Source: Streptomyces sp. 6-11-2 (lineage in GTDB: Bacteria; Actinomycetota; Actinomycetes; Streptomycetales; Streptomycetaceae). From it: a DNA stretch of 64,000 nucleotides. Positions 1-64,000 of the stretch are shown here, in pieces. The first letter of the stretch is position 1; the number at the start of each line of letters is the position of its first letter. The stretch lies in the NCBI RefSeq assembly GCF_006540305.1, contig NZ_BJOR01000001.1, positions 5,146,001 through 5,210,000 of the forward strand. Direction: 5' to 3'. The notes beneath the pieces are model-generated. The model ran no database searches, was not told the DNA's origin, and saw nothing but the letters and a program-made list of their open reading frames with translations. A program made the translations under genes and the position numbers.

Positions 1-59
1 TTCCACCGGCAGTTGTGGCAACAGCGGCCGAGGCTCCGGCTCTTCGGCCCGAGGACCGC

Positions 60-1052
60 CTACAGCCCGAGCACCTTCGCCTCCAGGGCCGGGTCCACAC
101 CAACCGGAGGCCGGCCCGGCCGCTGGGGCGCCGTACCGCCCAGGCCCCGGAGCCAGGTCCAGGTGTCCGCGACCGTCTCGTTCACGGGACGGCAGCGCAG
201 ACCGGTCGCGAGGGCCCGGCCGACATCGGCGCCGTGCAGCGCGTCGTGGCCCTCGCTGCCCGGTGGCGTCCACACCGGCAGCTCCGTCCAGGGTTCGATG
301 CCCGCGGCGAGAATCGTCTCCGGATCGGTCCAGCGCAGCTCGGCGTCGGCGCCGGTGGCCCGCACACAGGCCTCCAGCAGTTCGCCCATCGTCGCGTGCC
401 CCCGCGGGCTGATCATGTTGTACGGCCCGCTCAGCTCCCGCTCCACCGCGCCGAGGATCCACGTGGCGAGATCGCGGACGTCGATGTACTGAAGGGGCAG
501 GTCCCGCGGACCGGGCGCCAGCACGGGGCCGCCCCGCGCGATCCGGTTCAGCCACCACGGCAGCCGCCCGATGTTCTCGTGCGGCCCGAGGATCAGCCCG
601 GCCCGCACGAGCACCGAGCGGTCGGCCCCGAAGGCCTCCACCGCGGCCAGTTCGGCGCCCCGCTTGTCCCGTGGGTAGTCCGTCCGCTCGGCGCCGGCCT
701 CGGCGCCCTCGACCAGCGGCGCCGCCTCGGTGTAGCCGGCGGGCGGGGCCCAGGCGTACACCGAGCAGGTCGACACGTACACGTACCGGCCGGCGCGGTC
801 CCGCAGCAGCCGCGCCGCGTCCCGGACCGCGCGGGGCGCGGCCGACCAGGTGTCGACGACCGCGTCCCACGCGCCGTCCGTCAGGGCCGCGAGCCCGTCG
901 GGCGCGGTGCGGTCGCCCTGCAGCGACCGCACCCCGGGAACGGGCGCGTGCCGCCCCCGGTTCAGGACCGTCACATCCCAGCCGCGCCCGGCCGCCGCCT
1001 CGGCGACGGCCCGCCCCGCGAACTCCGTACCACCCAGCACCAGAAGTCTCAT
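60..1052 (-). CDS. NAD-dependent epimerase/dehydratase (extended SDR)
   Basis: A 330-residue extended short-chain dehydrogenase/reductase that probably acts on a nucleotide-bound or small sugar-like substrate. The Rossmann glycine motif GGTEFAG is at residues 7-13, a strand ending in YVSTCSVYA near 91-100, and a Tyr126/Lys130 pair (YPRDK) fits the SDR catalytic YxxxK. I chose the ATG at 1052 because the glycine motif then sits the usual few residues from the N-terminus; upstream in-frame codons add unconserved sequence. It lies 60 bp downstream of a winged-helix regulator on the same strand, so the two may be cotranscribed. The substrate cannot be read from sequence. Confidence 0.85.
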   Translation of the reverse strand: MRLLVLGGTEFAGRAVAEAAAGRGWDVTVLNRGRHAPVPGVRSLQGDRTAPDGLAALTDGAWDAVVDTWSAAPRAVRDAARLLRDRAGRYVYVSTCSVYAWAPPAGYTEAAPLVEGAEAGAERTDYPRDKRGAELAAVEAFGADRSVLVRAGLILGPHENIGRLPWWLNRIARGGPVLAPGPRDLPLQYIDVRDLATWILGAVERELSGPYNMISPRGHATMGELLEACVRATGADAELRWTDPETILAAGIEPWTELPVWTPPGSEGHDALHGADVGRALATGLRCRPVNETVADTWTWLRGLGGTAPQRPGRPPVGVDPALEAKVLGL

Positions 1053-1111
1053 ACCGGTGACTGTGCCCGTCAGAGCCGTGGCAGGGAACGGGATTCTGCC
1101 CTCGGCAGAGA

Positions 1112-1714
1112 TCAACGCCCGGTCGGCGGAGCGTACTTGTAACCTACGCGGCGTACGGTCTGGATCGCCCGGCGGTGCTCGGTGCCCAGTTTGCGGCGCA
1201 GCCGGGCGATGTGGACGTCGACGGTGCGGCCGTCGCCCACGTGGCCGTAGCCCCAGACGGTGGTGACCAACTGGTCGCGGGTGTGCACCCGGTGCGGGTG
1301 GGCCACGAGATGGGAGAGCAGCTCGAACTCCAGGTAGGTGAGGTCGAGTTCGCGCCCGTCCACCTCCGCGATCCGCCGTACGGGGTCGATGCGGACGAGC
1401 GCGTCGCCGGCACCGGGCGCGGTCTCGCCGGCCGTCCCGGCCTCCGGGTGGTCCGGCACCGCCACCGGGAGGTGCGGCGGCTGCTGGTCGGCGGGCACGA
1501 GCACCAGGTAGCCGACCATCGGGGGCCGGCCCGGCAGCCTGGGCAGGGCGTGCTGCGGAGCCGGCAGCCAGGTGGCGCCGGGCGGCAGGAGATCGGCGAT
1601 CTCCACGACCTCGTCCCGGTCCACGGCCCGCAGCCGGTGCCGTACGGAAGCGGGGGAGCGGGAGGAGACGGGGGTGGGAAGGACGGTGTCGGTCAGAGAA
1701 CGCGTGGTCGCCAT
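1112..1714 (-). CDS. Orphan winged-helix (OmpR/PhoB-type) transcriptional regulator without receiver domain
   Basis: A 200-residue protein whose C-terminal half (about 106-196) is a Trans_reg_C winged helix. It shows the typical LTYLEFELL, TRDQLV, WGYGHVGDGRTVDVHIARLRRKL and TVRRVGYKY segments. The first 100 residues are Pro/Ala-rich and contain no phosphoacceptor receiver domain and no Asp pocket, so it cannot be a conventional response regulator. Known actinobacterial proteins of this build act as constitutive or differently gated DNA binders. It sits between glnII and an epimerase on the same strand. The GlnR regulator has the same C-terminal fold, but nothing here proves a nitrogen role. 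Confidence 0.85.
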   Translation of the reverse strand: MATTRSLTDTVLPTPVSSRSPASVRHRLRAVDRDEVVEIADLLPPGATWLPAPQHALPRLPGRPPMVGYLVLVPADQQPPHLPVAVPDHPEAGTAGETAPGAGDALVRIDPVRRIAEVDGRELDLTYLEFELLSHLVAHPHRVHTRDQLVTTVWGYGHVGDGRTVDVHIARLRRKLGTEHRRAIQTVRRVGYKYAPPTGR

Positions 1715-2070
1715 GACAGGTCAGCTCTTTCGCGGGAGAGGTTCGTCGGGGGACCGACGGCCGCGAGTTCGTGGTCGGGCGCGTCGGGGACGTACGTCGT
1801 TCCGCGCTGGCCGGAGGCCGGGGTGTACGGCTTTACCGGGCCCGCGCGCTCGGCGCGCGGCAACAGAGCCGGTCGAAGTCGTGGTGCTGACGGGAAGGCC
1901 AGAACGGCTCCAGGTCGTCGCGACTCGTCGCAACGCACTTCCGGAAGCCGACCATGCCCCCATTGAAGCAGACACCGTGCCCGGACAGGACCCTCTCCTC
2001 GCCGCTTCTCACTGCGCGGACACCTCCCCGGTGGGAAGCCGGAGCCCCGCGGCCGCGCCACCCGTCCGGA
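1715..2070. other. Intergenic region, no gene seen
   Basis: About 355 bp between the regulator start and the glnII stop. Open frames across it show no family signature or convincing ribosome binding site. A small hairpin (8-bp arms 1843-1850 and 1854-1861, loop TCG) is the only structure noted; it could be a weak glnII terminator but has no T-run on that strand. The region must carry the regulator promoter. Confidence 0.5.
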
Positions 2071-3108
2071 TCAGACCTGCCCGGCCTTCTCCAGGGCGGT
2101 GCAGCAGGTGTCGATCAGCAGGCGCGTGACGACGTACGGGTCGACGTTGGCGTTCGGCCGGCGGTCCTCGATGTAGCCCTTCCCGTCCCGCTCGACCTGC
2201 CATGGGATGCGGACCGAGGCACCGCGGTCGCCGACGCCGTAGGAGTACGCGTCCCACGCGGCGGTCTCGTGCAGGCCGGTGAGGCGGTCGTCGATCCCGG
2301 CCCCGTAGTTCTTGACGTGGTCCATCGGCCGGGAGCCCTCGCCGAGCGACTCGCACGCGGTGATGATCGCGGCGTAGCCCTCCGGGCCTTCGCGCATCGC
2401 CCTGGTCGAGAAGTTGGTGTGGGCGCCGGCGCCGTTCCAGTCGCCCTTGACCGGCTTGGGGTCGAGGGTGGCGGAGATGCCGTGGCCCTCGGCGGTGCGG
2501 TAGAGCAGCCAGCGGGCCACCCACAGCTGGTCGGCGACCTCGAGCGGGGGCAGCGGGCCGACCTGGAACTCCCACTGGCCCGGCATGACCTCGGCGTTGA
2601 TGCCCGAGATGCCGAGCCCCGCCGTCAGGCAGTTGTCCAGGTGCTCCTCGACGATCTCCCGGCCGAAGATCTCGTCGGCGCCGACACCGCAGTAGTAGCC
2701 GCCCTGCGGGGCCGGGAAGCCGCCCTCGGGGAAGCCGAGCGGGCGGGAGCCGTTGAAGAAGGTGTACTCCTGCTCGATGCCGAAGACCGGCTCCTGCGCG
2801 GCGAAGCGCTCCGCGGCCTCGGCCAGCGCGGTCCGCGTGTTGGACGGGTGCGGGGCGAGCGTGGTGTCGAGGACTTCGCACAGCACGAGGATGTCGTCGC
2901 CGCCGCGGATCGGGTCCGGGCACGAGAAGACCGGCCTCAGTACGCAGTCGGAGGTGCGTCCCTCGGCCTGGTTGGTGGAGGACCCGTCGAAGCCCCAGAG
3001 CGGCAGTTCGGCGCCCTTGGCGTCGTCGCCGAGGATCTTCGTCTTGGAACGCAGCTTGGCCGTCGGCTCGGTGCCGTCGATCCAGATGTACTCAGCCTTG
3101 AAGGTCAC
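2071..3108 (-). CDS. glnII: Glutamine synthetase type II (eukaryotic-like)
   Basis: ATP-dependent ligation of ammonia to glutamate by the short, octa/decameric type II enzyme. The 345-residue length matches GSII (about 340) and not GSI (about 470). Visible signatures are the N-terminal FKAEYIWIDG, the GFDGSSTNQAEG substrate loop, EQEYTFF, GSYYCGVG-like loop, GAGAHTNFST and the C-terminal catalytic region. I chose the GTG at 3108: a GGAGG ends 9 bases upstream, whereas the in-frame ATG nine bases earlier abuts that same GGAGG. A GlnR-like operator lies about 100 bp upstream. Type II enzymes lack the adenylylated Tyr of GSI and are controlled transcriptionally. Confidence 0.96.
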   Translation of the reverse strand: MTFKAEYIWIDGTEPTAKLRSKTKILGDDAKGAELPLWGFDGSSTNQAEGRTSDCVLRPVFSCPDPIRGGDDILVLCEVLDTTLAPHPSNTRTALAEAAERFAAQEPVFGIEQEYTFFNGSRPLGFPEGGFPAPQGGYYCGVGADEIFGREIVEEHLDNCLTAGLGISGINAEVMPGQWEFQVGPLPPLEVADQLWVARWLLYRTAEGHGISATLDPKPVKGDWNGAGAHTNFSTRAMREGPEGYAAIITACESLGEGSRPMDHVKNYGAGIDDRLTGLHETAAWDAYSYGVGDRGASVRIPWQVERDGKGYIEDRRPNANVDPYVVTRLLIDTCCTALEKAGQV

Positions 3109-3208
3109 GGGCCACATCCTCCGGGGTCTCACTCGCGCGCGCCCACGGGCGGCGCGGCGCCGCGGCACGGTGCGCCGCGGCGGCTGTTCAGCAGCCTGTC
3201 AACGGGCC

Positions 3209-3246
3209 GTTTCCCGGCCATTGCCCGAATGTGAACCCCGTGTTAC
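3209..3246 (-). promoter_or_regulatory. GlnR-type operator upstream of glnII
   Basis: Read on the minus strand, four 5-bp boxes are spaced exactly by 6 bp: GTAAC, TTCAC, GCAAT, GAAAC. The outer two match the published actinobacterial GlnR consensus (gTnAc-n6-GaAAc repeated) and the inner two are degenerate. The position, 100-140 bp upstream of the glnII start, is what is expected for GlnR activation under nitrogen limitation. Confidence 0.75.
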
Positions 3247-3282
3247 CCGGCGCCGTTGTGGCGCGGTTCACGCGGTACGGGG

Positions 3283-3322
3283 GAGGGCCTGTCTGCTCCC
3301 GGCCGGGAGCAGACAGGCCCTC
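3283..3322. terminator. Perfect 40-bp palindrome, terminator downstream of the secreted-protein gene
   Basis: Arms 3283-3302 and 3303-3322 are exact reverse complements (20 bp, tip CCGG). The palindrome sits 18 bp past the stop of the secreted-protein gene and just upstream of the glnII operator, so it would insulate glnII from readthrough. It lacks a long U-tract, as is usual in Streptomyces terminators. Confidence 0.85.
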
Positions 3323-3339
3323 ACTCGTGGAGGTGGGTG

Positions 3340-4065
3340 TCAGCCCACCTTCTCGATCACCGCGCGCCGGATCAGGAACTTGCCCGGCTCCCGGACCTCC
3401 TCGAAGGCCGCGTCGTTGAGCAGGACGCAACTGCCGGAGACGGAGGTGACCTTCACCGTGGTGGACTTGTTGTTGTCCAGGTTGGTGACCTTCAGCGTGG
3501 TGCCCGCCGGGAACTGGTTACTGGACGCGGCCGGTGCGCCGCCCTCGCCGGAGAGTGTCACGGTGGAGCCCTGGCACACCTGCTGGCCGGACGCCGCGAC
3601 GCCGCCGCCGGCGTTCCCGGCCGCACCGTCTTGCTGCCCGGCCTGCTGCCCGTTCTGCTGACCGGCTTCCTGGCCGTTCTGCTGCCCGTTCTGCTGGCCC
3701 GCCTGCTGGCCGTTCTGCCCCTGCTGCCCGGCCTGGGAGTCCTGAGCCGACTCCCCCACCGTGCACCCGGACGCGGCCTGCTTGCGCTTGATCTCCTCGA
3801 TGACCGCCTCACGGTTGGCGATCCGCGCCTCGGACAGTGCGTCCGGGTCGGCCCGCTGGCCGTCGATGAACTTCTGGTTGTTGCCGAGGGCGGTGGCGAG
3901 CCCCTGACAGACCGTCGAGTCCGCGGCGGACAGGGTTCGCGGGGCCTCCGGCTGCGCGGCGTTGGATGTGGCGGCCAGGGCGAAGGCCCCGCCGCCCGCC
4001 ACCGCCGCGGCTGTGACCAGCAGCGCGACCTTCTTCTTCGTGCTGACAGTGCGCCTACGCGACAT
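3340..4065 (-). CDS. Secreted Gln/Gly-repeat protein with C-terminal double-psi beta-barrel-like domain
   Basis: 241 residues. A positively charged N-terminus and hydrophobic segment (about 12-34) form a signal peptide or anchor. Residues 45-102 are a helical segment with Cys53 and Cys101. Residues about 111-146 are a low-complexity tract of GQQNGQQ/GQQAGQQ units. The C-terminal 185-240 (GTTLKVTNLDNNK, TTVKVTSVSGSC, FLIRRAVIEKV) resembles RlpA/expansin-type double-psi barrels. Four Cys (53, 101, 164, 213) could form two disulfides outside the cell. This suggests a cell-wall-associated protein with a flexible linker; no catalytic claim is made. It is followed by a strong terminator. Confidence 0.8.
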   Translation of the reverse strand: MSRRRTVSTKKKVALLVTAAAVAGGGAFALAATSNAAQPEAPRTLSAADSTVCQGLATALGNNQKFIDGQRADPDALSEARIANREAVIEEIKRKQAASGCTVGESAQDSQAGQQGQNGQQAGQQNGQQNGQEAGQQNGQQAGQQDGAAGNAGGGVAASGQQVCQGSTVTLSGEGGAPAASSNQFPAGTTLKVTNLDNNKSTTVKVTSVSGSCVLLNDAAFEEVREPGKFLIRRAVIEKVG

Positions 4066-4205
4066 GCGCGCCTCCTGAAGGGGTGGGGGAGCGTACGCCG
4101 CTAGGTACGAGATGCCGAACGAGGTTACTCAGCGGTTGCGGGGCCAGTTGAAGTGACCTGCGTCACGCGGGAGTTGGCAGTGCCGTGCGACGGGTCGCGC
4201 GGCAC

Positions 4206-4568
4206 TCACCCGCGTCCGAGCGCGTCCCGCACCGCTTCCTCGGTCCGGGCCACGACCGCCGTGCCGTCGTCGGCCGTGATGATCGGACGCTGGATCAGCT
4301 TCGGGTGCTCGGCCAGCGCCGCGATCCAGCGCTCGCGCGCCCCGGCGTCCCGCGGCCAGTCCTTCAGCCCGAGCTCCTTCGCCACGGCCTCCTGCGTCCG
4401 CGTGATGTCCCACGGCTCCAGCCCCAGCCGCCCGAGCACGTTCCGGATCTCCTCCGCGGTCGGTACGTCCTCCAGATAGCGGCGCACGGTGTACTCGGCA
4501 CCCTCGGCATCGAGCACCCCGACGGCACTGCGGCACTTCGAGCAGGCCGGATTGATCCAGATCTCCAT
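4206..4568 (-). CDS. ArsC/Spx-family thioredoxin-fold protein (arsenate reductase-like)
   Basis: A 120-residue ArsC-family protein. NPACSKCRSA near the N-terminus (Cys9 and Cys12) matches the active-site loop of glutaredoxin-coupled arsenate reductases, here as CxxC. LIQRPIITADDGTAVVAR near the C-terminus carries the conserved QRPI(I/V) segment. The start at 4568 places the first strand (MEIWINPAC) at the N-terminus as in the family; upstream sequence does not align. No ars operon (arsR, arsB) is adjacent, so it may be a general thiol reductase or YffB-like protein rather than an arsenic-resistance enzyme. Confidence 0.85.
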   Translation of the reverse strand: MEIWINPACSKCRSAVGVLDAEGAEYTVRRYLEDVPTAEEIRNVLGRLGLEPWDITRTQEAVAKELGLKDWPRDAGARERWIAALAEHPKLIQRPIITADDGTAVVARTEEAVRDALGRG

Positions 4569-4643
4569 GCGGCCACGGTACGCGAGGACCGGGCGGCAAC
4601 ACCCGTGGAGACTGCCGGGGTCGCTGCAGACATGTGGCTTTGT

Positions 4644-4661
4644 TTCACGAGAACCGACAGC
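4644..4661 (+). repeat. Left copy of an 18-bp inverted repeat flanking the hydrolase locus
   Basis: TTCACGAGAACCGACAGC occurs here and, inverted, at 5860-5877. Similarity extends a few bases outward on both sides (GGCT-TGT before, CC after). The two copies bracket the leader ORF and the alpha/beta hydrolase gene. This may be a dispersed repeat, an operator, or the edge of a mobile or rearranged segment. Confidence 0.6.
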
Positions 4662-4849
4662 GCCCACAGCGCGCCCCGCCGTCGCAAGGCCTCACCTCGG
4701 GAAGCCGCGATGAGGCCCCAAGCACCTCTGTGCGGTGTTCCGACTCCGTGGCATCCGGCCACGGAACCTCCGCAAAAACCCGTTGGCGGACCACGGCGGC
4801 CACTGCTACTTTTCCGGAGGCCGTGCGAGAGAACAAGGAGGTGGTACCC

Positions 4850-4900
4850 GTGAACGTATCGACATGGGTGCTCCCCTCCGGGGTCACGGTCGGACGATAG
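4850..4900 (+). CDS. Putative 16-residue leader peptide upstream of hydrolase gene
   Basis: GTG-initiated ORF encoding VNVSTWVLPSGVTVGR. It has a near-ideal Shine-Dalgarno (AAGGAGG, 8-base spacing), much better than most genes in this window, and ends with TAG in the loop of a 7-bp hairpin. It lies 45 bp before the hydrolase ATG. The combination of strong RBS, short ORF and stop codon inside a hairpin fits a ribosome-dependent attenuator or leader peptide. I recognise no family and the peptide could itself be functional. Confidence 0.5.
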   Translation: MNVSTWVLPSGVTVGR

Positions 4901-4908
4901 GTCGTCCG
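4871..4908 (+). promoter_or_regulatory. Hairpins overlapping the leader ORF stop codon
   Basis: Two small stems can form: CCCC/GGGG (4873-4876 with 4880-4883) and CGGACGA/TCGTCCG (4891-4897 with 4902-4908), the latter holding the leader stop codon in its TAGG loop. A competing pairing of CTCCC (4871-4875) with GGGAG (4908-4912) is possible. A ribosome on the leader would disrupt these stems, which could control the downstream hydrolase. Confidence 0.4.
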
Positions 4909-4945
4909 GGAGCGCCGTTCCAGTGCACTCCCGAAAGGCACGACC

Positions 4946-5665
4946 ATGCACTTCACTTCTGAACAGCGCCTCGACGACGGCGTCCTCGAACGCGAATTCA
5001 CCCTCGGCGAGATCCCCGGCACCCTGTGGACGCCTGGATCCGCACCGGCCCCGCTGATCCTGATGGCCCACAACAACGGCCTGCCCAAGGGGGAGTCCCG
5101 GCTGGTGGCCCGGGCCCGGCACTCCGCCGCGCACGGCTACGCGGTGGCAGCCATCGACGCCCCCGGGTGCGGTGACCGGCCCCGTTCCGCCGCCGACGAG
5201 CAGGCCCGCGCCGACCTCCGCCGGGCGATGCAGGCCGGCGAGCCGGTCGATGAGATCTTCGAGTCCTTCATCGGCCCGCTGGTCGAAAAGGCGGTCCCGG
5301 AATGGCGGACCACCCTGGACGCCCTCCTTTCGCTGCCCGAGGTCGGCGGCCCGGTCGGGTACTCGGGGTGGACCGCCGTCGGCATTCGGCTGGCGGTCCT
5401 CGAGCCGCGCATCGCGGCCGCCGGTTTCTTCGCCGGGGGTTACGTGCCCCGCGCCCAACGCGAGGAGGCCCGGCAGGTCACCATTCCACTGCTGTTCCTG
5501 CTGCAGTGGGACGATGAAGGGAACCCCCGGCAGCGGGCCCTGGACCTGTTCGACGCCTTCGGCACCAAGGAGAAGACGCTGCACGCCAATCTGGGCGGGC
5601 ACACCGGCACTCCGTGGTTCGAGGTGGAGGACGGGGCCCGGTTCTTCGGCCGGCACCTGAAGTGA
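4946..5665 (+). CDS. Alpha/beta hydrolase (dienelactone hydrolase-like)
   Basis: 239 residues with an alpha/beta hydrolase plan. PLILMAHNNG (36-45) supplies the oxyanion region, PVGYSGWTAVG carries a probable nucleophile Ser140 in a GxS-G elbow (the usual second Gly is offset), a WDD pair at 188-190 offers the acid, and GGHTG places His219 as the base. The substrate is unknown; homologous esterases act on small esters or lactones. A GAAAGG RBS precedes the ATG. The gene follows a leader ORF with hairpins and is closed by a strong terminator, so it is probably a stand-alone unit, possibly attenuated. Confidence 0.8.
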   Translation: MHFTSEQRLDDGVLEREFTLGEIPGTLWTPGSAPAPLILMAHNNGLPKGESRLVARARHSAAHGYAVAAIDAPGCGDRPRSAADEQARADLRRAMQAGEPVDEIFESFIGPLVEKAVPEWRTTLDALLSLPEVGGPVGYSGWTAVGIRLAVLEPRIAAAGFFAGGYVPRAQREEARQVTIPLLFLLQWDDEGNPRQRALDLFDAFGTKEKTLHANLGGHTGTPWFEVEDGARFFGRHLK

Positions 5666-5760
5666 GGCCGGGCCGCGGGGCCGGCAGCAGACGGTAAGCG
5701 GTGTCGGCCAGGACGCCGCTCATCGGGGACGGGGCCCGGCCCTCCTCAGCCCTCCGCACC

Positions 5761-5791
5761 GTGGGCCCCTGCCAACTCGGCAGGGGCCCAC
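5761..5791 (+). terminator. Rho-independent-type terminator after hydrolase gene
   Basis: A perfect 13-bp stem (5761-5773 with 5779-5791) and the loop AACTC, about 95 bp downstream of the hydrolase stop. Confidence 0.85.
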
Positions 5792-5859
5792 GCTGCCCGA
5801 AGCCATGAACTGTGCGTTTTCTGCAGACCTTCGAGTGCTGCCCGAACTCGTGTTGAGGT

Positions 5860-5877
5860 GCTGTCGGTTCTCGTGAA
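5860..5877 (-). repeat. Right copy of the 18-bp inverted repeat
   Basis: Exact reverse complement of 4644-4661. It lies between the hydrolase terminator and the promoter region of the next gene. See the left copy. Confidence 0.6.
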
Positions 5878-5938
5878 CAGAGCCGGCTGCCACGCCGAGG
5901 GGTCTTATTCGAATTGCCGCCGCCTCACACACATCTCG

Positions 5939-5951
5939 CACACCTGGTGTG
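5939..5951. promoter_or_regulatory. 13-bp palindrome in the upstream region of the 104-residue gene
   Basis: CACACC-T-GGTGTG, a perfect 6-bp inverted repeat with a one-base centre, lies in a locally AT-richer stretch about 150 bp before the next start. It could be a regulator site. The rest of 5792-6099 holds the repeat above and no gene I can support. Confidence 0.3.
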
Positions 5952-6099
5952 ACACGGCGCCAATTCCCTTGTTCACCTGGACGTTTGCGGGGCTCTGTGG
6001 ACTCCCTGGATGTCAGTGCCGGGCAGTAAACTGGAAGCAGTGTTCGAGAGCGTCGCCGGGGTCCCTTCGCGGCGCTCCCACCGCGACAGGAGGATGCCT

Positions 6100-6414
6100 G
6101 TGGCCGCTGCCGCACTGAAGCCGAAGCCGTTGCCGACCCAGTCCACCGCGAAGCGTCCCGTCCTGCTCGACCTCCCCTACGAACCTGTGGCGAAGCGGCC
6201 GTTGCCGCCGGGGCGTCCGCGTGAGTGGTACGTCATCCACAACCGCCGTCTGAAGGCGATGCGGCTCGCCATCGCCCTGCTCGACTCGGGCGTCTACATG
6301 CCGCACCAGGCCCGCGACGAGACGATCCGTTCCATAGCCGAACTCATCGGAGTGCACCCGCCGTCGAACACGACGTGTCACATGGTGCGGGCGCTGATGC
6401 GGTACTCGCGCTGA
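6100..6414 (+). CDS. Conserved small basic protein of unknown function
   Basis: A 104-residue protein, basic and Pro-rich at the N-terminus, then compact and probably helical (EWYVIHNRRLKAMRLAIALL, IRSIAELIGVHPPSNTTCHM). The start is set by an ACAGGAGG whose GGAGG ends 6 bases before this GTG; the ATG two codons earlier abuts the Shine-Dalgarno and is unlikely. There is no signal peptide or membrane segment. I recognise no domain. The dense conserved-looking C-terminal half and independent promoter region argue that it is a real Streptomyces gene, possibly nucleic-acid-binding. Confidence 0.75.
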   Translation: MAAAALKPKPLPTQSTAKRPVLLDLPYEPVAKRPLPPGRPREWYVIHNRRLKAMRLAIALLDSGVYMPHQARDETIRSIAELIGVHPPSNTTCHMVRALMRYSR

Positions 6415-6472
6415 CCCCGTGACGCCGGGCACCCCGCGCCCGCGGGGTGCCCGGCCCCGCCCATGCCACCGC

Positions 6473-7657
6473 CTACGCCGCCAGTTCCTTCTCCAGCGGT
6501 GTGCGGAAGCGCGGTGTGACCCGCGTCGGGCCGAGCCGGCTCCCCAGCTCCCGCGCCTGCCGGGCGATCGCCGCCTCCGCGTCCGCGCCCAGCCCTTCCC
6601 GGTCCAGGATCCGCCAGACGACCTCGCCGTCGGGTCGCTGGGCCCAGGCTCCGACGACCCGGCCGTTCCACCACACGGTCGGGCCGACGTTGCCGCTGCC
6701 GTCGAACAGGGCCGGCCGCAGCCCGGGCGCGAGGTACCAGTCCCGCTGCTGCCAGCCCATCGCCGTGGGGTCGAGAGCCGGCAGCAGGGCCGCCCACGGT
6801 TCGGCCGGGCCGGTCACCGGGGCGACGTCGTCCTCGGTGACGTACGCCGTGCCCTCGTCCACCCTCACCTCGCGCGCCCCCGCCGCGGCCAGCGCCCGCC
6901 GCACGTCCGTCACCCGCCATCCCGTCCACCACTTCAGGTCGGCCTCGGTCGCCGGGCCGCAGGCCGCGAGCCAGCGGCGCAGCAGGTCGCGCTGGGCGCC
7001 GGCGACGTCCAGCTCGGGATGCTCGGGTGCGAGGGCCCAGCGGAACTGCGTGGACGTCCAGGAGCCGAGCGGCCGGCCCCGGACCACCTTGCCCTCCACA
7101 CCCAGGACGCGCAGCAGCCGCGAGGAGACCGTGTGCACGCCCTCGTAGCTCTTCCCGGCCGCGTACGCGAACTGCTCCCGCAGCCGCGGCTCGTCCTGGG
7201 CGAGCTCGGTGGCCGTGGCCTGCCCGCGGCGGGCCAGCGCGGCCAGGGTCGACTCCTCGACCTCCTTCAGCCAGGCCGCGTCCGGCGCGCCCGCCTTCGC
7301 CATGTCCTTGAGCAGGGCGGCGCGGGCGCGGGCGGCGACGGCGATGCCGGTCGAGGCGTGGACGACGGCGGTCAGCTCCGCCGGGAAGACGAAGACGGTG
7401 TGCCGCATGCCGTGCATCCGCACCAGCGTGCGGTCCTCGTACAGCGCGCGCTCGGTCTGCGGCACCGTCCCGGCGGGTTCCGCCAGGCGGGCGTCCACGC
7501 CCAGGTACACCGTCGCCGGGTCCGTTCCGTGCAGTGCCACCAGCGCCCGCGCCACCTCCTCCGGCGTCCCCGCCCGCGTCCCTGCGGCCAGCCGGTGCCG
7601 CAGGGCCAGCCTGGCCCGCCGCTCCACCACGTCGATGTACCGGGGCTCCCCGCCCAT
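6473..7657 (-). CDS. Winged-helix HTH_42 protein (AlkZ/YcaQ-like DNA glycosylase superfamily), atypical active site
   Basis: 394 residues resembling the HTH_42 superfamily that includes the DNA glycosylases AlkZ and YcaQ/AlkX. Recognisable parts are the N-terminal RARLALRHRL, VYLGVDARL, ALYEDRTLVRMHGMRHTVF, a central wing region with ADLKWWTGW, and the C-terminal FDGSGNVGPTVWWNGRVVGAW. At the catalytic-loop position where AlkZ has QxQ, this protein reads ALHGTDP (His43, Thr45), so it may be a non-canonical or inactive branch. The ATG at 7657 is chosen for its GGAGG seven bases upstream. It follows the pspAB terminator and is likely monocistronic. Confidence 0.8.
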   Translation of the reverse strand: MGGEPRYIDVVERRARLALRHRLAAGTRAGTPEEVARALVALHGTDPATVYLGVDARLAEPAGTVPQTERALYEDRTLVRMHGMRHTVFVFPAELTAVVHASTGIAVAARARAALLKDMAKAGAPDAAWLKEVEESTLAALARRGQATATELAQDEPRLREQFAYAAGKSYEGVHTVSSRLLRVLGVEGKVVRGRPLGSWTSTQFRWALAPEHPELDVAGAQRDLLRRWLAACGPATEADLKWWTGWRVTDVRRALAAAGAREVRVDEGTAYVTEDDVAPVTGPAEPWAALLPALDPTAMGWQQRDWYLAPGLRPALFDGSGNVGPTVWWNGRVVGAWAQRPDGEVVWRILDREGLGADAEAAIARQARELGSRLGPTRVTPRFRTPLEKELAA

Positions 7658-7757
7658 GAGACCTCCACCCGTAGTAGTGCCTGACGGCATCCTGCCCGAC
7701 ACCACTGACACCGGGCCCTCGCGCTGAGGAGTTCCGCCGGGGCCGGAGAGGCTGGAG

Positions 7758-7785
7758 GGTCTGTGAGCGGGGTCGCTCACAGACC
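7758..7785. terminator. Terminator hairpin downstream of pspAB
   Basis: A perfect 12-bp stem (7758-7769 with 7774-7785), loop GGGT, 5 bp past the pspAB stop. It separates htpX-pspAB from the HTH_42 gene. Confidence 0.8.
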
Positions 7786-7789
7786 TCGC

Positions 7790-8374
7790 TCACAGGCCGG
7801 GGGCGCCCCACACCGGGAACCAGCGGCTCAGGTCCGGCTCGATACGCAGATCGTCGGCCAGGGCCGCCTTCACCCGGATTTCCAGCGGGTTGTCGCGCCG
7901 CTGGGCCTGGCCGGCCAGCGGCGCGAACGGGTAGAAGGTGCCCCGCTTGTACAGGTACACCAGCGCCAGCCGCCGATCGGCGTCGTCGTGGAAGCCGGCC
8001 AGGGAGCACAGGAGTTGAGGGCCGAAGCCGTTGACCTCCATCGCGCTGTTCACCGCGTGCAGGTCGTTGACCAGCTCCGGCAGCTGGTCGGGGGTACGGC
8101 GGGAGACCAGCCAGGAGTAGCCGTAGGAGTCCTGGGACAGCTCCACGGGCGGCCCCCCGCGCTCGACGTCGGCGTCCAGCAGGGCCTGGACCTCGCGGTG
8201 CGTCTGCTCGAAGGCGGCCCCCTCGACCGTGGCGAAGCACACCGCGCCCTGCCCGGTCGGGGTGAAGCCGGCCGCCGCCTCAAGGGTGATGGCCGCCGAC
8301 GGCAGCGCGAACAGCTGGTCCAGGTCGGGCAGGGCGGGTTTGGTACGGCCGAGCAGAATGTCCAGGAGCCCCAT
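7790..8374 (-). CDS. pspAB: PspA-associated protein PspAB
   Basis: A 194-residue cytosolic protein. MGLLDILLGRTKP at the N-terminus and the later SYGYSWLVSRR and YLYKRGTFYPFAPL segments are those of the PspAB family, named for its genomic association with PspA. It starts 2 bp after the htpX stop, so the two genes are almost certainly one transcript. The pairing of membrane protease HtpX with PspAB points to envelope stress handling. In this genome the partners PspA and PspAA are 40 kb away. Biochemical function is not established. Confidence 0.85.
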   Translation of the reverse strand: MGLLDILLGRTKPALPDLDQLFALPSAAITLEAAAGFTPTGQGAVCFATVEGAAFEQTHREVQALLDADVERGGPPVELSQDSYGYSWLVSRRTPDQLPELVNDLHAVNSAMEVNGFGPQLLCSLAGFHDDADRRLALVYLYKRGTFYPFAPLAGQAQRRDNPLEIRVKAALADDLRIEPDLSRWFPVWGAPGL

Positions 8375-8376
8375 CC

Positions 8377-9300
8377 TCAGCCCGCCTTCCCCGGCGTCGC
8401 GGCCTCGCCCAGCTCGGCGGAGATCCGCGCCAGCTGCTCCAGCCGCCGCTCCAGGCTCGGGTGGGTGGAGAACAGCCGGGAGATGCCGGGCTCGGAGCCC
8501 AGCGCCGGTGTGAAGTAGAAGGCGTTGAAGGCCTGTGCGGTGCGCAGGTCCTCGGACGGGATCCGGCCGATGTCACCGGTCACCTTGGTGAGCGCGGAGG
8601 CCAGCGTCGAGGGCCGTCCGGTCAGCAGCGCCGCCGCGCGGTCCGCGGCCAGCTCCCGGTACCGGGACAGCGCCCGGATCAGCAGGAAGCTGATCGCGTA
8701 CACGGCCGCCGAGACGCCCATCACCATGGCGAACAGGGCGAGGGTGTTCTGGTCCTTGCGCCCGCGCCCGCCGAACAGCTCCGAGTAGAAGGCGAACCGT
8801 ACGACCAGGCCCGCGACCACACCGAGGAACGAGGCCACCGTGATCACCGCGACGTCCTTGTGCGCCACGTGCGACAGCTCGTGCGCGAGCACGCCCTCCA
8901 GCTCGGCGGGTTCCAGCCGCCGCAGCAGCCCCGTGGTCACGCACACCACGGCGTTGTCAGGGTTCCGTCCGGTCGCGAACGCGTTCGGCATGTCCATGCT
9001 GGACACGGCGACGGCCGGCTTGGGCATGTCCGCCATGGCGCACAGCCGGTCGACCACCGCGTGCAGCTCGGGATACTCCTCCCGCTCCACCACCCGGCCG
9101 TGCATCGCGAACAGGGCGATCCGGTCGGAGAACCAGTACTGGGCGGCGAGCACGCCGGCCGCGATCACCACGACCAGCACCCAGGACTTCAGCAGCACGA
9201 TCAGCACGGCCACGAACGCCACGTACAGCAGCCCGAGCAGGAACAGCGTGACCCCCATGCGCACGGTCAGCCGTCGGTCGCTCCGGAAGCGGCTCTGCAT
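8377..9300 (-). CDS. htpX: Membrane zinc metalloprotease HtpX
   Basis: A 307-residue M48B protease that cleaves misfolded membrane proteins. Two N-terminal transmembrane helices (about 15-36 and 39-55) precede the catalytic domain. The zinc motif HELSH is at 140-144, with a third ligand in YRELAAD (Glu217). Two further hydrophobic segments (about 151-170 and 188-208) fit the family topology. The C-terminus carries the typical STHPSLERRLEQL ending. It is first in an operon with pspAB. Confidence 0.93.
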   Translation of the reverse strand: MQSRFRSDRRLTVRMGVTLFLLGLLYVAFVAVLIVLLKSWVLVVVIAAGVLAAQYWFSDRIALFAMHGRVVEREEYPELHAVVDRLCAMADMPKPAVAVSSMDMPNAFATGRNPDNAVVCVTTGLLRRLEPAELEGVLAHELSHVAHKDVAVITVASFLGVVAGLVVRFAFYSELFGGRGRKDQNTLALFAMVMGVSAAVYAISFLLIRALSRYRELAADRAAALLTGRPSTLASALTKVTGDIGRIPSEDLRTAQAFNAFYFTPALGSEPGISRLFSTHPSLERRLEQLARISAELGEAATPGKAG

Positions 9301-9467
9301 CTTGCATCACCCCGCAGTCAGGCACTCGTCCCGCCATCCAGTGTGCACCTGCGGATGCCCATGAAGCGGTCCCGATCGGCTCCAGGAGGGGCAAAAGCCG
9401 CCTGTGAGTCCGCGTGCGCGCGGAGTGAGCGCCGGAGACCTCCCCGGCCCCGGAAGACCCGGAGGCC

Positions 9468-9725
9468 TCAGAGGTGGCCGTGCGTCTGCGCGTACCCGAG
9501 CAGCACGATCACCGCGGCGACGCAGCCGAGGACCACGACCGTGGACATCCACGACGAGCGGCGCGGTGCGACCGGGTCCGGGTCGGCGCGGAACGGGACG
9601 GGCCCCGGCGGATTGTGCTTCCAGCGCGCGGCGAGCATCCGGGCACGGGCGGACGGCTCCTTGTGCTCGGCGGCGCGCGCCCACCGGTGATCGAACTCCC
9701 GCTCAAGGTCGTCGTTCTCGGTCAT
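9468..9725 (-). CDS. Small single-pass membrane protein
   Basis: 85 residues. A charged N-terminal region (REFDHRWARAAEHKE, RARMLAARWKHNPPG) precedes one hydrophobic segment near 59-79 and a short His-containing tail. The ATG at 9725 has GGAGAGG eight bases upstream, which fixes the start against upstream in-frame codons. No family is recognised. It reads away from the Gly/Tyr-rich protein gene across a 340-bp divergent region. Confidence 0.7.
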   Translation of the reverse strand: MTENDDLEREFDHRWARAAEHKEPSARARMLAARWKHNPPGPVPFRADPDPVAPRRSSWMSTVVVLGCVAAVIVLLGYAQTHGHL

Positions 9726-9800
9726 CCCCGTTACCTCTCCGGTCCTTATCCGTCCTTGATACCGACGAGGAATCATCCCCTGACTACGAGAGCGCTGGGA

Positions 9801-9827
9801 AGCGATCGTCACTGTGAGGCGATCGCT
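9801..9827. promoter_or_regulatory. Nested palindrome in a divergent intergenic region
   Basis: Outer arms AGCGATCG (9801-9808) and CGATCGCT (9820-9827) enclose a second palindrome TCAC-T-GTGA (9809-9817). The surrounding 340 bp (9726-10065) between two divergent genes holds no ORF I can support, so this is the best candidate for a regulator site. Confidence 0.45.
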
Positions 9828-10065
9828 CAAGATGCTGTGTGCTCGCCGGGAAGCTAGCCTCTATGGGTGAGGGCGGCGGTCCGGGAACAGACCCGGCGTC
9901 GGCCGAAGAACCTGCTCACGGGGCTGACAGCGCTACCGCGCGGGCCCCGCCGCCTGTACTCGCGCCAACACCTACGACCGCGCCGCCGAACCCTTTCCGG
10001 CTGCGGCCGCGGCCATGCTTCTCGTGCCCGAAACCGCACGAGGGGGTGGAAAGGAAGGTATTTCC

Positions 10066-10389
10066 ATGAAAGCTCAGCGTGCAAGGCGTCTCCTCGCAAC
10101 GTCCGCAGTCGGTGTTCTGATGGCGGCCGGCACCGCCCTCGGCGCGGCGGGCACGGCCTCGGCAGCGACCCCGGCCACGACTCCGGCCCATATCTCCACT
10201 GTCTCCACCATCGTCAACCATGGTGGCGGTTGTGGCTGGTGGTCCCGCTGGTGCGGCGGTTACGGCCGCGGTGGCTTCTTCGGTCCCGGTTACGGGGGCT
10301 TCGGTGGCTACGGGGGCTACGGGGGCTACGGGTTCGGCGGCTACGGGTACGGCTTCGGCGGCGGCACGGTGGTGGTCGTGGTCCGCTGA
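10066..10389 (+). CDS. Secreted Gly/Tyr-rich protein
   Basis: 107 residues. A clear Sec signal peptide (positive MKAQRARRLL, hydrophobic core, cleavage likely after ASA at about 33) is followed by a short Ser/Thr segment, a Cys56/Cys63 pair in a Trp-rich stretch (CGWWSRWC), then a Gly/Tyr/Phe low-complexity tail of GYGG units and a terminal VVVVVR. The start is supported by AAGGAAGG. Such composition suggests a surface or matrix-like structural protein. No enzymatic domain is present. Confidence 0.75.
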   Translation: MKAQRARRLLATSAVGVLMAAGTALGAAGTASAATPATTPAHISTVSTIVNHGGGCGWWSRWCGGYGRGGFFGPGYGGFGGYGGYGGYGFGGYGYGFGGGTVVVVVR

Positions 10390-10404
10390 CGGACCACACG
10401 GCCA

Positions 10405-10437
10405 AGGGCCGCCCCCCGGTTCCCGGGGGGCGGCCCT
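10405..10437. terminator. Bidirectional terminator between Gly/Tyr protein gene and glnA
   Basis: A perfect 15-bp GC stem (10405-10419 with 10423-10437) with loop TTC, between two convergent genes. Confidence 0.9.
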
Positions 10438-10476
10438 CACCATGACGCCCTGCCGATCAGACGCCGCAGACGCCGA

Positions 10477-11886
10477 TCACACGTCGAAGTACAGCTCGAA
10501 CTCGTGCGGGTGCGGGCGCAGCTGGAGCGGGGCGATCTCGTTCGTGCGCTTGAAGTCGACCCACGTCTCGATCAGGTCGGACGTGAAGACGTCGCCCTGG
10601 AGCAGGAACTCGTGGTCGTCCTCCAGAGCCTGGAGGACGGCCTCCAGCGAGGTCGGGACCTGGGCGACGTTGGCGTGCTCCTCGGGAGCCAGCTCGTACA
10701 GGTCCTTGTCGATCGGCTCGGCCGGCTCGATCTTGTTCTTGATGCCGTCCAGGCCCGCGAGCAGCAGCGCCGAGAAGGCCAGGTACGGGTTGCCCGAGGA
10801 GTCGGGCGCGCGGAACTCCACGCGCTTGGCCTTCGGGTTGGAGCCGGTGATCGGGATGCGCATCGCGGCGGAGCGGTTGCGCTGCGAGTACACCAGGTTC
10901 ACCGGGGCCTCGAAGCCCGGCACCAGACGGTGGTACGAGTTCACCGTCGGGTTGGTGAAGGCGAGCAGCGCCGGGGCGTGCCTGAGGATGCCACCGATGT
11001 AGTAGCGGGCGGTGTCCGACAGGCCCGCGTAGCCGGCCTCGTCGTAGAAGAGCGGCTCGCCGTTGCTCCACAGCGACTGGTGCACGTGCATGCCGGAGCC
11101 GTTGTCGCCGAAGATCGGCTTCGGCATGAAGGTGGCCGTCTTGCCGTTGCGCCAGGCGACGTTCTTCACGATGTACTTGAAGAGCTGGAGGTCGTCGGCG
11201 GCGGCGAGCAGCGTGTTGAACCTGTAGTTGATCTCGGCCTGGCCGGCGGTGCCCACCTCGTGGTGCTGGCGCTCCACCTTCAGGCCGTTCTTCGCCAGCT
11301 CCAGGGAGATCTCCGCGCGCAGGTCGGCGAAGTGGTCGACCGGCGGGACCGGGAAGTAGCCGCCCTTGTAGCGGACCTTGTAGCCGCGGTTGTCCTCCAC
11401 CGCGCCGGTGTTCCAGGCGCCCGCCTCGGAGTCGATGTGGTAGAAGGACTCGTTCTCGGCGGTCCGGAAGCGGACGTTGTCGAAGACGTAGAACTCCGCC
11501 TCGGGACCGAAGAACGCGGTGTCGGCGATCCCGGTGGACGCGAGGTACGCCTCGGCCTTCCTCGCCACGTTCCGCGGGTCACGGGAGTACTGCTCGCCGG
11601 TGATCGGGTCGTGGATGAAGAAGTTGATGTTGACGGTCTTGTCCCGGCGGAACGGGTCCACACGCGCGGTGGACAGGTCGGCCCGCAGGGACATGTCGGA
11701 CTCGTGGATGGCCTGGAAGCCACGGATCGAGGACCCGTCGAACGCCTGCTCCTCGTCGGGGTCGAACGCCTCGGCGGGCAACGTGAAGTGCTGCATGACG
11801 CCCGGCAGGTCGCAGAAGCGGACGTCGATGAACTTGACGTCCTCGTCCGCGATGTACTTCTTGGCCTCGTCGGCGTTCTGGAACAT
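10477..11886 (-). CDS. glnA: Glutamine synthetase type I
   Basis: The main ammonia-assimilating enzyme (glutamate + NH3 + ATP to glutamine), 469 residues, normal for dodecameric GSI. Signatures include [43 protein letters not shown] and RSAAMRIP. The regulatory adenylylation tyrosine is present at exactly residue 397 in [11 protein letters not shown], so GlnE-type control is expected. The ATG at 11886 follows AGGAGGAGC. A four-box GlnR operator lies about 100 bp upstream. Together with glnII, the window carries both GS types within 9 kb. Confidence 0.97.
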
Positions 11887-11981
11887 CCAGCTCCTCCTAC
11901 TCCCGACCGTCCCGCCGGGGTGGTAGATCGTGGTGCGGCCGGTGCGGTGGCACACGCTGGGCTCGACCCTAGGGACGGGTG

Positions 11982-12019
11982 ATTTCCCGGGCGTGACCCG
12001 TTTGTTTCGCTGAAGTTAA
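11982..12019 (-). promoter_or_regulatory. GlnR operator upstream of glnA
   Basis: On the minus strand the boxes TTAAC, GAAAC, GTCAC, GAAAT are separated by exactly 6 bp each, a close match to the doubled gTnAc-n6-GaAAc consensus of actinobacterial GlnR. The site is in the divergent region between glnA and the RDD-protein gene and could affect both. Confidence 0.85.
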
Positions 12020-12094
12020 CCGGCTCGGGTGGCGGTCGCGGTCGCGGACACCCCGCCGACCCCTCTGATTCCAGCGTCGCAGTACGGTGGTCGG

Positions 12095-12562
12095 GTGGAC
12101 AACAGGCAAGCATGGGGATCATGGCTGTCCGGGCCGCGCGCGGCCATGGAGGACGCCGGCGCGGACTTCGGCTACCGGGGCCGGCAGCTGGGGCTGCCGG
12201 AGCAGGGGCCCGGCTCGATCGCCGGTCCGGGACGGCGGCTCGGCGCTCTGGCCGTCGACTGGGCGCTGTGCCTGTGGATCGCCTACGGCCTGATCACGCA
12301 CGGCTACTACCAGGCCACGAGCAACTGGGCGCTGCTCATCTTCCTGGCGCTGGGCATCCTCACCGTCGGCACGATCGGCTTCACGCCCGGCAAGCGCCTG
12401 TTCGGCCTGCGCGTCGTCGCCCTCGCCACCGGCCGGGTGCAGCCGCTGCGCGCCCTGCTGCGCACGGTCCTGCTGTGCCTGGCCGTTCCCGCCCTGATCT
12501 GGGACCGCGACGGCCGCGGTCTGCACGACCGGCTGGCGGGCACGGTGGAGGTGCGCATCTGA
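12095..12562 (+). CDS. RDD-family membrane protein
   Basis: 155 residues with the RDD domain: GPGRRLGALAVDW (the Arg and Asp motif residues) leads into the first helix, a second helix spans ALLIFLALGILTVGTIGF, TPGKRLFGLRVV follows it, and the C-terminus holds the third motif around WDRDGRGLHDRLAGT. The GTG at 12095 is chosen because homologues begin with a short hydrophilic segment (VDNRQAWGSW). This gene, DUF4191, lipA and lipB are adjacent in the same order to glnA in M. tuberculosis (Rv2217-Rv2220). Function unknown; some RDD proteins transport Na+/H+ or solutes. Confidence 0.85.
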   Translation: MDNRQAWGSWLSGPRAAMEDAGADFGYRGRQLGLPEQGPGSIAGPGRRLGALAVDWALCLWIAYGLITHGYYQATSNWALLIFLALGILTVGTIGFTPGKRLFGLRVVALATGRVQPLRALLRTVLLCLAVPALIWDRDGRGLHDRLAGTVEVRI

Positions 12563-12703
12563 CCGCGGGAGCCGGCCGCGGGATCCAGTGACGGGAGCCG
12601 GCCGCCGAGGCCCGCCGCAGGATCGGGTCGCAAGCGCGCCGCAGGATCTCGGTGGCGTGAGCCGGTCGCGGCTCCAGCGCTCGTACGCGCGCGAGACGTC
12701 CCC

Positions 12704-12751
12704 ACGACGACGGGGGCGCCCGGAGTGGTCTCCGGGCGCCCCCGTCGTCGT
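12704..12751. terminator. Bidirectional terminator between RDD and DUF4191 genes
   Basis: A perfect 22-bp stem (12704-12725 with 12730-12751) and loop TGGT, between two convergent genes. It is one of the longest uninterrupted stems in the window. Confidence 0.9.
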
Positions 12752-12770
12752 AGAGGGTGTCTGCGCGGGA

Positions 12771-13472
12771 TCAGCGGGCCTTCGGGCCGCCCTTCGGCAT
12801 CCGCATGCCCTTCGGCATCGGACCCTTCGGCAGCGGCATGTTGCTCATCAGGTCGCCGAGGGCGCGCAGTCGGTCGTTGGTGGTGGTGACCTGCGGGCCG
12901 GTCAGCACGCGCGGGAACTTCAGCATGGTCGTGCGCAACTTCTTCAGCGGGACCTGGCCGTCGCCGTTGCCGACGATCACGTCGTGCACCGGGACGTCCG
13001 CGACGATCCGGTTCATCTTCTTCTTCTCGGCGGCGAGCAGGGACTTCACCCGGTTCGGGTTGCCCTCGGCGACCAGCACGATGCCGGCCTTGCCGACCGC
13101 GCGGTGCACCACGTCCTGGCTGCGGTTCATGGCCACCGCCGGGGTGGTGGTCCAGCCGCGGCCCACGTTGTCCAGGACCGCCGCGGCGGCGCCCGGCTGG
13201 CCCTCCATCTGCCCGAAGGCGGCGCGCTCGGCCCGGCGTCCGAAGATGATCGCCGTCGCGAGGAAGGCGAGCAGCAGGCCCAGGATGCCGGCGTAGTACG
13301 GGTGGCCGATCGCGAAGCCGATCCCGAGAAGGACGCCGAAGGTGATGATGAAGACACCCGCGAGTACCAGACCGATCTTGTTGTCGGCCTTGCGGGTCAT
13401 CTTGTAGGTCAGGGCGATCTGCTTCAGTCGCCCGGGGTTGGCAGCCTCGGCTGCGTTGTCCTTCCTCGCCAT
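12771..13472 (-). CDS. DUF4191 membrane protein
   Basis: 233 residues. Two adjacent hydrophobic helices (about 33-53 and 59-77) near the N-terminus, then a soluble domain with GRGWTTTPAVAMNRSQDVVHRAVG, and a Met/Pro/Lys-rich tail (PLPKGPMPKGMRMPKGG). This is the conserved neighbour of lipA across actinobacteria (Rv2219 in M. tuberculosis). Function unknown; the linkage suggests a role near lipoylation or membrane homeostasis, but that is inference. Confidence 0.88.
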   Translation of the reverse strand: MARKDNAAEAANPGRLKQIALTYKMTRKADNKIGLVLAGVFIITFGVLLGIGFAIGHPYYAGILGLLLAFLATAIIFGRRAERAAFGQMEGQPGAAAAVLDNVGRGWTTTPAVAMNRSQDVVHRAVGKAGIVLVAEGNPNRVKSLLAAEKKKMNRIVADVPVHDVIVGNGDGQVPLKKLRTTMLKFPRVLTGPQVTTTNDRLRALGDLMSNMPLPKGPMPKGMRMPKGGPKAR

Positions 13473-13566
13473 GCCACGAAGTCTACGTGGCCCCCGGAGC
13501 GGCCCACGACGGCAGTGCCCGTACGGGCCCGGGGTGGAGAGCGGAAAGGGGTTGGGGGAGCGGCGG

Positions 13567-13767
13567 TCAGGGGCCGACGGCCGGGAACTGGTCGAGGACG
13601 CGCTGCGCCTCGACGCGGTCCTTGGCCCGGCGTCGGTCCTCGAGGACGGAGTTCCAGGCGTTGCGGCGGGCGGTGCGCTGGCCGCTGCTCATGAGCAGGG
13701 ACTCGACCGCACGGAGTGCGTCGGTGACGGACGGAATCGCGGTGGCGCGAACGTGCGCGGCCTGCAT
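13567..13767 (-). CDS. Small conserved helical protein of unknown function
   Basis: 66 residues, ATG preceded by GAGGGGG. The sequence is mostly helical and charged (VTDALRAVESLLM, RRAKDRVEAQRVLDQF). It sits between lipA and the DUF4191 gene on the same strand. No domain is recognised, but the RBS and codon composition support it as a real gene. Confidence 0.6.
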   Translation of the reverse strand: MQAAHVRATAIPSVTDALRAVESLLMSSGQRTARRNAWNSVLEDRRRAKDRVEAQRVLDQFPAVGP

Positions 13768-14041
13768 GGGAGGTCCCCCTCATGACGGCTCTTGGTCTAC
13801 GGGCTGTGAGTCCAGGGTCACTGCTTGGTGTTACCAGGGCGTGACCGGCCGGTCAAACACCGATGAAGCCTCGCGGCCGCGGTCCGAAAGGCTGACGCGG
13901 CCCCGACCGGGCCGCTCATCTGCGGCGACGGTCGGGACCGCGTCGTATCGGCCACTACCGGGCAGTAGGCTCTTGTGCCCGATTTCACACACTTGCCCGC
14001 CCGCTTGCGGGACAGGGATGGTGACGGTCGGTCAGTCGTCG

Positions 14042-15007
14042 TCAGACCGCCTGGGCGGCGATGTAGGTGCCCCGCTTCTCGACAGCCATCCGGTACAGCC
14101 GTCCGGCGCGGTAGGAGGACCGTACCAGCGGCCCCGACATCACGCCCGAGAAGCCGATCTGCTCGGCTTCCTCCTTCAGCTCGACGAACTCCTGCGGCTT
14201 GACCCACCGCTCCACCGGGTGGTGGCGCACCGAGGGGCGCAGGTACTGGGTGATGGTGACCAGCTCGCAGCCCGCGTCGTGCAGCTGCTTGAGCGCCTCG
14301 ACGACCTCCTCGCGGGTCTCGCCCATGCCGAGGATGAGGTTCGACTTGGTCACCAGGCCGAAGTCGCGGGCCTCGGTGATGACCTTCAGGGAGCGCTCGT
14401 AGCGGAAGCCGGGGCGGATCCGCTTGAAGATCCGCGGCACGGTCTCGACGTTGTGCGCGAAGACCTCGGGGCGCGAGGCGAAGACCTCGGCCAGCTGCTC
14501 GGGGACCGCGTTGAAGTCGGGGGCCAGCAGCTCGACCTTGGTACGGCCGTCCTCGCGGTCCGCCGTCTGCTGGTGGATCTGGCGCACGGTCTCGGCGTAC
14601 AGCCAGGCGCCGCCGTCCTCCAGGTCGTCGCGGGCCACGCCGGTGATGGTGGCGTAGTTCAGGTCCATGGTGACCACGGACTCGCCCACGCGGCGCGGCT
14701 CGTCGCGGTCCAGGGCCTCGGGCTTGCCGGTGTCGATCTGGCAGAAGTCGCAGCGCCGGGTGCACTGGTCGCCGCCGATGAGGAAGGTCGCCTCGCGGTC
14801 CTCCCAGCACTCGTAGATGTTCGGGCAGCCGGCTTCCTGGCAGACCGTGTGCAGGCCCTCGCTCTTCACGAGGTTCTGCATCTTGGTGTACTCGGGACCC
14901 ATTTTCGCCCGGGTCTTGATCCACTCGGGCTTGCGCTCGATGGGGGTCTGGCTGTTGCGGACCTCCAGGCGCAGCATCTTGCGTCCGTCGGGTGCGACTG
15001 CGGACAC
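14042..15007 (-). CDS. lipA: Lipoyl synthase
   Basis: A radical-SAM enzyme that inserts two sulfurs into octanoyl-lysine of E2 and GcvH proteins. 321 residues. The auxiliary [4Fe-4S] ligands Cys56, Cys61 and Cys67 ([12 protein letters not shown]) and the radical-SAM CxxxCxxC Cys82, Cys86, Cys89 (CTRRCDFC) are all intact. The GTG start at 15007 has AGGGAG six bases upstream. lipB lies immediately upstream on the same strand, so octanoylation and sulfur insertion are probably co-expressed; their substrate SucB is encoded in this window. Confidence 0.97.
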
Positions 15008-15125
15008 GACCGGCTCCCTGTAGCTTCGATTCTTCGGCGTACACCAGGGTACGCCCGTGCTTGTTGCGCCCCGTCGGTGAGGCCAACCTGCGGGCCTGGG
15101 GGATCATTCCCCGGGCGGGGCCCGG

Positions 15126-15923
15126 TCAGGCGGTGGCCCTCTCGATCTCCCGCGGCTTCAGGTCCGCGTTCTGCAGGACGTCCCGCAGGTGCCGTTCGAC
15201 GACCGGCAGCACTTCCTCGATCGCGACGTTCCGGCCGAGCTCGGCCGCCAGCGAGGCGACGCCGGCGTCCCGGATCCCGCACGGGATGATCTTGTCGAAC
15301 CACTTGTTGTCCGGGTTCACGTTGAGCGCGAAGCCGTGCATCGTGACGCCCTTGGCGACCCGGATCCCGATCGCCGCGATCTTGCGGTCCTCGCGGCGCT
15401 GGCCGGCGTTGGAGGGGGCGTACTCCGGGCCGTTCAGCCGGGGGTCGAACTCCTCGTCGGCCAGGCGCGGGTCGAAGTCCAGGGACAGCCCGCCCAGGGT
15501 GGGCCGCTGCTCGACCGGGTCGCCGAGCACCCACACTCCGCTGCGGCCCTCGACGCGGGTGGTCTCCAGGCCGAAGTCCGCGCAGGCGCGGATCAGCGCC
15601 TCCTCCAGGCGGCGCACGTGGGCCACCACGTCCACCGGGCGGGGCAGCTTCTGGATCGGGTAGCCGACCAGCTGGCCGGGACCGTGCCAGGTGATCTTGC
15701 CGCCGCGGTCCACGTCGATGACGGGCGTGCCGTCGAGCGGGCGCTCGCTGTCCTCGGTCCGCCGGCCGGCCGTGTAGACCGGGGGGTGCTCCAGGAGCAG
15801 CACGGTGTCGGGGACCTCGTCCGCGAACCGGGCGGCGTGCACCCGGCGCTGCTCGTCCCAGGCCTGGACGTAGTCCACGGCCTCGGCACCGAATCCCATG
15901 CGGACGAACCGCAGCTCACTCAC
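15126..15923 (-). CDS. lipB: Lipoyl(octanoyl) transferase
   Basis: Transfers octanoyl from ACP to lipoyl domains. 265 residues from a GTG at 15923 that has GGAGG eight bases upstream. Family signatures are [31 protein letters not shown] and [12 protein letters not shown]; the thioester Cys215 (IIPCGI) and Lys181 (KIAAIG) catalytic pair is present. An insertion of about 35-40 residues (roughly 138-176, rich in Asp/Arg/Pro) precedes the catalytic Lys and is absent from typical 210-230 residue LipB enzymes. It is upstream of lipA with a 118-bp gap. Confidence 0.96.
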
Positions 15924-16167
15924 GGCAAACGCCTCCCCGGAAGGTCGTAAGGCACGAAACGTGCCCACGTCACTGTACGTCCGGCCGGCACGCGTCAGCC
16001 TCGCGGGCAATCCTCACACGATCGGATGAATGATGGTCGAACTCTGCGGTCGGTTGCTCACTCTCCGCTACATTCGCGCCGTCCATGAGGCCATAAGGGC
16101 TGCTCACAGGCAATCCGGGCACCACGCGGCCGCGTGGCTGCCCGAGAGGCAGGAGACCGCACCGCAG

Positions 16168-17658
16168 ATGACGGAACGACCCGCGCAGCGCACTCCCAAC
16201 CGCCAGCTCGCCGCGCTCATCGCAGAAGCGGGGTTCTCGAACGCGGGTCTGGCCCGTCGCGTCGACCAGCTCGGTCTCGAACACGGGCTGGACCTGAGAT
16301 ACGACAAGACGTCGGTCACCCGCTGGCTGCGCGGCCAGCAGCCGCGGGGCACCACGCCCGCCCTCATCGCGGAGGTGTTCACCCGGCGCCTGGGCCGCCG
16401 CCTGACCGCCCAGGACCTCGGCCTGGACGCCTGCGCCCCGGTGTACGCGGGGCTGGAGTTCGCCGCCACCCCGGAGGAGGCCGTCGACATCGTCGGCGGG
16501 CTGTGGCGCAAGGACTGCGGCAGCCACGCCGAACTGCGCAGGATCGCCTTCACCCCGGCGGGCCTCGTCGTGCCCAGCCGGGACTGGCTGATCGGGCGGG
16601 CCGACGACCGGGTCGCCCGCGCGGAGGCACCGGCCACCCGGGTCCCCGTCCAGGGGTACCCGGACCGGCCCGCCCTCGTCGTGCCCGACCCCTCGGTGCC
16701 CGGCGTGCCCCGGCAGCGCGGCCGGGCCGAACGGGGCCCGGCCGGACGGGAGGCGGGCCGGAAGGTCACCGCCGGCGACATCGCCGCCCTGCGCTCGGTC
16801 GGCGAGCTGTTCCGCACCCTCGACGACCTGTACGGCGGCGGCCATGCCCGCCAGGCCCTGGTGCGCTACCTGGAGCACGAGTGCGAGCCGATGCTGCGCG
16901 GCACCTACGGCGAGCAGACCGGCCGCCGGCTCTTCGGCGCCGCCGCCGACCTGACCCGGCTCGCCGGCTGGACGTCGTACGACATCGCCGCGCACGGGCT
17001 CGCCCAGCGCTACTTCGTGCAGGCGCTGCGGCTCGCCCAGGCCGCCGGGGACCGGCCCTACGGCGCCTATGTGCTGGTCACCATGAGCCGGCAGGCCGTC
17101 TACCTCGGACACGGGCGGGAGGCCGTGCAGCTCGCACGGGTGGCCCAGCAGGGGCTCGGCGGCTCCGCCCCGCCCGCCGTGCAGTCGCTGCTGCACGCCG
17201 CCGAGGCGCGCGGGCACGGGGTGCTGGGCGAGGTGCGCGCCTGCACCGCGTCCCTGGTGCGCGCCGAGCGCTTCCTGGAGGCGGCCCGGCCCGGGGACGA
17301 GGTGCCCTCCTGGGCGCGCTTCGACGAGGCGCAGCTGGCCGACGAGTCCGGGCACTGCCACCGGGACCTCCAGCAGTACCGGGCCGCCGCGCAGCACGCC
17401 GAACGCGCCTTGCGGCTGCGCGCCCCGGCGCACGCCCGCAGCCGGCTGTTCTGCCGGGTGGTCCTGGCCACCGCCCGCCTCGGCCTCGGCGACCTGGACC
17501 AGGCCTGCCGCCTGGCCGCCGAGGCGGCGGCCCAGGCCGCGGACATGCGCTCGGTCCGGGCGGTGGAGTACGTCAAGGACTTCGAACGCCGCCTGGAACC
17601 GTACAAGGACGCGACACCCGTACGCGGCTACCGGGACAAGGTGGCGGCGTTGGGTTGA
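16168..17658 (+). CDS. Helix-turn-helix and TPR-like transcriptional regulator (NsdA-like)
   Basis: 496 residues. The N-terminal 70 residues form an XRE-like module (LIAEAGFSNAGLARRVDQLG, TSVTRWLRGQQPRG), followed by a long alpha-helical, Ala/Leu/Arg-rich region with repeated helices compatible with TPR units (about 220-480). This architecture is that of the Streptomyces NsdA/NsdB group, which includes repressors of development and antibiotic synthesis. The ATG at 16168 begins the conserved N-terminus (MTERPAQRTPNRQL). The last codons before the stop at 17658 are the apparent founder sequence of the adjoining repeat array. Target genes unknown. Confidence 0.82.
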   Translation: MTERPAQRTPNRQLAALIAEAGFSNAGLARRVDQLGLEHGLDLRYDKTSVTRWLRGQQPRGTTPALIAEVFTRRLGRRLTAQDLGLDACAPVYAGLEFAATPEEAVDIVGGLWRKDCGSHAELRRIAFTPAGLVVPSRDWLIGRADDRVARAEAPATRVPVQGYPDRPALVVPDPSVPGVPRQRGRAERGPAGREAGRKVTAGDIAALRSVGELFRTLDDLYGGGHARQALVRYLEHECEPMLRGTYGEQTGRRLFGAAADLTRLAGWTSYDIAAHGLAQRYFVQALRLAQAAGDRPYGAYVLVTMSRQAVYLGHGREAVQLARVAQQGLGGSAPPAVQSLLHAAEARGHGVLGEVRACTASLVRAERFLEAARPGDEVPSWARFDEAQLADESGHCHRDLQQYRAAAQHAERALRLRAPAHARSRLFCRVVLATARLGLGDLDQACRLAAEAAAQAADMRSVRAVEYVKDFERRLEPYKDATPVRGYRDKVAALG

Positions 17659-17659
17659 G

Positions 17660-18150
17660 CCCTTGGGACGGGGCGGCGGCGCCAGGGCGAGTCCTGGGAC
17701 GGCGCGGCGGTGCCGGGCCGGGTCCCCGAGGCAAGGTCAGTGGCGTCGGGCCGGGTCCCCGGGCAAGGTGGCGGCGTTGGGCTGAGTCCCTGGGACGGGG
17801 CGGCGGTGCCGGGCCGAGTCCCGGGATGCGGCGCGCGTGTTGGGTTGAGTCTCCGGGACGTGGTGACGGCGTTGGACTGAGTGTCGGCTACGAGGTGGTG
17901 GCGTCGGGCCGAGTCCCTGGGACAAGGGCGGCGTCGGGCTGAACCCCTGGGGCGAGGCGGCGGATTCGGGCTGAGTCCCGGGACGTGGCGCGTGCTGGGT
18001 TGAGTTCCGGGACGTGGCGGCGGCGTTGGGCAGAGTCCCGGGGCAAGGGCAGCGGCGTCGGGCCGGGTCCCCGGGGCAAGGTGGCGGTGTTGGGCCGAGG
18101 CCCGGGGCAACGGCGGTGGTGCCGGGGCAAGTTCCGGGACGGGGGTGGCG
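17660..18150. repeat. Degenerate minisatellite, about 15 units of roughly 32 bp
   Basis: The whole gap between two convergent genes is filled by imperfect tandem copies of a unit close to GCGTTGGGCTGAGTCCCTGG followed by GACGGGGCGGCG (27-34 bp). The 3' end of the upstream regulator gene, including its TGA, matches this unit, and 17768-17800 repeats it nearly exactly. The last unit touches the stop codon of the convergent FAD oxidoreductase gene. All frames are open only because of the repeat; I see no gene here. Confidence 0.85.
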
Positions 18151-18152
18151 GC

Positions 18153-19562
18153 TCAGGCGGCGGCTTTCGGTTCCGCCCGGTGCATCGGGCGGCCGGCTCC
18201 CAGGTCGCCCAGGATCGCCGCGGCGGCCCGGTGGGCCGAGTGCAGCGCCCCCTGGACGGTACTGGTGTCCCGGTGGTCGCCGCACACGTACAGGCCCGCC
18301 AGCAGCCGCACCGGGCGCCGTGGGTCGTGCGGGGGGCGCATCGCGGGGACGGCCTCGGGGGTGTGGTGCACGGCGAGCGTCTCCCAGCGGGCGGTGGAGG
18401 TGCCGTAGAGGCGGGACAGATGGCGGCGTACGGCCGTGTCGACGTCGGCCGGGGGCACGCCCAGGACCGTCGACGACACCAGAGCGCGGCCGGCGGGCGC
18501 GCGGGAGGGGTCGACGCGGCTGACCACCGCCGTGTGCGCCACCGGGCCGCCGCGCTCCGCGTCGAGCAGCAGGTACCCGCCCGTCTCCGGGGGCTCGTCG
18601 GTCGTGTGGTGGACCACCGTCACCGGGTGGAAGTCCGGTACGCGCAGCCCGGGCAGCAGCTCGGCGGCGGCACGCGCGTCGGTGGCGACCAGCACGGCCT
18701 TGCAGCGGACCTCGCCGTGCTCGGCGGTGGTCACCGAGGTCGTGGAGACCGAGGTGGCCCGTACGCCGGTGTGCACGGTGCCGGGCGGCAGCGTGCGCGC
18801 GAGCAGCTCCGGCAGGACCTCGGCGCCGCCCTCCGGCAGACACAGCCGGCCGGAGGCGAAGGAGTGCAGGGCCAGGTCCGCGCAGCGGCTGGACGTGGTG
18901 AGGTCCGGGTCGCACAACAGGGCGGCGAGCAGCGGACGCAGGAAGCCGTCGACCGTGCGGGCGGGCAGGCCGCGGGCGGCCAGCGCCTGCTGGGCCGTCA
19001 ACTCGGGCCGCGACAGCAGGCGTTCGACCGGCGTGGCGGCGATCCGGCCGAGCGCGGCGCGCAGCCGCAGCGGCGCGCCGACCCCGCGGCGTCCGGGCGG
19101 CGGACCGTCGAGGAACGGCACGGCGGACGACCGGGGAACGGACGGCCGGGAGAGGGACGCACGGGCGAGGGACGACGGCCGGGGGACCGGCGGGCGGGGG
19201 GCGCTCGCCAGGGCGCGCACTACGTGAAGTGCGCTCCTCGCGCTCCCTCCGTGCGCCGGAGCGCCCGCGCGGAGGTGCCGTCCGTCGCTGTGCAGCAGGA
19301 CCCCCGGCGCGAAGGGACGCAGCACGAGCGCGTCGAGCCCCGGGCTCAGGGCCAGTTGGGGGTACGACGTGTTCAGCAGCTGTCCGATCCGGTCGAGCCG
19401 GAACCCGTCGACCTTCTCCGTCGACATGCGGCCGCCCGCGTAAGGGGCGGCCTCCAGGACCGCGGTCGTCACTCCTGCACTGGTCAGTCGATGCGCTGCC
19501 GCGAGCCCGGCGACCCCGGCTCCCACAACGACGACGTCCGCCTGATACGCGGGCTCAAGCAC
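18153..19562 (-). CDS. FAD-dependent oxidoreductase (amine oxidase/phytoene desaturase-like)
   Basis: 469 residues. The dinucleotide-binding motif GAGVAGLAAAHRL is at 14-26, EAAPYAGGRMSTE follows at the usual FAD position, and the C-terminal GLYVCGDHRDTSTVQGALHSA matches the FAD-contacting GD motif of flavin amine oxidases and desaturases. A Ser/Pro/Arg-rich segment (about 120-160) interrupts the fold and looks like a lineage insertion. The GTG start has GAGGAGG immediately upstream. No pathway genes are adjacent, so the substrate is unknown. Confidence 0.85.
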   Translation of the reverse strand: MLEPAYQADVVVVGAGVAGLAAAHRLTSAGVTTAVLEAAPYAGGRMSTEKVDGFRLDRIGQLLNTSYPQLALSPGLDALVLRPFAPGVLLHSDGRHLRAGAPAHGGSARSALHVVRALASAPRPPVPRPSSLARASLSRPSVPRSSAVPFLDGPPPGRRGVGAPLRLRAALGRIAATPVERLLSRPELTAQQALAARGLPARTVDGFLRPLLAALLCDPDLTTSSRCADLALHSFASGRLCLPEGGAEVLPELLARTLPPGTVHTGVRATSVSTTSVTTAEHGEVRCKAVLVATDARAAAELLPGLRVPDFHPVTVVHHTTDEPPETGGYLLLDAERGGPVAHTAVVSRVDPSRAPAGRALVSSTVLGVPPADVDTAVRRHLSRLYGTSTARWETLAVHHTPEAVPAMRPPHDPRRPVRLLAGLYVCGDHRDTSTVQGALHSAHRAAAAILGDLGAGRPMHRAEPKAAA

Positions 19563-19688
19563 GTGCCCCTCCTCGAGGTTGCGCGGCCGGTGGGGCGGTG
19601 ATGCCCGCGACCGGCGTCAGGAATACCCGAGTTCGCGTCGAGATTAGGGCCGTGCCCGGTCAGCGACAGTCGCGCATCAACAGGGCAC

Positions 19689-19738
19689 GGTCGCACGGCG
19701 GTCGCACACGGTCGCAAGGTGTTCCGCACGCGATCGCA
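19689..19738. promoter_or_regulatory. Helically phased GGTCGCA repeats upstream of the FAD oxidoreductase gene
   Basis: GGTCGCA occurs at 19689, 19700 and 19710, with a variant GATCGCA at 19732, so the first three are 10-11 bp apart, one DNA turn. They lie 127-176 bp upstream of the GTG start. This pattern fits cooperative binding of a regulator to one face of the helix. Confidence 0.4.
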
Positions 19739-19765
19739 AAGTGGCACGGCGAGTGGCCACAGACG

Positions 19766-20662
19766 TCACAGCGCCGCACGGACGGCGTCCTCGATCCCCG
19801 GAAAGGCGAACGAGAACCCCGACTCCAGCAGCCGCTTCGGCACCACCCGCGCGCTGCCCAGCACATCGCCCGCCATCTCCCCGAGCGCCGCGCGCAGGAC
19901 CGGCGCCGGCACGGAGAACAGCGTCGGCCGTTGCAGCACCCGGCCCATGGCCGCGGTGATCTCACCGTTCGTCAGCGGCTGCGGCGCGGTGAGGTTGACC
20001 GGCCCGGACAGGCTCTCGGTGTCCAGCAGATGGCGCAGCGCGGCCACCTCGTCGTGCAGCGCGATGAACGACCAGAACTGCCGCCCGTCTCCCAGCCGCC
20101 CGCCCAACCCGGCCTTGAACAGCGGGAACAGCCGTCCCCATGCCCCGCCCTCACGGGCCACCACCAGCCCGGTGCGGGCGAACACCGTCCGGACGCCCGC
20201 CTCCCGCGCGGGAGCCGCGGCCTGCTCCCACTCGACGCACAGCGCCGGCAGAAAACCGTCCCCGGGCGGCGCGTCCTCGTCGACGGCGCGCTCGCCGGTG
20301 TCGCCGTAGTAGCCGATCGCGCTGCCGCTGACGAACACCCGCGGAGGCGCGTCCAGGGAGGCCACGGCCTCGGCGAGCGCCGTCGTGCCGAGCACCCGGC
20401 TGTCCCGGATCGCCTTCTTGTACTCCCGCGTCCACCGGTGGTCGCCCACGCCCGCGCCCGCCAGGTTGACCACCGCGTCGCACCCGGCGAGCCCCGCCGC
20501 GTCCACGTACCGGCCGACGGGATCCCAGCAGACCTCGTCCTCGCCGCGGGCCGAACGGCGCACCAGGCGCACCACCTCGTGCCCGTCCGCGACGAGGGAC
20601 CGCACCAGGGCACTGCCGATCAGACCGGACGCGCCGGCCACCGCGATTCGCGAACGTTCCAT
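19766..20662 (-). CDS. TIGR01777 family epimerase (YfcH/Rv2216-like)
   Basis: 298 residues. The Rossmann motif GASGLIGSALV (10-20), the family signature VNLAGAGVGDHRWTREYKK, the SGSAIGYYG segment and the C-terminal domain starting near LTAPQPLTNGEITAAMGRVL are characteristic of TIGR01777 proteins. Activity is unproven; members are atypical SDRs. In M. tuberculosis the orthologue Rv2216 sits between dlaT/sucB and lipB, and the same neighbourhood is retained here. Confidence 0.9.
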   Translation of the reverse strand: MERSRIAVAGASGLIGSALVRSLVADGHEVVRLVRRSARGEDEVCWDPVGRYVDAAGLAGCDAVVNLAGAGVGDHRWTREYKKAIRDSRVLGTTALAEAVASLDAPPRVFVSGSAIGYYGDTGERAVDEDAPPGDGFLPALCVEWEQAAAPAREAGVRTVFARTGLVVAREGGAWGRLFPLFKAGLGGRLGDGRQFWSFIALHDEVAALRHLLDTESLSGPVNLTAPQPLTNGEITAAMGRVLQRPTLFSVPAPVLRAALGEMAGDVLGSARVVPKRLLESGFSFAFPGIEDAVRAAL

Positions 20663-20724
20663 GCGCCCATCCTGCCCGCCGGGCCGCGAAAATCCCGGCG
20701 GGCCGGTCCGGCCCGCGCCGTAGA

Positions 20725-21222
20725 GTGACCGTCATGCCGGTTCCCTCCATACGCCACGCCACATTGGACGACGAGGACGGTCTCGGCCGGCTCGACCGTG
20801 AGACCTGGTCCACGACGCACGCGGTCGCCCCGCCCCCGCGGCAGCCCTACGAGCCCTTCTTCACGCACCGGTCGGGACCGCGCGACCACCTGGTCGCCGA
20901 GCTCGGCGGCCGTCTGGTCGGATACATCCGCCTCGGCTTCCCCACCGGACTGGCGTCGAACGCGCACGTCCGGCAGATCCACGGACTCGCCGTGGCCGAG
21001 GAGGCCCGCGGCAGCGGGGTGGGCCGCGCCCTGCTGCGTGCCGTCGTCGAGGAGGCCCGCCGCCAGGGCGCCCGCCGGATCACCCTGCGGGTGCTGGGCC
21101 ACAACACCCCCGCCCGCAAGCTGTACGAGTCCGAGGGCTTCGTGGTGGAGGGCGTCCAGCCGGAGGAGTTCCACCTGGACGGCGTCTACGTCGACGACGT
21201 CCTCATGGGCCGCTTCCTGTGA
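20725..21222 (+). CDS. GNAT-family N-acetyltransferase
   Basis: 165 residues. Acetyl-CoA-binding motif A is visible as [31 protein letters not shown] with the Q/RxxGxG/A loop (RGSGVG), and motif B as [16 protein letters not shown]. It transfers an acetyl group to an unknown amine. Either the GTG at 20725 or the ATG at 20734 could be the start, as neither has a clear RBS. Confidence 0.87.
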
Positions 21223-21250
21223 GCCGCGGGGCCCGACGCGAAACCCTGAG

Positions 21251-22435
21251 TCACGAGGTCACCAGCCCGCCCGTGTCCACCGGCGCGGTCGCGTGCGCCG
21301 CCCGCTGCGCGTCCGGGGCGACTTCGGCCGCCGTCAGGACGTATCCCGTCTCGTTGTCGGAGGTGGAGCGGGCGAAGACCACGCCGAAGACCCGGCCGTC
21401 CGTGGTGAGCAGCGGACCGCCGGAGTTGCCGGGGCGGACCGTGGAGCGGATCGAGTAGATCTCCCGGGTGACCGTGCCGTTGTTGTAGATGTTCTGGCCC
21501 GTCGCCCGGATCCGGTTCGCCACCGTCGCCGCCTGGAGGTTCAGGTCGCCGTCCTGCGGATAGCCCGCGACCACCGCCGAGTCGCCGCGCACGGCGGCGT
21601 CGTCGAACCGCAGCACGGGGGCCTCCAGCCCGGGGACGTAGAGCACGGCCACGTCCCGGTGCGGGTCGAACAGCACCACCCGTGCCTCGTACGACCGCCC
21701 GACGCCGCCGATCCGCACGGCCGGATCGTCGATGCCCGCCACCACGTGCGCGTTGGTCATCACATGCTCCCGCGCGTACACGAACCCGCTGCCCTCGCGG
21801 CCCTGGTTGCCCGCGGCGCCCTCGATCTTGACCGTGCTGAACCGGGCGGCGTTCGTCGCGCTCTCCGTCACGCTGTCCCCGGAGGGCCGGGCGACGCCCG
21901 CCGCCGGCTCGCTCTCGAAGGGGTTGAAGACCTGCGGGAAGCCCGCCTCGGTCAGCGCGGAGGTGGCACGCGAGAACCAGGCCGGGGTGGTCTCCGGCAT
22001 CGCGTTCTGCACGGTGCCCAGAAGTCTGGAGTCGCGTATCGCCGACGTCACCACCGGGGAGGAGGAGGCGCCCAGGACGCTCGCCGCCACCCAGGCCACG
22101 ATCAGCACCGCCACCGTGTTGGCGGCGGCCCCGCCGATGCCGTCGGCCACCCGCAGCGGCCCGCGGTCCAGCTCGCGCCGCAGCCGCAGCGCCAGGCGGC
22201 CCGCCAGCTCGTGCCCCACCACGGCCGGCACCAGCACCGTGAGCACGGCGGTGACCGTCGCCGTGGTCGTCCCGCGCGTGACGAAGTCCATCACCCACGG
22301 CAGGATCCACACGCCGACGACGGCACCGCCGACGAAACCGGCCAGCGAGACACAGCCGGCCACCAGTCCCCGCCGGTAGCCGGACGCGGCGTAGACGAGG
22401 ATCACCAGCACCAACAGCAGGTCGAGCAGGTTCAC
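21251..22435 (-). CDS. MarP-like membrane serine protease (CvpA domain plus trypsin domain)
   Basis: 394 residues. Four N-terminal transmembrane helices (about 3-20, 24-46, 57-78, 103-122) form a colicin V production (CvpA) domain. The extracellular trypsin-like domain has catalytic His230 (TNAHVV), Asp261 (HRDVAVL) and Ser338 (RPGNSGGPL). In M. tuberculosis MarP (Rv3671c) this architecture is needed for acid resistance and activates a peptidoglycan hydrolase. Here the gene diverges from the remnant of a peptidoglycan-recognition amidase, a suggestive pairing. The start is GTG with AAAGG upstream. Confidence 0.9.
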
Positions 22436-22625
22436 TCACGCCGCCTTTCTCCTCGGATCCACACATACGCGCGGGACGGGTCCAGTGATCAGCCACGCAC
22501 ACGTGGATCCGGGGACCGGCCACGTGTACGTGTACCCCCATAAACGTCCTGGACCAGGACGTTGGTTCCACCAGGTGGCAGAGTGCACATCGCGGACGGA
22601 CCGGAACCGCCCCGGGATTGGGCTC

Positions 22626-23378
22626 ATGCGTGTGGTGCCGAGGGCCGGGCGGCCGCGCAGCGCTCTCGTGGCGCTCCTGTGCTGCCTGCCGGGTGTCTCC
22701 GCCGTCGGCGCGCTGCTGCCGTACGTGTCCGGCTCCGGACGGACGCCGTCCGTGCCCGTGTGCGCCGCCGTGCCCGGTCCGACGGCCCCGGCGCACGACG
22801 CGCCCAGGCCGCGGATCGTGCCCCGCTCGGCCTGGCTGGACGCAACTCCCCGGGCCTCTCGGCTCTCCGAAGTCTCTCGGCTGTCCTGGGCTTCCTCGGC
22901 TTCCGGGGCCTCCCGGCTGTCCTGGGCCTCCCGAACCTCCGGGGTTTCCGGGCACTCCTGGGCCTGCCGGGGCTCCTGGGTCTCCTGGGCCTGCGGCTGC
23001 GGGCCGGTGGGCTGCCGGTGCTCCTGCGTCTCCTGGCGCTCCCGGGCCTGCCGGTGCTCCTGGGTCTCCTGGGTCTGCGGCTGCGGGCCGGTGGGCTGCC
23101 GGTGCTCCTGCGTCTCCTGGCGCTCCCGGGCCCGCCGGGGCTCCTGGCGTTCCCGGGCCTCCTGGGCCTGCCGGGCCTCCTGGCGTTCCCGAAGCTCCGG
23201 GGTTTCCAGGCTCTCCTGGGCTTCCCGGGCCTCCCTGGCCTGCCGGGGCTCCTGGCCCTCCCGGGCCTCCCGCACCACCTCCCACGACCATCCCGCGGGG
23301 GCCGTCACAGTGGGTCCGCGGGGGGCGGGAGTTGTTCGGGGGTGCTACTCACGGAACCGGTCCCACAGCTTCGGATAG
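22626..23378 (+). pseudogene. Truncated peptidoglycan-recognition (amidase_2) protein gene running into repeats
   Basis: From the ATG at 22626 the frame encodes a signal/anchor segment ([22 protein letters not shown]), an Ala/Pro linker and then [13 protein letters not shown], which is the typical first strand of actinobacterial PGRP/N-acetylmuramoyl-L-alanine amidase domains. After about residue 73 the expected domain (the zinc-site HHT, the YNFLVD and EGRAGG segments) is absent. The frame passes instead through low-complexity Ser/Arg/Trp/Cys codons of a repeat array and stops antisense to the DUF4240 gene. I infer a gene whose body was deleted or replaced. Codon bias is Streptomyces-like up to about 22840 and weaker beyond. 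Confidence 0.55.
22845..23320. repeat. Low-complexity array with an 84-bp tandem duplication
   Basis: About 475 bp of variants of CTCCCGGGCCTCCTGGGCCTG. Within it a 57-bp segment (22991-23047) recurs exactly at 23075-23131, an 84-bp period (28 codons). All six frames are nearly open, giving Gly-X-Y collagen-like, Leu-rich or Glu/Arg/Gln-rich (EAREAQ) readings. The minus-strand EAREAQ reading, starting at a GTG at 23308 just downstream of the DUF4240 stop, has the highest third-position GC. Confidence 0.8.
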
Positions 23379-23863
23379 CGCTGGGCGAGCGCCCGGTCGT
23401 CCTCGAAGTCGACCGGGGTGCCCTCCGGTTCCGCCGGGGCGGGCGGGATGCCGAGGTCGGGGGCGACCGTGCCGGTGAGCTGCTCGTAGGCCTCGTCGGC
23501 CGCGTAGCCGAGTTCCTCGCCGTCGCCGTCGACCTCCTCGTCGAAGTCGTCCAGCAGGTCGGCGAGCGAGTCCGGATCGTGCAGGGCGCCCTCGAAGACC
23601 TCCCGGCCCTGGCCGATCAGCCAGCACCGGAAGAAGTCGAAGGCGTCGTCGCTGGCCCCGTCCAGGAGCACCCAGGCGGCGCCCCACAGGTCCCAGTGGT
23701 AGGCCCGGTTGTACCGGGCCTCGAAGTGACGGGCGAAGTCCAGGATCACCTCGGGATCGCAGCCCAGCAGCCGCTCGACGAGCAGGTCGGCCTGCTCCTC
23801 CGGATCCCCCTCGGCGGCCTCGCGGCTGCCGTCGATCAGCTCCCAGAACTCCGTCTCGTCCAT
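23345..23863 (-). CDS. DUF4240 domain protein
   Basis: 172 residues, acidic. It begins [17 protein letters not shown], the hallmark of DUF4240, followed by [23 protein letters not shown] and [23 protein letters not shown]. It is soluble and cytosolic. DUF4240 proteins are widespread in Streptomyces and often linked to immunity or contact systems, but no such partner is seen here. A GTG directly precedes the chosen ATG. Function unknown. Confidence 0.88.
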
Positions 23864-23919
23864 CACGGCTCAAGCATCGGCCCTCGCGCCGGGGGGCGCA
23901 CGCGGAATGCGGCGGGCCG

Positions 23920-24906
23920 TCAGGGGCGGTACAGCGCGGCCAGCCGGTCGGCGTCGCGCGTGAAACGCGCCCGCAGCGCCTCGGGGGCCAGCACCTCGAC
24001 CTCCGGCCCGAGCGCAGTGAGCTGGGTGTGGGCGACCTCTTCGGACTCCACCGGCAGGGTCACCGTCACCCATCCGTTCCCGTCGCGGCCGGCCGCGGCC
24101 CCGACGGCCTCGAGCGCCGCCCGGGCCGGCACCGGCCCCACGGCGTGCGGCAGCCGCCGCAGGCCCTCCTCGGACAGCCGCACCACCACCTCGGCCCGCA
24201 GGACGGACCGCGCGAACTGCGCGGCCCGCTCCTCCCAGAAAGCGGGCAGGTCGAAGTCGTCGTCCCGTTCGAAGCGCTTCCCCGCGCCGGCGTCCACGGC
24301 CGAGAAACGGTCCACGCGGTAGACCCGGAAGGAGCCGGGCCCCACGACCCGGGCGCACAGGTACCACCCGCCCGCCTTGAGCACGAGACCGTACGGCTCC
24401 AGTTCCCGTGCGACCTCCTCCTCGCCGCGCCGGTAGCGCGCGGTGATCCGCCGGTCGTCCCACACCGCCTCCGCGACCGCCGGCAGCAGCTCGGGCGTCC
24501 TCGGCTCGCGGAACCAGTCGGGCGCGTCCAGGTGGAAGCGCTGCGCCGCCGTACGGGAGGCGTCGCGCAGGGAGGGGAGCAGGGCCGCGGACACCTTCAG
24601 CCGGGCGGCCGAGGCGGCGTCCTGAAGTCCCATCTCCCGCAGCGCCCCCGGAACGCCGCTGAGGAAGAGCGCCTCCGCCTCACCGCGGTCGAGCCCGGTC
24701 AGCCGGGTGCGGTAGCCGCCGACCAGCCGGTAGCCCCCGGCCCGCCCCCGGTCCGCGTACACCGGCACGCCCGCCTCCGACAGCGCCTGCGCGTCCCGTG
24801 TGACGGTCCGCTCCGACACCTCCAGTTCCCGGGCGAGCTCGGCGGCGGTCATGGCGGGCCGCGACTGGAGCAGCAGCACCATTTTGATCAGACGGGCGGC
24901 ACGCAT
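23920..24906 (-). CDS. HTH and WYL-domain transcriptional regulator (YafY-like)
   Basis: 328 residues. The N-terminal HTH_11 (MVLLLQSRPAMTAAELARELEVSERTVTRDAQAL, residues about 9-42) is followed by GGYRLVGGYRT, and a WYL domain spans about 150-230 (YRRGEEEVARELEPYGLVLKAGGWYLCARV). WYL regulators sense nucleic acids or nucleotides and control stress or defence genes. The gene is downstream of aceE but separated by a strong terminator. Confidence 0.92.
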   Translation of the reverse strand: MRAARLIKMVLLLQSRPAMTAAELARELEVSERTVTRDAQALSEAGVPVYADRGRAGGYRLVGGYRTRLTGLDRGEAEALFLSGVPGALREMGLQDAASAARLKVSAALLPSLRDASRTAAQRFHLDAPDWFREPRTPELLPAVAEAVWDDRRITARYRRGEEEVARELEPYGLVLKAGGWYLCARVVGPGSFRVYRVDRFSAVDAGAGKRFERDDDFDLPAFWEERAAQFARSVLRAEVVVRLSEEGLRRLPHAVGPVPARAALEAVGAAAGRDGNGWVTVTLPVESEEVAHTQLTALGPEVEVLAPEALRARFTRDADRLAALYRP

Positions 24907-24929
24907 AGGGCCATCATGCCGGGGCCGGC

Positions 24930-24971
24930 GACGACGAAGGGGTACGGCCGCGGCCGTACCCCTTCGTCGTC
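24930..24971. terminator. Perfect 42-bp palindrome, aceE terminator
   Basis: Arms 24930-24950 and 24951-24971 are exact reverse complements (21 bp). It lies 12 bp past the aceE stop and just upstream of the WYL regulator gene. Confidence 0.88.
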
Positions 24972-24983
24972 ATGCGGTGTGTC

Positions 24984-27686
24984 TCACAGGCCGTACTTCT
25001 CCCGGGCCTCCTTGACCGCCGAGGCCTTCACCTCGCCGCGCCGGGCGAGCTGGGCCAGGGCGGCGGCGACGATCGACTGGGCGTCGACGCCGAAGTGGCG
25101 GCGGGCGGCGTCACGGGTGTCCGACAGACCGAAGCCGTCGGCGCCCAGCGAGGTGTAGTCCTGCTCGATCCACTGCGCGATCTGGTCCGGGACCTGGCGC
25201 ATGTAGTCGGAGACCGCGAGGACCGGACCCTCGGCGCCCTGAAGCGCCCGGCGGACGTACGGCACCCGCTCCTCGCCGCGCAGCAGCGCCGCGTCGGCCT
25301 CCATGGCGTCCCGGCGCAGCTCGCCCCAGGAGGTCGCGGACCACACGTCGGCGGCCACGCCCCACTCCTCCGCGAGCATCCGCTGGGCGTCCAGCGCCCA
25401 GTGGATCGCCGTGCCGGAGCCGAGCAACTGGATCCGCGGCGCGTTCGCCGGGACCGTCAGGCCCGCCGACTCCGCCGTGTTGAAACGGTACAGGCCCTTG
25501 ACGAGGCCCTCGTCGACGCCGGGGGCGGACGGCTTGGCGGGCTGCGGCAGCGGCTCGTTGTAGACCGTCAGGTAGTAGAAGACGTCCTGGTCCTCGCCGG
25601 GCTCGGCCTGGCCGTACATGCGGCGCAGACCTTCCTTGACGATGGCCGCGACCTCGTAGGCGAACGCCGGGTCGTAGGTCAGCGCGGCCGGGTTGGTCGC
25701 CGCGATGACCGGCGAGTGGCCGTCGGCGTGCTGCAGACCCTCACCCGTCAGCGTGGTGCGGCCCGCGGTGGCGCCGACCAGGAAGCCGCGGCCGAGCTGG
25801 TCGCCGAGCTGCCACATCTGGTCGGCCGTGCGCTGCCAGCCGAACATCGAGTAGAAGATGTAGAAGGGGATCATCGCCTCGCCGTGCGTCGAGTACGACG
25901 ACGAAGCGGCGATGAAGTCGGCCATCGAACCGGCCTCGGTGATCCCCTCGTTGAGGATCTGGCCGTTCTTGGCCTCCTTGTAGTACATCAGCTGGTCGCG
26001 GTCGACCGGCTCGTACGTCTGGCCCTTGGGCGAGTAGATGCCGAGCGAGGGGAACAGCGACTCCATGCCGAAGGTGCGCGCCTCGTCGGGGACGATCGGC
26101 ACCCAGCGCTTGCCGGTCTCCTTGTCGCGGACCAGGTCCTTGACCAGACGGACGAACGCCATGGTGGTGGCCACGCTCTGCGAGCCGGAGCCCTTGTCGA
26201 AGGCGGCGAACGCCTTGTCGGCGGGGGCGGGCAGCGGCGCGACCGGGTGGACGCGGCGGGCCGGGGCCGGGCCGCCGAGCGCCGCGCGGCGCTCCTGGAG
26301 GTAGCGGACCTCGGGGGAGTCGGCGCCGGGGTGGCCGTAGGGGACCTGGCCGTCGGCGAAGGCGCTGTCCGGGATGGGCAGCTCCAGCAGGTCACGCATC
26401 TGCTGGAACTCGTCCACCGAGAGCTTCTTCATCTGGTGGTTGGCGTTCTTCGACGCGAAGCCCGTACCGAGGGTGTGGCCCTTGACCGTCTGGGCCAGGA
26501 TCACCGTCGGGGCGCCCTTGTGCTCCAGGGCGGCCTTGTAGGCGGCGAAGACCTTGCGCGCCTCGTGACCACCGCGAGAGAAGTGGAAGCACTCGATGAT
26601 CTTGTCGTCGCTCAGCAGCTTCGCCATCTCGGCCAGCGCCGGGTCGGCGCCGAAGAAGTCCTGGCGGATGTAGGCGGCGTCGCGGGTCTGGTACGTCTGG
26701 ATCTGCGCGTCCGGTACCTGGCGCAGCCGGCGTACCAGCGCGCCCGTGGTGTCCAGGGCGAACAGCTCGTCCCAGGCGGAACCCCACAGCGTCTTGATCA
26801 CGTGCCAGCCGGCGCCGCGGAAGAGGGCCTCCAGCTCCTGCACGATCTTGAAGTTGGCACGGACCGGGCCGTCCAGGCGCTGCAGGTTGCAGTTGATGAC
26901 GAAGGTGAGGTTGTCCAGGCCCTCGCGGGAGGCGAGCGTCAGCGCGGTGGTGGACTCCGGCTCGTCCATCTCGCCGTCGCCGAGGAACGCCCAGACGTGG
27001 GAGTCGGAGACGTCCTTGATGCCGCGGCTGGTCAGGTAGCGGTTGAACCGGGCCTGGTAGATGGCGGAGATCGGGCCGAGGCCCATCGACACCGTCGGGA
27101 ACTCCCACAGCCAGGGCAGGCGGCGCGGGTGCGGGTAGGACGGCAGGCCGTTGCCGCCGGACTCCTGGCGGAAGTTGTCCAGGTGCTGCTCGGACAGCCG
27201 GCCGTCGAGGAAGGCGCGGGCGTAGATGCCCGGGGAGGCGTGGCCCTGGATGTACAGCTGGTCGCCGGAGCCGTCGCCCTCCTTGCCGCGGAAGAAGTGG
27301 TTGAAGCCGGTCTCGTACAGCCACGCCGCGGAGGCGAAGGTGGCGATGTGGCCGCCGACGCCGTACTTGCTGCCGCGGGTCACCATCGCCGCCGCGTTCC
27401 AGCGGTTCCACGCGGTGATGCGGGCCTCCATGGCCTCGTCACCGGGGGCGGCCGGCTCGGCGGAGGTCGGGATGGAGTTGACGTAGTCGGTCTCGAGGAG
27501 CTTGGGCAGGACAACGCCGGCGTCCTCGGCGCGCTCCAGCGTACGGCGCATCAGATACGCGGCACGGTGCGTCCCGGCCGCCTTGGCGACGGCGTCCAGG
27601 GAGGCCTGCCATTCGGCGGTCTCCTCGGGGTCGCGGTCCGGGAGCTGGTCGAGCTCGCTCGGCTGGATGGCGTTGGGGTCGGTCAT
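24984..27686 (-). CDS. aceE: Pyruvate dehydrogenase E1 component (homodimeric)
   Basis: Thiamine-diphosphate-dependent decarboxylation of pyruvate and reductive acetylation of lipoyl-E2. 900 residues, the normal size for single-chain E1. The ThDP/Mg motif GDGEMDEPE begins at 236 and ends in INCNLQRLDGPV. GGHIATFASAAWLYETGFNHF and PHPRRLPWLWEFPTVSMGLGP are family hallmarks. The ATG at 27686 has GAGGAAGG upstream; earlier in-frame codons lack support. Palindromic sites between aceE and the FCD-GntR regulator gene suggest local control. Lpd and SucB are encoded 3 kb upstream. Confidence 0.97.
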   Translation of the reverse strand: MTDPNAIQPSELDQLPDRDPEETAEWQASLDAVAKAAGTHRAAYLMRRTLERAEDAGVVLPKLLETDYVNSIPTSAEPAAPGDEAMEARITAWNRWNAAAMVTRGSKYGVGGHIATFASAAWLYETGFNHFFRGKEGDGSGDQLYIQGHASPGIYARAFLDGRLSEQHLDNFRQESGGNGLPSYPHPRRLPWLWEFPTVSMGLGPISAIYQARFNRYLTSRGIKDVSDSHVWAFLGDGEMDEPESTTALTLASREGLDNLTFVINCNLQRLDGPVRANFKIVQELEALFRGAGWHVIKTLWGSAWDELFALDTTGALVRRLRQVPDAQIQTYQTRDAAYIRQDFFGADPALAEMAKLLSDDKIIECFHFSRGGHEARKVFAAYKAALEHKGAPTVILAQTVKGHTLGTGFASKNANHQMKKLSVDEFQQMRDLLELPIPDSAFADGQVPYGHPGADSPEVRYLQERRAALGGPAPARRVHPVAPLPAPADKAFAAFDKGSGSQSVATTMAFVRLVKDLVRDKETGKRWVPIVPDEARTFGMESLFPSLGIYSPKGQTYEPVDRDQLMYYKEAKNGQILNEGITEAGSMADFIAASSSYSTHGEAMIPFYIFYSMFGWQRTADQMWQLGDQLGRGFLVGATAGRTTLTGEGLQHADGHSPVIAATNPAALTYDPAFAYEVAAIVKEGLRRMYGQAEPGEDQDVFYYLTVYNEPLPQPAKPSAPGVDEGLVKGLYRFNTAESAGLTVPANAPRIQLLGSGTAIHWALDAQRMLAEEWGVAADVWSATSWGELRRDAMEADAALLRGEERVPYVRRALQGAEGPVLAVSDYMRQVPDQIAQWIEQDYTSLGADGFGLSDTRDAARRHFGVDAQSIVAAALAQLARRGEVKASAVKEAREKYGL

Positions 27687-27807
27687 GTCGCCGCCTTCCT
27701 CAGTCGAAGGGGGTTCCCTCATCGGCAAGGGTTCAGGGGGTGCCCTAGGTCTTTGGCAGGACAGGGCGTGAGGCTCTGGTGGAAGCCCAGCGGAGACTCT
27801 AACTCCC

Positions 27808-27824
27808 TGATCGATGATCGATCA
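27808..27824. promoter_or_regulatory. Palindromic operator candidate upstream of aceE
   Basis: TGATCGAT-G-ATCGATCA, a perfect 8-bp inverted repeat with a one-base centre, 122 bp upstream of the aceE ATG. FCD-type GntR regulators such as PdhR and FadR bind short odd-centred palindromes, and such a regulator is encoded directly upstream, so it is the natural candidate. Confidence 0.6.
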
Positions 27825-27837
27825 AAGGGTACAGGTG

Positions 27838-27915
27838 TAAAACCCTTCGATTTCGAGAAAGTCGGCACCCGGTGCCTTGGAAACGGGCACGCGGTGCCGC
27901 TTTTTCAAAGGGTTT
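27838..27915. promoter_or_regulatory. Tandem GGCAC-N3-GTGCC palindromes inside a larger inverted repeat
   Basis: Two copies of GGCAC-N3-GTGCC (27864-27876 and 27886-27898) have centres 22 bp apart, two helical turns. They are enclosed by AAAACCCTT (27838-27846) and AAGGGTTTT (27907-27915), also complementary. The block lies between the gntR stop and aceE and may be a second operator, a structured leader, or part of a terminator. Confidence 0.45.
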
Positions 27916-27946
27916 TCGCAGGTGAGCGTACAGGTGCTCGACTGCC

Positions 27947-28570
27947 TCAGGGCCGCGGCGCGCAGCCGAGAACGTGCGACTTGACCAGATCGGCGATCCG
28001 CGGATCCCGCCGCTTGAACGCCTGCACCAGCTCCTCGTGCTCCTCCGCGTAGGACTGCTGGACCGTCCCCAGCCAGCGGATCGACAGCGCGGTGAACACC
28101 TCGATGCCCAGGCCCTCCCAGGTGTGCAGCAGCACCGCGTTCCCGGCCGCGCGGACCAGCTCGCGGTGGAAGGCCACCGTGTGCCGCACCTGGCCGGTGC
28201 CGTCGGACCTGCGGTCGGCCTCGTACAGCGCCGCCACATGCGGCTCCAGGGCCGAGCAGTCGTCCGCCAGCCGCTCGGCCGCCAGCTCCGCCGCGATCGC
28301 CTCCAGGCCGGCCCGGACGGGGTAGCTCTCCTCCAGGTCGGCGGCGGTCAGGTTGCGCACCCGCACGCCCTTGTTCGGCGCCGACTCGATCAGCCGCAGC
28401 GACTCCAGCTCGCGCAGCGCCTCCCGCACCGGCGTCTGGCTGACCTCCAGCTCGGTGGCGATCCGCCGCTCCACGATCCGCTCGCCCGGCTTCCAGCGCC
28501 CGCTGACGATCCCCTCCACGATGTGCTCGCGGATCTGTTCGCGCAGCGAGTGGACGACGGGCGCGGTCAT
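27947..28570 (-). CDS. GntR-family regulator with FCD domain
   Basis: 207 residues. The winged helix (SLREQIREHIVEGIVSGRWKPGERIVERRIATELEVSQTPVREALRELESLRLI, about 8-62) is followed by the all-helical FCD ligand domain (FHRELVRAAGN, ending near 200). FCD regulators bind carboxylates such as pyruvate, lactate or acyl-CoA. The start at 28570 has AAGGAG upstream. Its position just upstream of aceE, with palindromes between, supports control of pyruvate dehydrogenase. Confidence 0.92.
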   Translation of the reverse strand: MTAPVVHSLREQIREHIVEGIVSGRWKPGERIVERRIATELEVSQTPVREALRELESLRLIESAPNKGVRVRNLTAADLEESYPVRAGLEAIAAELAAERLADDCSALEPHVAALYEADRRSDGTGQVRHTVAFHRELVRAAGNAVLLHTWEGLGIEVFTALSIRWLGTVQQSYAEEHEELVQAFKRRDPRIADLVKSHVLGCAPRP

Positions 28571-28725
28571 GGAGGGCTCCTTCAAGGGGGGACCCACGGG
28601 CCCCCGGGGGGCGTTCGACGTTTAGACAATACGGCTGTCAGCGCCCGGCGGAAGGGCGCATACGGGCGCTTTCGTGCAGGTGAGACGAGACTTACACGCC
28701 GTCATGGCCAAGAAACGGCAAACGC

Positions 28726-28761
28726 GGCGCCCCCGCCCGGAAGGTTCCGGACGGGGGCGCC
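28726..28761 (-). terminator. Terminator downstream of sucB
   Basis: A 17-bp stem with one mismatch (28726-28742 with 28745-28761), 27 bp past the sucB stop, on the sucB side of the gntR promoter region. Confidence 0.85.
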
Positions 28762-28787
28762 GTACTGCTGGGTCCCGGGTGACGGGA

Positions 28788-30566
28788 TCAGAGGCCGAGC
28801 TCGATCTCGAACTCGCCCGCCTCCAGGATCGCCTTGACCGCCGTCAGGTAACGGGCCGCGTCGGCGCCGTCCACCAGGCGGTGGTCGTAGGAGAGGGTCA
28901 GGTAGGTCATGTCGCGGACGCCGATGACCGTGCCCTCCTCGGTCTCGATGACGGCCGGGCGCTTGACGGTGGCGCCGATGCCGAGGATCGCGACCTGACC
29001 CGGCGGCACGATGATCGTGTCGAACAGCGCGCCGCGCGAACCGGTGTTGCTGATGGTGAAGGTCGCACCGGACAGCTCGTCCGGGGTGATCTTGCTGGCC
29101 CGGACCTTGCCCGCCAGGTCGGCGGTGGCCTTGGAGATACCGGCGATGTTGAGGTCACCGGCGTTCTTGATGACCGGGGTCATCAGGCCCTTCTCGGAGT
29201 CCACCGCGATACCGACGTTCTCGGTGTCGAAGTAGGTGATGGTCCCCTCGGCCTCGTTGATCTTGGCGTTGATGACCGGGTGGGCCTTCAGCGCCTGGGC
29301 GGCGGCCTTGACGAAGAACGGCATCGGGGAGAGCTTGACGCCCTCGCGCGCCGCGAACGAGTCCTTGGCCTGGGCGCGCAGGCGCATCAGGCGGGTCACG
29401 TCGACCTCGACCACCGAGGACAGCTGGGCCTGCTCGTGCAGCGCCTTGACCATGTTGTCGCCGATGACCTTGCGGATCCGCGGCATCTTCACGGTCTGGC
29501 CGCGCAGCGGGGAGGCCTCCAGGACGGGGGCCTTCTTCGCCGGGGCGGCCGGAGCGGCCGCGGCCGGGGCGGCGGCCTTCGCGGCCTCGGCCGCGGCGAG
29601 CACGTCCTGCTTGCGGATACGGCCGCCGACGCCGGTGCCCTTGACGGTGGACAGGTCGACGCCGTTCTCGGCGGCGAGCTTGCGCACCAGCGGGGTCACG
29701 TACGCGCCCTCGTCGGTCGGCTGGGCGGCGGCCGGAACCGCGGCCGGGGCCGGGGTGACCGGGGCGGGCGCGGCCGGCGCGGGAGCCGGGGCCGCGGGCT
29801 GGACCGGAGCCGGAGCCGGAGCCGGAGCCGCGGGAGCCGGTGCGGCCGGGGCCGCGGGGGCTGCCGGGGCCGCCGCCGGGGCGGCGGCCGGAGCCGGGGC
29901 GGCGGCCGGAGCCGGTGCGGCCGGGGCCGGAGCAGCAGCCGGAGCGGCACCGGGGGCGCCGATGACGGCGAGCTTGGCGCCGACCTCGGCGGTCTCGTCC
30001 TCACCGACGACGATCTCCAGCAGCACACCGGAGGTGGGCGCCGGGATCTCGGTGTCGACCTTGTCCGTGGAGACCTCGAGCAGCGGCTCGTCGGCCTCGA
30101 CGGAGTCGCCGACCGACTTCAGCCAGCGGGTGACGGTGCCCTCGGTGACGGACTCGCCGAGCGCGGGCAGGACCACGTCCGTGCCGGTGGCGCCGGCGGG
30201 GGCCGCCGGAGCCGCGGGGGCGGCAGAGGGGGCCGGGGCGGCCGGAGCCGCGGCGACCGGGGCCGGCTCGGCGACCGGGGCCGGAGCCTCGGCGGCGGCC
30301 GGGGCCGGGGCCGCGACGGGGGCGCCGGAGCCGTCGTCGATGACGGCCAGCTCGGCGCCGACCTCGACGGTCTCGTCCTCGGCGACCTTGATGGAGGCCA
30401 GCACACCGGCGGCGGGCGAGGGGATCTCGGTGTCGACCTTGTCGGTCGAGACCTCGAGCAGCGGCTCGTCGGCCTCGACGCGCTCGCCCTCGGCCTTCAG
30501 CCAACGGGTGACAGTGCCCTCGGTGACGCTCTCGCCGAGCGCCGGAAGGGTTACGGAAACCGCCAT
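28788..30566 (-). CDS. sucB: 2-oxoacid dehydrogenase E2 (dihydrolipoyllysine acyltransferase) with two lipoyl domains
   Basis: The acyltransferase core of pyruvate/2-oxoglutarate dehydrogenase complexes. 592 residues: lipoyl domain 1 (2-76, lipoyl Lys43 in STDKVDTE), an Ala/Pro linker, lipoyl domain 2 (128-202, Lys169), a very long Ala/Pro linker (about 205-285), a peripheral-subunit-binding domain (about 288-326) and the catalytic domain (355-592) with DHRLVDG and His562. The two lipoyl domains are nearly identical, as expected after duplication. It is second in an lpd-sucB operon (61-bp gap). In actinobacteria one E2 of this type can serve both complexes. Confidence 0.94.
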
Positions 30567-30627
30567 GGTTTCGGTTGCTCCTAACGAATTACGGAAGTCT
30601 GTGTCGTCGCGCCCGTGACGTGAAGCG

Positions 30628-32016
30628 TCAGTCGTGGGAGTGCAGCGGCTTGCCGGCCAGGGCCAGGTGGGCCTCGCCGAGCGCCTCGTTCTGGGTCGGG
30701 TGGGCGTGGATGAGCTGGGCCACCTCGGCCGGCAGCGCCTCCCAGTTGTAGATCAGCTGGGCCTCGCCGACCTGCTCGCCCATGCGGTCGCCGACCATGT
30801 GGACGCCGACGACGGCACCGTCCTTGACCTGGACGAGCTTGATCTCGCCCGCGGTCTTGAGGATCTTGCTCTTGCCGTTGCCGGCCAGGTTGTACTTCAG
30901 GGCGACGACCTTGTCCGCGCCGTAGATCTCCTTGGCCTTGGCCTCGGTGATGCCGACGGAGGCGACCTCCGGGTGGCAGTAGGTCACCCGCGGAACACCG
31001 TCGTAGTCGATCGGAACGGTCTTCAGACCGGCCAGACGCTCCGCCACCAGGATGCCCTCGGCGAAGCCGACGTGCGCCAGCTGGAGGGTCGGGACCAGGT
31101 CACCGACGGCGGAGATGGTCGGGACGTTGGTGCGCATGTACTCGTCGACGAGGACGTAGCCGCGGTCCATGGCGACCCCGGCCTCCTCGTAGCCCAGGCC
31201 CTGGGAGACCGGGCCGCGGCCGATGGCGACGAGCAGGACCTCGGCCTCGAACTCCTTGCCGTCGGCCAGAGTGACCTTGACCCCGTCCTGGGTGTACTCG
31301 GCCTTCTGGAAGAAGGTGCCCAGGTTGAACTTGATCCCGCGCTTGCGGAAGGCGCGCTCCAGCAGCTTCGAGGAGTTCTCGTCCTCGACCGGGACGAGGT
31401 GCTTCAGGCCCTCGACGATCGTGACGTCGGTGCCGAAGGACTTCCAGGCGGACGCGAACTCGACGCCGATGACACCGCCGCCCAGGATGATCGCGGACTT
31501 CGGCACGCGGTCCAGGACGAGGGCGTGGTCGGAGGAGATGATGCGGTTGCCGTCGATCTGCAGACCCGGCAGGGACTTCGGCACGGAACCGGTCGCCAGG
31601 AGGACGTGGCGGCCCTGGATCCGCTGCCCGTTGACGTCGACGGAGGTGGGGGAGGACAGCCGGCCCTCACCCTCGATGTAGGTCACCTTGCGGGACGCGA
31701 TGAGTCCCTGAAGGCCCTTGTACAGGCCCGAGATGACGTCGTCCTTGTACTTGTGGACGGCGGGCACGTCGATGCCCTCGAAGCTGGCCTTCACACCGAA
31801 CTGCTCGCTCTCGCGGGCCTGGTCGGCGATCTCGCCCGCGTGCAGCAGGGCCTTGGTGGGGATGCAACCCCGGTGCAGGCAGGTACCGCCGACCTTGTCC
31901 TTCTCGATCAGGGCGACGTCCAGGCCCAGCTGCGCCCCGCGCAGGGCCGCGGCGTAACCACCGCTGCCACCGCCGAGGATCACTAGGTCGAAAACGGTGC
32001 TGGCGTCGTTCGCCAC
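30628..32016 (-). CDS. lpdA: Dihydrolipoyl dehydrogenase (E3)
   Basis: The flavoprotein disulfide reductase that reoxidises lipoyl groups with NAD+. 462 residues. FAD motif [18 protein letters not shown], redox-active pair Cys46/Cys51 in [16 protein letters not shown]-binding [11 protein letters not shown], second FAD motif TISAVGDL and the C-terminal [13 protein letters not shown] (His-Glu acid/base). The start is GTG at 32016, with GGAGG six bases upstream. It is cotranscribed with sucB. Confidence 0.96.
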
Positions 32017-32216
32017 GTCACGTCCTCCATGCATGTGCGCCGTACGCCGGTCGTCGGTGACCGGCAGGCGGCTGGTGTCCGGCCGCTTGAGTTTCGGCCC
32101 TTCGGTGGGGGCCCTGTCCTGCCGACGCCCATCTTCGCACTTGTCGGGAGTGAACGAGACGCGGGGCTGGAGTGTGATACACCCCACGTCGCGCGGGCGC
32201 GACCGGCGCCCACGCG

Positions 32217-32254
32217 GCACGGCCGTCGTCCGGCGGACCGGACGACGGCCGTGC
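32217..32254 (-). terminator. Terminator downstream of pepA
   Basis: A perfect 17-bp stem (32217-32233 with 32238-32254), loop CGGA, 6 bp past the pepA stop. It separates pepA from the lpd-sucB transcript. Confidence 0.88.
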
Positions 32255-32260
32255 GACGAA

Positions 32261-33799
32261 TCAGCCGAGGTCGCCGGCGGCGGCGAGTTCGGCGAGACGC
32301 ACGAGCGTGCGGACCGCCGAACCGGTGCCGCCCTTCGGCGTGTAACCGAACGGACCGCCCTCGTTGAACGCCGGCCCGGCGATGTCGAGGTGCGCCCACG
32401 TGATGCCCTCACCGATGAACTCGCGCAGGAACAGGCCGGCGACCAGCCCGCCGCCCATGCGCTCGCCCATGTTGGCCAGGTCGGCGGTGGGGGAGTCCAT
32501 GCCCTTGCGCAGGTGCTCCGGCAGAGGCATGGGCCACGCCTCCTCGCCGACCTCCTCCGCGGCCTCGTGGATGGCGGAGCGGAACGCGTCGTCGTTCGCC
32601 ATGATCCCGAAGGTGCGGCTGCCCAGCGCCAGCACCATCGCGCCGGTCAGCGTGGCCACGTCCACGATCGCGTCCGGCTTCTCCTGCGAGGCGGCCCACA
32701 GCGCGTCCGCGAGGACGAGCCGACCCTCGGCGTCGGTGTTGAGCACCTCCACCGTCTTGCCGCTGAACATGCGCAGCACGTCGCCGGGGCGGGTGGCGGA
32801 GCCGGAGGGCATGTTCTCGGCCAGCGCCAGCCAGCCGGTCACGTTGACCTCGAGGCCGAGCCGCGCGGCGGCGACGACCGCGGCGAACACGGCGGCGGCA
32901 CCGCTCATGTCGCACTTCATCGTCTCGTTGTGGCCGGCCGGCTTGAGCGAGATGCCGCCCGAGTCGTAGGTGATGCCCTTGCCGACCAGGGCCAGGTGCT
33001 TCTTCGCCTTGGGGCTCGTGTACGACAGCTTGACCAGCCGCGGCGCCGACGCCGAGCCGGAGCCGACGCCCAGGATGCCGCCGTAGCCGCCCTTGGCGAG
33101 CGCCTTCTCGTCGAGCACCTGCACCTTCAGGCCGTGCTCCTTGGCCGCGTCCTGCGCGACGGCGGCGAAGGCGGCCGGGTTCAGGTCGTTCGGCGGGGTG
33201 TTGATCAGGTCGCGGCAGCGGTTGAGCTCCTCGGCCAGGGCGGTGGCGCGCTCGACGGCGGCCTTGTACGCCTTGTCGCGGCCCTTGCCGCCGAGCAGCA
33301 CGGCCTCGCCGAGCGGCGCCTTGCCGTTGCGGGACTCGGCGTCCTTGCCGTTCTCCTTGTAGCTGTCGAAGGAGTACGCGCCGAGCAGCGCGCCCTCGCC
33401 GACCGCGGCGGCGTCGGCGGCGTCCGCGACCGGCAGCGCGAAGCCGGCCTTCTTCGATCCGGCGAGGGCACGGGCGGCCGCGCCGGCGGCCCGGCGCAGC
33501 GCCTCGGCGTCGTAGCCGGAGTCCTTCTCGGGGCGCGGGCCGAGGCCCACCGCGAGCACGAGCGGGGCCTTGAAGCCGGACGGCGCGGGCAGCTTGGTCA
33601 CCTCGCCCTCGGCACCGGAGGCGCCGAGGGTCCCCAGGACGCCGGCGAGCTTGCCGTCGTACGCCTCGTCGACGGCCTCGGCGCCCGGTGCTACGACCAG
33701 GTCCCCAGACTTCGATCCGGAGTCCTTGGCGACACCGACCACGATCGCGTCGGCCCGCAGGCCGGGCGCCGCGGTGGTGCTGAGAGTGAGAGCAGTCAC
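32261..33799 (-). CDS. pepA: Leucyl aminopeptidase (M17)
   Basis: A hexameric dizinc/manganese aminopeptidase of 512 residues. The catalytic C-terminal domain has the metal-binding GKGITYDSGGISLKP, the signature NTDAEGRLVLADAL, and flanking KCDMSGAAAVFA-type segment (MKCDMSGAAAV). The N-terminal domain is the usual M17 regulatory/DNA-binding fold. The GTG start at 33799 opens MTALTLSTTAAPGLRADAIVVG. The M. tuberculosis orthologue PepB (Rv2213) occupies the same position next to dlaT. Confidence 0.95.
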   Translation of the reverse strand: MTALTLSTTAAPGLRADAIVVGVAKDSGSKSGDLVVAPGAEAVDEAYDGKLAGVLGTLGASGAEGEVTKLPAPSGFKAPLVLAVGLGPRPEKDSGYDAEALRRAAGAAARALAGSKKAGFALPVADAADAAAVGEGALLGAYSFDSYKENGKDAESRNGKAPLGEAVLLGGKGRDKAYKAAVERATALAEELNRCRDLINTPPNDLNPAAFAAVAQDAAKEHGLKVQVLDEKALAKGGYGGILGVGSGSASAPRLVKLSYTSPKAKKHLALVGKGITYDSGGISLKPAGHNETMKCDMSGAAAVFAAVVAAARLGLEVNVTGWLALAENMPSGSATRPGDVLRMFSGKTVEVLNTDAEGRLVLADALWAASQEKPDAIVDVATLTGAMVLALGSRTFGIMANDDAFRSAIHEAAEEVGEEAWPMPLPEHLRKGMDSPTADLANMGERMGGGLVAGLFLREFIGEGITWAHLDIAGPAFNEGGPFGYTPKGGTGSAVRTLVRLAELAAAGDLG

Positions 33800-34138
33800 G
33801 GTGGTGAAATCTCGCTTCCCTGTGAAAGGTGGTTGGCCGAATTCGGGTGGGTCGACCGGGCCCGACCATAAGTCCTTCGTAAGGTGCGGTCTTCACCCGG
33901 GCAGGCAAACACCCGGCACGAGCCTACGCGCGTCACGGCGCCGAATACTCCTGCGGGTGTTCACCCGGGAGAGGCGCAGCCGTCACGTCCCGGTTCCGGC
34001 ACCGGTGGCCGGAAGCGGCGCCGACGGCGGTGACGGAAGGCCCGGACCGCCGGCCGGGCGGGCAACTTCCCTGTACGGCAATGGAATCGGCGATGATCGT
34101 CGGGCGTACGTCCGTCACCGCACCCGGGAGCCCGCCCG
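33800..34138. other. Divergent intergenic region pepA / GH114 gene
   Basis: No gene is seen. A 10-bp direct repeat TTCACCCGGG occurs at 33892 and 33960, and a short palindrome CCTT-CGT-AAGG lies near 33873-33883. Both promoters must lie here. Confidence 0.45.
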
Positions 34139-34966
34139 TTGAGAGCACTGATCACGCGCCTTCTCGCGCCGACTGCGGCACTCCTGCTGCTCGTGGGATG
34201 CGCCGCCCACCAGGACGGTGCCGGCGGCGACGACGGCCGCGCCGACGGTGCCGCCCGCCCGGCCGCCGGACGCTGGCAGCCGCGTCCTGGCACGAGCTGG
34301 CAGTGGCAGCTCAGCGGCCGTCTCGACACCTCCGTACCGGCCGAGGTCTACGACATCGACGGCTTCGACCACTCGGCGGCCACGGTCGCCCGGCTGCACC
34401 GCGAGGGCCGCAGGGTGATCTGCTACCTCTCGACCGGCGCCTGGGAGGAGTTCCGCCCGGACGCGGGGAGGTTCCCGGCCTCCGTCCTCGGCCGGGGCAA
34501 CGGCTGGGACGGCGAGCGCTGGCTCGACATCCGCCGTACCGACGTCCTCGGACCCCTGATGGCGGCCCGCCTCGACATGTGCCGCGAGAAGGGCTTCGAC
34601 GCGGTGGAGCCGGACAACATGGACGGCTACAGGAACCGCACCGGCTTTCCGCTGACGGCCGCCGACCAGCTCCGCTACAACCGCCTGGTGGCGAAGCTGG
34701 CCCACGACCGGGGCATGGCGGTGGGCCTGAAGAACGACCTGGACCAGATCCCGCGGCTGGTGGCGGACTTCGACTTCGCGGTCAACGAACAGTGCGCCCA
34801 GTACGGCGAATGCGCCGAGCTGGAGCCCTTCGTCGCGGCGGGCAAGGCGGTGTTCCACGCCGAGTACGAGCTGCCGACGAGCCGCTTCTGCGCGCAGTCC
34901 CGGCGGCTGAGGCTCAGCTCGCTGCTGAAGACGTACGAACTGGGGGCGTGGCGTCGGACCTGCTGA
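34139..34966 (+). CDS. GH114-type endo-alpha-1,4-polygalactosaminidase-like lipoprotein
   Basis: 275 residues. The signal peptide ends in the lipobox LLVGC with Cys21, so the protein is likely anchored outside the membrane. The GH114 domain is seen in WQWQLSGRLDTS, VYDIDGFDHS, RRVICYLSTGAWEEFRPD, GFDAVEPDNMDGY and FAVNEQCAQYGEC. Family members cleave galactosaminogalactan-type polymers. A TTG start at 34139 begins MRALITRLLAP. It converges with cobS with only 10 bp between stops. Confidence 0.88.
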   Translation: MRALITRLLAPTAALLLLVGCAAHQDGAGGDDGRADGAARPAAGRWQPRPGTSWQWQLSGRLDTSVPAEVYDIDGFDHSAATVARLHREGRRVICYLSTGAWEEFRPDAGRFPASVLGRGNGWDGERWLDIRRTDVLGPLMAARLDMCREKGFDAVEPDNMDGYRNRTGFPLTAADQLRYNRLVAKLAHDRGMAVGLKNDLDQIPRLVADFDFAVNEQCAQYGECAELEPFVAAGKAVFHAEYELPTSRFCAQSRRLRLSSLLKTYELGAWRRTC

Positions 34967-34976
34967 ACCGCCCGGC

Positions 34977-35759
34977 TCAGCGCAGGGCCAGGACGACCAG
35001 CACCGTGGTGGCGGCCGTCTCGGCGAGCGCGCCGAAGACGTCGCCCGTCACACCGCCGAAGCGGCGCGTGCAGTGGCGCAGGAGGAGTTCGGCGGCGGCC
35101 AGGGCGGCGACCACCGCCAGCGCCGTGAGCACCCAGAGGTGGGCGCCGAGGAAGGCGCCCGCAGCCACGGCGGCCACCGCGACCACGAGGGCCGCGCCGA
35201 ACGCGCCCGGCACCGGGACCACCCCGGCGACCGTGGCGCCCAGTCCCTCCGGCCGGGCGGCCGGCACCCCGGTGCGGGCGGCCAGCGTCAGGGCCAGCCG
35301 GGCGACCGTGGCCGACACGACGGCGGCGAGCGCGCCGCGGGCCCAGGATCCGTCGTAGGCCCGGGTCAGCGCGGCCACCTGGGCGAGCAGCACGAACACG
35401 AGGGTGATCACCCCGAAGGGGCCGATGTCCGACTGCTTCATGATCCGCAGCGCGTCCTCGGCGGGCCTGCCGCTGCCGAGCCCGTCCGCGGTGTCGGCGA
35501 GCCCGTCCAGATGCAGTCCGCGGGTCAGCGCGGCGGGCACGGCGACGGTGGCGACGGCGGCGAGCGGCGCGCCGGCGCCGGCGAGGAGCAGCAGCAGTCC
35601 CACGGCCGCCGCCGCCACCCCGACCACGAGTCCGGCGAGCGGCGCGCAGAGCATCCCACCGCGCGCCGCCTCGCGGTCCCAGCGGCTCACCCCGACCGGA
35701 AGGACGGTGAGGGTGCCGAAGGCGAACCGCGGCCCGTGCGGCGAGGGGATCCTGAACAC
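34977..35759 (-). CDS. cobS: Adenosylcobinamide-GDP ribazoletransferase (cobalamin synthase)
   Basis: An integral membrane enzyme joining adenosylcobinamide-GDP and alpha-ribazole to form cobalamin. 260 residues, mostly hydrophobic. Signatures are FGTLTVLPVG, the LTRGLHLDGLADTADGLG metal-binding motif, DALRIMKQSDIGPFGV and the C-terminal GGVTGDVFGALAE. The start is GTG. cobT and the cobU fusion follow within 8 kb, so this is a late-pathway cob locus interrupted by membrane-protein genes. I found no B12-riboswitch consensus in the window. Confidence 0.95.
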   Translation of the reverse strand: MFRIPSPHGPRFAFGTLTVLPVGVSRWDREAARGGMLCAPLAGLVVGVAAAAVGLLLLLAGAGAPLAAVATVAVPAALTRGLHLDGLADTADGLGSGRPAEDALRIMKQSDIGPFGVITLVFVLLAQVAALTRAYDGSWARGALAAVVSATVARLALTLAARTGVPAARPEGLGATVAGVVPVPGAFGAALVVAVAAVAAGAFLGAHLWVLTALAVVAALAAAELLLRHCTRRFGGVTGDVFGALAETAATTVLVVLALR

Positions 35760-35768
35760 GCGGGCAGA

Positions 35769-37265
35769 CTACGGGACCTGCGTGTGCCCTCCGGCGGGCG
35801 GGCGGACGTCCGGGGAAGGCGGCACACTGCATACATGGGGCACTGGCTGGAGCGGAACATCGTCGAACCCGGGAAGCTGCCCCTGCTCCTGGCGCTGGCC
35901 GCCTTCGTCCTCACCTTCGTGGTCACCCGGGTGATCACCCGGCTGATCCGCGCCGGGAAGGGCCCCTTCGGCAACGTCAAGGCCGGTGGACTGCACATCC
36001 ACCACGCCGTGCCCGGCGTCGTCCTCACCATCCTCGGCGGTTTCGGAGTGGTCGCCAGCAGCGGCCGGCACGAGGCCGCCACGGCGATCTTCGCGGTCGT
36101 CTTCGGCGTCGGCGCGGGCCTCGTGCTGGACGAGTTCGCGCTGATCCTGCACCTGGACGACGTCTACTGGACCGAGTCGGGCCGCAAGAGCGTCGAGGTC
36201 GTGGTGCTCACCGCGGCGCTGGTCGCCCTGGTGCTCGCCGGGTTCTCCCCGTTCGGCGTCAACAACCTGTCCCAGGCCGAGTTGCAGGACCGCGGGGCGG
36301 TCATCACGAGCGTGGTCGTGAACTTCGTCTTCTCCCTGATCGCCCTGAGCAAGGGCAAGGGCCGCATCGCCCTGTTCGGCGTGATCATTCCGTTCGTCGC
36401 GCTGTTCGGCGCGATGCGTCTGGCCCGCCCCGACTCCTACTGGGCCAGGCGCTTCTACCGCCACCGCCCGCGCGCCCTGGCCCGCGCCGGACGTCGCGCC
36501 GACCGGCACGACCGCCGCTGGTCCGGCCCCCGCCGGGCGTTCCAGGACTGGATCGGCGGCAAACCGGACCAGCAGCCGGCCCGCCTGCCCGGGCGCAGAT
36601 GACACCGCGGCGCGCGGCACCCGGTGCCGGGCCGCCGACAGCGCGCACAGCAGCAGCACCCCCGCGATCGCCGCCAGGTGCTCCTTGCCGGCCAGGTTCT
36701 GCTTCAGCCCGACCTCCAGCGCCATGGCCGCGATCACCGCGCCCGCCGTGACGTACGCCCCGTAGCGCCAGCCGATGTAGACCGCGAGGCCCACCACGGC
36801 CGCCGACGGGCCGGTGTCCACCAACTGCGCGTCCGTGCCGGGCAGGCCGAGGGGGTGGTGCGGGCCGAGGGCGACGCCCAGGCGCGCGTACAGGGTTCCG
36901 GAGAGGGTGGCGACGTAGGCGACGGCGAGGGTCCGGGGCCGGCCCAGGCAGATCTCGGCGATGCCGAACACGCACAGGATCTGCGCCAGCGCGCCCCACA
37001 CCGGCAGGTCCAGCGCGGGCACGAACAGCGACAGGGGAGTGCGCAGCAGCGCGAGCCACAGCGGCTCATCCGCCCGTACGGCCCCGAGGTGCTGCACCAG
37101 GCCGTAGCCCCAGGACTGGTTCTGCACCAGATGGAGCACCGCCGTCAGGCTCACCGCTCCGGCGGTCATCGGAACGGCCCGCAGGCGCCGCTTCGGCAGT
37201 GGCTCGCGCACGGTGGCGTACAGCAGCCCCCATTCGGCGCGTGCCCAGCGGGCCAGTGCGGTCAT
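35769..37265 (-). CDS. Membrane protein whose stop codon appears lost (conserved part about 36600-37265)
   Basis: From the ATG at 37265 (ATGA overlap with the upstream gene) the frame encodes about 220 residues of a six-helix membrane protein with features of the rhomboid-like group: LTAVLHLVQNQSWGYG, ICVFGIAEICLG-type helix, ARLGVALGPHHPLGLPG, GPSAAVVGLAVYIGWR, and a last helix LAAIAGVLLLCALSA. After ARHRVPRAAV, near 36600, the frame does not stop but continues antisense across the whole convergent gene to 35769, with composition typical of non-coding shadow. Either the stop was lost by a mutation or the mRNA truly overlaps. No catalytic Ser/His pair is evident. Confidence 0.6.
   Translation of the reverse strand: MTALARWARAEWGLLYATVREPLPKRRLRAVPMTAGAVSLTAVLHLVQNQSWGYGLVQHLGAVRADEPLWLALLRTPLSLFVPALDLPVWGALAQILCVFGIAEICLGRPRTLAVAYVATLSGTLYARLGVALGPHHPLGLPGTDAQLVDTGPSAAVVGLAVYIGWRYGAYVTAGAVIAAMALEVGLKQNLAGKEHLAAIAGVLLLCALSAARHRVPRAAVSSAPGQAGRLLVRFAADPVLERPAGAGPAAVVPVGATSGAGQGARAVAVEAPGPVGVGAGQTHRAEQRDERNDHAEQGDAALALAQGDQGEDEVHDHARDDRPAVLQLGLGQVVDAERGEPGEHQGDQRRGEHHDLDALAARLGPVDVVQVQDQRELVQHEARADAEDDREDRRGGLVPAAAGDHSETAEDGEDDAGHGVVDVQSTGLDVAEGALPGADQPGDHPGDHEGEDEGGQRQEQGQLPGFDDVPLQPVPHVCSVPPSPDVRPPAGGHTQVP
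35835..36602 (+). CDS. Conserved polytopic membrane protein
   Basis: 255 residues with about five to six hydrophobic helices. The first follows MGHWLERNIVEPGKLP, and a conserved GGLHIHHAVPGVVLTILGG motif precedes the second. LVLDEFALILHLDDVYWTESGRKSVE forms a polar, acidic loop. The Arg-rich C-terminal tail is cytosolic. The HIHH and DEF-DD residues resemble metal sites but function is unknown. Confidence 0.82.
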   Translation: MGHWLERNIVEPGKLPLLLALAAFVLTFVVTRVITRLIRAGKGPFGNVKAGGLHIHHAVPGVVLTILGGFGVVASSGRHEAATAIFAVVFGVGAGLVLDEFALILHLDDVYWTESGRKSVEVVVLTAALVALVLAGFSPFGVNNLSQAELQDRGAVITSVVVNFVFSLIALSKGKGRIALFGVIIPFVALFGAMRLARPDSYWARRFYRHRPRALARAGRRADRHDRRWSGPRRAFQDWIGGKPDQQPARLPGRR

Positions 37266-39058
37266 CCGTGCGTCTCCAGGTGTCCTCGGTGCAGCCACTT
37301 CGGCGGTTCCGGCGGCTCCAGGAACCCCTCCGCGCGCGCCGCGGCGAGGCCGATGCGCAGCAGGTCCGCGCTCTTCTCGAAGAGCAGGAACCGCGGCTCC
37401 CAGATGGGCCGGTACTTGGCGTTCGCCCGGTACAGCGACTCGATCTGCCACCAGCGGGAGAACAGTCCGAGCAGCGAACGCCACAGCCTCAGCACCGGTC
37501 CGGCACCGAGGCGCGCCCCCCGTTCGAAGACCGAGCGGAACACGGCGAAGTTGAGCGAGACCTGGGTGATCCCGATCTCCCGGGCGCGGCGCAGCAGGTC
37601 GAGCACCATGAACTCCATGAGCCCGTTGCCGGCGTGCCTGTCGCGCCGCATCACGTCCAGGGACAGCCCGTGGGGCCCCCACGGCACGAAGGACAGCAGG
37701 GCCCTCAACTCGCCGTCGGCGTCATGGCACTCCAGCATCACGCACTGCCCGTCCCGCGGGTCGCCGAGCCGGCCCAGCGCCATGCTGAAGCCGCGTTCGG
37801 TGGGCCCGTCCCGCCAGTCGTCCGCCCGGTCGACCAGGTACGCCATCTCGTCCGCGGGGATGTCCTGGTGCCGCCGGACACGCACCGAGTACCCGGCCCG
37901 TGCGACCCGGTTGTAGGCCTGCCGCACGGTCCGCATGGCCCGCCCGTCCAGGGTGAAGCCGTCGACCTCGACCACGGCCTCGTCGCCCAGTTCCAGGGCG
38001 TCGAGACCGTGCCGCGCGTACACCGTGCCGGCCTCCTCGCTCGCGCCCATCACGGCCGGGCTCCAGCCGTGCGCCCGCGCCTCGGCCAGCCACCCCTCGA
38101 TGGCGCCGGGCCAGGCCTCCGGGTCGCCGAGCGGGTCCCCGGAGGCCAGGGACACCCCGCCGAGGACGCGGTAGGCGACGGCGGCCTTTCCGGTCGGCGA
38201 CCAGAACACGCTCTTGTCCCGGCGCAGCGCGAAGTAGCCGAGCGAATCGCGCTCGCCGTGCCGCTCCAGCAGTTCCCGCAGCCGCCTCTCGTCGTCGGCG
38301 GTGAGGGGGTCGACGGCGCGGCGGGAGCGGAAGGCGGCGTACAGGACGGCGAGGACGAGGGCCGTGGACAGTACGTTGATCGACACGTTCACCCAGTTCG
38401 GGGTGTGGATGTCGGGGAAGCGGGCCTCGGAGGCGGCGACCGAGACCAGCCGCAGCGTGCCGTAGTGCCAGCGCTGGAGGTACGTCGAACGGGCCGCGTC
38501 CGGCGCCTGGTTGGTGACCGTCACCAGCAGCGCGGCGAGCAGCGAGGAGACCAGCAGCCCGCCGAGGCCGACGGCGGCGGCGAGCCGCGGGTTGGCACGG
38601 TCGCCCTTGGCGTAGAACTCGCGGCGGCCGAGCAGCAGCGCGGCCACGAAGGCGGCGGTGAGGGCCAGGGAGATCCAGTTCTGCGCCGAGCGGCGGATCT
38701 CCGGGAACGTCATGGTGAACGCGAACAGCGCGAGGAACGACCCGGACAGCGCCAGGTTCAGGATCCAGGCGGCCCGCTTGCGCCGCCGCATGGTGATGGC
38801 CAGGAACGCGGCGAACACGCCGGAGGCGAAGCCGGCGGTCAGCAGGTACGGCGTGAAGAGGTCCTCCTGGTTGTGCCGCCGCACGTCCTGCCCCAGGGAG
38901 ACCCACGCCGCGCTGAGGAAGTTGACGAACGCGGCCGCCCGCAGGTACCAGACGGCGAACGCGGCCGCCCGCCGCGAGGCCCCGCCGCCCGGCCGTCCCG
39001 CCTCGGCCCCACGAACCGGGGCCTGCTCCTCACGCACGGCAATTCGGGCATCTCCCAT
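37262..39058 (-). CDS. MprF/LysX-like phosphatidylglycerol lysyltransferase (DUF2156)
   Basis: 598 residues. An N-terminal membrane half with about six helices (for example FLAITMRRRKRAAWILNLALSG region, 120-145 and 150-180) and a C-terminal cytosolic DUF2156 domain: SLGYFALRRDKSVFWS, VLGGVSLASGDPLGDPEAW, FTLDGRAMRTVRQAYNRVARAG, GLSLDVMRRD and NGLMEFMVLDLLRRA. Such enzymes add lysine or another amino acid from tRNA to membrane lipid, lowering surface negative charge and sensitivity to cationic peptides. The next gene overlaps its stop by 4 bp, indicating an operon. Confidence 0.9.
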   Translation of the reverse strand: MGDARIAVREEQAPVRGAEAGRPGGGASRRAAAFAVWYLRAAAFVNFLSAAWVSLGQDVRRHNQEDLFTPYLLTAGFASGVFAAFLAITMRRRKRAAWILNLALSGSFLALFAFTMTFPEIRRSAQNWISLALTAAFVAALLLGRREFYAKGDRANPRLAAAVGLGGLLVSSLLAALLVTVTNQAPDAARSTYLQRWHYGTLRLVSVAASEARFPDIHTPNWVNVSINVLSTALVLAVLYAAFRSRRAVDPLTADDERRLRELLERHGERDSLGYFALRRDKSVFWSPTGKAAVAYRVLGGVSLASGDPLGDPEAWPGAIEGWLAEARAHGWSPAVMGASEEAGTVYARHGLDALELGDEAVVEVDGFTLDGRAMRTVRQAYNRVARAGYSVRVRRHQDIPADEMAYLVDRADDWRDGPTERGFSMALGRLGDPRDGQCVMLECHDADGELRALLSFVPWGPHGLSLDVMRRDRHAGNGLMEFMVLDLLRRAREIGITQVSLNFAVFRSVFERGARLGAGPVLRLWRSLLGLFSRWWQIESLYRANAKYRPIWEPRFLLFEKSADLLRIGLAAARAEGFLEPPEPPKWLHRGHLETHG

Positions 39059-39263
39059 GAACAGTGATCATATGGGCGCCGCCCCGATGAACGTCCCTTT
39101 TCACCCGCCGTCCGTGCGCGACGCGGCCCACCGTCCGTGCGCGACGCGGTCCGCTGTCGGTGGGTGCGGGGGCCCGCCGCGCGCGGGTGGCCGTCCGGTC
39201 CTTCGCGGCTGATCGCCGTGTTCCCGCACGGATCCGGGGGCGACGTCGCCCCGCGGTGCGTGA

Positions 39264-39640
39264 GCGGCGAGGACGCCCGGCCGGGCGGTGCCGGTGGGTA
39301 CTGCCCCAGGTGGGCGCCCCTTCGCCGCGGCCGGCGGGCGGCGGGTGGCGAGGGTGCGTGGTTCGGTGGCGTCAGGGTCGCGGTTCCGCCGGGCCGTGAC
39401 CGTGCCGCATTGGGCGGCGGCCGGTGTCCGGACGGGGGGTGGGTTCCGTTGCGGGTGCGGGCCGGTGATGTCGGTGGGCGGCGCCCTCGTGGGCGTTCCT
39501 TCGCCGCGGCGGGCGGCGAGGACGCCCGGCGGGCGGTGTCGATGGGTCCCCGTGAGTGTCCCTTCGCCGGGCGTCGGGATCGCGGCTCCGCCGGGCCGTG
39601 CCCGCGCCGCATTGGGCGGCGGCCGGTATCCGGCCGCGGC
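39264..39640. repeat. Diverged direct repeat in the cobT downstream region
   Basis: In the 625-bp gap 39059-39683, a block starting GCGGCGAGGACGCCCGG at 39264 and ending in GCATTGGGCGGCGGCCGGT at about 39425 recurs from 39513 to about 39627 in shorter, diverged form. Internal motifs CGCGGYTCCGCCGGGCCGTG and CCTTCGCCG are shared. No gene is supportable here. Confidence 0.65.
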
Positions 39641-39683
39641 GGGTTCCGTCGAGGGGCAGGAGGGGGCGCCGGCCCTCGCGTGG

Positions 39684-40829
39684 CTACTCCTCGGCTGCCT
39701 TCTCCTCGGCCTTCCCGTCTTCGGCTGTCTTCTCCTCGGGCGCTTCGGCCTCGGTCGCCTTGGTGTCCGGGGCCTCCGGGTCCTCCGGGCGCTCGGGCAG
39801 CTCCGCGGCCAGCGCGGCGGCGCTCTGCACCAGGGGCAGCGCCAGCAGCGCCCCCGTCCCCTCGCCGACCCGTACGCCGTGGTCCACGAGCGGCTCCAGC
39901 GCCATCCGGTCCAGCGCCTTGGCCTGGCCCGGCTCGCCGCTGTCGTGACCGGCCAGCCACCAGTCCGGCGCCCGGAACGCCACCCGCTGCCCCACCAGCG
40001 CGCACGCCGCCGACACCACGCCGTCCAGGATCACCGGCAGCTTCCGCACCGCGCACTGCAACAGGAAACCCGTCATCGCGGCGAGGTCGGCGCCGCCCAC
40101 CGTGGCCAGCAGCTGCAACTGGTCCCCGAGGACGGGCCGGGCCCGCCGCAGCGCGTCCCTGATCGCCGCGCACTTGCGCATCCACGTCAGGTCGTCGATC
40201 GGCTCGCCGCCGCGGCCCGTCACCACCGAGGCGTCCGTCCCGCACAGCGCGGCGATCAGCACGGCGGCCGGCGTGGTCCCGCCGACGCTGATGTCGCCCA
40301 GTACCACCAGGTCCGTACCGGAGTCGGCCTCCTCGTCGGCCACCGCCACACCGGCCCGGAAGGCGGCCTCCGCCTCCTCGAGGGTCAGCGCGTCCTCGAT
40401 GTCGACGCGCCCGCTGCCGCGCCGCACCCGGTGCCGTACGACGTCCTCGGGCAGCGACTCGGGCGCGCAGTCCAGCGCCATGTCGACCACCCGCACCGGC
40501 ACGCCGAGCCGCCGGGCCAGCACGGACACCGGCCGGCCGCCCTCCAGTGCCGCCCGTACCAGCTGCTCGGCACCGCCCGCGGGGCGCACCGACACACCCA
40601 GTTCCGCGACCCCGTGGTCGCCGGCGAACAGCACCGCCTTCGGCCGTTCGACCGGCCGCACCGGTACGGCGGACTGCGCCGAGGCCAGCCATTCACCCAG
40701 GTCGTCCAGGCGGCCCAGCGCGCCGGGCGGCACGATCTGACGCTCCCGGCGCGCCTCGGCGTCACGGCGCAGGCCGCCGTCCGGGCGCTCGATCAGATCG
40801 GTGAAGTCGTCGAGATTCAGCGAGCTCAT
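39684..40829 (-). CDS. cobT: Nicotinate-nucleotide-dimethylbenzimidazole phosphoribosyltransferase
   Basis: Makes alpha-ribazole phosphate for the cobalamin lower ligand. 381 residues. LGRLDDLGEWLA, FAGDHGVAELGVS, GDISVGGTTPAAVL, RGGEPIDDLTWMRK, GADLAAMTGFLLQCA and the C-terminal catalytic EPLVDHGVRVGEGTGALLALPLV are all present. The protein ends in a roughly 40-residue acidic Glu/Ala/Lys/Pro tail not needed for the fold. The ATG at 40829 begins MSSLNLDDFTDLIERPDGG. Confidence 0.95.
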   Translation of the reverse strand: MSSLNLDDFTDLIERPDGGLRRDAEARRERQIVPPGALGRLDDLGEWLASAQSAVPVRPVERPKAVLFAGDHGVAELGVSVRPAGGAEQLVRAALEGGRPVSVLARRLGVPVRVVDMALDCAPESLPEDVVRHRVRRGSGRVDIEDALTLEEAEAAFRAGVAVADEEADSGTDLVVLGDISVGGTTPAAVLIAALCGTDASVVTGRGGEPIDDLTWMRKCAAIRDALRRARPVLGDQLQLLATVGGADLAAMTGFLLQCAVRKLPVILDGVVSAACALVGQRVAFRAPDWWLAGHDSGEPGQAKALDRMALEPLVDHGVRVGEGTGALLALPLVQSAAALAAELPERPEDPEAPDTKATEAEAPEEKTAEDGKAEEKAAEE

Positions 40830-40971
40830 TCGCCGAACAGTACCGGCCCTGATCCAGCCGGGCGGCGCCACATCGCCACCACACCCGTACGGCGTCTTTC
40901 CGGCCAAGATCCGGATCCCATACGTTCCCTTTGCAGTGACTTGTTCCGCAGTGACCCACCGGGAGCCGCCC

Positions 40972-42054
40972 ATGCCGCCCCTGCCGTACGCCCCGGGGTT
41001 CTACGACCCGCGCCGCCTCGCCTACGCCGCCGAACTCGCCGAGGGCACCGGCCGTTTCCAGGAGCCGCCCCGTGCGGACTGCCCGTGGTGCGGCTCCGGT
41101 CGGCTGCGCACCCGGCTGCGCGCGCCGGACCTGCTCCAGCACAAGCCGGGCACGTTCACCGTCGACGAGTGCCGGGAGTGCGGCCACGCCTTCCAGAACC
41201 CCCGGCTCACGGCGGCCGGACTGGCCTTCTACCACCGGGACTTCGACGAGGAGGACCCGGAGGGACTCGCGGCCCCGGTGCTCGCGGCCCGCCGCGGCCG
41301 CCGGCGGCACCGGTCCGACGCGCGCCTGATGAGCACCGTGGGGGAGCCGGAGAGCTGGCTGGACGTCGGCACGGGCCACGGCCACTTCCCCGGGGCGGCG
41401 CGGGAGGTGTTCCCGTACACCGCCTTCGACGGCCTTGACCCCACCCAGCGCGTGGAGCGGGCCCGCGAGCAGGGGTGGGTCGAGGAGGCCCACGTCGGGC
41501 ACCTGGCCGACCCGCACATCGCGGAGCGGCTGCGCGGGCGCTACGACGTGGTCAGCGTCTTCCACCACCTGGCCCATGTACCGGATCCCCGCGCGGAGTT
41601 GAGGGGCGCCCTCACCGTGCTGCGCCCCGGCGGGCACCTGCTGATTGAACTGCCCGACCCGCACTGCGTGCCCGCCCGGCTGCTGGGCAGGTGGTGGCTG
41701 CCGCACGGCCAGCCGCGCCATCTCCACCTGCTGCCGCTGGACAACCTCCGCGCGGAACTGGAGTCCCAGGGCTGCACCATCCTCGCCACCGACCGCCGCA
41801 CCCCGCACAGACCCAACGACCTGTCGGCGGCCGTCGCCCTGCTCCTCGCCCACGTGCTGCCCGCCACCGACGCCCCCTGGCGCGACAACCCGCCCACCGG
41901 CCTCCAGCACACCCTGCGCACCGCCCTGACCGCCTTCGCCGGCCCCCTGGTGAACGCGGTGGCGATCCTGGATCTCCTTCTCTCGCCCCTCCTGCGCCGC
42001 GCCCCCGGCCTCTCCAACACCTACCGCGTCGTCGCCCGCCGCCCCCTGCCCTGA
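40972..42054 (+). CDS. Class I SAM-dependent methyltransferase with N-terminal zinc ribbon
   Basis: 360 residues. An N-terminal four-Cys cluster (Cys37, Cys40, Cys67, Cys70: CPWCGSG and CRECGHAF) is followed by a Methyltransf_23-type Rossmann domain with SAM motif LDVGTGHGHF (130-139), VVSVFHHLAHVPDPRAELRGAL and LRPGGHLLIELPD. A hydrophobic C-terminal segment (LVNAVAILDLLLSPLL) may touch the membrane. Zinc-ribbon methyltransferases of this kind often modify sugars or lipids. GGGAG lies six bases before the ATG. It is divergent from cobT. Confidence 0.85.
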   Translation: MPPLPYAPGFYDPRRLAYAAELAEGTGRFQEPPRADCPWCGSGRLRTRLRAPDLLQHKPGTFTVDECRECGHAFQNPRLTAAGLAFYHRDFDEEDPEGLAAPVLAARRGRRRHRSDARLMSTVGEPESWLDVGTGHGHFPGAAREVFPYTAFDGLDPTQRVERAREQGWVEEAHVGHLADPHIAERLRGRYDVVSVFHHLAHVPDPRAELRGALTVLRPGGHLLIELPDPHCVPARLLGRWWLPHGQPRHLHLLPLDNLRAELESQGCTILATDRRTPHRPNDLSAAVALLLAHVLPATDAPWRDNPPTGLQHTLRTALTAFAGPLVNAVAILDLLLSPLLRRAPGLSNTYRVVARRPLP

Positions 42055-42088
42055 CCGGCTCTCCCTCCGGCCCGCCGCCCGAACCGGG

Positions 42089-43291
42089 TCAGCCGCGCAG
42101 CACCAGTGCCTGACCGGCCACCACCAGCAGGACGTGTTCGCACTCCGCGGCGAACGCGGCGTTCAGGCGGCCGAGTTCGTCGCGGTAGCGGCGGCCGGAG
42201 GCGGTGGCGGGGACGATGCCCGAGCCGACCTCGTTGGAGACCGCCACCACGGTGCGCCGGGTGGCGCGCAGGGCGCCGGTCAGGGCGGTCACCCGTTCGC
42301 GCAGGGCGAGTTCGCCGCCGCCCGCCCACTCGGCGTCGTCCCAGGCGCGGACGGAGTCCATCGCGTCCGTCAGCCACAGCGACAGGCAGTCGACGAGGAG
42401 CGGCGGGCCGTCCTGCGCCAGCAGCGGCACCAGGTCGCACGTCTCGGTCGTGCGCCACGAGCCCGGCCGCCGCTCCCGGTGCGCGGCCACCCGGGCCGCC
42501 CACTCGGTGTCCCCGCCGCGGGTGCCGCCGGTGGCCACGTACAGCACGCCGGGATAGGTCTCCAGCCGCCGCTCGGCCTCCACCGACTTGCCCGACCGCG
42601 CCCCGCCGAGCACGAGCGTGCGCCGGGGCACGTCCGGTACGTCCTCGTACGCCCCGACCGCCAGCGTCGTACCGTCCGGCACGGCCCGCGCCCCCGCCGC
42701 CGCGAGCCGCCGGCGCAGCTCCGGACCCGGCGGCACGTCGTGGTCGAGGTGGACCGCGACGACGTCCGTGGTCGGCCCCACCGCCCCGACCGCCCGCAGC
42801 TTGGCCAGCGCGTCGGGGCGCCCCACCACGTCCGACAGGACCATGTCGTACGTCTCCGCGGAGCCCTCCTCCAGACCGGCCGGCGCGCCGCCCGGCGGCA
42901 GGTACAGCAGCCGCCGCCCGTCCGGGCCGGTCACCGCGTACCCGGTGCCGGGGGCGTCCAGTGCCACGGCCCGCACCCGATGCCCTGTCAGCAGCGTCAG
43001 CTCCCGCCCGTCCGGCACCCGCCCCGGCTGCGGCAGACCGGCCGGCACCTCGACCGCCGGCCCGTCGTGCGGGTGCGACAGCAGCACCTGTGTCACGCCG
43101 CCCAGCGAATGCCCCGCCCGCGCCGCCGCGAACGCCGCGCCGGGGGTCAGGTCCAGCAGCAGCGCCCCGTCCACGAGCAGAGCGGTCGCCGCCCGCGCGT
43201 CCGCGCCGAGCGCGGTCGCGCAGGCCGCGCAGGGACAGGCGGGGCGGGGCAGTCCCGCGGGGGCACCGGTGCCGAGCAGAGTCACGTCCAC
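42089..43291 (-). CDS. cobU: Metallo-beta-lactamase-fold / CobU fusion: adenosylcobinamide kinase-guanylyltransferase
   Basis: 400 residues. The C-terminal half (about 224-400) is CobU/CobP: P-loop GGARSGKS (229-236), the guanylylated His271 in AAHRERRPGSW, LVDCLSLWLTD and VSNEVGSGIVP. The N-terminal half resembles the PhnP-like MBL fold: MDVTLLGTGAPAGLPRPACPCAAC (a CxCxxC structural zinc motif), GALLLDLTP and SHPHDGP. The usual HxHxDH is reduced to HPHDGP, so the MBL site may be altered or dead. It works with cobT and cobS in nucleotide-loop assembly. Confidence 0.92.
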   Translation of the reverse strand: MDVTLLGTGAPAGLPRPACPCAACATALGADARAATALLVDGALLLDLTPGAAFAAARAGHSLGGVTQVLLSHPHDGPAVEVPAGLPQPGRVPDGRELTLLTGHRVRAVALDAPGTGYAVTGPDGRRLLYLPPGGAPAGLEEGSAETYDMVLSDVVGRPDALAKLRAVGAVGPTTDVVAVHLDHDVPPGPELRRRLAAAGARAVPDGTTLAVGAYEDVPDVPRRTLVLGGARSGKSVEAERRLETYPGVLYVATGGTRGGDTEWAARVAAHRERRPGSWRTTETCDLVPLLAQDGPPLLVDCLSLWLTDAMDSVRAWDDAEWAGGGELALRERVTALTGALRATRRTVVAVSNEVGSGIVPATASGRRYRDELGRLNAAFAAECEHVLLVVAGQALVLRG

Positions 43292-43556
43292 GGACCCGAT
43301 TTTCGCCTGCCGCCGCGGGTCCCGCGCATCCGGCCAGGGTCTGTACGGCGGATCGGGCCGCGGTCGGTACGGCGGATCGGGCCGACGGGGGACGCGGCGC
43401 TCGCCGTCGGTCCGGGCGGGCGTGCCTGATCCGGTGTACGGGGGGCATGATCCACCGCACGGGCGGGAAGCTCACGAGAGGCCCTAGGCTGCGGGGCAGC
43501 GGGCCGGACCGGGTCCGGCCCGCGCTGTGCAGTGTGCTCACACCAGGGAGGCGTAC

Positions 43557-43775
43557 ATGGCGGCATGGACGTGGCGGTTCGAGACGGCCGACGGGACGGA
43601 GGTCCAGCCCGCGGTGCAGCCCGAGGAGTTCACCACGCAGGGCGACGCCGAGTCCTGGATCGGGGAGAACTGGAAGGCCCTGCTCGACGGCGGCGCCGAC
43701 CAGGTGTGGCTGTTCGAGGACGCCAAGGAGATCTACGGCCCGATGAGCCTGCACGCGGACGAGGCCTCGGCGTAG
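43557..43775 (+). CDS. Small conserved acidic protein
   Basis: 72 residues with AGGGAGG six bases before the ATG. MAAWTWRFETADGTEV, GDAESWIGENWKALLDGGADQVWLFEDA and a short acidic tail make a compact alpha/beta protein without signal or membrane segments. It is widespread in Streptomyces next to cobU, from memory. Function unknown. Confidence 0.8.
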   Translation: MAAWTWRFETADGTEVQPAVQPEEFTTQGDAESWIGENWKALLDGGADQVWLFEDAKEIYGPMSLHADEASA

Positions 43776-43782
43776 GCGGGCC

Positions 43783-43808
43783 GGGCGGCCGCCGGTGGCC
43801 GGCCGCCC
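43783..43808. terminator. Convergent terminator
   Basis: GGGCGGCCG (43783-43791) pairs with CGGCCGCCC (43800-43808) around an 8-base loop, in the 37-bp gap between convergent stops. Confidence 0.7.
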
Positions 43809-43812
43809 CCGC

Positions 43813-44892
43813 TCACTGCTCGCCCAGCGTCACGTCCACCGTCTTCTGGCTGCCGTCACGCGAGAACGTCACCGTGGTCCGCTGGCCCGGCCGGTCGGCG
43901 GCGAGCGCCTCCGACAGCGAGGTGATGGTGGTGATGTCCTGGCCGCCGACCTTGGTGATGATGTCTCCGGACCGGATCCCCGCGCGTGCCGCGGCCCCGC
44001 CGGCCTTCACGTCCACCACCGCGACCCCGGCGGGCTCGTAGTCCATGCCGACGACGGTGCGTCCGGTGATGTCGAGCGCGGCCCGGCCGGAGTTGACGAC
44101 CTTGCCGTACCGCACGATCTGCCCGGCGATCGTCTTCACCGTCGACGCCGGGATCGCGAAGCCGATGCCGGGCGCCGCGCTGCCCCCGAGCTGCGGGTCG
44201 GCGGCGGCGAGTGTCGGGATTCCGATGACCTGACCGTTCAGGTTCACCAGCGCGCCCCCGCTGTTGCCCGGGTTGATCGCGGCCGACGTCTGCACCATGC
44301 CGGCGATCGTGGCCCCCGTGCCGCCGTCGCTCCCCTCGCTGACGGTGCGGCCGGTCGCCGACACGATCCCCTGGGTCACGCTCGACGACAGCCCCAGCGG
44401 CGAACCCATGGCCAGGACGATCTGCCCGACCTCGACCTTCCCCGACTCGCCGAAGGTGGCCGCCTTCAGCCCGTGCGGCACCTTGCCCAGCTTGACGACG
44501 GCGAGGTCCTGGTCCGGGTACGAGGAGACCAGGGTGGCGGTGAGCGACGTCTCGCTGTTGGCCGTGGTCACGCTGAACGTCTTCCCGGTCCCGACGACGT
44601 GCGCGTTGGTGACGATGTGCCCCTTGTCGTCGTACACGACCCCGGACCCCAGCTGGTTGCCGGACTGGATCTGCACGACCGACGGCAGTGCCTCCTTGAT
44701 CACCCGCATGTAGTCGCTCTGCAGGTCGTTCGCCGAGGCCGCGGCGGGCCGACGGGCGCCGACGGGGTCCTTGGACGTGCCGGCCGTCGCCTGCGGCTCG
44801 GCCACACCGTGGCACCCGGACAGCACCGCGACGCAGCCGACGAGGGCGACCAGCAGAACGACCGGCCGCGGACCACGGAAGAAGACATCCAT
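43813..44892 (-). CDS. HtrA/DegP-like serine protease with PDZ domain, lipoprotein
   Basis: 359 residues. The N-terminus MDVFFRGPRPVVLLVALVG and lipobox LSGC (Cys27) indicate export and lipid anchoring. Trypsin-like domain: His98 (TNAHVV), Asp129 (PDQDLAVVKLG), Ser211 (NPGNSGGAL). A PDZ domain spans about 265-355 (AGVAVVDVKAGGAAARAGIRSGDIITKVGG). It degrades or processes misfolded exported proteins. The ATG at 44892 gives the natural signal peptide; upstream in-frame codons fall in repeat-like DNA. Confidence 0.92.
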   Translation of the reverse strand: MDVFFRGPRPVVLLVALVGCVAVLSGCHGVAEPQATAGTSKDPVGARRPAAASANDLQSDYMRVIKEALPSVVQIQSGNQLGSGVVYDDKGHIVTNAHVVGTGKTFSVTTANSETSLTATLVSSYPDQDLAVVKLGKVPHGLKAATFGESGKVEVGQIVLAMGSPLGLSSSVTQGIVSATGRTVSEGSDGGTGATIAGMVQTSAAINPGNSGGALVNLNGQVIGIPTLAAADPQLGGSAAPGIGFAIPASTVKTIAGQIVRYGKVVNSGRAALDITGRTVVGMDYEPAGVAVVDVKAGGAAARAGIRSGDIITKVGGQDITTITSLSEALAADRPGQRTTVTFSRDGSQKTVDVTLGEQ

Positions 44893-44964
44893 ACCCCGAG
44901 TCTCTCCGCACGCCACGCCCCCGGCTTCCGCTGCTCCCCCGAACGAGCGGCGATCACTGCCCCC

Positions 44965-45145
44965 CGACGGCACACCTCGCAGGTCCACGACCGGTGGCCG
45001 ACGGCGCGCCCCGCACGGGTGCACGGGTCTCCAGCGGCCTTCCCCCACGGGTGTGACCGATGGTCGGCTGCGCCCTCGCACGAGTGCGACTGGTCGTCAG
45101 CGGCGCTCCCCGTGCAGGGCCGGCTGGTCGTCAGCGGTGCCTAGC
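44965..45145. repeat. Left part of a 34-bp degenerate tandem array interrupted by an IS
   Basis: About four to five units of the form CTGGTCGTCAGCGGCGC-CCCCGCACGGGTGCGA, continuous in sequence with the array at 46204-46852 once the insertion and one target copy are removed. Confidence 0.8.
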
Positions 45146-46097
45146 TGTATTGACCCGGAGCGTTGTTGACGCGGCTGATCGGTGGGTGGCCGCCGAGTGC
45201 GGTGTGGCAGCGGTGGTGGTTGTAGGTGTGGAGGAAGTCTGCCAGGGCTTCGGTTCGCTCGCGGTTGCTGGTGTAGGGCCGCAGGTAGGCCCATTCGTCG
45301 AGCAGGGTGCGGTTGAAGCGTTCGACCTTGCCGTTGGTCTGCGGCCGGTAGACGCGTGTGTGTTTGCCGGCCGCGCCCAGGTCGGCAAGTGCCTGTCGCC
45401 AGGCGAAGCTCTTGCGGTAGGGCCAAGCGTTGTCGGTCAGAACCCGTTCGATGCGGGTCATGCCGTGGGCGTGGAAGAACGCGGCTGCGCGGGTGAGGAA
45501 GGCGGCGCAGGTGGCGGCCTTTTCGTCCGGGTGGATCTCGCTGTAGGCCAGGCGGCTGTGGTCGTCGACGGCGGAGTGGACGTAGTCGTAGCCCATGCTG
45601 TTGCGGGTGGTGCGGCCGGCCTGGCGGCCCAGCACCCTGTGACCGCCGCCGTCGGGGATTCGGCCGAGTTTCTTGACGTCGACATGGAGCAGCTCGCCGG
45701 GTCGGTCGCGTTCATAGCGGCGGATGACCTGGCCGGTGGGCCGGTCCAGGAAGGCGAGTCGGTTCAGGCCGTGCCGGGTCAGGATGCGGTGCACGGTGGA
45801 GGCGGGCATGCCCAGGATCGGTCCGATGCGTGCCGGGCCCAGCTTGCGATCCCGCCGCAGCCTGCAGACGGCCGCCTCGGTGGTGGCTGCGGTCCGGTGT
45901 GGTGTCCTGCGGGGACGACTGGAGCGGTCGAGGAGTCCGCTCTCGCCCTCGGACCGCCAGCGCCGGATCCACTTGTGGGCGGTGGGGCGGGAGACACCCA
46001 TCTCCGCAGCGACGTGGGCGACAGGACGGCCGGAACGGACACGTTCGACGAGCAGCCGCCTGCCGTGAACAGTCAGCCGGGCATTACGGTGGGACAC
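45141..46097 (-). CDS. IS481-family transposase; stop codon supplied by the target site
   Basis: 318 residues from a GTG at 46097. The N-terminal helix-turn-helix (LLVERVRSGRPVAHVAAEMGVSRPTAHKWIRRW) and the rve integrase core (LHVDVKKLG, SAVDDHSRLAYSEIH, NDNAW-type TDNAWPYRKS, RPQTNGKVERFNRTLLDEW) carry the DDE residues. The C-terminal family ending YNHHRCHTALGGHPPISRVNN is intact. The frame has no stop inside the element; TAG is provided by the duplicated target CCTAGC. The element looks complete and potentially active. Confidence 0.93.
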   Translation of the reverse strand: MSHRNARLTVHGRRLLVERVRSGRPVAHVAAEMGVSRPTAHKWIRRWRSEGESGLLDRSSRPRRTPHRTAATTEAAVCRLRRDRKLGPARIGPILGMPASTVHRILTRHGLNRLAFLDRPTGQVIRRYERDRPGELLHVDVKKLGRIPDGGGHRVLGRQAGRTTRNSMGYDYVHSAVDDHSRLAYSEIHPDEKAATCAAFLTRAAAFFHAHGMTRIERVLTDNAWPYRKSFAWRQALADLGAAGKHTRVYRPQTNGKVERFNRTLLDEWAYLRPYTSNRERTEALADFLHTYNHHRCHTALGGHPPISRVNNAPGQYS

Positions 46098-46197
46098 GAA
46101 GGCCTCCGTGCGGTGAAGATTCGACACCTCCACCACACACGGAGGCCTTCGCCACGATCAAGACCAGATCGCGTTAACAACGCTCGTGGTCAATACA
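45146..46197 (-). mobile_element. Complete IS481-type insertion sequence, 1052 bp
   Basis: The ends are TGTATTGACC-CG-GAGCGTTG (45146 on) and, inverted, TGTATTGACC-AC-GAGCGTTG (ending 46197); the inverted repeats run about 28 bp with 3 mismatches. A 6-bp target duplication CCTAGC flanks it (45140-45145 and 46198-46203), matching the NCTAGN target described for IS481. It carries a single transposase gene and is inserted in a tandem-repeat array. Confidence 0.95.
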
Positions 46198-46203
46198 CCT
46201 AGC

Positions 46204-46852
46204 GCCCAGACGCGGCTGATCGTCAGCGCGTACCCCCTGCAGACGTGCGGCCGGTGGTCAGCAGCGCACCCCGTGCAGGTGCGGCGGGTCTGAGTGGCGC
46301 ACCTCGCACGGGTGCGCTCCCCGCGCGGCGGCTGGTGATCATGGCGCACACAGCTTCAGGTGCGACCGGCCGTCAGCGGCGCGCTTCGCACGGGTGCGGC
46401 CGGTCTCCAGCGGCGCCTTCCCGCACAGGCGCGGCTCGTCGTCGGCGGTGCACCTTGCACGGGTGCAGCCGGTTGCCGGTGGCACGCCCCCACACGGGTG
46501 CGGTGGTCGACAGCGACGTACCCGGCACGGTGGCTGGCGGTCAGGGCGCACCCGGTTCAGATGCGGCCTGTCTCCAGCGGCGCCCCCGCAAAGGCGCGGC
46601 TGATCGTCAGTGCATACCCCTGCACTCGTGCGGCTGGCGGTGACGGCGCGCCCCGTACAGGTGCAGCAGGTCCTCAGCGGTGCGCCTCGCACGGGTGCGG
46701 GCAGTCCTCGGCGGCACTCCCTGCACAGGCGCGGCCGGCCGGCGGCGGCGTACCCCATGCTCGTGCGGCCGGTGGTCAGCGGCGCGCCCCGTACAGGTGC
46801 CGCGGGTTCTCAGCGGCGTGCCGCCCCGCATGGCGGGCGGGTGGCTGTGGGG
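46204..46852. repeat. Right part of the 34-bp degenerate array, about 18 units
   Basis: Units of 29-36 bp such as CCGGTGGTCAGCGGCGCGCC followed by CCGTACAGGTGCGG run without interruption up to the stop of the methyltransferase gene. The last 28 bp of that gene (TCAGCCGCGTACGC then CGCACAGGTGCAGG on the plus strand) are themselves a unit, so the array appears to derive from the gene end. No gene is supportable within it. Confidence 0.88.
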
Positions 46853-46854
46853 TG

Positions 46855-47652
46855 TCAGCCGCGTACGCCGCACAGGTGCAGGAGGGCCGCCACCGCGCGG
46901 TAGGGGTCCGTCCGGCCGGCTCGTTCCTCGGCTGCCAGGAGTGTTTCCAGCGTCTCGGTGTCGGCCGGTGGCTCCGCGTCGTCGGCCGCCGTGTCCGTGA
47001 AGACGCGCACCCCGTACCAGGTCCGCAGCGGCGCCCCGATCCCCGCGAGCGTCGCCGTCAGGTGTGCGAGCCGGTCCGCCCGCACGTCCAGCCCCAGCCG
47101 GTTGCGGTACGCCGTCGTGTCGAACGCGGCCAGTGTCGTCGGCCACTCGCCGGACAGTCCCGGGCGCAGCGCCAGCGCGTCGCCGTTGCGTACCAGCAGC
47201 GACAGCAGACCGCCCGGCGCGAGCATCCGTGCCAGCCCCGCGAGCAGCGGGTCCGGCTCCTCGACGTACATCAGCACCCCGTGGCACAGCACCACGTCGA
47301 AACTGCCCGGCAGGAAGTGCACGCCGGTGTCCTGGCCGTCGCCCTCGACGATCCGCACCCGCGCCCGGATGCCCTCAGGCTCGGCGGCCAGCGCGGCACG
47401 GGCCACGGAGATCATCGTCTGGTCCCGTTCGAGCCCGGTGACCTGGTGCCCGGCCCGGGCCAGCCGCAGCGCCTGCGTGCCCTGGCCCATCCCCACGTCG
47501 AGCACCCGCAGCCGCTGCCCGACCGGGAACCGCGCGGCTATCTGCTCGTCGAGCTGCCGGGCCACCAGCTCCTGTCGTACGACATCACGCAGCCCACCCA
47601 GTTTGTTCAGCCAGGCGTCCGCGGCACCCTCGGAGAAAGCGGTCGCGCTCAG
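46855..47652 (-). CDS. SAM-dependent methyltransferase, probable CTG start
   Basis: 265 residues if read from a CTG at 47652. The core LRVLDVGMGQGTQALRLARAGHQVTGLERD is SAM motif I, with VRIVEGDGQD, FDVVLCHGVLMYVEEPDPLL and LLSLLVRNGD; it resembles CmoA/Methyltransf_11 enzymes. Upstream of the first conventional codon (GTG, 47565) the frame encodes SATAFSEGAADAWLNKLGG and then LRDVVRQELVARQL, which fits the family N-terminus. The CTG overlaps the TGA of the upstream DUF3043 gene as CTGA, like normal ATGA coupling. The substrate is unknown. Confidence 0.82.
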   Translation of the reverse strand: MSATAFSEGAADAWLNKLGGLRDVVRQELVARQLDEQIAARFPVGQRLRVLDVGMGQGTQALRLARAGHQVTGLERDQTMISVARAALAAEPEGIRARVRIVEGDGQDTGVHFLPGSFDVVLCHGVLMYVEEPDPLLAGLARMLAPGGLLSLLVRNGDALALRPGLSGEWPTTLAAFDTTAYRNRLGLDVRADRLAHLTATLAGIGAPLRTWYGVRVFTDTAADDAEPPADTETLETLLAAEERAGRTDPYRAVAALLHLCGVRG

Positions 47653-48248
47653 GGCCGCTCCCCACGCTTGACCTGCGGCTTGGGCAGCCGGAGCCGGCGC
47701 ATCTGGAGGGAGCGCATCAGGGCGTAGGCGACCGCGCCCCGCTTGTTCTGGTCCGGGAAGCGCTCATTCAGGCGCTTCTTCAGCCGGAAGCCGCTGGCCG
47801 CCGAGTCCAGCACGATCAGGACGATCACCACGAGCCACAGCAGCAGCGCGATGTTCTGCAGCGCCGGCACCCGGATCATGCTCAGCACCAGGATGACCAC
47901 GGCCATCGGCAGGAAGAACTCCGCGATGTTGAACCGCGAGTCGACGAAGTCCCGCGCGAACCGGCGGACCGGGCCCTTGTCGCGGGCCGGCAGATAGCGC
48001 TCGTCGCCGCTCGCCAGCGCCTGGCGCTGCCGCTCCAACTGGACTCGGCGCTCCTCGCGCTGCCGCTTCGCGGCATCCTTGCGCGTCATCGACGTGTTGG
48101 CGACGCTGCGGCGCTGGGAGCGCGCCTCACTCCGCTTGGGCGTGGGGCGGCCCTTGGGGGCCTGCGGGTCGCGGGTCTGCTTGGAGACGCTCACCGGTGC
48201 CTTGTCGGCGACCGGGGTCTTCTCATCCTTGGCACGGCTACGGAACAC
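47649..48248 (-). CDS. DUF3043 membrane protein
   Basis: 199 residues from the GTG at 48248. A charged, Lys/Arg/Gln-rich first half (DPQAPKGRPTPKRSEARSQ, KDAAKRQREERRVQLERQ, LPARDKGPVRRFARDFVDSR) precedes two hydrophobic helices (about 111-128 and 131-150) and a basic tail. This is the DUF3043 family (Rv2206-like), conserved in actinobacteria. An ATG at 48278 has a better Shine-Dalgarno but would include a TTA codon, rare in Streptomyces and dependent on bldA. It is coupled to the methyltransferase gene. Confidence 0.87.
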   Translation of the reverse strand: MFRSRAKDEKTPVADKAPVSVSKQTRDPQAPKGRPTPKRSEARSQRRSVANTSMTRKDAAKRQREERRVQLERQRQALASGDERYLPARDKGPVRRFARDFVDSRFNIAEFFLPMAVVILVLSMIRVPALQNIALLLWLVVIVLIVLDSAASGFRLKKRLNERFPDQNKRGAVAYALMRSLQMRRLRLPKPQVKRGERP

Positions 48249-48531
48249 AAAACCCAAGGGTAAGGGCTTGACCCGCATGGACCCCAGTCCCTCGGGGAAC
48301 GATCCGGCAACACCGATCGTCTGTAGGGGGACAGAGGGGACGTCGCGACCGTCGTCGCCCGGTGGTCAGGGGGGCATCTCCTCCCTGCGCCCGAGGGGTA
48401 GCGGACGCAGTCGTCCTCGGGGATGACCTTATCCGCTCCCGAACAGTGCGGTAATGGTCGCAGGGCCCGTACTGTGGGTTCTGTCGCAGAGCTGTGAGCT
48501 GGAGTCCGTCAGAAGGGGGCGCGCGAAGCCC

Positions 48532-49329
48532 ATGAGCGGTGTCATGAAGCGTATGGGGATGATCTTCCGCGCGAAGGCGAACAAGGCCCTTGACCGGGCC
48601 GAGGACCCGCGCGAGACCCTCGATTACTCGTACCAGAAGCAGTTGGAGCTGCTGCAGAAGGTGCGGCGCGGTGTCGCGGACGTGGCGACCAGCCGCAAGC
48701 GTCTGGAGCTCCAGTTGAACCAGCTGCAGCAGCAGTCCGGAAAGCTGGAGGACCAGGGCCGCAAGGCGCTCGCGCTGGGCCGCGAGGACCTGGCCCGCGA
48801 GGCGCTCTCCCGCCGTGCCGCGCTCCAGCAGCAGGTGACGGACCTTCAGACGCAGCACGCCACGCTCCAGGGCGAGGAGGAGAAGCTCACCCTGGCGGCC
48901 CAGCGCCTGCAGGCCAAGGTCGACGCCTTCCGTACGAAGAAGGAGACCATCAAGGCGACCTACACGGCGGCCCAGGCGCAGACCCGGATCGGCGAGGCGT
49001 TCTCCGGCATCTCCGAGGAGATGGGCGACGTCGGCCTGGCCATCCAGCGGGCCGAGGACAAGACCGCGCAGCTCCAGGCCCGGGCCGGCGCGATCGACGA
49101 GCTGCTCGCCTCCGGCGCCCTGGACGACCCCTCCGGGCTGGCCAAGGACGACATCCAGACCGAGCTGGACCGGCTCTCCGGTGGTACGGATGTAGAGCTG
49201 GAGCTTCAGCGCATGAAGGCGGAGCTGGCCGGCGGCTCGTCCGCGGACCGGCAGGCGATCGAAGGCGGCACGGGCGAGGGCCGGCCCCAGCAGCAGCCGC
49301 AGGACACCCCCCGCTTCGACAAGCAGTGA
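48532..49329 (+). CDS. pspA: PspA/IM30 family phage-shock protein
   Basis: 265 residues, almost wholly coiled-coil. MSGVMKRMGMIFRAKANKAL begins the amphipathic membrane-binding helix, EDPRETLDYSYQKQLELLQKVRRGVADVATSRKRLE is the family signature, and the long heptad region follows to about 200. The C-terminal tail is Gln/Gly/Pro-rich. PspA binds damaged membranes and forms scaffolds. It is cotranscribed with pspAA (56-bp gap) and divergent from DUF3043. Confidence 0.94.
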   Translation: MSGVMKRMGMIFRAKANKALDRAEDPRETLDYSYQKQLELLQKVRRGVADVATSRKRLELQLNQLQQQSGKLEDQGRKALALGREDLAREALSRRAALQQQVTDLQTQHATLQGEEEKLTLAAQRLQAKVDAFRTKKETIKATYTAAQAQTRIGEAFSGISEEMGDVGLAIQRAEDKTAQLQARAGAIDELLASGALDDPSGLAKDDIQTELDRLSGGTDVELELQRMKAELAGGSSADRQAIEGGTGEGRPQQQPQDTPRFDKQ

Positions 49330-49385
49330 GCCGCGTCGAGGCACGCCATGTCACCGACAGCCGGGGCCACGCCTAGGAGGGCGAC

Positions 49386-49664
49386 ATGATCGTACGGATC
49401 ATGGGAGAGGGACAGGTGAGGCTGGCCGACGGCCACCTCGCCGACCTGAACAAGCTGGACGACGAACTCCTGGCCGAGATGGAGAAGGGCGACGGTCCCG
49501 GCTTCCGTCGCACCCTCGCGGCCCTGCTGTCCAGGGTCCGCGAACTGGGCGAGCCCGTGCCGGACGACTCCCTGGAGCCGTCCGACCTGATCCTCCCCGC
49601 CGCGGACGCCACCCTGGAGGAGGTCCGGGACCTGCTGAGCGACGACGGACTCATCCCCGGTTGA
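49386..49664 (+). CDS. pspAA: PspA-associated protein PspAA
   Basis: 92 residues, acidic. MIVRIMGEGQVRLAD, LNKLDDELLAEMEKGD and the C-terminal LPAADATLEEVRDLLSDDGLIPG are the PspAA pattern. The ATG follows TAGGAGG. It is the second gene of the pspA operon; the third partner type, pspAB, is found at 7.8 kb instead. Confidence 0.9.
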   Translation: MIVRIMGEGQVRLADGHLADLNKLDDELLAEMEKGDGPGFRRTLAALLSRVRELGEPVPDDSLEPSDLILPAADATLEEVRDLLSDDGLIPG

Positions 49665-49836
49665 GACCCGGATGAGGCCCTAGTGACGCCCGAGTGCGGC
49701 CCGGTGAGGCCCGGTGGGGCCCGGTGAGGAAGGACAGCCTGTCCGGGGAGCACGGCAGCCCCCGGACGGGAGCCGTCCCGGGACCCGCACCCGCCGCCGT
49801 CCCCCCGCGGCGCGCGACCCCGTACCGTAGTCAGGC

Positions 49837-51057
49837 GTGACCACCCTCGACCGCGCCCGATGCCGGCTGAAGGCGCACCCCCTCGCACTGGACGCGGCCC
49901 TCGCGGCGGGCGTCCTCGTGTGCATGGTGGTCGGCTCCTTCGTGGGCCCGCGCGGCGACCACGTCGTCAGCTGGGGGGTACGCCGGCCCGAGCTGCTCAG
50001 CCTGTTCCTCATGGTTCTCGGCGCCGCCGCCCTCGTCTTCCGCCGCCGCGCCCCCCGCACCGTCCTCGCCGTTGCCGGCACCATGTCCGTCGTCGAGTTC
50101 GTCACCGGGGACCCCCGCGCCCCCGTGGCCATGTCCGCCGTGGTCGCCCTCTTCACCGTCGCGGCCGCCACCGACCGCCTCACCACCCTGCGCCTGGGCC
50201 TGACCGCCATGACCGTGCTGACCGGCGCCGCCATGCTCGCCGGGCCGATGCCCTGGTACGCGCAGGAGAACCTGGCGATCTTCGCCTGGACCGGCATGGC
50301 CGCCGCCGGCGGTGACGCCGTCCGCAGCCGCCGCGCCTTCGTGCACGCCATCAGGGAACGCGCCGAGCGCGCCGAGCGCACCCGTGAGGAGGAGGCCCGC
50401 CGCCGCGTCGCCGAGGAGCGCCTGCGCATCGCCCGCGACCTGCACGACGTCGTCGCCCACCACATCGCCCTGGTCAACGTGCAGGCCGGGGTGGCCGCCC
50501 ATGTCATGGACAAGCGGCCCGACCAGGCCAAGGAGGCCCTCGGCCACGTCCGGGAGGCCAGCCGCTCCGCGCTCGACGAACTGAGGGCCACCGTGGGCCT
50601 GCTCCGGCAGTCCGGCGACCCGGAGGCCCCCACGGAACCGGCCCCCGGCCTGGACCGCCTCGACGACCTCGCCGGCACCTTCCGCAGCGCCGGACTGCAT
50701 GTCGAGGTCGCCCGCGCCGACCACGGCACCACCCTGCCGGCCGCCGTGGACCTGGCCGCGTTCCGGGTCATCCAGGAGGCGCTCACCAATGTGCAGAAGC
50801 ACGCGGGCACCCACGCGAAGGCCGAGGTCAGCGTCGTACGCGTCGGACCGCACATCGAGATCACGGTCCTGGACGACGGGGCCGGCGAGGCCGTAGGACC
50901 GCAGGCGGGCGGCGGACACGGGCTGCTGGGCATGCGCGAGCGGGTCACCGCCCTGGCCGGCGCCCTCACCACCGGCCCCCGCTACGGCGGCGGCTTCCGC
51001 GTCCATGCGATCCTGCCGGTCGAGACCCGTACGCGTGCCCCGGGGGACCCCGCATGA
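49837..51057 (+). CDS. Sensor histidine kinase (HisKA_3)
   Basis: 406 residues. Four to six transmembrane helices in the first 155 residues, a helical linker rich in Arg/Glu, then HisKA_3 with phospho-acceptor His203 in ARDLHDVVAHHIALVNVQAG, and an HATPase domain (FRVIQEALTNVQKHAG, DDGAGEA, GGGHGLLGMRERV). It is NarL-family, with a short or absent extracellular sensor. The response regulator overlaps by 4 bp (ATGA). The stimulus is unknown; the AcrB-like pump gene downstream is a candidate target. Confidence 0.93.
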   Translation: MTTLDRARCRLKAHPLALDAALAAGVLVCMVVGSFVGPRGDHVVSWGVRRPELLSLFLMVLGAAALVFRRRAPRTVLAVAGTMSVVEFVTGDPRAPVAMSAVVALFTVAAATDRLTTLRLGLTAMTVLTGAAMLAGPMPWYAQENLAIFAWTGMAAAGGDAVRSRRAFVHAIRERAERAERTREEEARRRVAEERLRIARDLHDVVAHHIALVNVQAGVAAHVMDKRPDQAKEALGHVREASRSALDELRATVGLLRQSGDPEAPTEPAPGLDRLDDLAGTFRSAGLHVEVARADHGTTLPAAVDLAAFRVIQEALTNVQKHAGTHAKAEVSVVRVGPHIEITVLDDGAGEAVGPQAGGGHGLLGMRERVTALAGALTTGPRYGGGFRVHAILPVETRTRAPGDPA

Positions 51058-51737
51058 CGATCCGTGTCCTGCTCGCCGACGACCAGGCGCTGCTGCGCAG
51101 TGCCTTCCGGGTGCTCGTCGACTCCGAGCCCGACATGGAGGTGGTGGGGGAGGCGTCCGACGGCGCGGAGGCGGTGCGGCTCGCCAAGGAGCAGCGGGCC
51201 GACGTGGTGCTGATGGACATCCGCATGCCCGGCACCGACGGCCTCGCGGCCACCCGCATGATCAGCTCCGACCCCTCCCTCGCCCAGGTGCACGTGGTCA
51301 TCCTCACCACCTTCGAGGTGGACGACTACGTGGTGCGCTCGCTGCGCGCGGGCGCCAGCGGCTTCCTCGGCAAGGGCAGCGAACCCGAGGAACTGCTGAG
51401 CGCCATCCGGATCGCGGCGCAGGGCGACGCACTGCTGTCCCCGGTGGCCACCAAGGGTCTGATCGCCCGCTTCCTCGCGCAGGGCGGCGCGTCGGACGAC
51501 GGCCGCGACCAGGCCCGGCCCACCCGGCTGGACGCGCTGACCGTGCGGGAGCGCGAGGTGCTCGTCCAGGTCGCCGGCGGATACTCCAACGACGAGATCG
51601 CCGAGCGCCTGGAGGTCAGCCCGCTGACCGTGAAGACCCATGTCAACCGGGCCATGGCCAAGCTCGGCGCCCGCGACCGGGCCCAACTCGTCGTCATCGC
51701 CTACGAGTCCGGACTGGTGCGTCCCAGGCCGCAGTGA
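51054..51737 (+). CDS. LuxR/NarL-family response regulator
   Basis: 227 residues. The receiver domain has DDQ near the N-terminus and the phospho-acceptor Asp55 in VVLMDIRMPG, with conserved Thr/Lys positions (ILTTFEVDDYV, GFLGKGSEPEELL). The C-terminal LuxR HTH is LTVREREVLVQVAGGYSNDEIAERL then TVKTHVNRAMAKLGARDRAQLV. It is translationally coupled to the kinase. Confidence 0.94.
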   Translation: MTIRVLLADDQALLRSAFRVLVDSEPDMEVVGEASDGAEAVRLAKEQRADVVLMDIRMPGTDGLAATRMISSDPSLAQVHVVILTTFEVDDYVVRSLRAGASGFLGKGSEPEELLSAIRIAAQGDALLSPVATKGLIARFLAQGGASDDGRDQARPTRLDALTVREREVLVQVAGGYSNDEIAERLEVSPLTVKTHVNRAMAKLGARDRAQLVVIAYESGLVRPRPQ

Positions 51738-51948
51738 GCGGCCCGTACGGCCGCACCCGGCCCGGCACGGCGGGTACGTCCAGGGGTGGAGCGCGGTGCA
51801 CACGCGCGTACTGCGCAGGGAGTAGGAGCCCCGGGCGGAAATGGACCAGGGGGCTACGGATCGCCGTCCGCGCATGCCCGAAGGTGTAGGGGTGGCGCCC
51901 CCTGCGCGCCCGTGCCGCCCGCCGCTCACAGAATAGAGACCCTGACCC

Positions 51949-54900
51949 ATGTCCTGGCTGTCCAGATTCAGCCTCGCGCAACGGGCCCTGATCGGGCTGA
52001 TGTCGATCATCGCGCTCGTCTTCGGGGCGATCGCGATACCCCAGCTCAAGCAGCAGCTGCTGCCCACCATCGAGCTTCCCGTGGTGTCCGTGCTGGCGCC
52101 CTACCAGGGTGCGTCCCCGGACGTCGTGGAGAAGCAGGTCGTCGAGCCGCTCGAGAACAGCCTCAAGGCCGTCGACGGCATCACCGGCGTCACCTCCACG
52201 GCCAGCGAGGGCAACGCCGTGATCATGGCGTCCTTCGACTACGGCAACAACACCAAGCAGCTCGTCGCCGACGTCCAGCAGGCCGTCAACCGGGCCCGCG
52301 CCCAGCTCCCGAGCGACGTCGACCCGCAGGTGGTGGCCGGCTCCACCGACGACATGCCCACCGTCGTCCTCGCCGTCACCTCCGACAAGGACCAGCAGGC
52401 CCTGGCCGACCAGCTCGACAAGTCGGTCGTACCGGAGCTGAAGAAGATCGACGGCGTCGGCCAGGTCTCCGTCGACGGCGTACGCGACCTCCAGGTCACC
52501 GTCACCCCCGACGACAAGAAGCTCGCCGCGGCCGGACTGGGCTCCGCCGCTCTGAGCCAGGCGCTCCAGGCGGGCGGCGCCACCCTCCCGGCCGGTTCCT
52601 TCGACGAGAACGGCGCCAACCGCACCGTCCAGGTCGGCGGCGGCTTCACCTCGCTGAAGCAGATCCAGGACCTGATGGTCGCCGGCGAGGGCCCGGGTGC
52701 CGGTGCGGGCGCGAAGAAGCCGGTCCGGCTCGGCGACGTCGCCACCGTCAAGCAGGAGCCGGCCAAGGCCGACTCCATCACCCGCACCGACGGCAAGCCG
52801 AGCCTCTCCGTCGTCGTCACCATGGACCACGACGGCAGCGCGGTCGCCATCTCGAAGGCCGTCGAGGACAAGCTGCCCGCCCTGCACGACGCGCTCGGCT
52901 CCGGGGCGAAGATCACCGTCGTCAGCGACCAGGGCCCGGCCGTGGCCAAGGCCATCGACGGCCTGACCACCGAGGGCGCGCTCGGCCTGCTCTTCGCGGT
53001 CCTGGTCATCCTGGCCTTCCTGGCCTCGGTCCGCTCCACGCTCGTGACGGCGGTGTCCATCCCGCTCTCCGTCGTCCTCGCGCTGATCGTGCTGTGGACC
53101 CGCGACCTGTCGCTGAACATGCTGACGCTGGGCGCGCTGACCATCGCCATCGGCCGGGTCGTCGACGACTCGATCGTGGTCCTGGAGAACATCAAGCGCC
53201 ACCTCGGCTACGGCGAGGAGCGCCGCGAGGCCATCCTCACCGCGGTGCGCGAGGTGGCCGGCGCGGTGACGTCCTCCACGCTCACCACGGTCGCCGTGTT
53301 CCTGCCGATCGGCCTGGTCGGCGGCATGGTGGGCGAGCTGTTCGGCCCGTTCAGCCTCACCGTCACCGCGGCCCTGCTCGCCTCGCTGCTGGTGTCGCTG
53401 ACGGTCGTGCCGGTGCTGTCGTACTGGTTCCTGCGCGCGCCGAAGGGCACGCCCGCCCAGGCCGAGGAGGCCCGCCGCCGGGCCGAGGAGAAGGAGGCCG
53501 CCAGCCGCCTCCAGCGCCTCTACGTCCCCGTCCTGCGCTTCGCCACCCGGCGGAGGCTGACCAGCGTGCTGATCGCGGTCGTCGTCCTGTTCGTCACCTT
53601 CGGCATGACCCCGCTGCTGAAGACGAACTTCTTCGACGCCGGCGACCAGAAGGTCCTCAGCGTCAAGCAGCAGCTGAAGCCGGGCACCAGCCTGGCGGCG
53701 ACGGACGCCGCGGCCCGCAAGGTCGAGCGCGAGCTCGCCGGGGTCGACGGGGTCAAGGACTACCAGGTCACGATCGGCTCCTCCGGCTTCATGGCGGCCT
53801 TCGGCGGCGGCACGGACACCAACCGCGCCTCCTACCAGGTGATGATCGAGGACTCCGCGTCCGCCGACGACGTGCGCACCCGCATCGAGGACCGCCTGCA
53901 CAAGCTGTCCGGCATCGGCACCACCACGATCGCGGCCGGCAGCGGCTTCGGCGACCAGGACCTGAAGGTGGTCGTCAAGGCGGGCGACTCCGACGCGCTG
54001 CGTCAGGCCGCCGAGCAGGTCCGCACGGCGGTCGCCGGGCTGAAGGACGTCACCGACGTCACCAGCAACCTGTCGCAGAGCGTGCCGCGCATCTCGGTGC
54101 GGGCCAACTCCAAGGCGGCGGCGGCCGGCTTCACCGACCAGAGCCTCGGCATGGCCGTCGCCCAGGCGGTCAAGGGCACCACCGCGGCCAAGGCGATGCT
54201 GGACGACACCGAGCGCAACGTCGTGATCCGGTCGGCCAAGCCGGCGACGACCCTGGACGAGCTGAAGAACTTGCGGCTCGGCCCGGTGAAGCTCGGTGAC
54301 ATCGCGACCGTCAAGCTGGTCGACGGGCCGGTGTCGATGACCCGGATCGACGGTCAGCGCGCCGCCACGATCACGGCCAAGCCGACCGGTGACAACACCG
54401 GCGCGGTCAGCACGGACCTCCAGTCCAAGATCAGCTCGCTGAAGCTGCCCGCGGGTGCGACGGCCGAGATCGGGGGCGTCACCTCCGACCAGAGCGACGC
54501 CTTCAAGAACCTGGGCCTGGCCATGCTGGCGGCGATCGCGATCGTCTTCATGCTGCTGGTCGCGACCTTCCGCTCGCTGGCCCAGCCGCTGATCCTGCTG
54601 GTCTCCATCCCGTTCGCGGCCACCGGCGCGCTCGGTCTGCTGATCCTCACGGGCACGCCGATGGGCGTCCCCGCGATGATCGGCATGCTGATGCTGATCG
54701 GCATCGTGGTGACCAACGCGATCGTGCTGATCGACCTCGTCAACCAGTACCGCGAGCGCGGGTACGGGATCGTCGAGGCCGTGGTGGAAGGCGGCCGTCA
54801 CCGGCTGCGCCCCATCCTCATGACGGCCCTGGCCACGATCTTCGCCCTGCTCCCGATGGCCCTGGGCGTCACCGGCGAGGGTGGTTTCATCGCCCAGCCG

Positions 54901-55068
54901 CTGGCCGTGGTCGTGATCGGCGGCCTGATCACCTCCACCCTGCTGACCCTGCTGCTGGTCCCGACGCTCTACGCCATGCTGGAGCTCCGCAAGGAGCGCC
55001 GCGCGAAGAAGCGCGAGGCGAAGCGGGCGGCAGGCGAGGAGAAGGTGCTGGAACCCGCCGGCGTGTAG
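51949..55068 (+). CDS. RND efflux permease, AcrB/HAE-1 type
   Basis: 1039 residues, the size of AcrB-family transporters. MSWLSRFSLAQRALIGLMSIIALVFG is helix 1. Two large periplasm-type loops each follow the first helix of a six-helix half. The proton-relay region GRVVDDSIVVLENIKRHL corresponds to AcrB helix 4 (Asp-Asp), and LIGIVVTNAIVLIDLVNQYRERG to helix 10-11. The Lys/Arg/Glu-rich tail is cytosolic. In monoderm actinobacteria HAE-1 pumps are less usual than MmpL proteins, and no membrane-fusion gene is adjacent. It lies 211 bp downstream of a two-component system. Confidence 0.93.
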   Translation: MSWLSRFSLAQRALIGLMSIIALVFGAIAIPQLKQQLLPTIELPVVSVLAPYQGASPDVVEKQVVEPLENSLKAVDGITGVTSTASEGNAVIMASFDYGNNTKQLVADVQQAVNRARAQLPSDVDPQVVAGSTDDMPTVVLAVTSDKDQQALADQLDKSVVPELKKIDGVGQVSVDGVRDLQVTVTPDDKKLAAAGLGSAALSQALQAGGATLPAGSFDENGANRTVQVGGGFTSLKQIQDLMVAGEGPGAGAGAKKPVRLGDVATVKQEPAKADSITRTDGKPSLSVVVTMDHDGSAVAISKAVEDKLPALHDALGSGAKITVVSDQGPAVAKAIDGLTTEGALGLLFAVLVILAFLASVRSTLVTAVSIPLSVVLALIVLWTRDLSLNMLTLGALTIAIGRVVDDSIVVLENIKRHLGYGEERREAILTAVREVAGAVTSSTLTTVAVFLPIGLVGGMVGELFGPFSLTVTAALLASLLVSLTVVPVLSYWFLRAPKGTPAQAEEARRRAEEKEAASRLQRLYVPVLRFATRRRLTSVLIAVVVLFVTFGMTPLLKTNFFDAGDQKVLSVKQQLKPGTSLAATDAAARKVERELAGVDGVKDYQVTIGSSGFMAAFGGGTDTNRASYQVMIEDSASADDVRTRIEDRLHKLSGIGTTTIAAGSGFGDQDLKVVVKAGDSDALRQAAEQVRTAVAGLKDVTDVTSNLSQSVPRISVRANSKAAAAGFTDQSLGMAVAQAVKGTTAAKAMLDDTERNVVIRSAKPATTLDELKNLRLGPVKLGDIATVKLVDGPVSMTRIDGQRAATITAKPTGDNTGAVSTDLQSKISSLKLPAGATAEIGGVTSDQSDAFKNLGLAMLAAIAIVFMLLVATFRSLAQPLILLVSIPFAATGALGLLILTGTPMGVPAMIGMLMLIGIVVTNAIVLIDLVNQYRERGYGIVEAVVEGGRHRLRPILMTALATIFALLPMALGVTGEGGFIAQPLAVVVIGGLITSTLLTLLLVPTLYAMLELRKERRAKKREAKRAAGEEKVLEPAGV

Positions 55069-55104
55069 GCACATCGTGTGAGCACACCGTGTGAGCAAAC
55101 GCGG

Positions 55105-55136
55105 AAGGCCCGGTCCACGCTCGTGGGCCGGGCCTT
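55105..55136. terminator. Bidirectional terminator between RND pump gene and nadA
   Basis: AAGGCCCGGTCCACG (55105-55119) pairs with CGTGGGCCGGGCCTT (55122-55136), 15 bp with one G-T, between convergent genes. Confidence 0.82.
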
Positions 55137-55169
55137 TCCCGTACGAACCGTCCGTGCGGGCCGGAGCCG

Positions 55170-56354
55170 CTACGGCAGTGCCAGCATGCGCTCCAGGGCG
55201 AGCTTTGCGTGGCCTTCCGTCTCCTTGTCCACCTGGATGCGGTTGACCAGGTTGCCCTCGGCCAGGGACTCCAGGGCCCAGACCAGGTGGGGCAGGTCGA
55301 TGCGGTTCATCGTGGAGCAGAAGCAGACCGTCTTGTCGAGGAAGACGATCTCCTTGTCCTCGGAGGCGTAACGGTTCGCCAGCCGGCGCACCAGGTTCAG
55401 CTCCGTGCCGATGGCCCACTTGGAGCCGGCCGGCGCGGCGTCGAGCTTGTTGATGATGTACTCGGTCGACCCGACGTAGTCCGCCGCGGCCACGACCTCG
55501 TGCCGGCACTCGGGGTGCACCAGCACGTTCACCTCGGGGATCCGCTCCCGGACGTCGTTCACCGAGTCCAGGCTGAAGCGGCCGTGCACCGAGCAGTGGC
55601 CCCGCCACAGGATCATCTTCGCCGCCCGCAGTTCCTCGGCGGTCAGTCCGCCGTTCGGCTTGTGCGGGTTGTAGACGACGCAGTCGTCCAGCGACATGCC
55701 CATGTCCCGTACGGCCGTGTTCCGGCCGAGGTGCTGGTCGGGCAGGAACAGGATCTTCTCGCCCTGCTGGAAGGCCCACTCCAGCGCCCGCTGGGCGTTC
55801 GACGACGTACAGATGGTGCCGCCGTGCTTGCCCGTGAAGGCCTTGATGTCGGCGGAGGAGTTCATGTACGACACCGGGACGACCTGGTCGGCGATCCCGG
55901 CCTCGGTGAGCACGTCCCAGCACTCGGCGACCTGCTCGGCGGTGGCCATGTCGGCCATGGAGCAGCCGGCCGCCAGGTCCGGCAGGACGACCTTCTGCTC
56001 GTCGGAGGTCAGGATGTCCGCGGACTCGGCCATGAAGTGCACACCGCAGAACACGATGTACTCGGCCTCCGGGCGCGCGGCCGCCTCCCGGGCCAGCTTG
56101 AAGGAGTCGCCCGTGACGTCGGCGAACTGGATGACCTCGTCGCGCTGGTAGTGGTGGCCGAGCACGAAGACCTCGCTGCCGAGCTTCTCCTTGGCCGCGC
56201 GGGCTCGCGCCACCAGGTCCGGGTCGGACGGGGCGGGCAGGTCACCGGGGCACTCGACGCCGCGCTCGCTCTTCGGATCGGCCTCGCGGCCGAGAAGCAG
56301 GAGGGCGAGCGGGGTCGGCTGGACGTCGAGGTCCTGGGTCTGGGCGGTGGTCAC
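55170..56354 (-). CDS. nadA: Quinolinate synthase
   Basis: A [4Fe-4S] enzyme condensing iminoaspartate and DHAP to quinolinate for NAD. 394 residues. VLGHHYQRDEVIQFADVTGDS, FCGVHFMAESADIL, YMNSSADIKAF, ICTSSNAQRALEW, FLPDQHLGRN, HCSVHGRFS and HPECRHEV are the family blocks; probable cluster ligands are Cys103, Cys254 and Cys344/Cys346. The GTG at 56354 is preferred because GAAAGGG ends 8 bases upstream; a GTG nine bases earlier is too close to it. A nested palindrome overlaps the promoter. No nadB or nadC is adjacent. Confidence 0.96.
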   Translation of the reverse strand: MTTAQTQDLDVQPTPLALLLLGREADPKSERGVECPGDLPAPSDPDLVARARAAKEKLGSEVFVLGHHYQRDEVIQFADVTGDSFKLAREAAARPEAEYIVFCGVHFMAESADILTSDEQKVVLPDLAAGCSMADMATAEQVAECWDVLTEAGIADQVVPVSYMNSSADIKAFTGKHGGTICTSSNAQRALEWAFQQGEKILFLPDQHLGRNTAVRDMGMSLDDCVVYNPHKPNGGLTAEELRAAKMILWRGHCSVHGRFSLDSVNDVRERIPEVNVLVHPECRHEVVAAADYVGSTEYIINKLDAAPAGSKWAIGTELNLVRRLANRYASEDKEIVFLDKTVCFCSTMNRIDLPHLVWALESLAEGNLVNRIQVDKETEGHAKLALERMLALP

Positions 56355-56406
56355 GACACGCACCCTTTCTACTTTTCGTCGAACTGACGCTATCTATCAT
56401 AGCTGC

Positions 56407-56450
56407 TTCACGTCACTTTGACGATCGTCATAGTGTCCATGTGACGTGAA
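56407..56450. promoter_or_regulatory. Nested palindromic operator candidate at the nadA promoter
   Basis: Outer arms TTCACGTCAC (56407-56416) and GTGACGTGAA (56441-56450) are perfect complements. Inside lies the 10-bp palindrome GACGATCGTC (56420-56429). On the minus strand a -10-like TATGAT lies just downstream, so binding here would control nadA. NAD-synthesis regulators (NrtR, NiaR, NadR types) are candidates by pathway only. Confidence 0.65.
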
Positions 56451-56475
56451 TCCCGGCATCCGGGCTGTCCACATC

Positions 56476-56544
56476 GGCCTGAACCCGCGCTGTCCCTACT
56501 GGCCTGAACCCGGCCTGAACCCGGCCCGCCCCCGGCCTGAACCC
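56476..56544 (+). repeat. Four copies of an 11-bp motif upstream of erpA
   Basis: GGCCTGAACCC occurs at 56476, 56501, 56512 and 56534; the middle two are adjacent. The rest of the 405-bp nadA/erpA divergent region shows no gene. Confidence 0.6.
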
Positions 56545-56758
56545 GGTCGGGGCCCAGCGCCTGTCCGAGTGGGCTCCGCCGGCACCCCGGCGGCCGCCGT
56601 CCACAGGCCGCTGTCCGCTTTCCCACCCGTGTGCGAGCATGAGGTGGACGAGCCTGGAGAAGAAGAGAAAAAGCACGCGCCCGGCCCGGAATGATTCCGT
56701 GGCCTTGCCGGTTGCACTCGTCGGCAAGCAGTCTCCGTACAACCCGGGAGAGATGTAG

Positions 56759-57115
56759 ATGTCCGTATCGGACGAGACCACCACCGTCACCGACGGCATC
56801 ATCCTGACCGACGCCGCCGCGTCCAAGGTCAAGGCCCTGCTCGACCAGGAAGGCCGTGACGATCTCGCCCTGCGCGTCGCCGTCCAGCCCGGCGGCTGCT
56901 CCGGCCTGCGCTACCAGCTCTTCTTCGACGAGCGTTCCCTCGACGGCGACGTGGAGAAGGACTTCGGCGGGGTCAAGGTCGTCACCGACCGCATGAGCGC
57001 CCCCTACCTGGGTGGCGCCACCATCGACTTCGTGGACACGATCGAGAAGCAGGGCTTCACGATCGACAACCCGAACGCGACCGGTTCCTGCGCCTGCGGC
57101 GACTCCTTCAGCTGA
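56759..57115 (+). CDS. erpA: Iron-sulfur cluster insertion protein ErpA (A-type carrier)
   Basis: 118 residues. The A-type carrier (HesB/IscA) fold with all three cluster cysteines: Cys47 in QPGGCSGLRY and Cys111/Cys113 in GSCACGDSF. It delivers Fe-S clusters to apo-enzymes; local clients such as NadA and LipA both need [4Fe-4S]. ATG with GGGAGAG upstream. The position next to the Rv2203-like gene and the PfkB kinase matches M. tuberculosis Rv2204c-Rv2202c. Confidence 0.94.
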   Translation: MSVSDETTTVTDGIILTDAAASKVKALLDQEGRDDLALRVAVQPGGCSGLRYQLFFDERSLDGDVEKDFGGVKVVTDRMSAPYLGGATIDFVDTIEKQGFTIDNPNATGSCACGDSFS

Positions 57116-57135
57116 TCCGGGCACGGCAGGACACA

Positions 57136-57170
57136 GAAGGCGGCGGCCCCTTTGCGGGTCCGCCGCCTTC
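57136..57170. terminator. Bidirectional terminator after erpA
   Basis: A 15-bp stem with one mismatch (57136-57150 with 57156-57170), loop TTTGC, followed on the plus strand by a T-rich stretch. Confidence 0.85.
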
Positions 57171-57217
57171 CTGTTCTTCCTGTGTTCCGCCCGTTCGCCC
57201 GCAGGTCCGCGCGGGCG

Positions 57218-59485
57218 TCAGCGGGCGAGCGAGGGCGACCCCGGCAGCCGTGCCCCCGGCCGCTCCAGGGGGATCTCTTGCCCGTCCGTGCCGACCACCT
57301 TCCGGTCGCCGAGTGGCCGGTCCAGGTGCACGGTGCGGTGGTACACCTTGGCGATCAGGATGCAGACCGTGTCCGGCTGCTGGGTCTGGGTCACCGTGAC
57401 CGTCACCCGGCCGGAGCTCTCCCGCGCCGAAGCCCGGTAGTCGGCGCACACCCCGCCCTCGAAGCGGACGGTGAGCTCCTCGCCCTCGGTGCGGTAGCCG
57501 GTCACCTTCACGTCACGCGTGACCGGGGCGCCGTCCGAGCGCCTCGGCTCCGGACTCGACTGCCCGGACGGCGGCGCCGACGAGGTCAGGTACTCGGGGG
57601 CGACGGCCGGATACGTCACCGTGGTGCGGGCGCCCTGCCCGGCCGGTGCCTGTACCTCGAACAGCCAGGACGGGACGAGCATCCGCTGCCCCCCGGAGGA
57701 GTGCCCGGCCAGACCGAAGACCGCCTTGCCGATCGTGACGGTGTTCTCCGGGGCGGGGGCCTCCGTGGCGAGGGCGGAGCCCGACGTTCCGCACGGCGCC
57801 TCCAGACGGTCCTTGTGCGGTACGGGACTGGCGCAGCCGCCGATGCCCATGCGGTGGTCGGCCCGCGGGGCGGTGTTCATCAGGTCCAGCGTCCTGCGCG
57901 CGCTCAGCACGGGGTAGGTGTCGCCCTTCACCGGCGCCTTCAGCTGACCGCTGCCGCCGATCACCTCGCCCTGCCGGCCGATGCTCAGGCCGGTCGTCCA
58001 GCCGTACGTGGGCAGCCCGCCGACCAGCGGATCGGCGTTGATGACCCGCTGGTCGCCCATGATCTGGGCCGCGTCCACCTTGGCGTCATCCTGTCCCAGG
58101 GCCTTGAGCACCGGGGCCGCCGCCTTCAGCGCCGCCGCCGCGCTCACCGGGTGGACGGGCAGGGCCGCCGGGTCGTGCCCGCACAGCGCGCCCTTGCAGT
58201 CGTCGGTGCCGGGCGCGTACCGGCTGAACGTCCAGGCCCCCGGCGCGGTCCGCTCGACGCGCAGGACCGGCCCGGAACCGTCCTTCCCGGACCCGACCCG
58301 CCACGCCTGGGCGTCGGCCACGGGTGTCCCGTCGACGCCGAGTGCCTCGGCGAGCTTGGCCACCTCGTCCCGGGTGACCTCGCCCCGCGCCCGGTACACC
58401 GGCGCGGAGCCGGGCCCGTCGGGCAGTGGCCCGGTGACCCGGTAGGTCGTGCCGTAGGGGTTGGGCTCACCGGGCGCGATGCCGTTCGTACCGCCGTCAC
58501 CGGCTCCGGCGCCCGGGGCGGAGTACCCGTCGAGGACCAGCGGCCTCGGTGTCCCGTGCCCACCGGGCACCGCCGCCCCGTCCGTACGCCCACCGGGATC
58601 CGCGGCGAGCACGATCCCACCGCCACCCACCAGCAACACGGCGGCGGCAACGGAGGCGATCACCACGGGCGACCGCCCCTGGGTCCGCTTCCCGCCGGGC
58701 CGGCCGCCATGCTCCGAGTCGCCGGTGACATCCGGCACCTCAGAAGCGTGCGGAGGCTCCGGGGCCTCGGGGATCCGCGGGGTCTCCGGGACTTCGGCCC
58801 CCTGCGGGACCTGCGGGACCTGCGGGGGCTTGGGGGCCTCCGGGATGTGCGGCGCCTTGTCCGAGCCCACCGAGCCCACCGACCCCTGCGGGGCTCCCGC
58901 GGTAACAGGGACCTGTGGGGCCTCCGAGACCTTCGCGTCATCCGGGCCGCGGCCCTCCGTCGTGCCCTTCGGCACCTGCGTGACCGCGCCCCCGGTCCCG
59001 CTCGCCGACTCGGACCCGGCCTTAGTCTCGGCTCCGGCTCCGGCTCCGGCTCCGGCCCAGGGCCCCGCCCCGGCCTCGGCCCCGGACCTGACGTCGGCCC
59101 CGGACTTGGCCCCGCGTCCGGCCTCGGCCTCGGGCTGCGACCGGGCTTTGGGTTCGGACCCGGACCTGGCTGCGGGCTCGGCCCCGCGCCCGGACCCGGC
59201 CTCGGGCTGCGACTGGGCTTTGCCGGACCTGGCTGCGGGCTCGGCCCCGGCCTGGGATCCGGACCGGACCTTGGGCTCGGGCTCGGCCCGGCCCTCCGGC
59301 TCGGACCGGGACCCGGACCCGGCCTCCGGTTGGGCTCCGGCCCCGGGCTCGGACTGGGTCCCGGACCCCGGCCCGGCCTGGGCTTTTGGCCCCGAAGCCT
59401 CCGGCTCCGAGGTCTTCCCCCCGTCCGGGGCTTCCTCGGCGGTGCCCGTGGACTCGTCGTCGTGGTCGGGTCGCTCGGTGTTCAC
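57218..59485 (-). CDS. Large membrane-anchored protein with low-complexity N-terminus (Rv2203-like)
   Basis: 755 residues from a GTG with AAGGAG upstream. Residues 1-265 are intrinsically disordered, Gly/Ala/Glu/Pro/Ser-rich, with repeats such as PAARSG and EAGSGR. A single transmembrane helix spans about 273-295 (VVIASVAAAVLLVGGGGIVL). The extracellular C-terminal region (about 300-755) is a folded domain ending CILIAKVYHRTVHLDRPLGDRKVVG. The N-terminal DNA is a minisatellite, so length probably varies between strains. Function unknown; position matches Rv2203. Confidence 0.82.
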   Translation of the reverse strand: MNTERPDHDDESTGTAEEAPDGGKTSEPEASGPKAQAGPGSGTQSEPGAGAQPEAGSGSRSEPEGRAEPEPKVRSGSQAGAEPAARSGKAQSQPEAGSGRGAEPAARSGSEPKARSQPEAEAGRGAKSGADVRSGAEAGAGPWAGAGAGAGAETKAGSESASGTGGAVTQVPKGTTEGRGPDDAKVSEAPQVPVTAGAPQGSVGSVGSDKAPHIPEAPKPPQVPQVPQGAEVPETPRIPEAPEPPHASEVPDVTGDSEHGGRPGGKRTQGRSPVVIASVAAAVLLVGGGGIVLAADPGGRTDGAAVPGGHGTPRPLVLDGYSAPGAGAGDGGTNGIAPGEPNPYGTTYRVTGPLPDGPGSAPVYRARGEVTRDEVAKLAEALGVDGTPVADAQAWRVGSGKDGSGPVLRVERTAPGAWTFSRYAPGTDDCKGALCGHDPAALPVHPVSAAAALKAAAPVLKALGQDDAKVDAAQIMGDQRVINADPLVGGLPTYGWTTGLSIGRQGEVIGGSGQLKAPVKGDTYPVLSARRTLDLMNTAPRADHRMGIGGCASPVPHKDRLEAPCGTSGSALATEAPAPENTVTIGKAVFGLAGHSSGGQRMLVPSWLFEVQAPAGQGARTTVTYPAVAPEYLTSSAPPSGQSSPEPRRSDGAPVTRDVKVTGYRTEGEELTVRFEGGVCADYRASARESSGRVTVTVTQTQQPDTVCILIAKVYHRTVHLDRPLGDRKVVGTDGQEIPLERPGARLPGSPSLAR

Positions 59486-59631
59486 CGCATCGCTCCTTCG
59501 GCTGCGCAAGCGCTGCTCCCGTGACCCTGACCGGACCCTGACAAAGACGCGGGCCGGTGGGTCGTATCCCGTATCCCCCGGGAGGGGGACAGCGATGGGA
59601 CGTGACGGGGGAGCGCGCGGTTCCCTTCCGT

Positions 59632-59892
59632 ACGCCGATCGGGTCCCGGTTTCTGCGCCGGTCGGATCCCGGTCCGTACACCGGTCGGGTTCCGGTCCGT
59701 ACGCCGACCGGGTCCCGGACGGTGGAACGGCGACCCGGCGGGGCCCCGGGGGTTGGACCGGTGGCCCGGTCGTCCCGGAGGTTGGACGGCGGCCCGGTCG
59801 TTCCGGACAGTGGAGTGGTGGCCCCGGTCGTTCCGGACGGTGGAGTGGTGCCCCCGGTCGTCCCGGACGGTGGGGACGGTGACCCGGTCGGG
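59632..59892. repeat. Degenerate tandem array in a divergent promoter region, about 10 units of 22-31 bp
   Basis: Units such as CCCCGGTCGTTCCGGACGG followed by TGGAGTGGTG occupy half of the 527-bp gap (59486-60012) between two divergent genes. The units nearest the kinase gene are most alike. No gene is seen in the gap; the kinase promoter must lie in the 120 bp after the array. Confidence 0.8.
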
Positions 59893-60012
59893 TGCCGTCC
59901 GGTGGGGGAGTTCCGGGCGCGGTTCCGGACCGGCGAGCGGCGGCGTGGGCGCCGGCCGCGGGAGCGGGTAGCGTGAACTGTCAATCCCCCTGACTCCAGG
60001 AGCGTCCACGCC

Positions 60013-60987
60013 GTGCGCATCGCAGTCACCGGCTCCATCGCCACCGACCACCTCATGACCTTCCCCGGCCGCTTCGCCGACCAGCTCGTCGCGGATCAGC
60101 TGCACACGGTCTCGCTCTCCTTCCTGGTCGACCAGCTGGACGTCCGGCGCGGCGGGGTCGGCGCCAACATCGCCTTCGGCATGGGCCAGCTCGGTACCAG
60201 GCCGGTCCTGGTGGGCGCCGCCGGACCCGACTTCGGCGAGTACCGGGCCTGGCTGGACCGGCACGGCGTCGACACCTCCTCGGTCCGAATCTCCGAGACC
60301 CTGCACACCGCCCGGTTCGTGTGCACCACCGACGCCGACCACAACCAGATCGGCTCCTTCTACACGGGCGCGATGAGCGAGGCCCGCCTCATCGAACTCA
60401 AGACCGTCGCCGACCGCGTCGGCGGTCTCGACCTGGTCCTGATCGGGGCGGACGACCCGGAGGCGATGCTCCGGCACACCGAGGAGTGCCGTTCGCGGGC
60501 CATCCCGTTCGCCGCCGACTTCTCCCAGCAGATCGCCCGGATGAACGGCGACGAGATCCGGATACTGCTGGACGGGGCGACGTACCTCTTCTCCAACGAG
60601 TACGAGAAGGGCCTCATCGAGTCCAAGACCGGCTGGGACGACGCCGAGATCCTCTCCCGGGTCGGCCACCGCGTCACCACCCTCGGCTCGCGCGGCGTGC
60701 GCATCGAGCGGGCCGGCGCGGACCCGGTCGAGGTCGGCTGCCCGGACGAGGAGCGCAAGGCCGACCCGACGGGCGTGGGCGACGCCTTCCGCGCCGGGTT
60801 CCTCTCCGGCCTCGCCTGGGGCGTCTCCCTGGAGCGCGCCGCCCAGGTCGGCTGCATGCTGGCCACCCTGGTGATCGAGACCGTGGGCACCCAGGAGTAC
60901 CAGCTGCGCCGGGCCCACTTCATGGAGCGCTTCACCAAGGCCTACGGCGACGACGCGGCCCGCGAGGTCCGCGCCCACCTCGCCTGA
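60013..60987 (+). CDS. PfkB-family carbohydrate/adenosine kinase (CbhK/AdoK-like)
   Basis: 324 residues. The PfkB fold: GSIATDHLMTFPGRF at the N-terminus, GGVGANIAFGMGQLG (PfkB motif 1), and the anion-hole/catalytic motif DPTGVGDAFRAGF with Asp257 as the base. The closest characterised relative by context is M. tuberculosis Rv2202c, an unusual adenosine kinase. The start ATG begins MRIAVTGSIATDH. The gene order erpA, Rv2203-like, kinase, ctaC equals the mycobacterial order. Confidence 0.92.
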   Translation: MRIAVTGSIATDHLMTFPGRFADQLVADQLHTVSLSFLVDQLDVRRGGVGANIAFGMGQLGTRPVLVGAAGPDFGEYRAWLDRHGVDTSSVRISETLHTARFVCTTDADHNQIGSFYTGAMSEARLIELKTVADRVGGLDLVLIGADDPEAMLRHTEECRSRAIPFAADFSQQIARMNGDEIRILLDGATYLFSNEYEKGLIESKTGWDDAEILSRVGHRVTTLGSRGVRIERAGADPVEVGCPDEERKADPTGVGDAFRAGFLSGLAWGVSLERAAQVGCMLATLVIETVGTQEYQLRRAHFMERFTKAYGDDAAREVRAHLA

Positions 60988-61042
60988 GCCTGACGGAGCG
61001 TCGGGCGGGCCCCTGCGGAACCTGGAGGAACCGCAGAGGAAC

Positions 61043-62425
61043 CTAGGAGACCCGGCGGACGACGTAGGCCGAACCCACGTCCGCCGGCTCCTCGCCCACG
61101 TACTCCTGCCCGCGCATCTCGCACCACGCCGGGATGTCCAGCCGCGCCGCCTCGTCGTCGGACAGGACGCGCACCGTGCCGCCGACCGGTACGTCCCCGA
61201 AGACCTTGGCCAGCTCGATCACCGGGATCGGGCAGCGCCTGCCGAGGGCGTCCACGACCAGCGCGTCCTCCCGCACGGCGGCCGGTGCCGTCCCGGCCGG
61301 CGCCCCGAGCTTCTCCCGTACCCCCGCCACCACGCCCGGCAGGACGGCCAGGAACCGCTCGACCTCCTCCTCCGGCGTCCGCGGCGGCAGCGACACCCGC
61401 ACGTTGCCCTCGCTCAGCACGCCCATCGCGCGGAGGACATGGCTCGGCGTCAGCGTGCTGCTCGTGCAGGACGAACCGGAGGAGACGGAGAAGCCCTCAC
61501 GGTCCAGCTCGTGCAGCAATGTCTCCCCATCGACATAGAGACAGGAGAAGGTGACGACCCCCGGCAGCCGGCGGACCGGGTCGCCCACGACCTCCACGTC
61601 CGGCACCAGCCGCGGCACCCGCGCCCGGATCCGCTCCGTCAACTCCCGCAGCCGTACCGCCTCCTCGGCCGCCTCCGCCCGCACCGCCCGCAGCGCGGCC
61701 GCCGCCGCCACGATCGCCGGGATGTTCTCGAACCCGGCCGCCCGGCCCGACTCCCGCTCGTCCAGCGGTCCGCGCGGCGCGAACCGCACCCCCTTGCGCA
61801 CGACGAGCAGCCCGGTCCCGGACGGCCCGCCCCACTTGTGGGCGCTCGCGGTCAGCAGCGACCAGTCGCCGCCGACCGGACCCCAGCCCAGCGACTGCGC
61901 CGCGTCCACCAGCAGTGGCACGCCCGCCGCCCGGCACACCCCGGCCACCTCGGCGACCGGCTGCTCGGTGCCCACCTCGTGGTTGGCCGACTGAAGACAG
62001 GCCAGCGCGGTGTCCTCGCGCAGCGCCGCCCGGTACGACTCCACGGCCACCGTGCCCTGCCGGTCGACCGGCACCCGCGTGACCGATCCGCCGTCCGCCT
62101 CGTGCGCCTCGGCGGAATGGAGGACCGAAGAGTGTTCGACCTCTGACACGATCAGGTGGCGTCCGACGCGGCGGCGGCCCGCCAGCGCCCCCGTGATCCC
62201 GCTGTGCACCGCCCGCGTCCCGGACGAGGTGAACGTCAGCTCGTCGGCCCGGCACCCCACCGCCTCCGCGGCCGCCTCCCGGGCCGCGTCCAGCAGCAAC
62301 CGGGCCCGCCGCCCCTCCCGGTAGAGACGAGCGGGGTCGGCCCACCCCTCGTCGAGGGCGGCCAGCAGAGCCTGCCGGGCGACGGGATGAAGGGGAGCAC
62401 TGGAAGCAGCGTCGAAGTAGGCCAC
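61043..62425 (-). CDS. Cysteine desulfurase fused to a TusA-like sulfur carrier
   Basis: 460 residues. Residues 1-375 are a class V aminotransferase/NifS-type desulfurase: PLP-binding Lys197 in TASAHKWGGPSG, catalytic Cys320 in SVSSGSSCTSS, and NHEVGTEQP. Residues about 385-460 form a TusA domain with the persulfide Cys398 in RRCPIPVIELAK. The fusion could pass sulfane sulfur internally from the PLP enzyme to the carrier. The start is GTG (VAYFDAASSAPLHP). Destinations could include Fe-S clusters, tRNA thiolation or lipoate; nearby lipA and erpA are suggestive only. Confidence 0.93.
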   Translation of the reverse strand: MAYFDAASSAPLHPVARQALLAALDEGWADPARLYREGRRARLLLDAAREAAAEAVGCRADELTFTSSGTRAVHSGITGALAGRRRVGRHLIVSEVEHSSVLHSAEAHEADGGSVTRVPVDRQGTVAVESYRAALREDTALACLQSANHEVGTEQPVAEVAGVCRAAGVPLLVDAAQSLGWGPVGGDWSLLTASAHKWGGPSGTGLLVVRKGVRFAPRGPLDERESGRAAGFENIPAIVAAAAALRAVRAEAAEEAVRLRELTERIRARVPRLVPDVEVVGDPVRRLPGVVTFSCLYVDGETLLHELDREGFSVSSGSSCTSSTLTPSHVLRAMGVLSEGNVRVSLPPRTPEEEVERFLAVLPGVVAGVREKLGAPAGTAPAAVREDALVVDALGRRCPIPVIELAKVFGDVPVGGTVRVLSDDEAARLDIPAWCEMRGQEYVGEEPADVGSAYVVRRVS

Positions 62426-62658
62426 ACGTCAACGCTAAGCGCTCCGAAGGCACACGGGACAGCGCCGAGGTGCGGCTTCGCCGCCCGGGCACGGGAGACC
62501 ACAACCCGCCCGCAGCCACGACAAGGGGCGCATACATACCTCATCGGGCGCCCCGAACCCCCCTCACAAACCGGCCCACGAAGGGGTATCCCACCCCTTC
62601 GGGCTGACCCGCGGCGCGTATGGCACCCTCCCCGCGACCCGCCGGAAGGCGTCCAGTA

Positions 62659-62687
62659 GGGTTTGGTCCGCATAAACATCCAAACCC
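62659..62687. promoter_or_regulatory. Inverted repeat at the ctaC-ctaD promoter
   Basis: GGGTTTGG (62659-62666) and CCAAACCC (62680-62687) flank a 13-base spacer, and a -10-like TAGGGT overlaps the left arm. A separate hairpin GAAGGGGT/ACCCCTTC lies at 62580-62600. Both are in the 342-bp divergent region before ctaC and could be regulator sites. Confidence 0.5.
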
Positions 62688-62767
62688 CTGCCCGACGCGG
62701 GGCCGCGACCGACCAGCGAGAAGGCCGCAGCCGAACAGCGCGGGCGAGACTCTCGGGAAGGCGCTAC

Positions 62768-63727
62768 GTGAGTCCCAACGGCTCCGACCGCTCGCCGCGG
62801 CGCCCGATGCGGCGGAAGCTGCTGCAGGCACTGACTGCGGGCCTGGTCCTGGCGACCGCAACCGGTTGCACATACAAGGACTTTCCCCGGCTGGGTATGC
62901 CCACCCCGACCACGGAAGAGGCTCCCCGGATCCTCTCGCTGTGGCAGGGGTCCTGGGCGGCCGCGCTCGCCGTCGGCTGCCTGGTGTGGGGTCTGATCCT
63001 GTGGAGTGCTTTCTTCCACCGGCGCAGCCGCACCAAGGTAGAGGTTCCTCCGCAGACCCGGTACAACATGCCCATCGAGGCGCTGTACACGGTGGTCCCC
63101 CTCGTCATCGTCTCGGTGCTCTTCTACTTCACGGCCCGTGACGAGTCCAAGCTCCTGGACCTCTCCAAGAAGCCGGACGTCACGGTGAACGTCGTCGGCT
63201 ACCAGTGGAGCTGGGCCTTCAACTACATCGAGCCCGTCGCCGGTTCGTCGGGCGACGCGAAGACCGACAAGAACCTGAACGCGATTCCGGACCGGTTCAA
63301 GGCGGACTTCCCGGCGAACGCCGGCGGTGTCTACGACTACGGCATTCCGGGCACGCGGAACCCGCAGAACGGCAACCCCGGTCCGACGATGTGGCTGCCC
63401 AAGGGCAAGACCGTCCGATTCATCCTCACCTCGCGCGACGTCATCCACTCGTTCTGGGTGCTGCCGTTCCTGATGAAGCAGGACGTCATCCCCGGCCACA
63501 CCAACTCCTTCCAGGTGACCCCCACCATGGAGGGCACCTTCCGGGGCAAGTGCGCCGAGCTCTGCGGCCAGGACCACTCCCGGATGCTGTTCAACGTGAA
63601 GGTCGTCTCGCCCGAGCGCTATGAGCAGCACCTCAAGGACCTCGCCAAGAAGGGGCAGACCGGTTACGTTCCCGCAGGCATCGCGCAGACGAGCCACGAG
63701 AAGAACCGGGAGACGAACAAGCTGTGA
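62768..63727 (+). CDS. ctaC: Cytochrome c oxidase subunit II
   Basis: The CuA-bearing subunit of aa3 oxidase. 319 residues. A lipobox-type signal (LATATGC, Cys34) and two transmembrane helices (about 57-80 and 100-121) precede the cupredoxin domain: [26 protein letters not shown] and the CuA site [14 protein letters not shown]. The GTG at 62768 has GGGAAGG upstream; earlier in-frame codons are unsupported. ctaD overlaps its stop by 4 bp (GTGA). Confidence 0.96.
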
Positions 63728-64000
63728 GCATCCTCAACGAACCTCAGGGTGCCGCGGCAGCTGAGGACTCTTACGAGAGCGAGCTGCCGGTCCGGCGCAG
63801 GCAACCGGGCAATCTCGCGGTGAAGTGGCTGACGACCACCGACCACAAGACGATCGGAACGCTGTACCTGGCGACGTCGTTCGCGTTCTTCTGCATCGGC
63901 GGCGTGATGGCGCTCCTCATGCGCGCCGAGCTGGCCCGTCCGGGCCTGCAGATCATGTCGAACGAGCAGTTCAACCAGGCGTTCACGATGCACGGCACGA
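63724..64000 (+). CDS. ctaD: Cytochrome c oxidase subunit I, N-terminal part (cut by window end)
   Basis: Begins with GTG overlapping the ctaC TGA. The visible 92 residues (VSILNEPQG, then [20 protein letters not shown] and [19 protein letters not shown], ending [10 protein letters not shown]) are the start of subunit I, including helix 1 and the loop with the conserved MHGT that leads to a haem-ligand His. The remainder, with the binuclear centre, lies outside the window. Confidence 0.95.

Follow-up and report, generated by a model that had tools for sequence, protein, structure and literature searches.

The minus strand of Streptomyces sp. 6-11-2 carries tandem units of 34 bp between the stop codon of a methyltransferase (MT) gene and the start of the protease gene downstream of it, reaching down to about position 44925 of the window (the whole analysed stretch of 64,000 nucleotides, in whose numbering positions are given unless a contig coordinate is stated). 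The question raised by this locus is where such an array comes from, and whether it does anything. The original prediction was that the gene end had been duplicated outward repeatedly and that the result may act in transcription termination or as a recombination source. The MT locus was compared with its orthologues, of which the best 80 of 125 found were retained. The nearest relative among the loci found is Streptomyces sp. CB01373 (locus L064), with an MT protein 97% identical; records very near the studied genome may be left out of this set.

Results

Layout of the array

The coordinates of the features are presented in Table 1. The array is genuine. With the insertion sequence removed and the MT gene end excluded from the fitted span, a wraparound profile fit scored 611 bits, against a mean of 52 (sd 20, maximum 105.5) for 20 dinucleotide shuffles; each shuffle was given 8 rounds starting from a random seed, the real sequence 15 rounds. 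The predicted 34-bp array beside the MT stop is thus borne out. The fit produced 25 unit rows; further analysis used 22 of them, those that were complete or almost so, and the array may be described as having about two dozen units. The unit consensus on the coding strand is GCACCTGTGCGGGGTGCGCCGCTGACGACCGGCC. The mean identity of the 22 units is 80% to the consensus and 68% between units, and no unit column is invariant. TGA is the commonest triplet in the stop columns, yet it is present in 9 of the 22 units only, which corrects the expectation that most units keep a GCTGA-like core. The units are GC-rich and intergenic, with A making up 14% of the stretch. Since 34 is not divisible by 3, the array does not encode a simple repeat protein. 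The stretch adjoining the MT gene (about 46823-46854) is badly degenerate.

Table 1. Features of the MT-protease locus and the second array (window positions).
Feature	Position	Strand	Remarks
HtrA-like serine protease gene, next downstream of MT	43813..44892	minus	Trypsin_2 + PDZ; start 44892
Array, gene-distal part	44925..45139	minus	6 more unit rows, final two poorly conserved
Target-site duplication CCTAGC, left copy	45140..45145		within a unit
Transposase reading frame of the IS481-family element	45141-46136	minus	LZ_Tnp_IS481 and rve_3 domains
IS481-family insertion sequence, 1,052 bp	45146-46197		terminal inverted repeats TGTATTGACC / GGTCAATACA
Target-site duplication CCTAGC, right copy	46198..46203		
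Array, gene-proximal part	46204..46854	minus	19 unit rows from 46822 downward, first partial, last split by the insertion sequence
MT gene, SAM-dependent	46855..47649	minus	Pfam Methyltransf_11, E 1.6e-20; start codon not settled
Second array, ~31-bp units	17631-18158		after stop 17656-17658 of a plus-strand gene ending 17658; unit-like last 24 bp

The span first proposed for the array (44965..46860) also takes in the insertion sequence, which had been missed; once this is discounted, only ~0.84 kb of that span is array. Tandem Repeats Finder (TRF), named beforehand as a check, finds the periods 34 and 68 with default settings, but only in fragments of the array. Composed of head-to-tail units within the range of 10-100 bp, the array has the layout of a minisatellite. 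It does not belong to a dispersed family of the MIRU type, as the own genome yields three matches, all within the array (40 of 157 candidates scored). The units are contiguous and degenerate and have no spacers, unlike CRISPR; at 80% identity to the consensus they also differ from Borg-type repeats, which are perfect and A-enriched.

The element at 45146-46197 has the IS481-type transposase, the inverted repeats and the target duplication, here of 6 bp, by which the IS481 family is recognized. Nothing unusual was noted about it, and it is a later passenger: as it sits inside a unit, the array predates the insertion. Six near-identical copies in the genome, five at full score and one slightly lower, indicate recent movement of the element. 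Another of these copies is located at contig 5138849-5139900, where the spacer measures 1162 bp here vs 104 bp in CB01373.

Origin of the unit

The last 25 bp of the MT gene (46855-46879, with the stop TGA at 46855-46857) agree with the unit consensus at 22 positions. The CB01373 gene end agrees at 23 of 25 and those of other relatives at up to 24, the mean for the 80 orthologous loci being 21.2. As a background, the best match over 799,952 positions (400 kb of CB01373 from another region, both strands) was 20/25. At the CB01373 MT locus itself none of the other 19,536 positions examined equals the gene end, which has 23 matches against 17 for the next. The prediction had described the last 28 bp of the gene as a unit of the array. 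The gene end is indeed unit-like, stop included, but the match covers ~25 bp.

The C-terminal HLCGVRG and the stop are also conserved in orthologues with spacers too short for an array; hence the gene end is older, and copying ran from the gene to the array. The opposite direction, in which a pre-existing satellite overwrote the MT C-terminus, has the similarity itself and nothing else to recommend it. The same C-terminal DNA occurs in orthologues without the array, as the mean over the 80 loci demonstrates, and the chance that this explanation is right seems next to nil. The claim therefore holds in both its parts: the array derives from the gene end, and it is no unrelated satellite, the match exceeding the background. 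Dissimilarity between the units and the gene end, which had been listed in advance as an observation against this claim, was not found.

On the basis of these comparisons, the founder of the array is the last ~25 bp of the MT gene including the stop. For the 9 bp that complete the unit, no source could be traced. A founder comprising the whole unit, i.e. the gene end plus 9 bp of the 3' flank, was considered and rejected. CB01373 matches at 28 of 34 positions, 23 of them in the gene end and the other 5 among the 9 flank positions, and since its flank ranks only 26 of 75 for array similarity, the founder was reduced to 25 bp.

One seed and internal amplification

Column 20 separates the units from the gene ends. 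It is G in the own MT gene and in all 75 orthologues with the stop in register (the other 5 of the 80 lacked this and were left out), and in the 22 units it is C in 19, T in one, A in one and a gap in one, with no G. The shared derived C implies that the units descend from one copy changed from G to C. Repeated outward duplication, i.e. many independent copies, each taken straight from the gene end, would account for the 22 of 25 positions that the consensus shares with the gene end, but it conflicts with column 20 and with two further columns. In columns 13 and 16, G is found in 19 and 18 of the 22 units, respectively, as in CB01373, whereas the own MT gene has C and A. This part of the original prediction is contradicted, and we consider such independent copying very improbable. 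The same two columns suggest that the seed was probably made before the own MT gene gained C13 and A16.

Adjacent units have an identity of 0.664 (lag 1) vs 0.680 overall, so that proximity brings no greater similarity, and none of the lags reaches significance (p 0.086). This gives a near-star pattern, which points to amplification followed by independent decay. There is no sign of recent local homogenisation in the 22 units, and judging from their alignment they have diverged almost independently. A higher-order pattern of four units (ABCD), suspected by eye, was rejected (best lag mean, permutation p 0.086; lag 4, p 0.58). The differences among units (44925-46822) are rich in transitions, 97:50 vs 2036:2055 in spacers aligned between both species. 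Because the units share ancestry, this excess is a hint only, and it is unexplained.

Distribution in related genomes

The protease gene follows MT in 49 of the 80 orthologous loci, and in 40 of these 49 its start was estimated to lie 45-190 bp after MT. In CB01373 the protease ATG is 94 bp past the last MT sense codon, i.e. ~91 bp past the stop (the alignment estimate of the distance was 122). The array sequence is absent from the spacers read in 15 of the 80 loci and from 11 further close loci read 260 bp deep (among them L197, L198, L202 and L207 repeat known loci). With 40 of 157 candidates scored, it occurs at no second site in the own genome. The other 391 Streptomyces genomes, with two candidates scored per genome, yielded short weak matches only, the best being 48 bp long at 52.7 bits. 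An array of this kind beside a different gene, the second observation listed in advance as speaking against a gene-end origin, was thus not seen in these searches. Absence of the array elsewhere would accordingly apply to the scored candidates and the loci read. Between the species examined, with one genome per species, the array is either present or absent.

Two other loci have peculiarities of their own. Streptomyces sp. NRRL S-340 (L069; L198 is the same DNA) has an unrelated tandem array in the MT-protease spacer. At locus L021 the end of the local MT gene occurs a second time, as an independent copy ~34 bp past the stop. In a search of 23 loci this duplication was clear (score 21 vs 15 for the best of 200 shuffles), and a candidate in L017 was not supported (12 vs 14 in shuffles). 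In the set of 80 loci no gene-end duplication was clear, L075 being weak (15 vs 11 for the best of 20 shuffles).

Age and divergence

The units differ from their consensus by 20%. At its fourfold sites, MT of the own genome differs by 15% in total from that of CB01373 and by ~22% from those of L065, L068 and L070, in none of which the array was seen; spacers have a median identity of 0.92 between the own genome and CB01373 (144 pairs). The divergence of the units thus exceeds the share expected for one lineage, so that either they diverged faster or the array is older and was repeatedly lost.

A second array in the window (Table 1) bears on this choice. The end of the adjoining gene finds a 22/24 match in that array vs at most 20/24 in 400 kb of CB01373. 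The array consensus, however, agrees with the gene end at no more than 19 of 24 positions, and its gene-end origin is therefore less firm than that of the main array. CB01373 carries the second array at the same gene end too; 8 other loci of that gene did not show it. Its units have an identity of 0.73 within a species and 0.65 between the species; compared in register, the two arrays are 0.715 identical vs 0.708 after shuffling. This second array speaks for faster turnover. Its presence in both species would also be accounted for if arrays had arisen there in parallel. Not every array is scrambled, as the shared array at contig 4853710 keeps an identity of 0.77 between the species vs 0.68 shuffled.

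An array older than the CB01373 split, evolving at the normal rate and deleted in sister lineages, would suit the 20% divergence, and it gains from both the sharing of the second array and the conservation of the array at contig 4853710. It requires, however, separate losses in CB01373, L065, L066, L067, L068, L070 and L199, as the array was seen in none of them. The CB01373 spacer retains no detectable remnant (rank 26 of 75; shuffle p 0.17), and the second array has reached the shuffled level between species whose spacers keep the median of 0.92. We regard this older age as unlikely. It is conceivable, though doubtful, that a process in this lineage keeps making short 3'-flank arrays, sometimes seeded by gene ends, and makes or maintains them with raised substitution, some of them being scrambled within one species split in which spacers stay at ~92%.

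Tests for function

The array could instead be a functional element setting the MT and protease genes apart, be it a series of intrinsic terminators, a structured RNA or a set of protein-binding sites. Its position at a gene 3' end is compatible with that, as is a short hairpin that can be drawn by hand in many units, with 73% of the cells paired vs 31-46% when the structure is slid. Against column shuffles, however, the advantage disappears: for 20 units plus the gene end, pairing is 73.2 vs 73.4% and covariation 0.117 vs 0.131. RNAalifold found no consensus structure of the units, and the fold of a 673-nt stretch equals that of its 20 shuffles (z -0.17). The sole terminator-like site found in the region falls in the insertion sequence, the hairpins with compensatory changes and the U tract that mark an intrinsic terminator array are not found in the units, and Rfam gave zero matches for the array. 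Moreover, relatives sharing the gene order were not seen to have the array, and none of its columns is invariant. Thus the suggested role in transcription termination finds no backing, a functional element of any of these kinds appears quite improbable, and a selected function for the array is unlikely in view of these negative tests.

Other arrays in the genome

In 2.0 Mb of the own genome we counted 66 intergenic array pieces (~65 arrays, the main array being counted twice), and in 0.4 Mb of CB01373, 11 pieces; the counts were made with our own simple gene caller and lenient TRF settings, and some entries are possibly missed coding repeats. Of 84 stop boundaries, 32 have an array within 20 bp, vs 15 of 69 start boundaries (Fisher p 0.035; the boundaries are not fully independent). 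An earlier count by eye with a poorer gene caller gave no clear bias, with stops and starts within 35 bp in 17 and 13 of 50 arrays, respectively.

Short-range duplication is commoner just past stops than ahead of starts (14/489 vs 4/752 at offset 12). Copies of gene ends scoring at least 18 were found for 7 of 1,230 3' ends and 3 of 1,515 5' ends, with 0 in one shuffle each, in a test where MT itself scores below 16. The poorer gene caller gave 5/755 and 1/798, with 0 and 1 in the shuffles. The idea that gene ends are a preferred birth site was rejected, as the frequency of duplication does not peak at the stop. It is in 3' flanks that arrays arise and persist, which is how gene ends become involved in them, and a special property of stop codons is not needed. 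Founders were sought in 15 of 17 spacers with a length change above 60 bp and were mostly not traceable.

Discussion

Taken together, the data make it quite likely that the array is a lineage-restricted minisatellite founded by a gene end, derived from one seed by internal amplification, since decayed, later entered by an IS481-family element and serving no selected function. In this scenario the last ~25 bp of MT, including the stop, were duplicated once into the spacer. The duplicate took the G to C change at column 20, as the shared derived base shows, and the array was amplified from it and not re-copied from the gene. Slipped-strand replication or unequal recombination among tandem copies may then have produced about two dozen units. 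Amplification was presumably tolerated as the spacer past the stop is weakly constrained and the MT gene stayed intact. The units have decayed almost independently since, and the IS481-family element entered one of them later. The array would have no selected function and would be one of a broad class of degenerate intergenic arrays preferring 3' flanks. In this soil bacterium it looks like a by-product of DNA copying and not a working part; the best reading is a fast-decaying 3'-flank minisatellite without evident function.

Several known systems resemble this array in part. The tandem repeats of archaeal Borg elements are perfect and A-enriched, about half of them lying in ORFs; they can begin in an ORF end and are thought to arise from local sequence (PMC9879509). 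The start at a gene end and the local origin are common to both, whereas the units here are ~20% diverged, GC-rich and intergenic and belong to a bacterial chromosome. The VNTR3239 / ETR-F locus of M. tuberculosis lies between rnc and fpg1 and starts 40 bp past the rnc stop; its units of 55 and 79 bp vary between strains, and a correlation of array length with fpg1 expression has been reported (PMC2734929). It is likewise an actinobacterial intergenic array in one lineage, the relatives having from a few to some tens of bp, but the unit here is derived from a gene end, which sets it apart from that locus.

The survey 'Satellites in the prokaryote world' reports unique satellites, among them 38 in Streptomyces coelicolor, i.e. 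4.2 per Mb (PMC6749651). Our arrays are similarly unrelated, confined to single loci and scattered through the genome. Other criteria were used in that survey, whereas the 66 pieces in 2.0 Mb counted here include degenerate arrays, and for the MT array a coding founder can be named. It joins the known unique prokaryote satellites as one whose coding founder is identified. No description of gene-end-seeded arrays in Streptomyces was found in the open-access literature searched.

It is seldom possible to name the sequence from which a bacterial minisatellite was founded, as the 15 other expanded spacers, mostly untraceable, illustrate. Here it is a conserved coding end, and therefore the direction of copying, the number of seedings and the relative timing can be read from single columns. 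The genome-wide set of 3'-flank arrays in this lineage could be used to measure the birth and decay of tandem repeats in actinobacteria. If the raised divergence is true, it poses a question about mutation processes; otherwise this is an ordinary neutral satellite.

Arrays of ~3-5 units beginning at or across a stop codon were also observed near contig positions ~3779475, 2327185, 3943530, 2206257 and 5073973, one of them with a 34-bp unit. The first two have nearly identical units and therefore look young. A third array within the window, with units of 23 and 30 bp, occupies positions 59627-59890 in the spacer before the reading frame near 60015.
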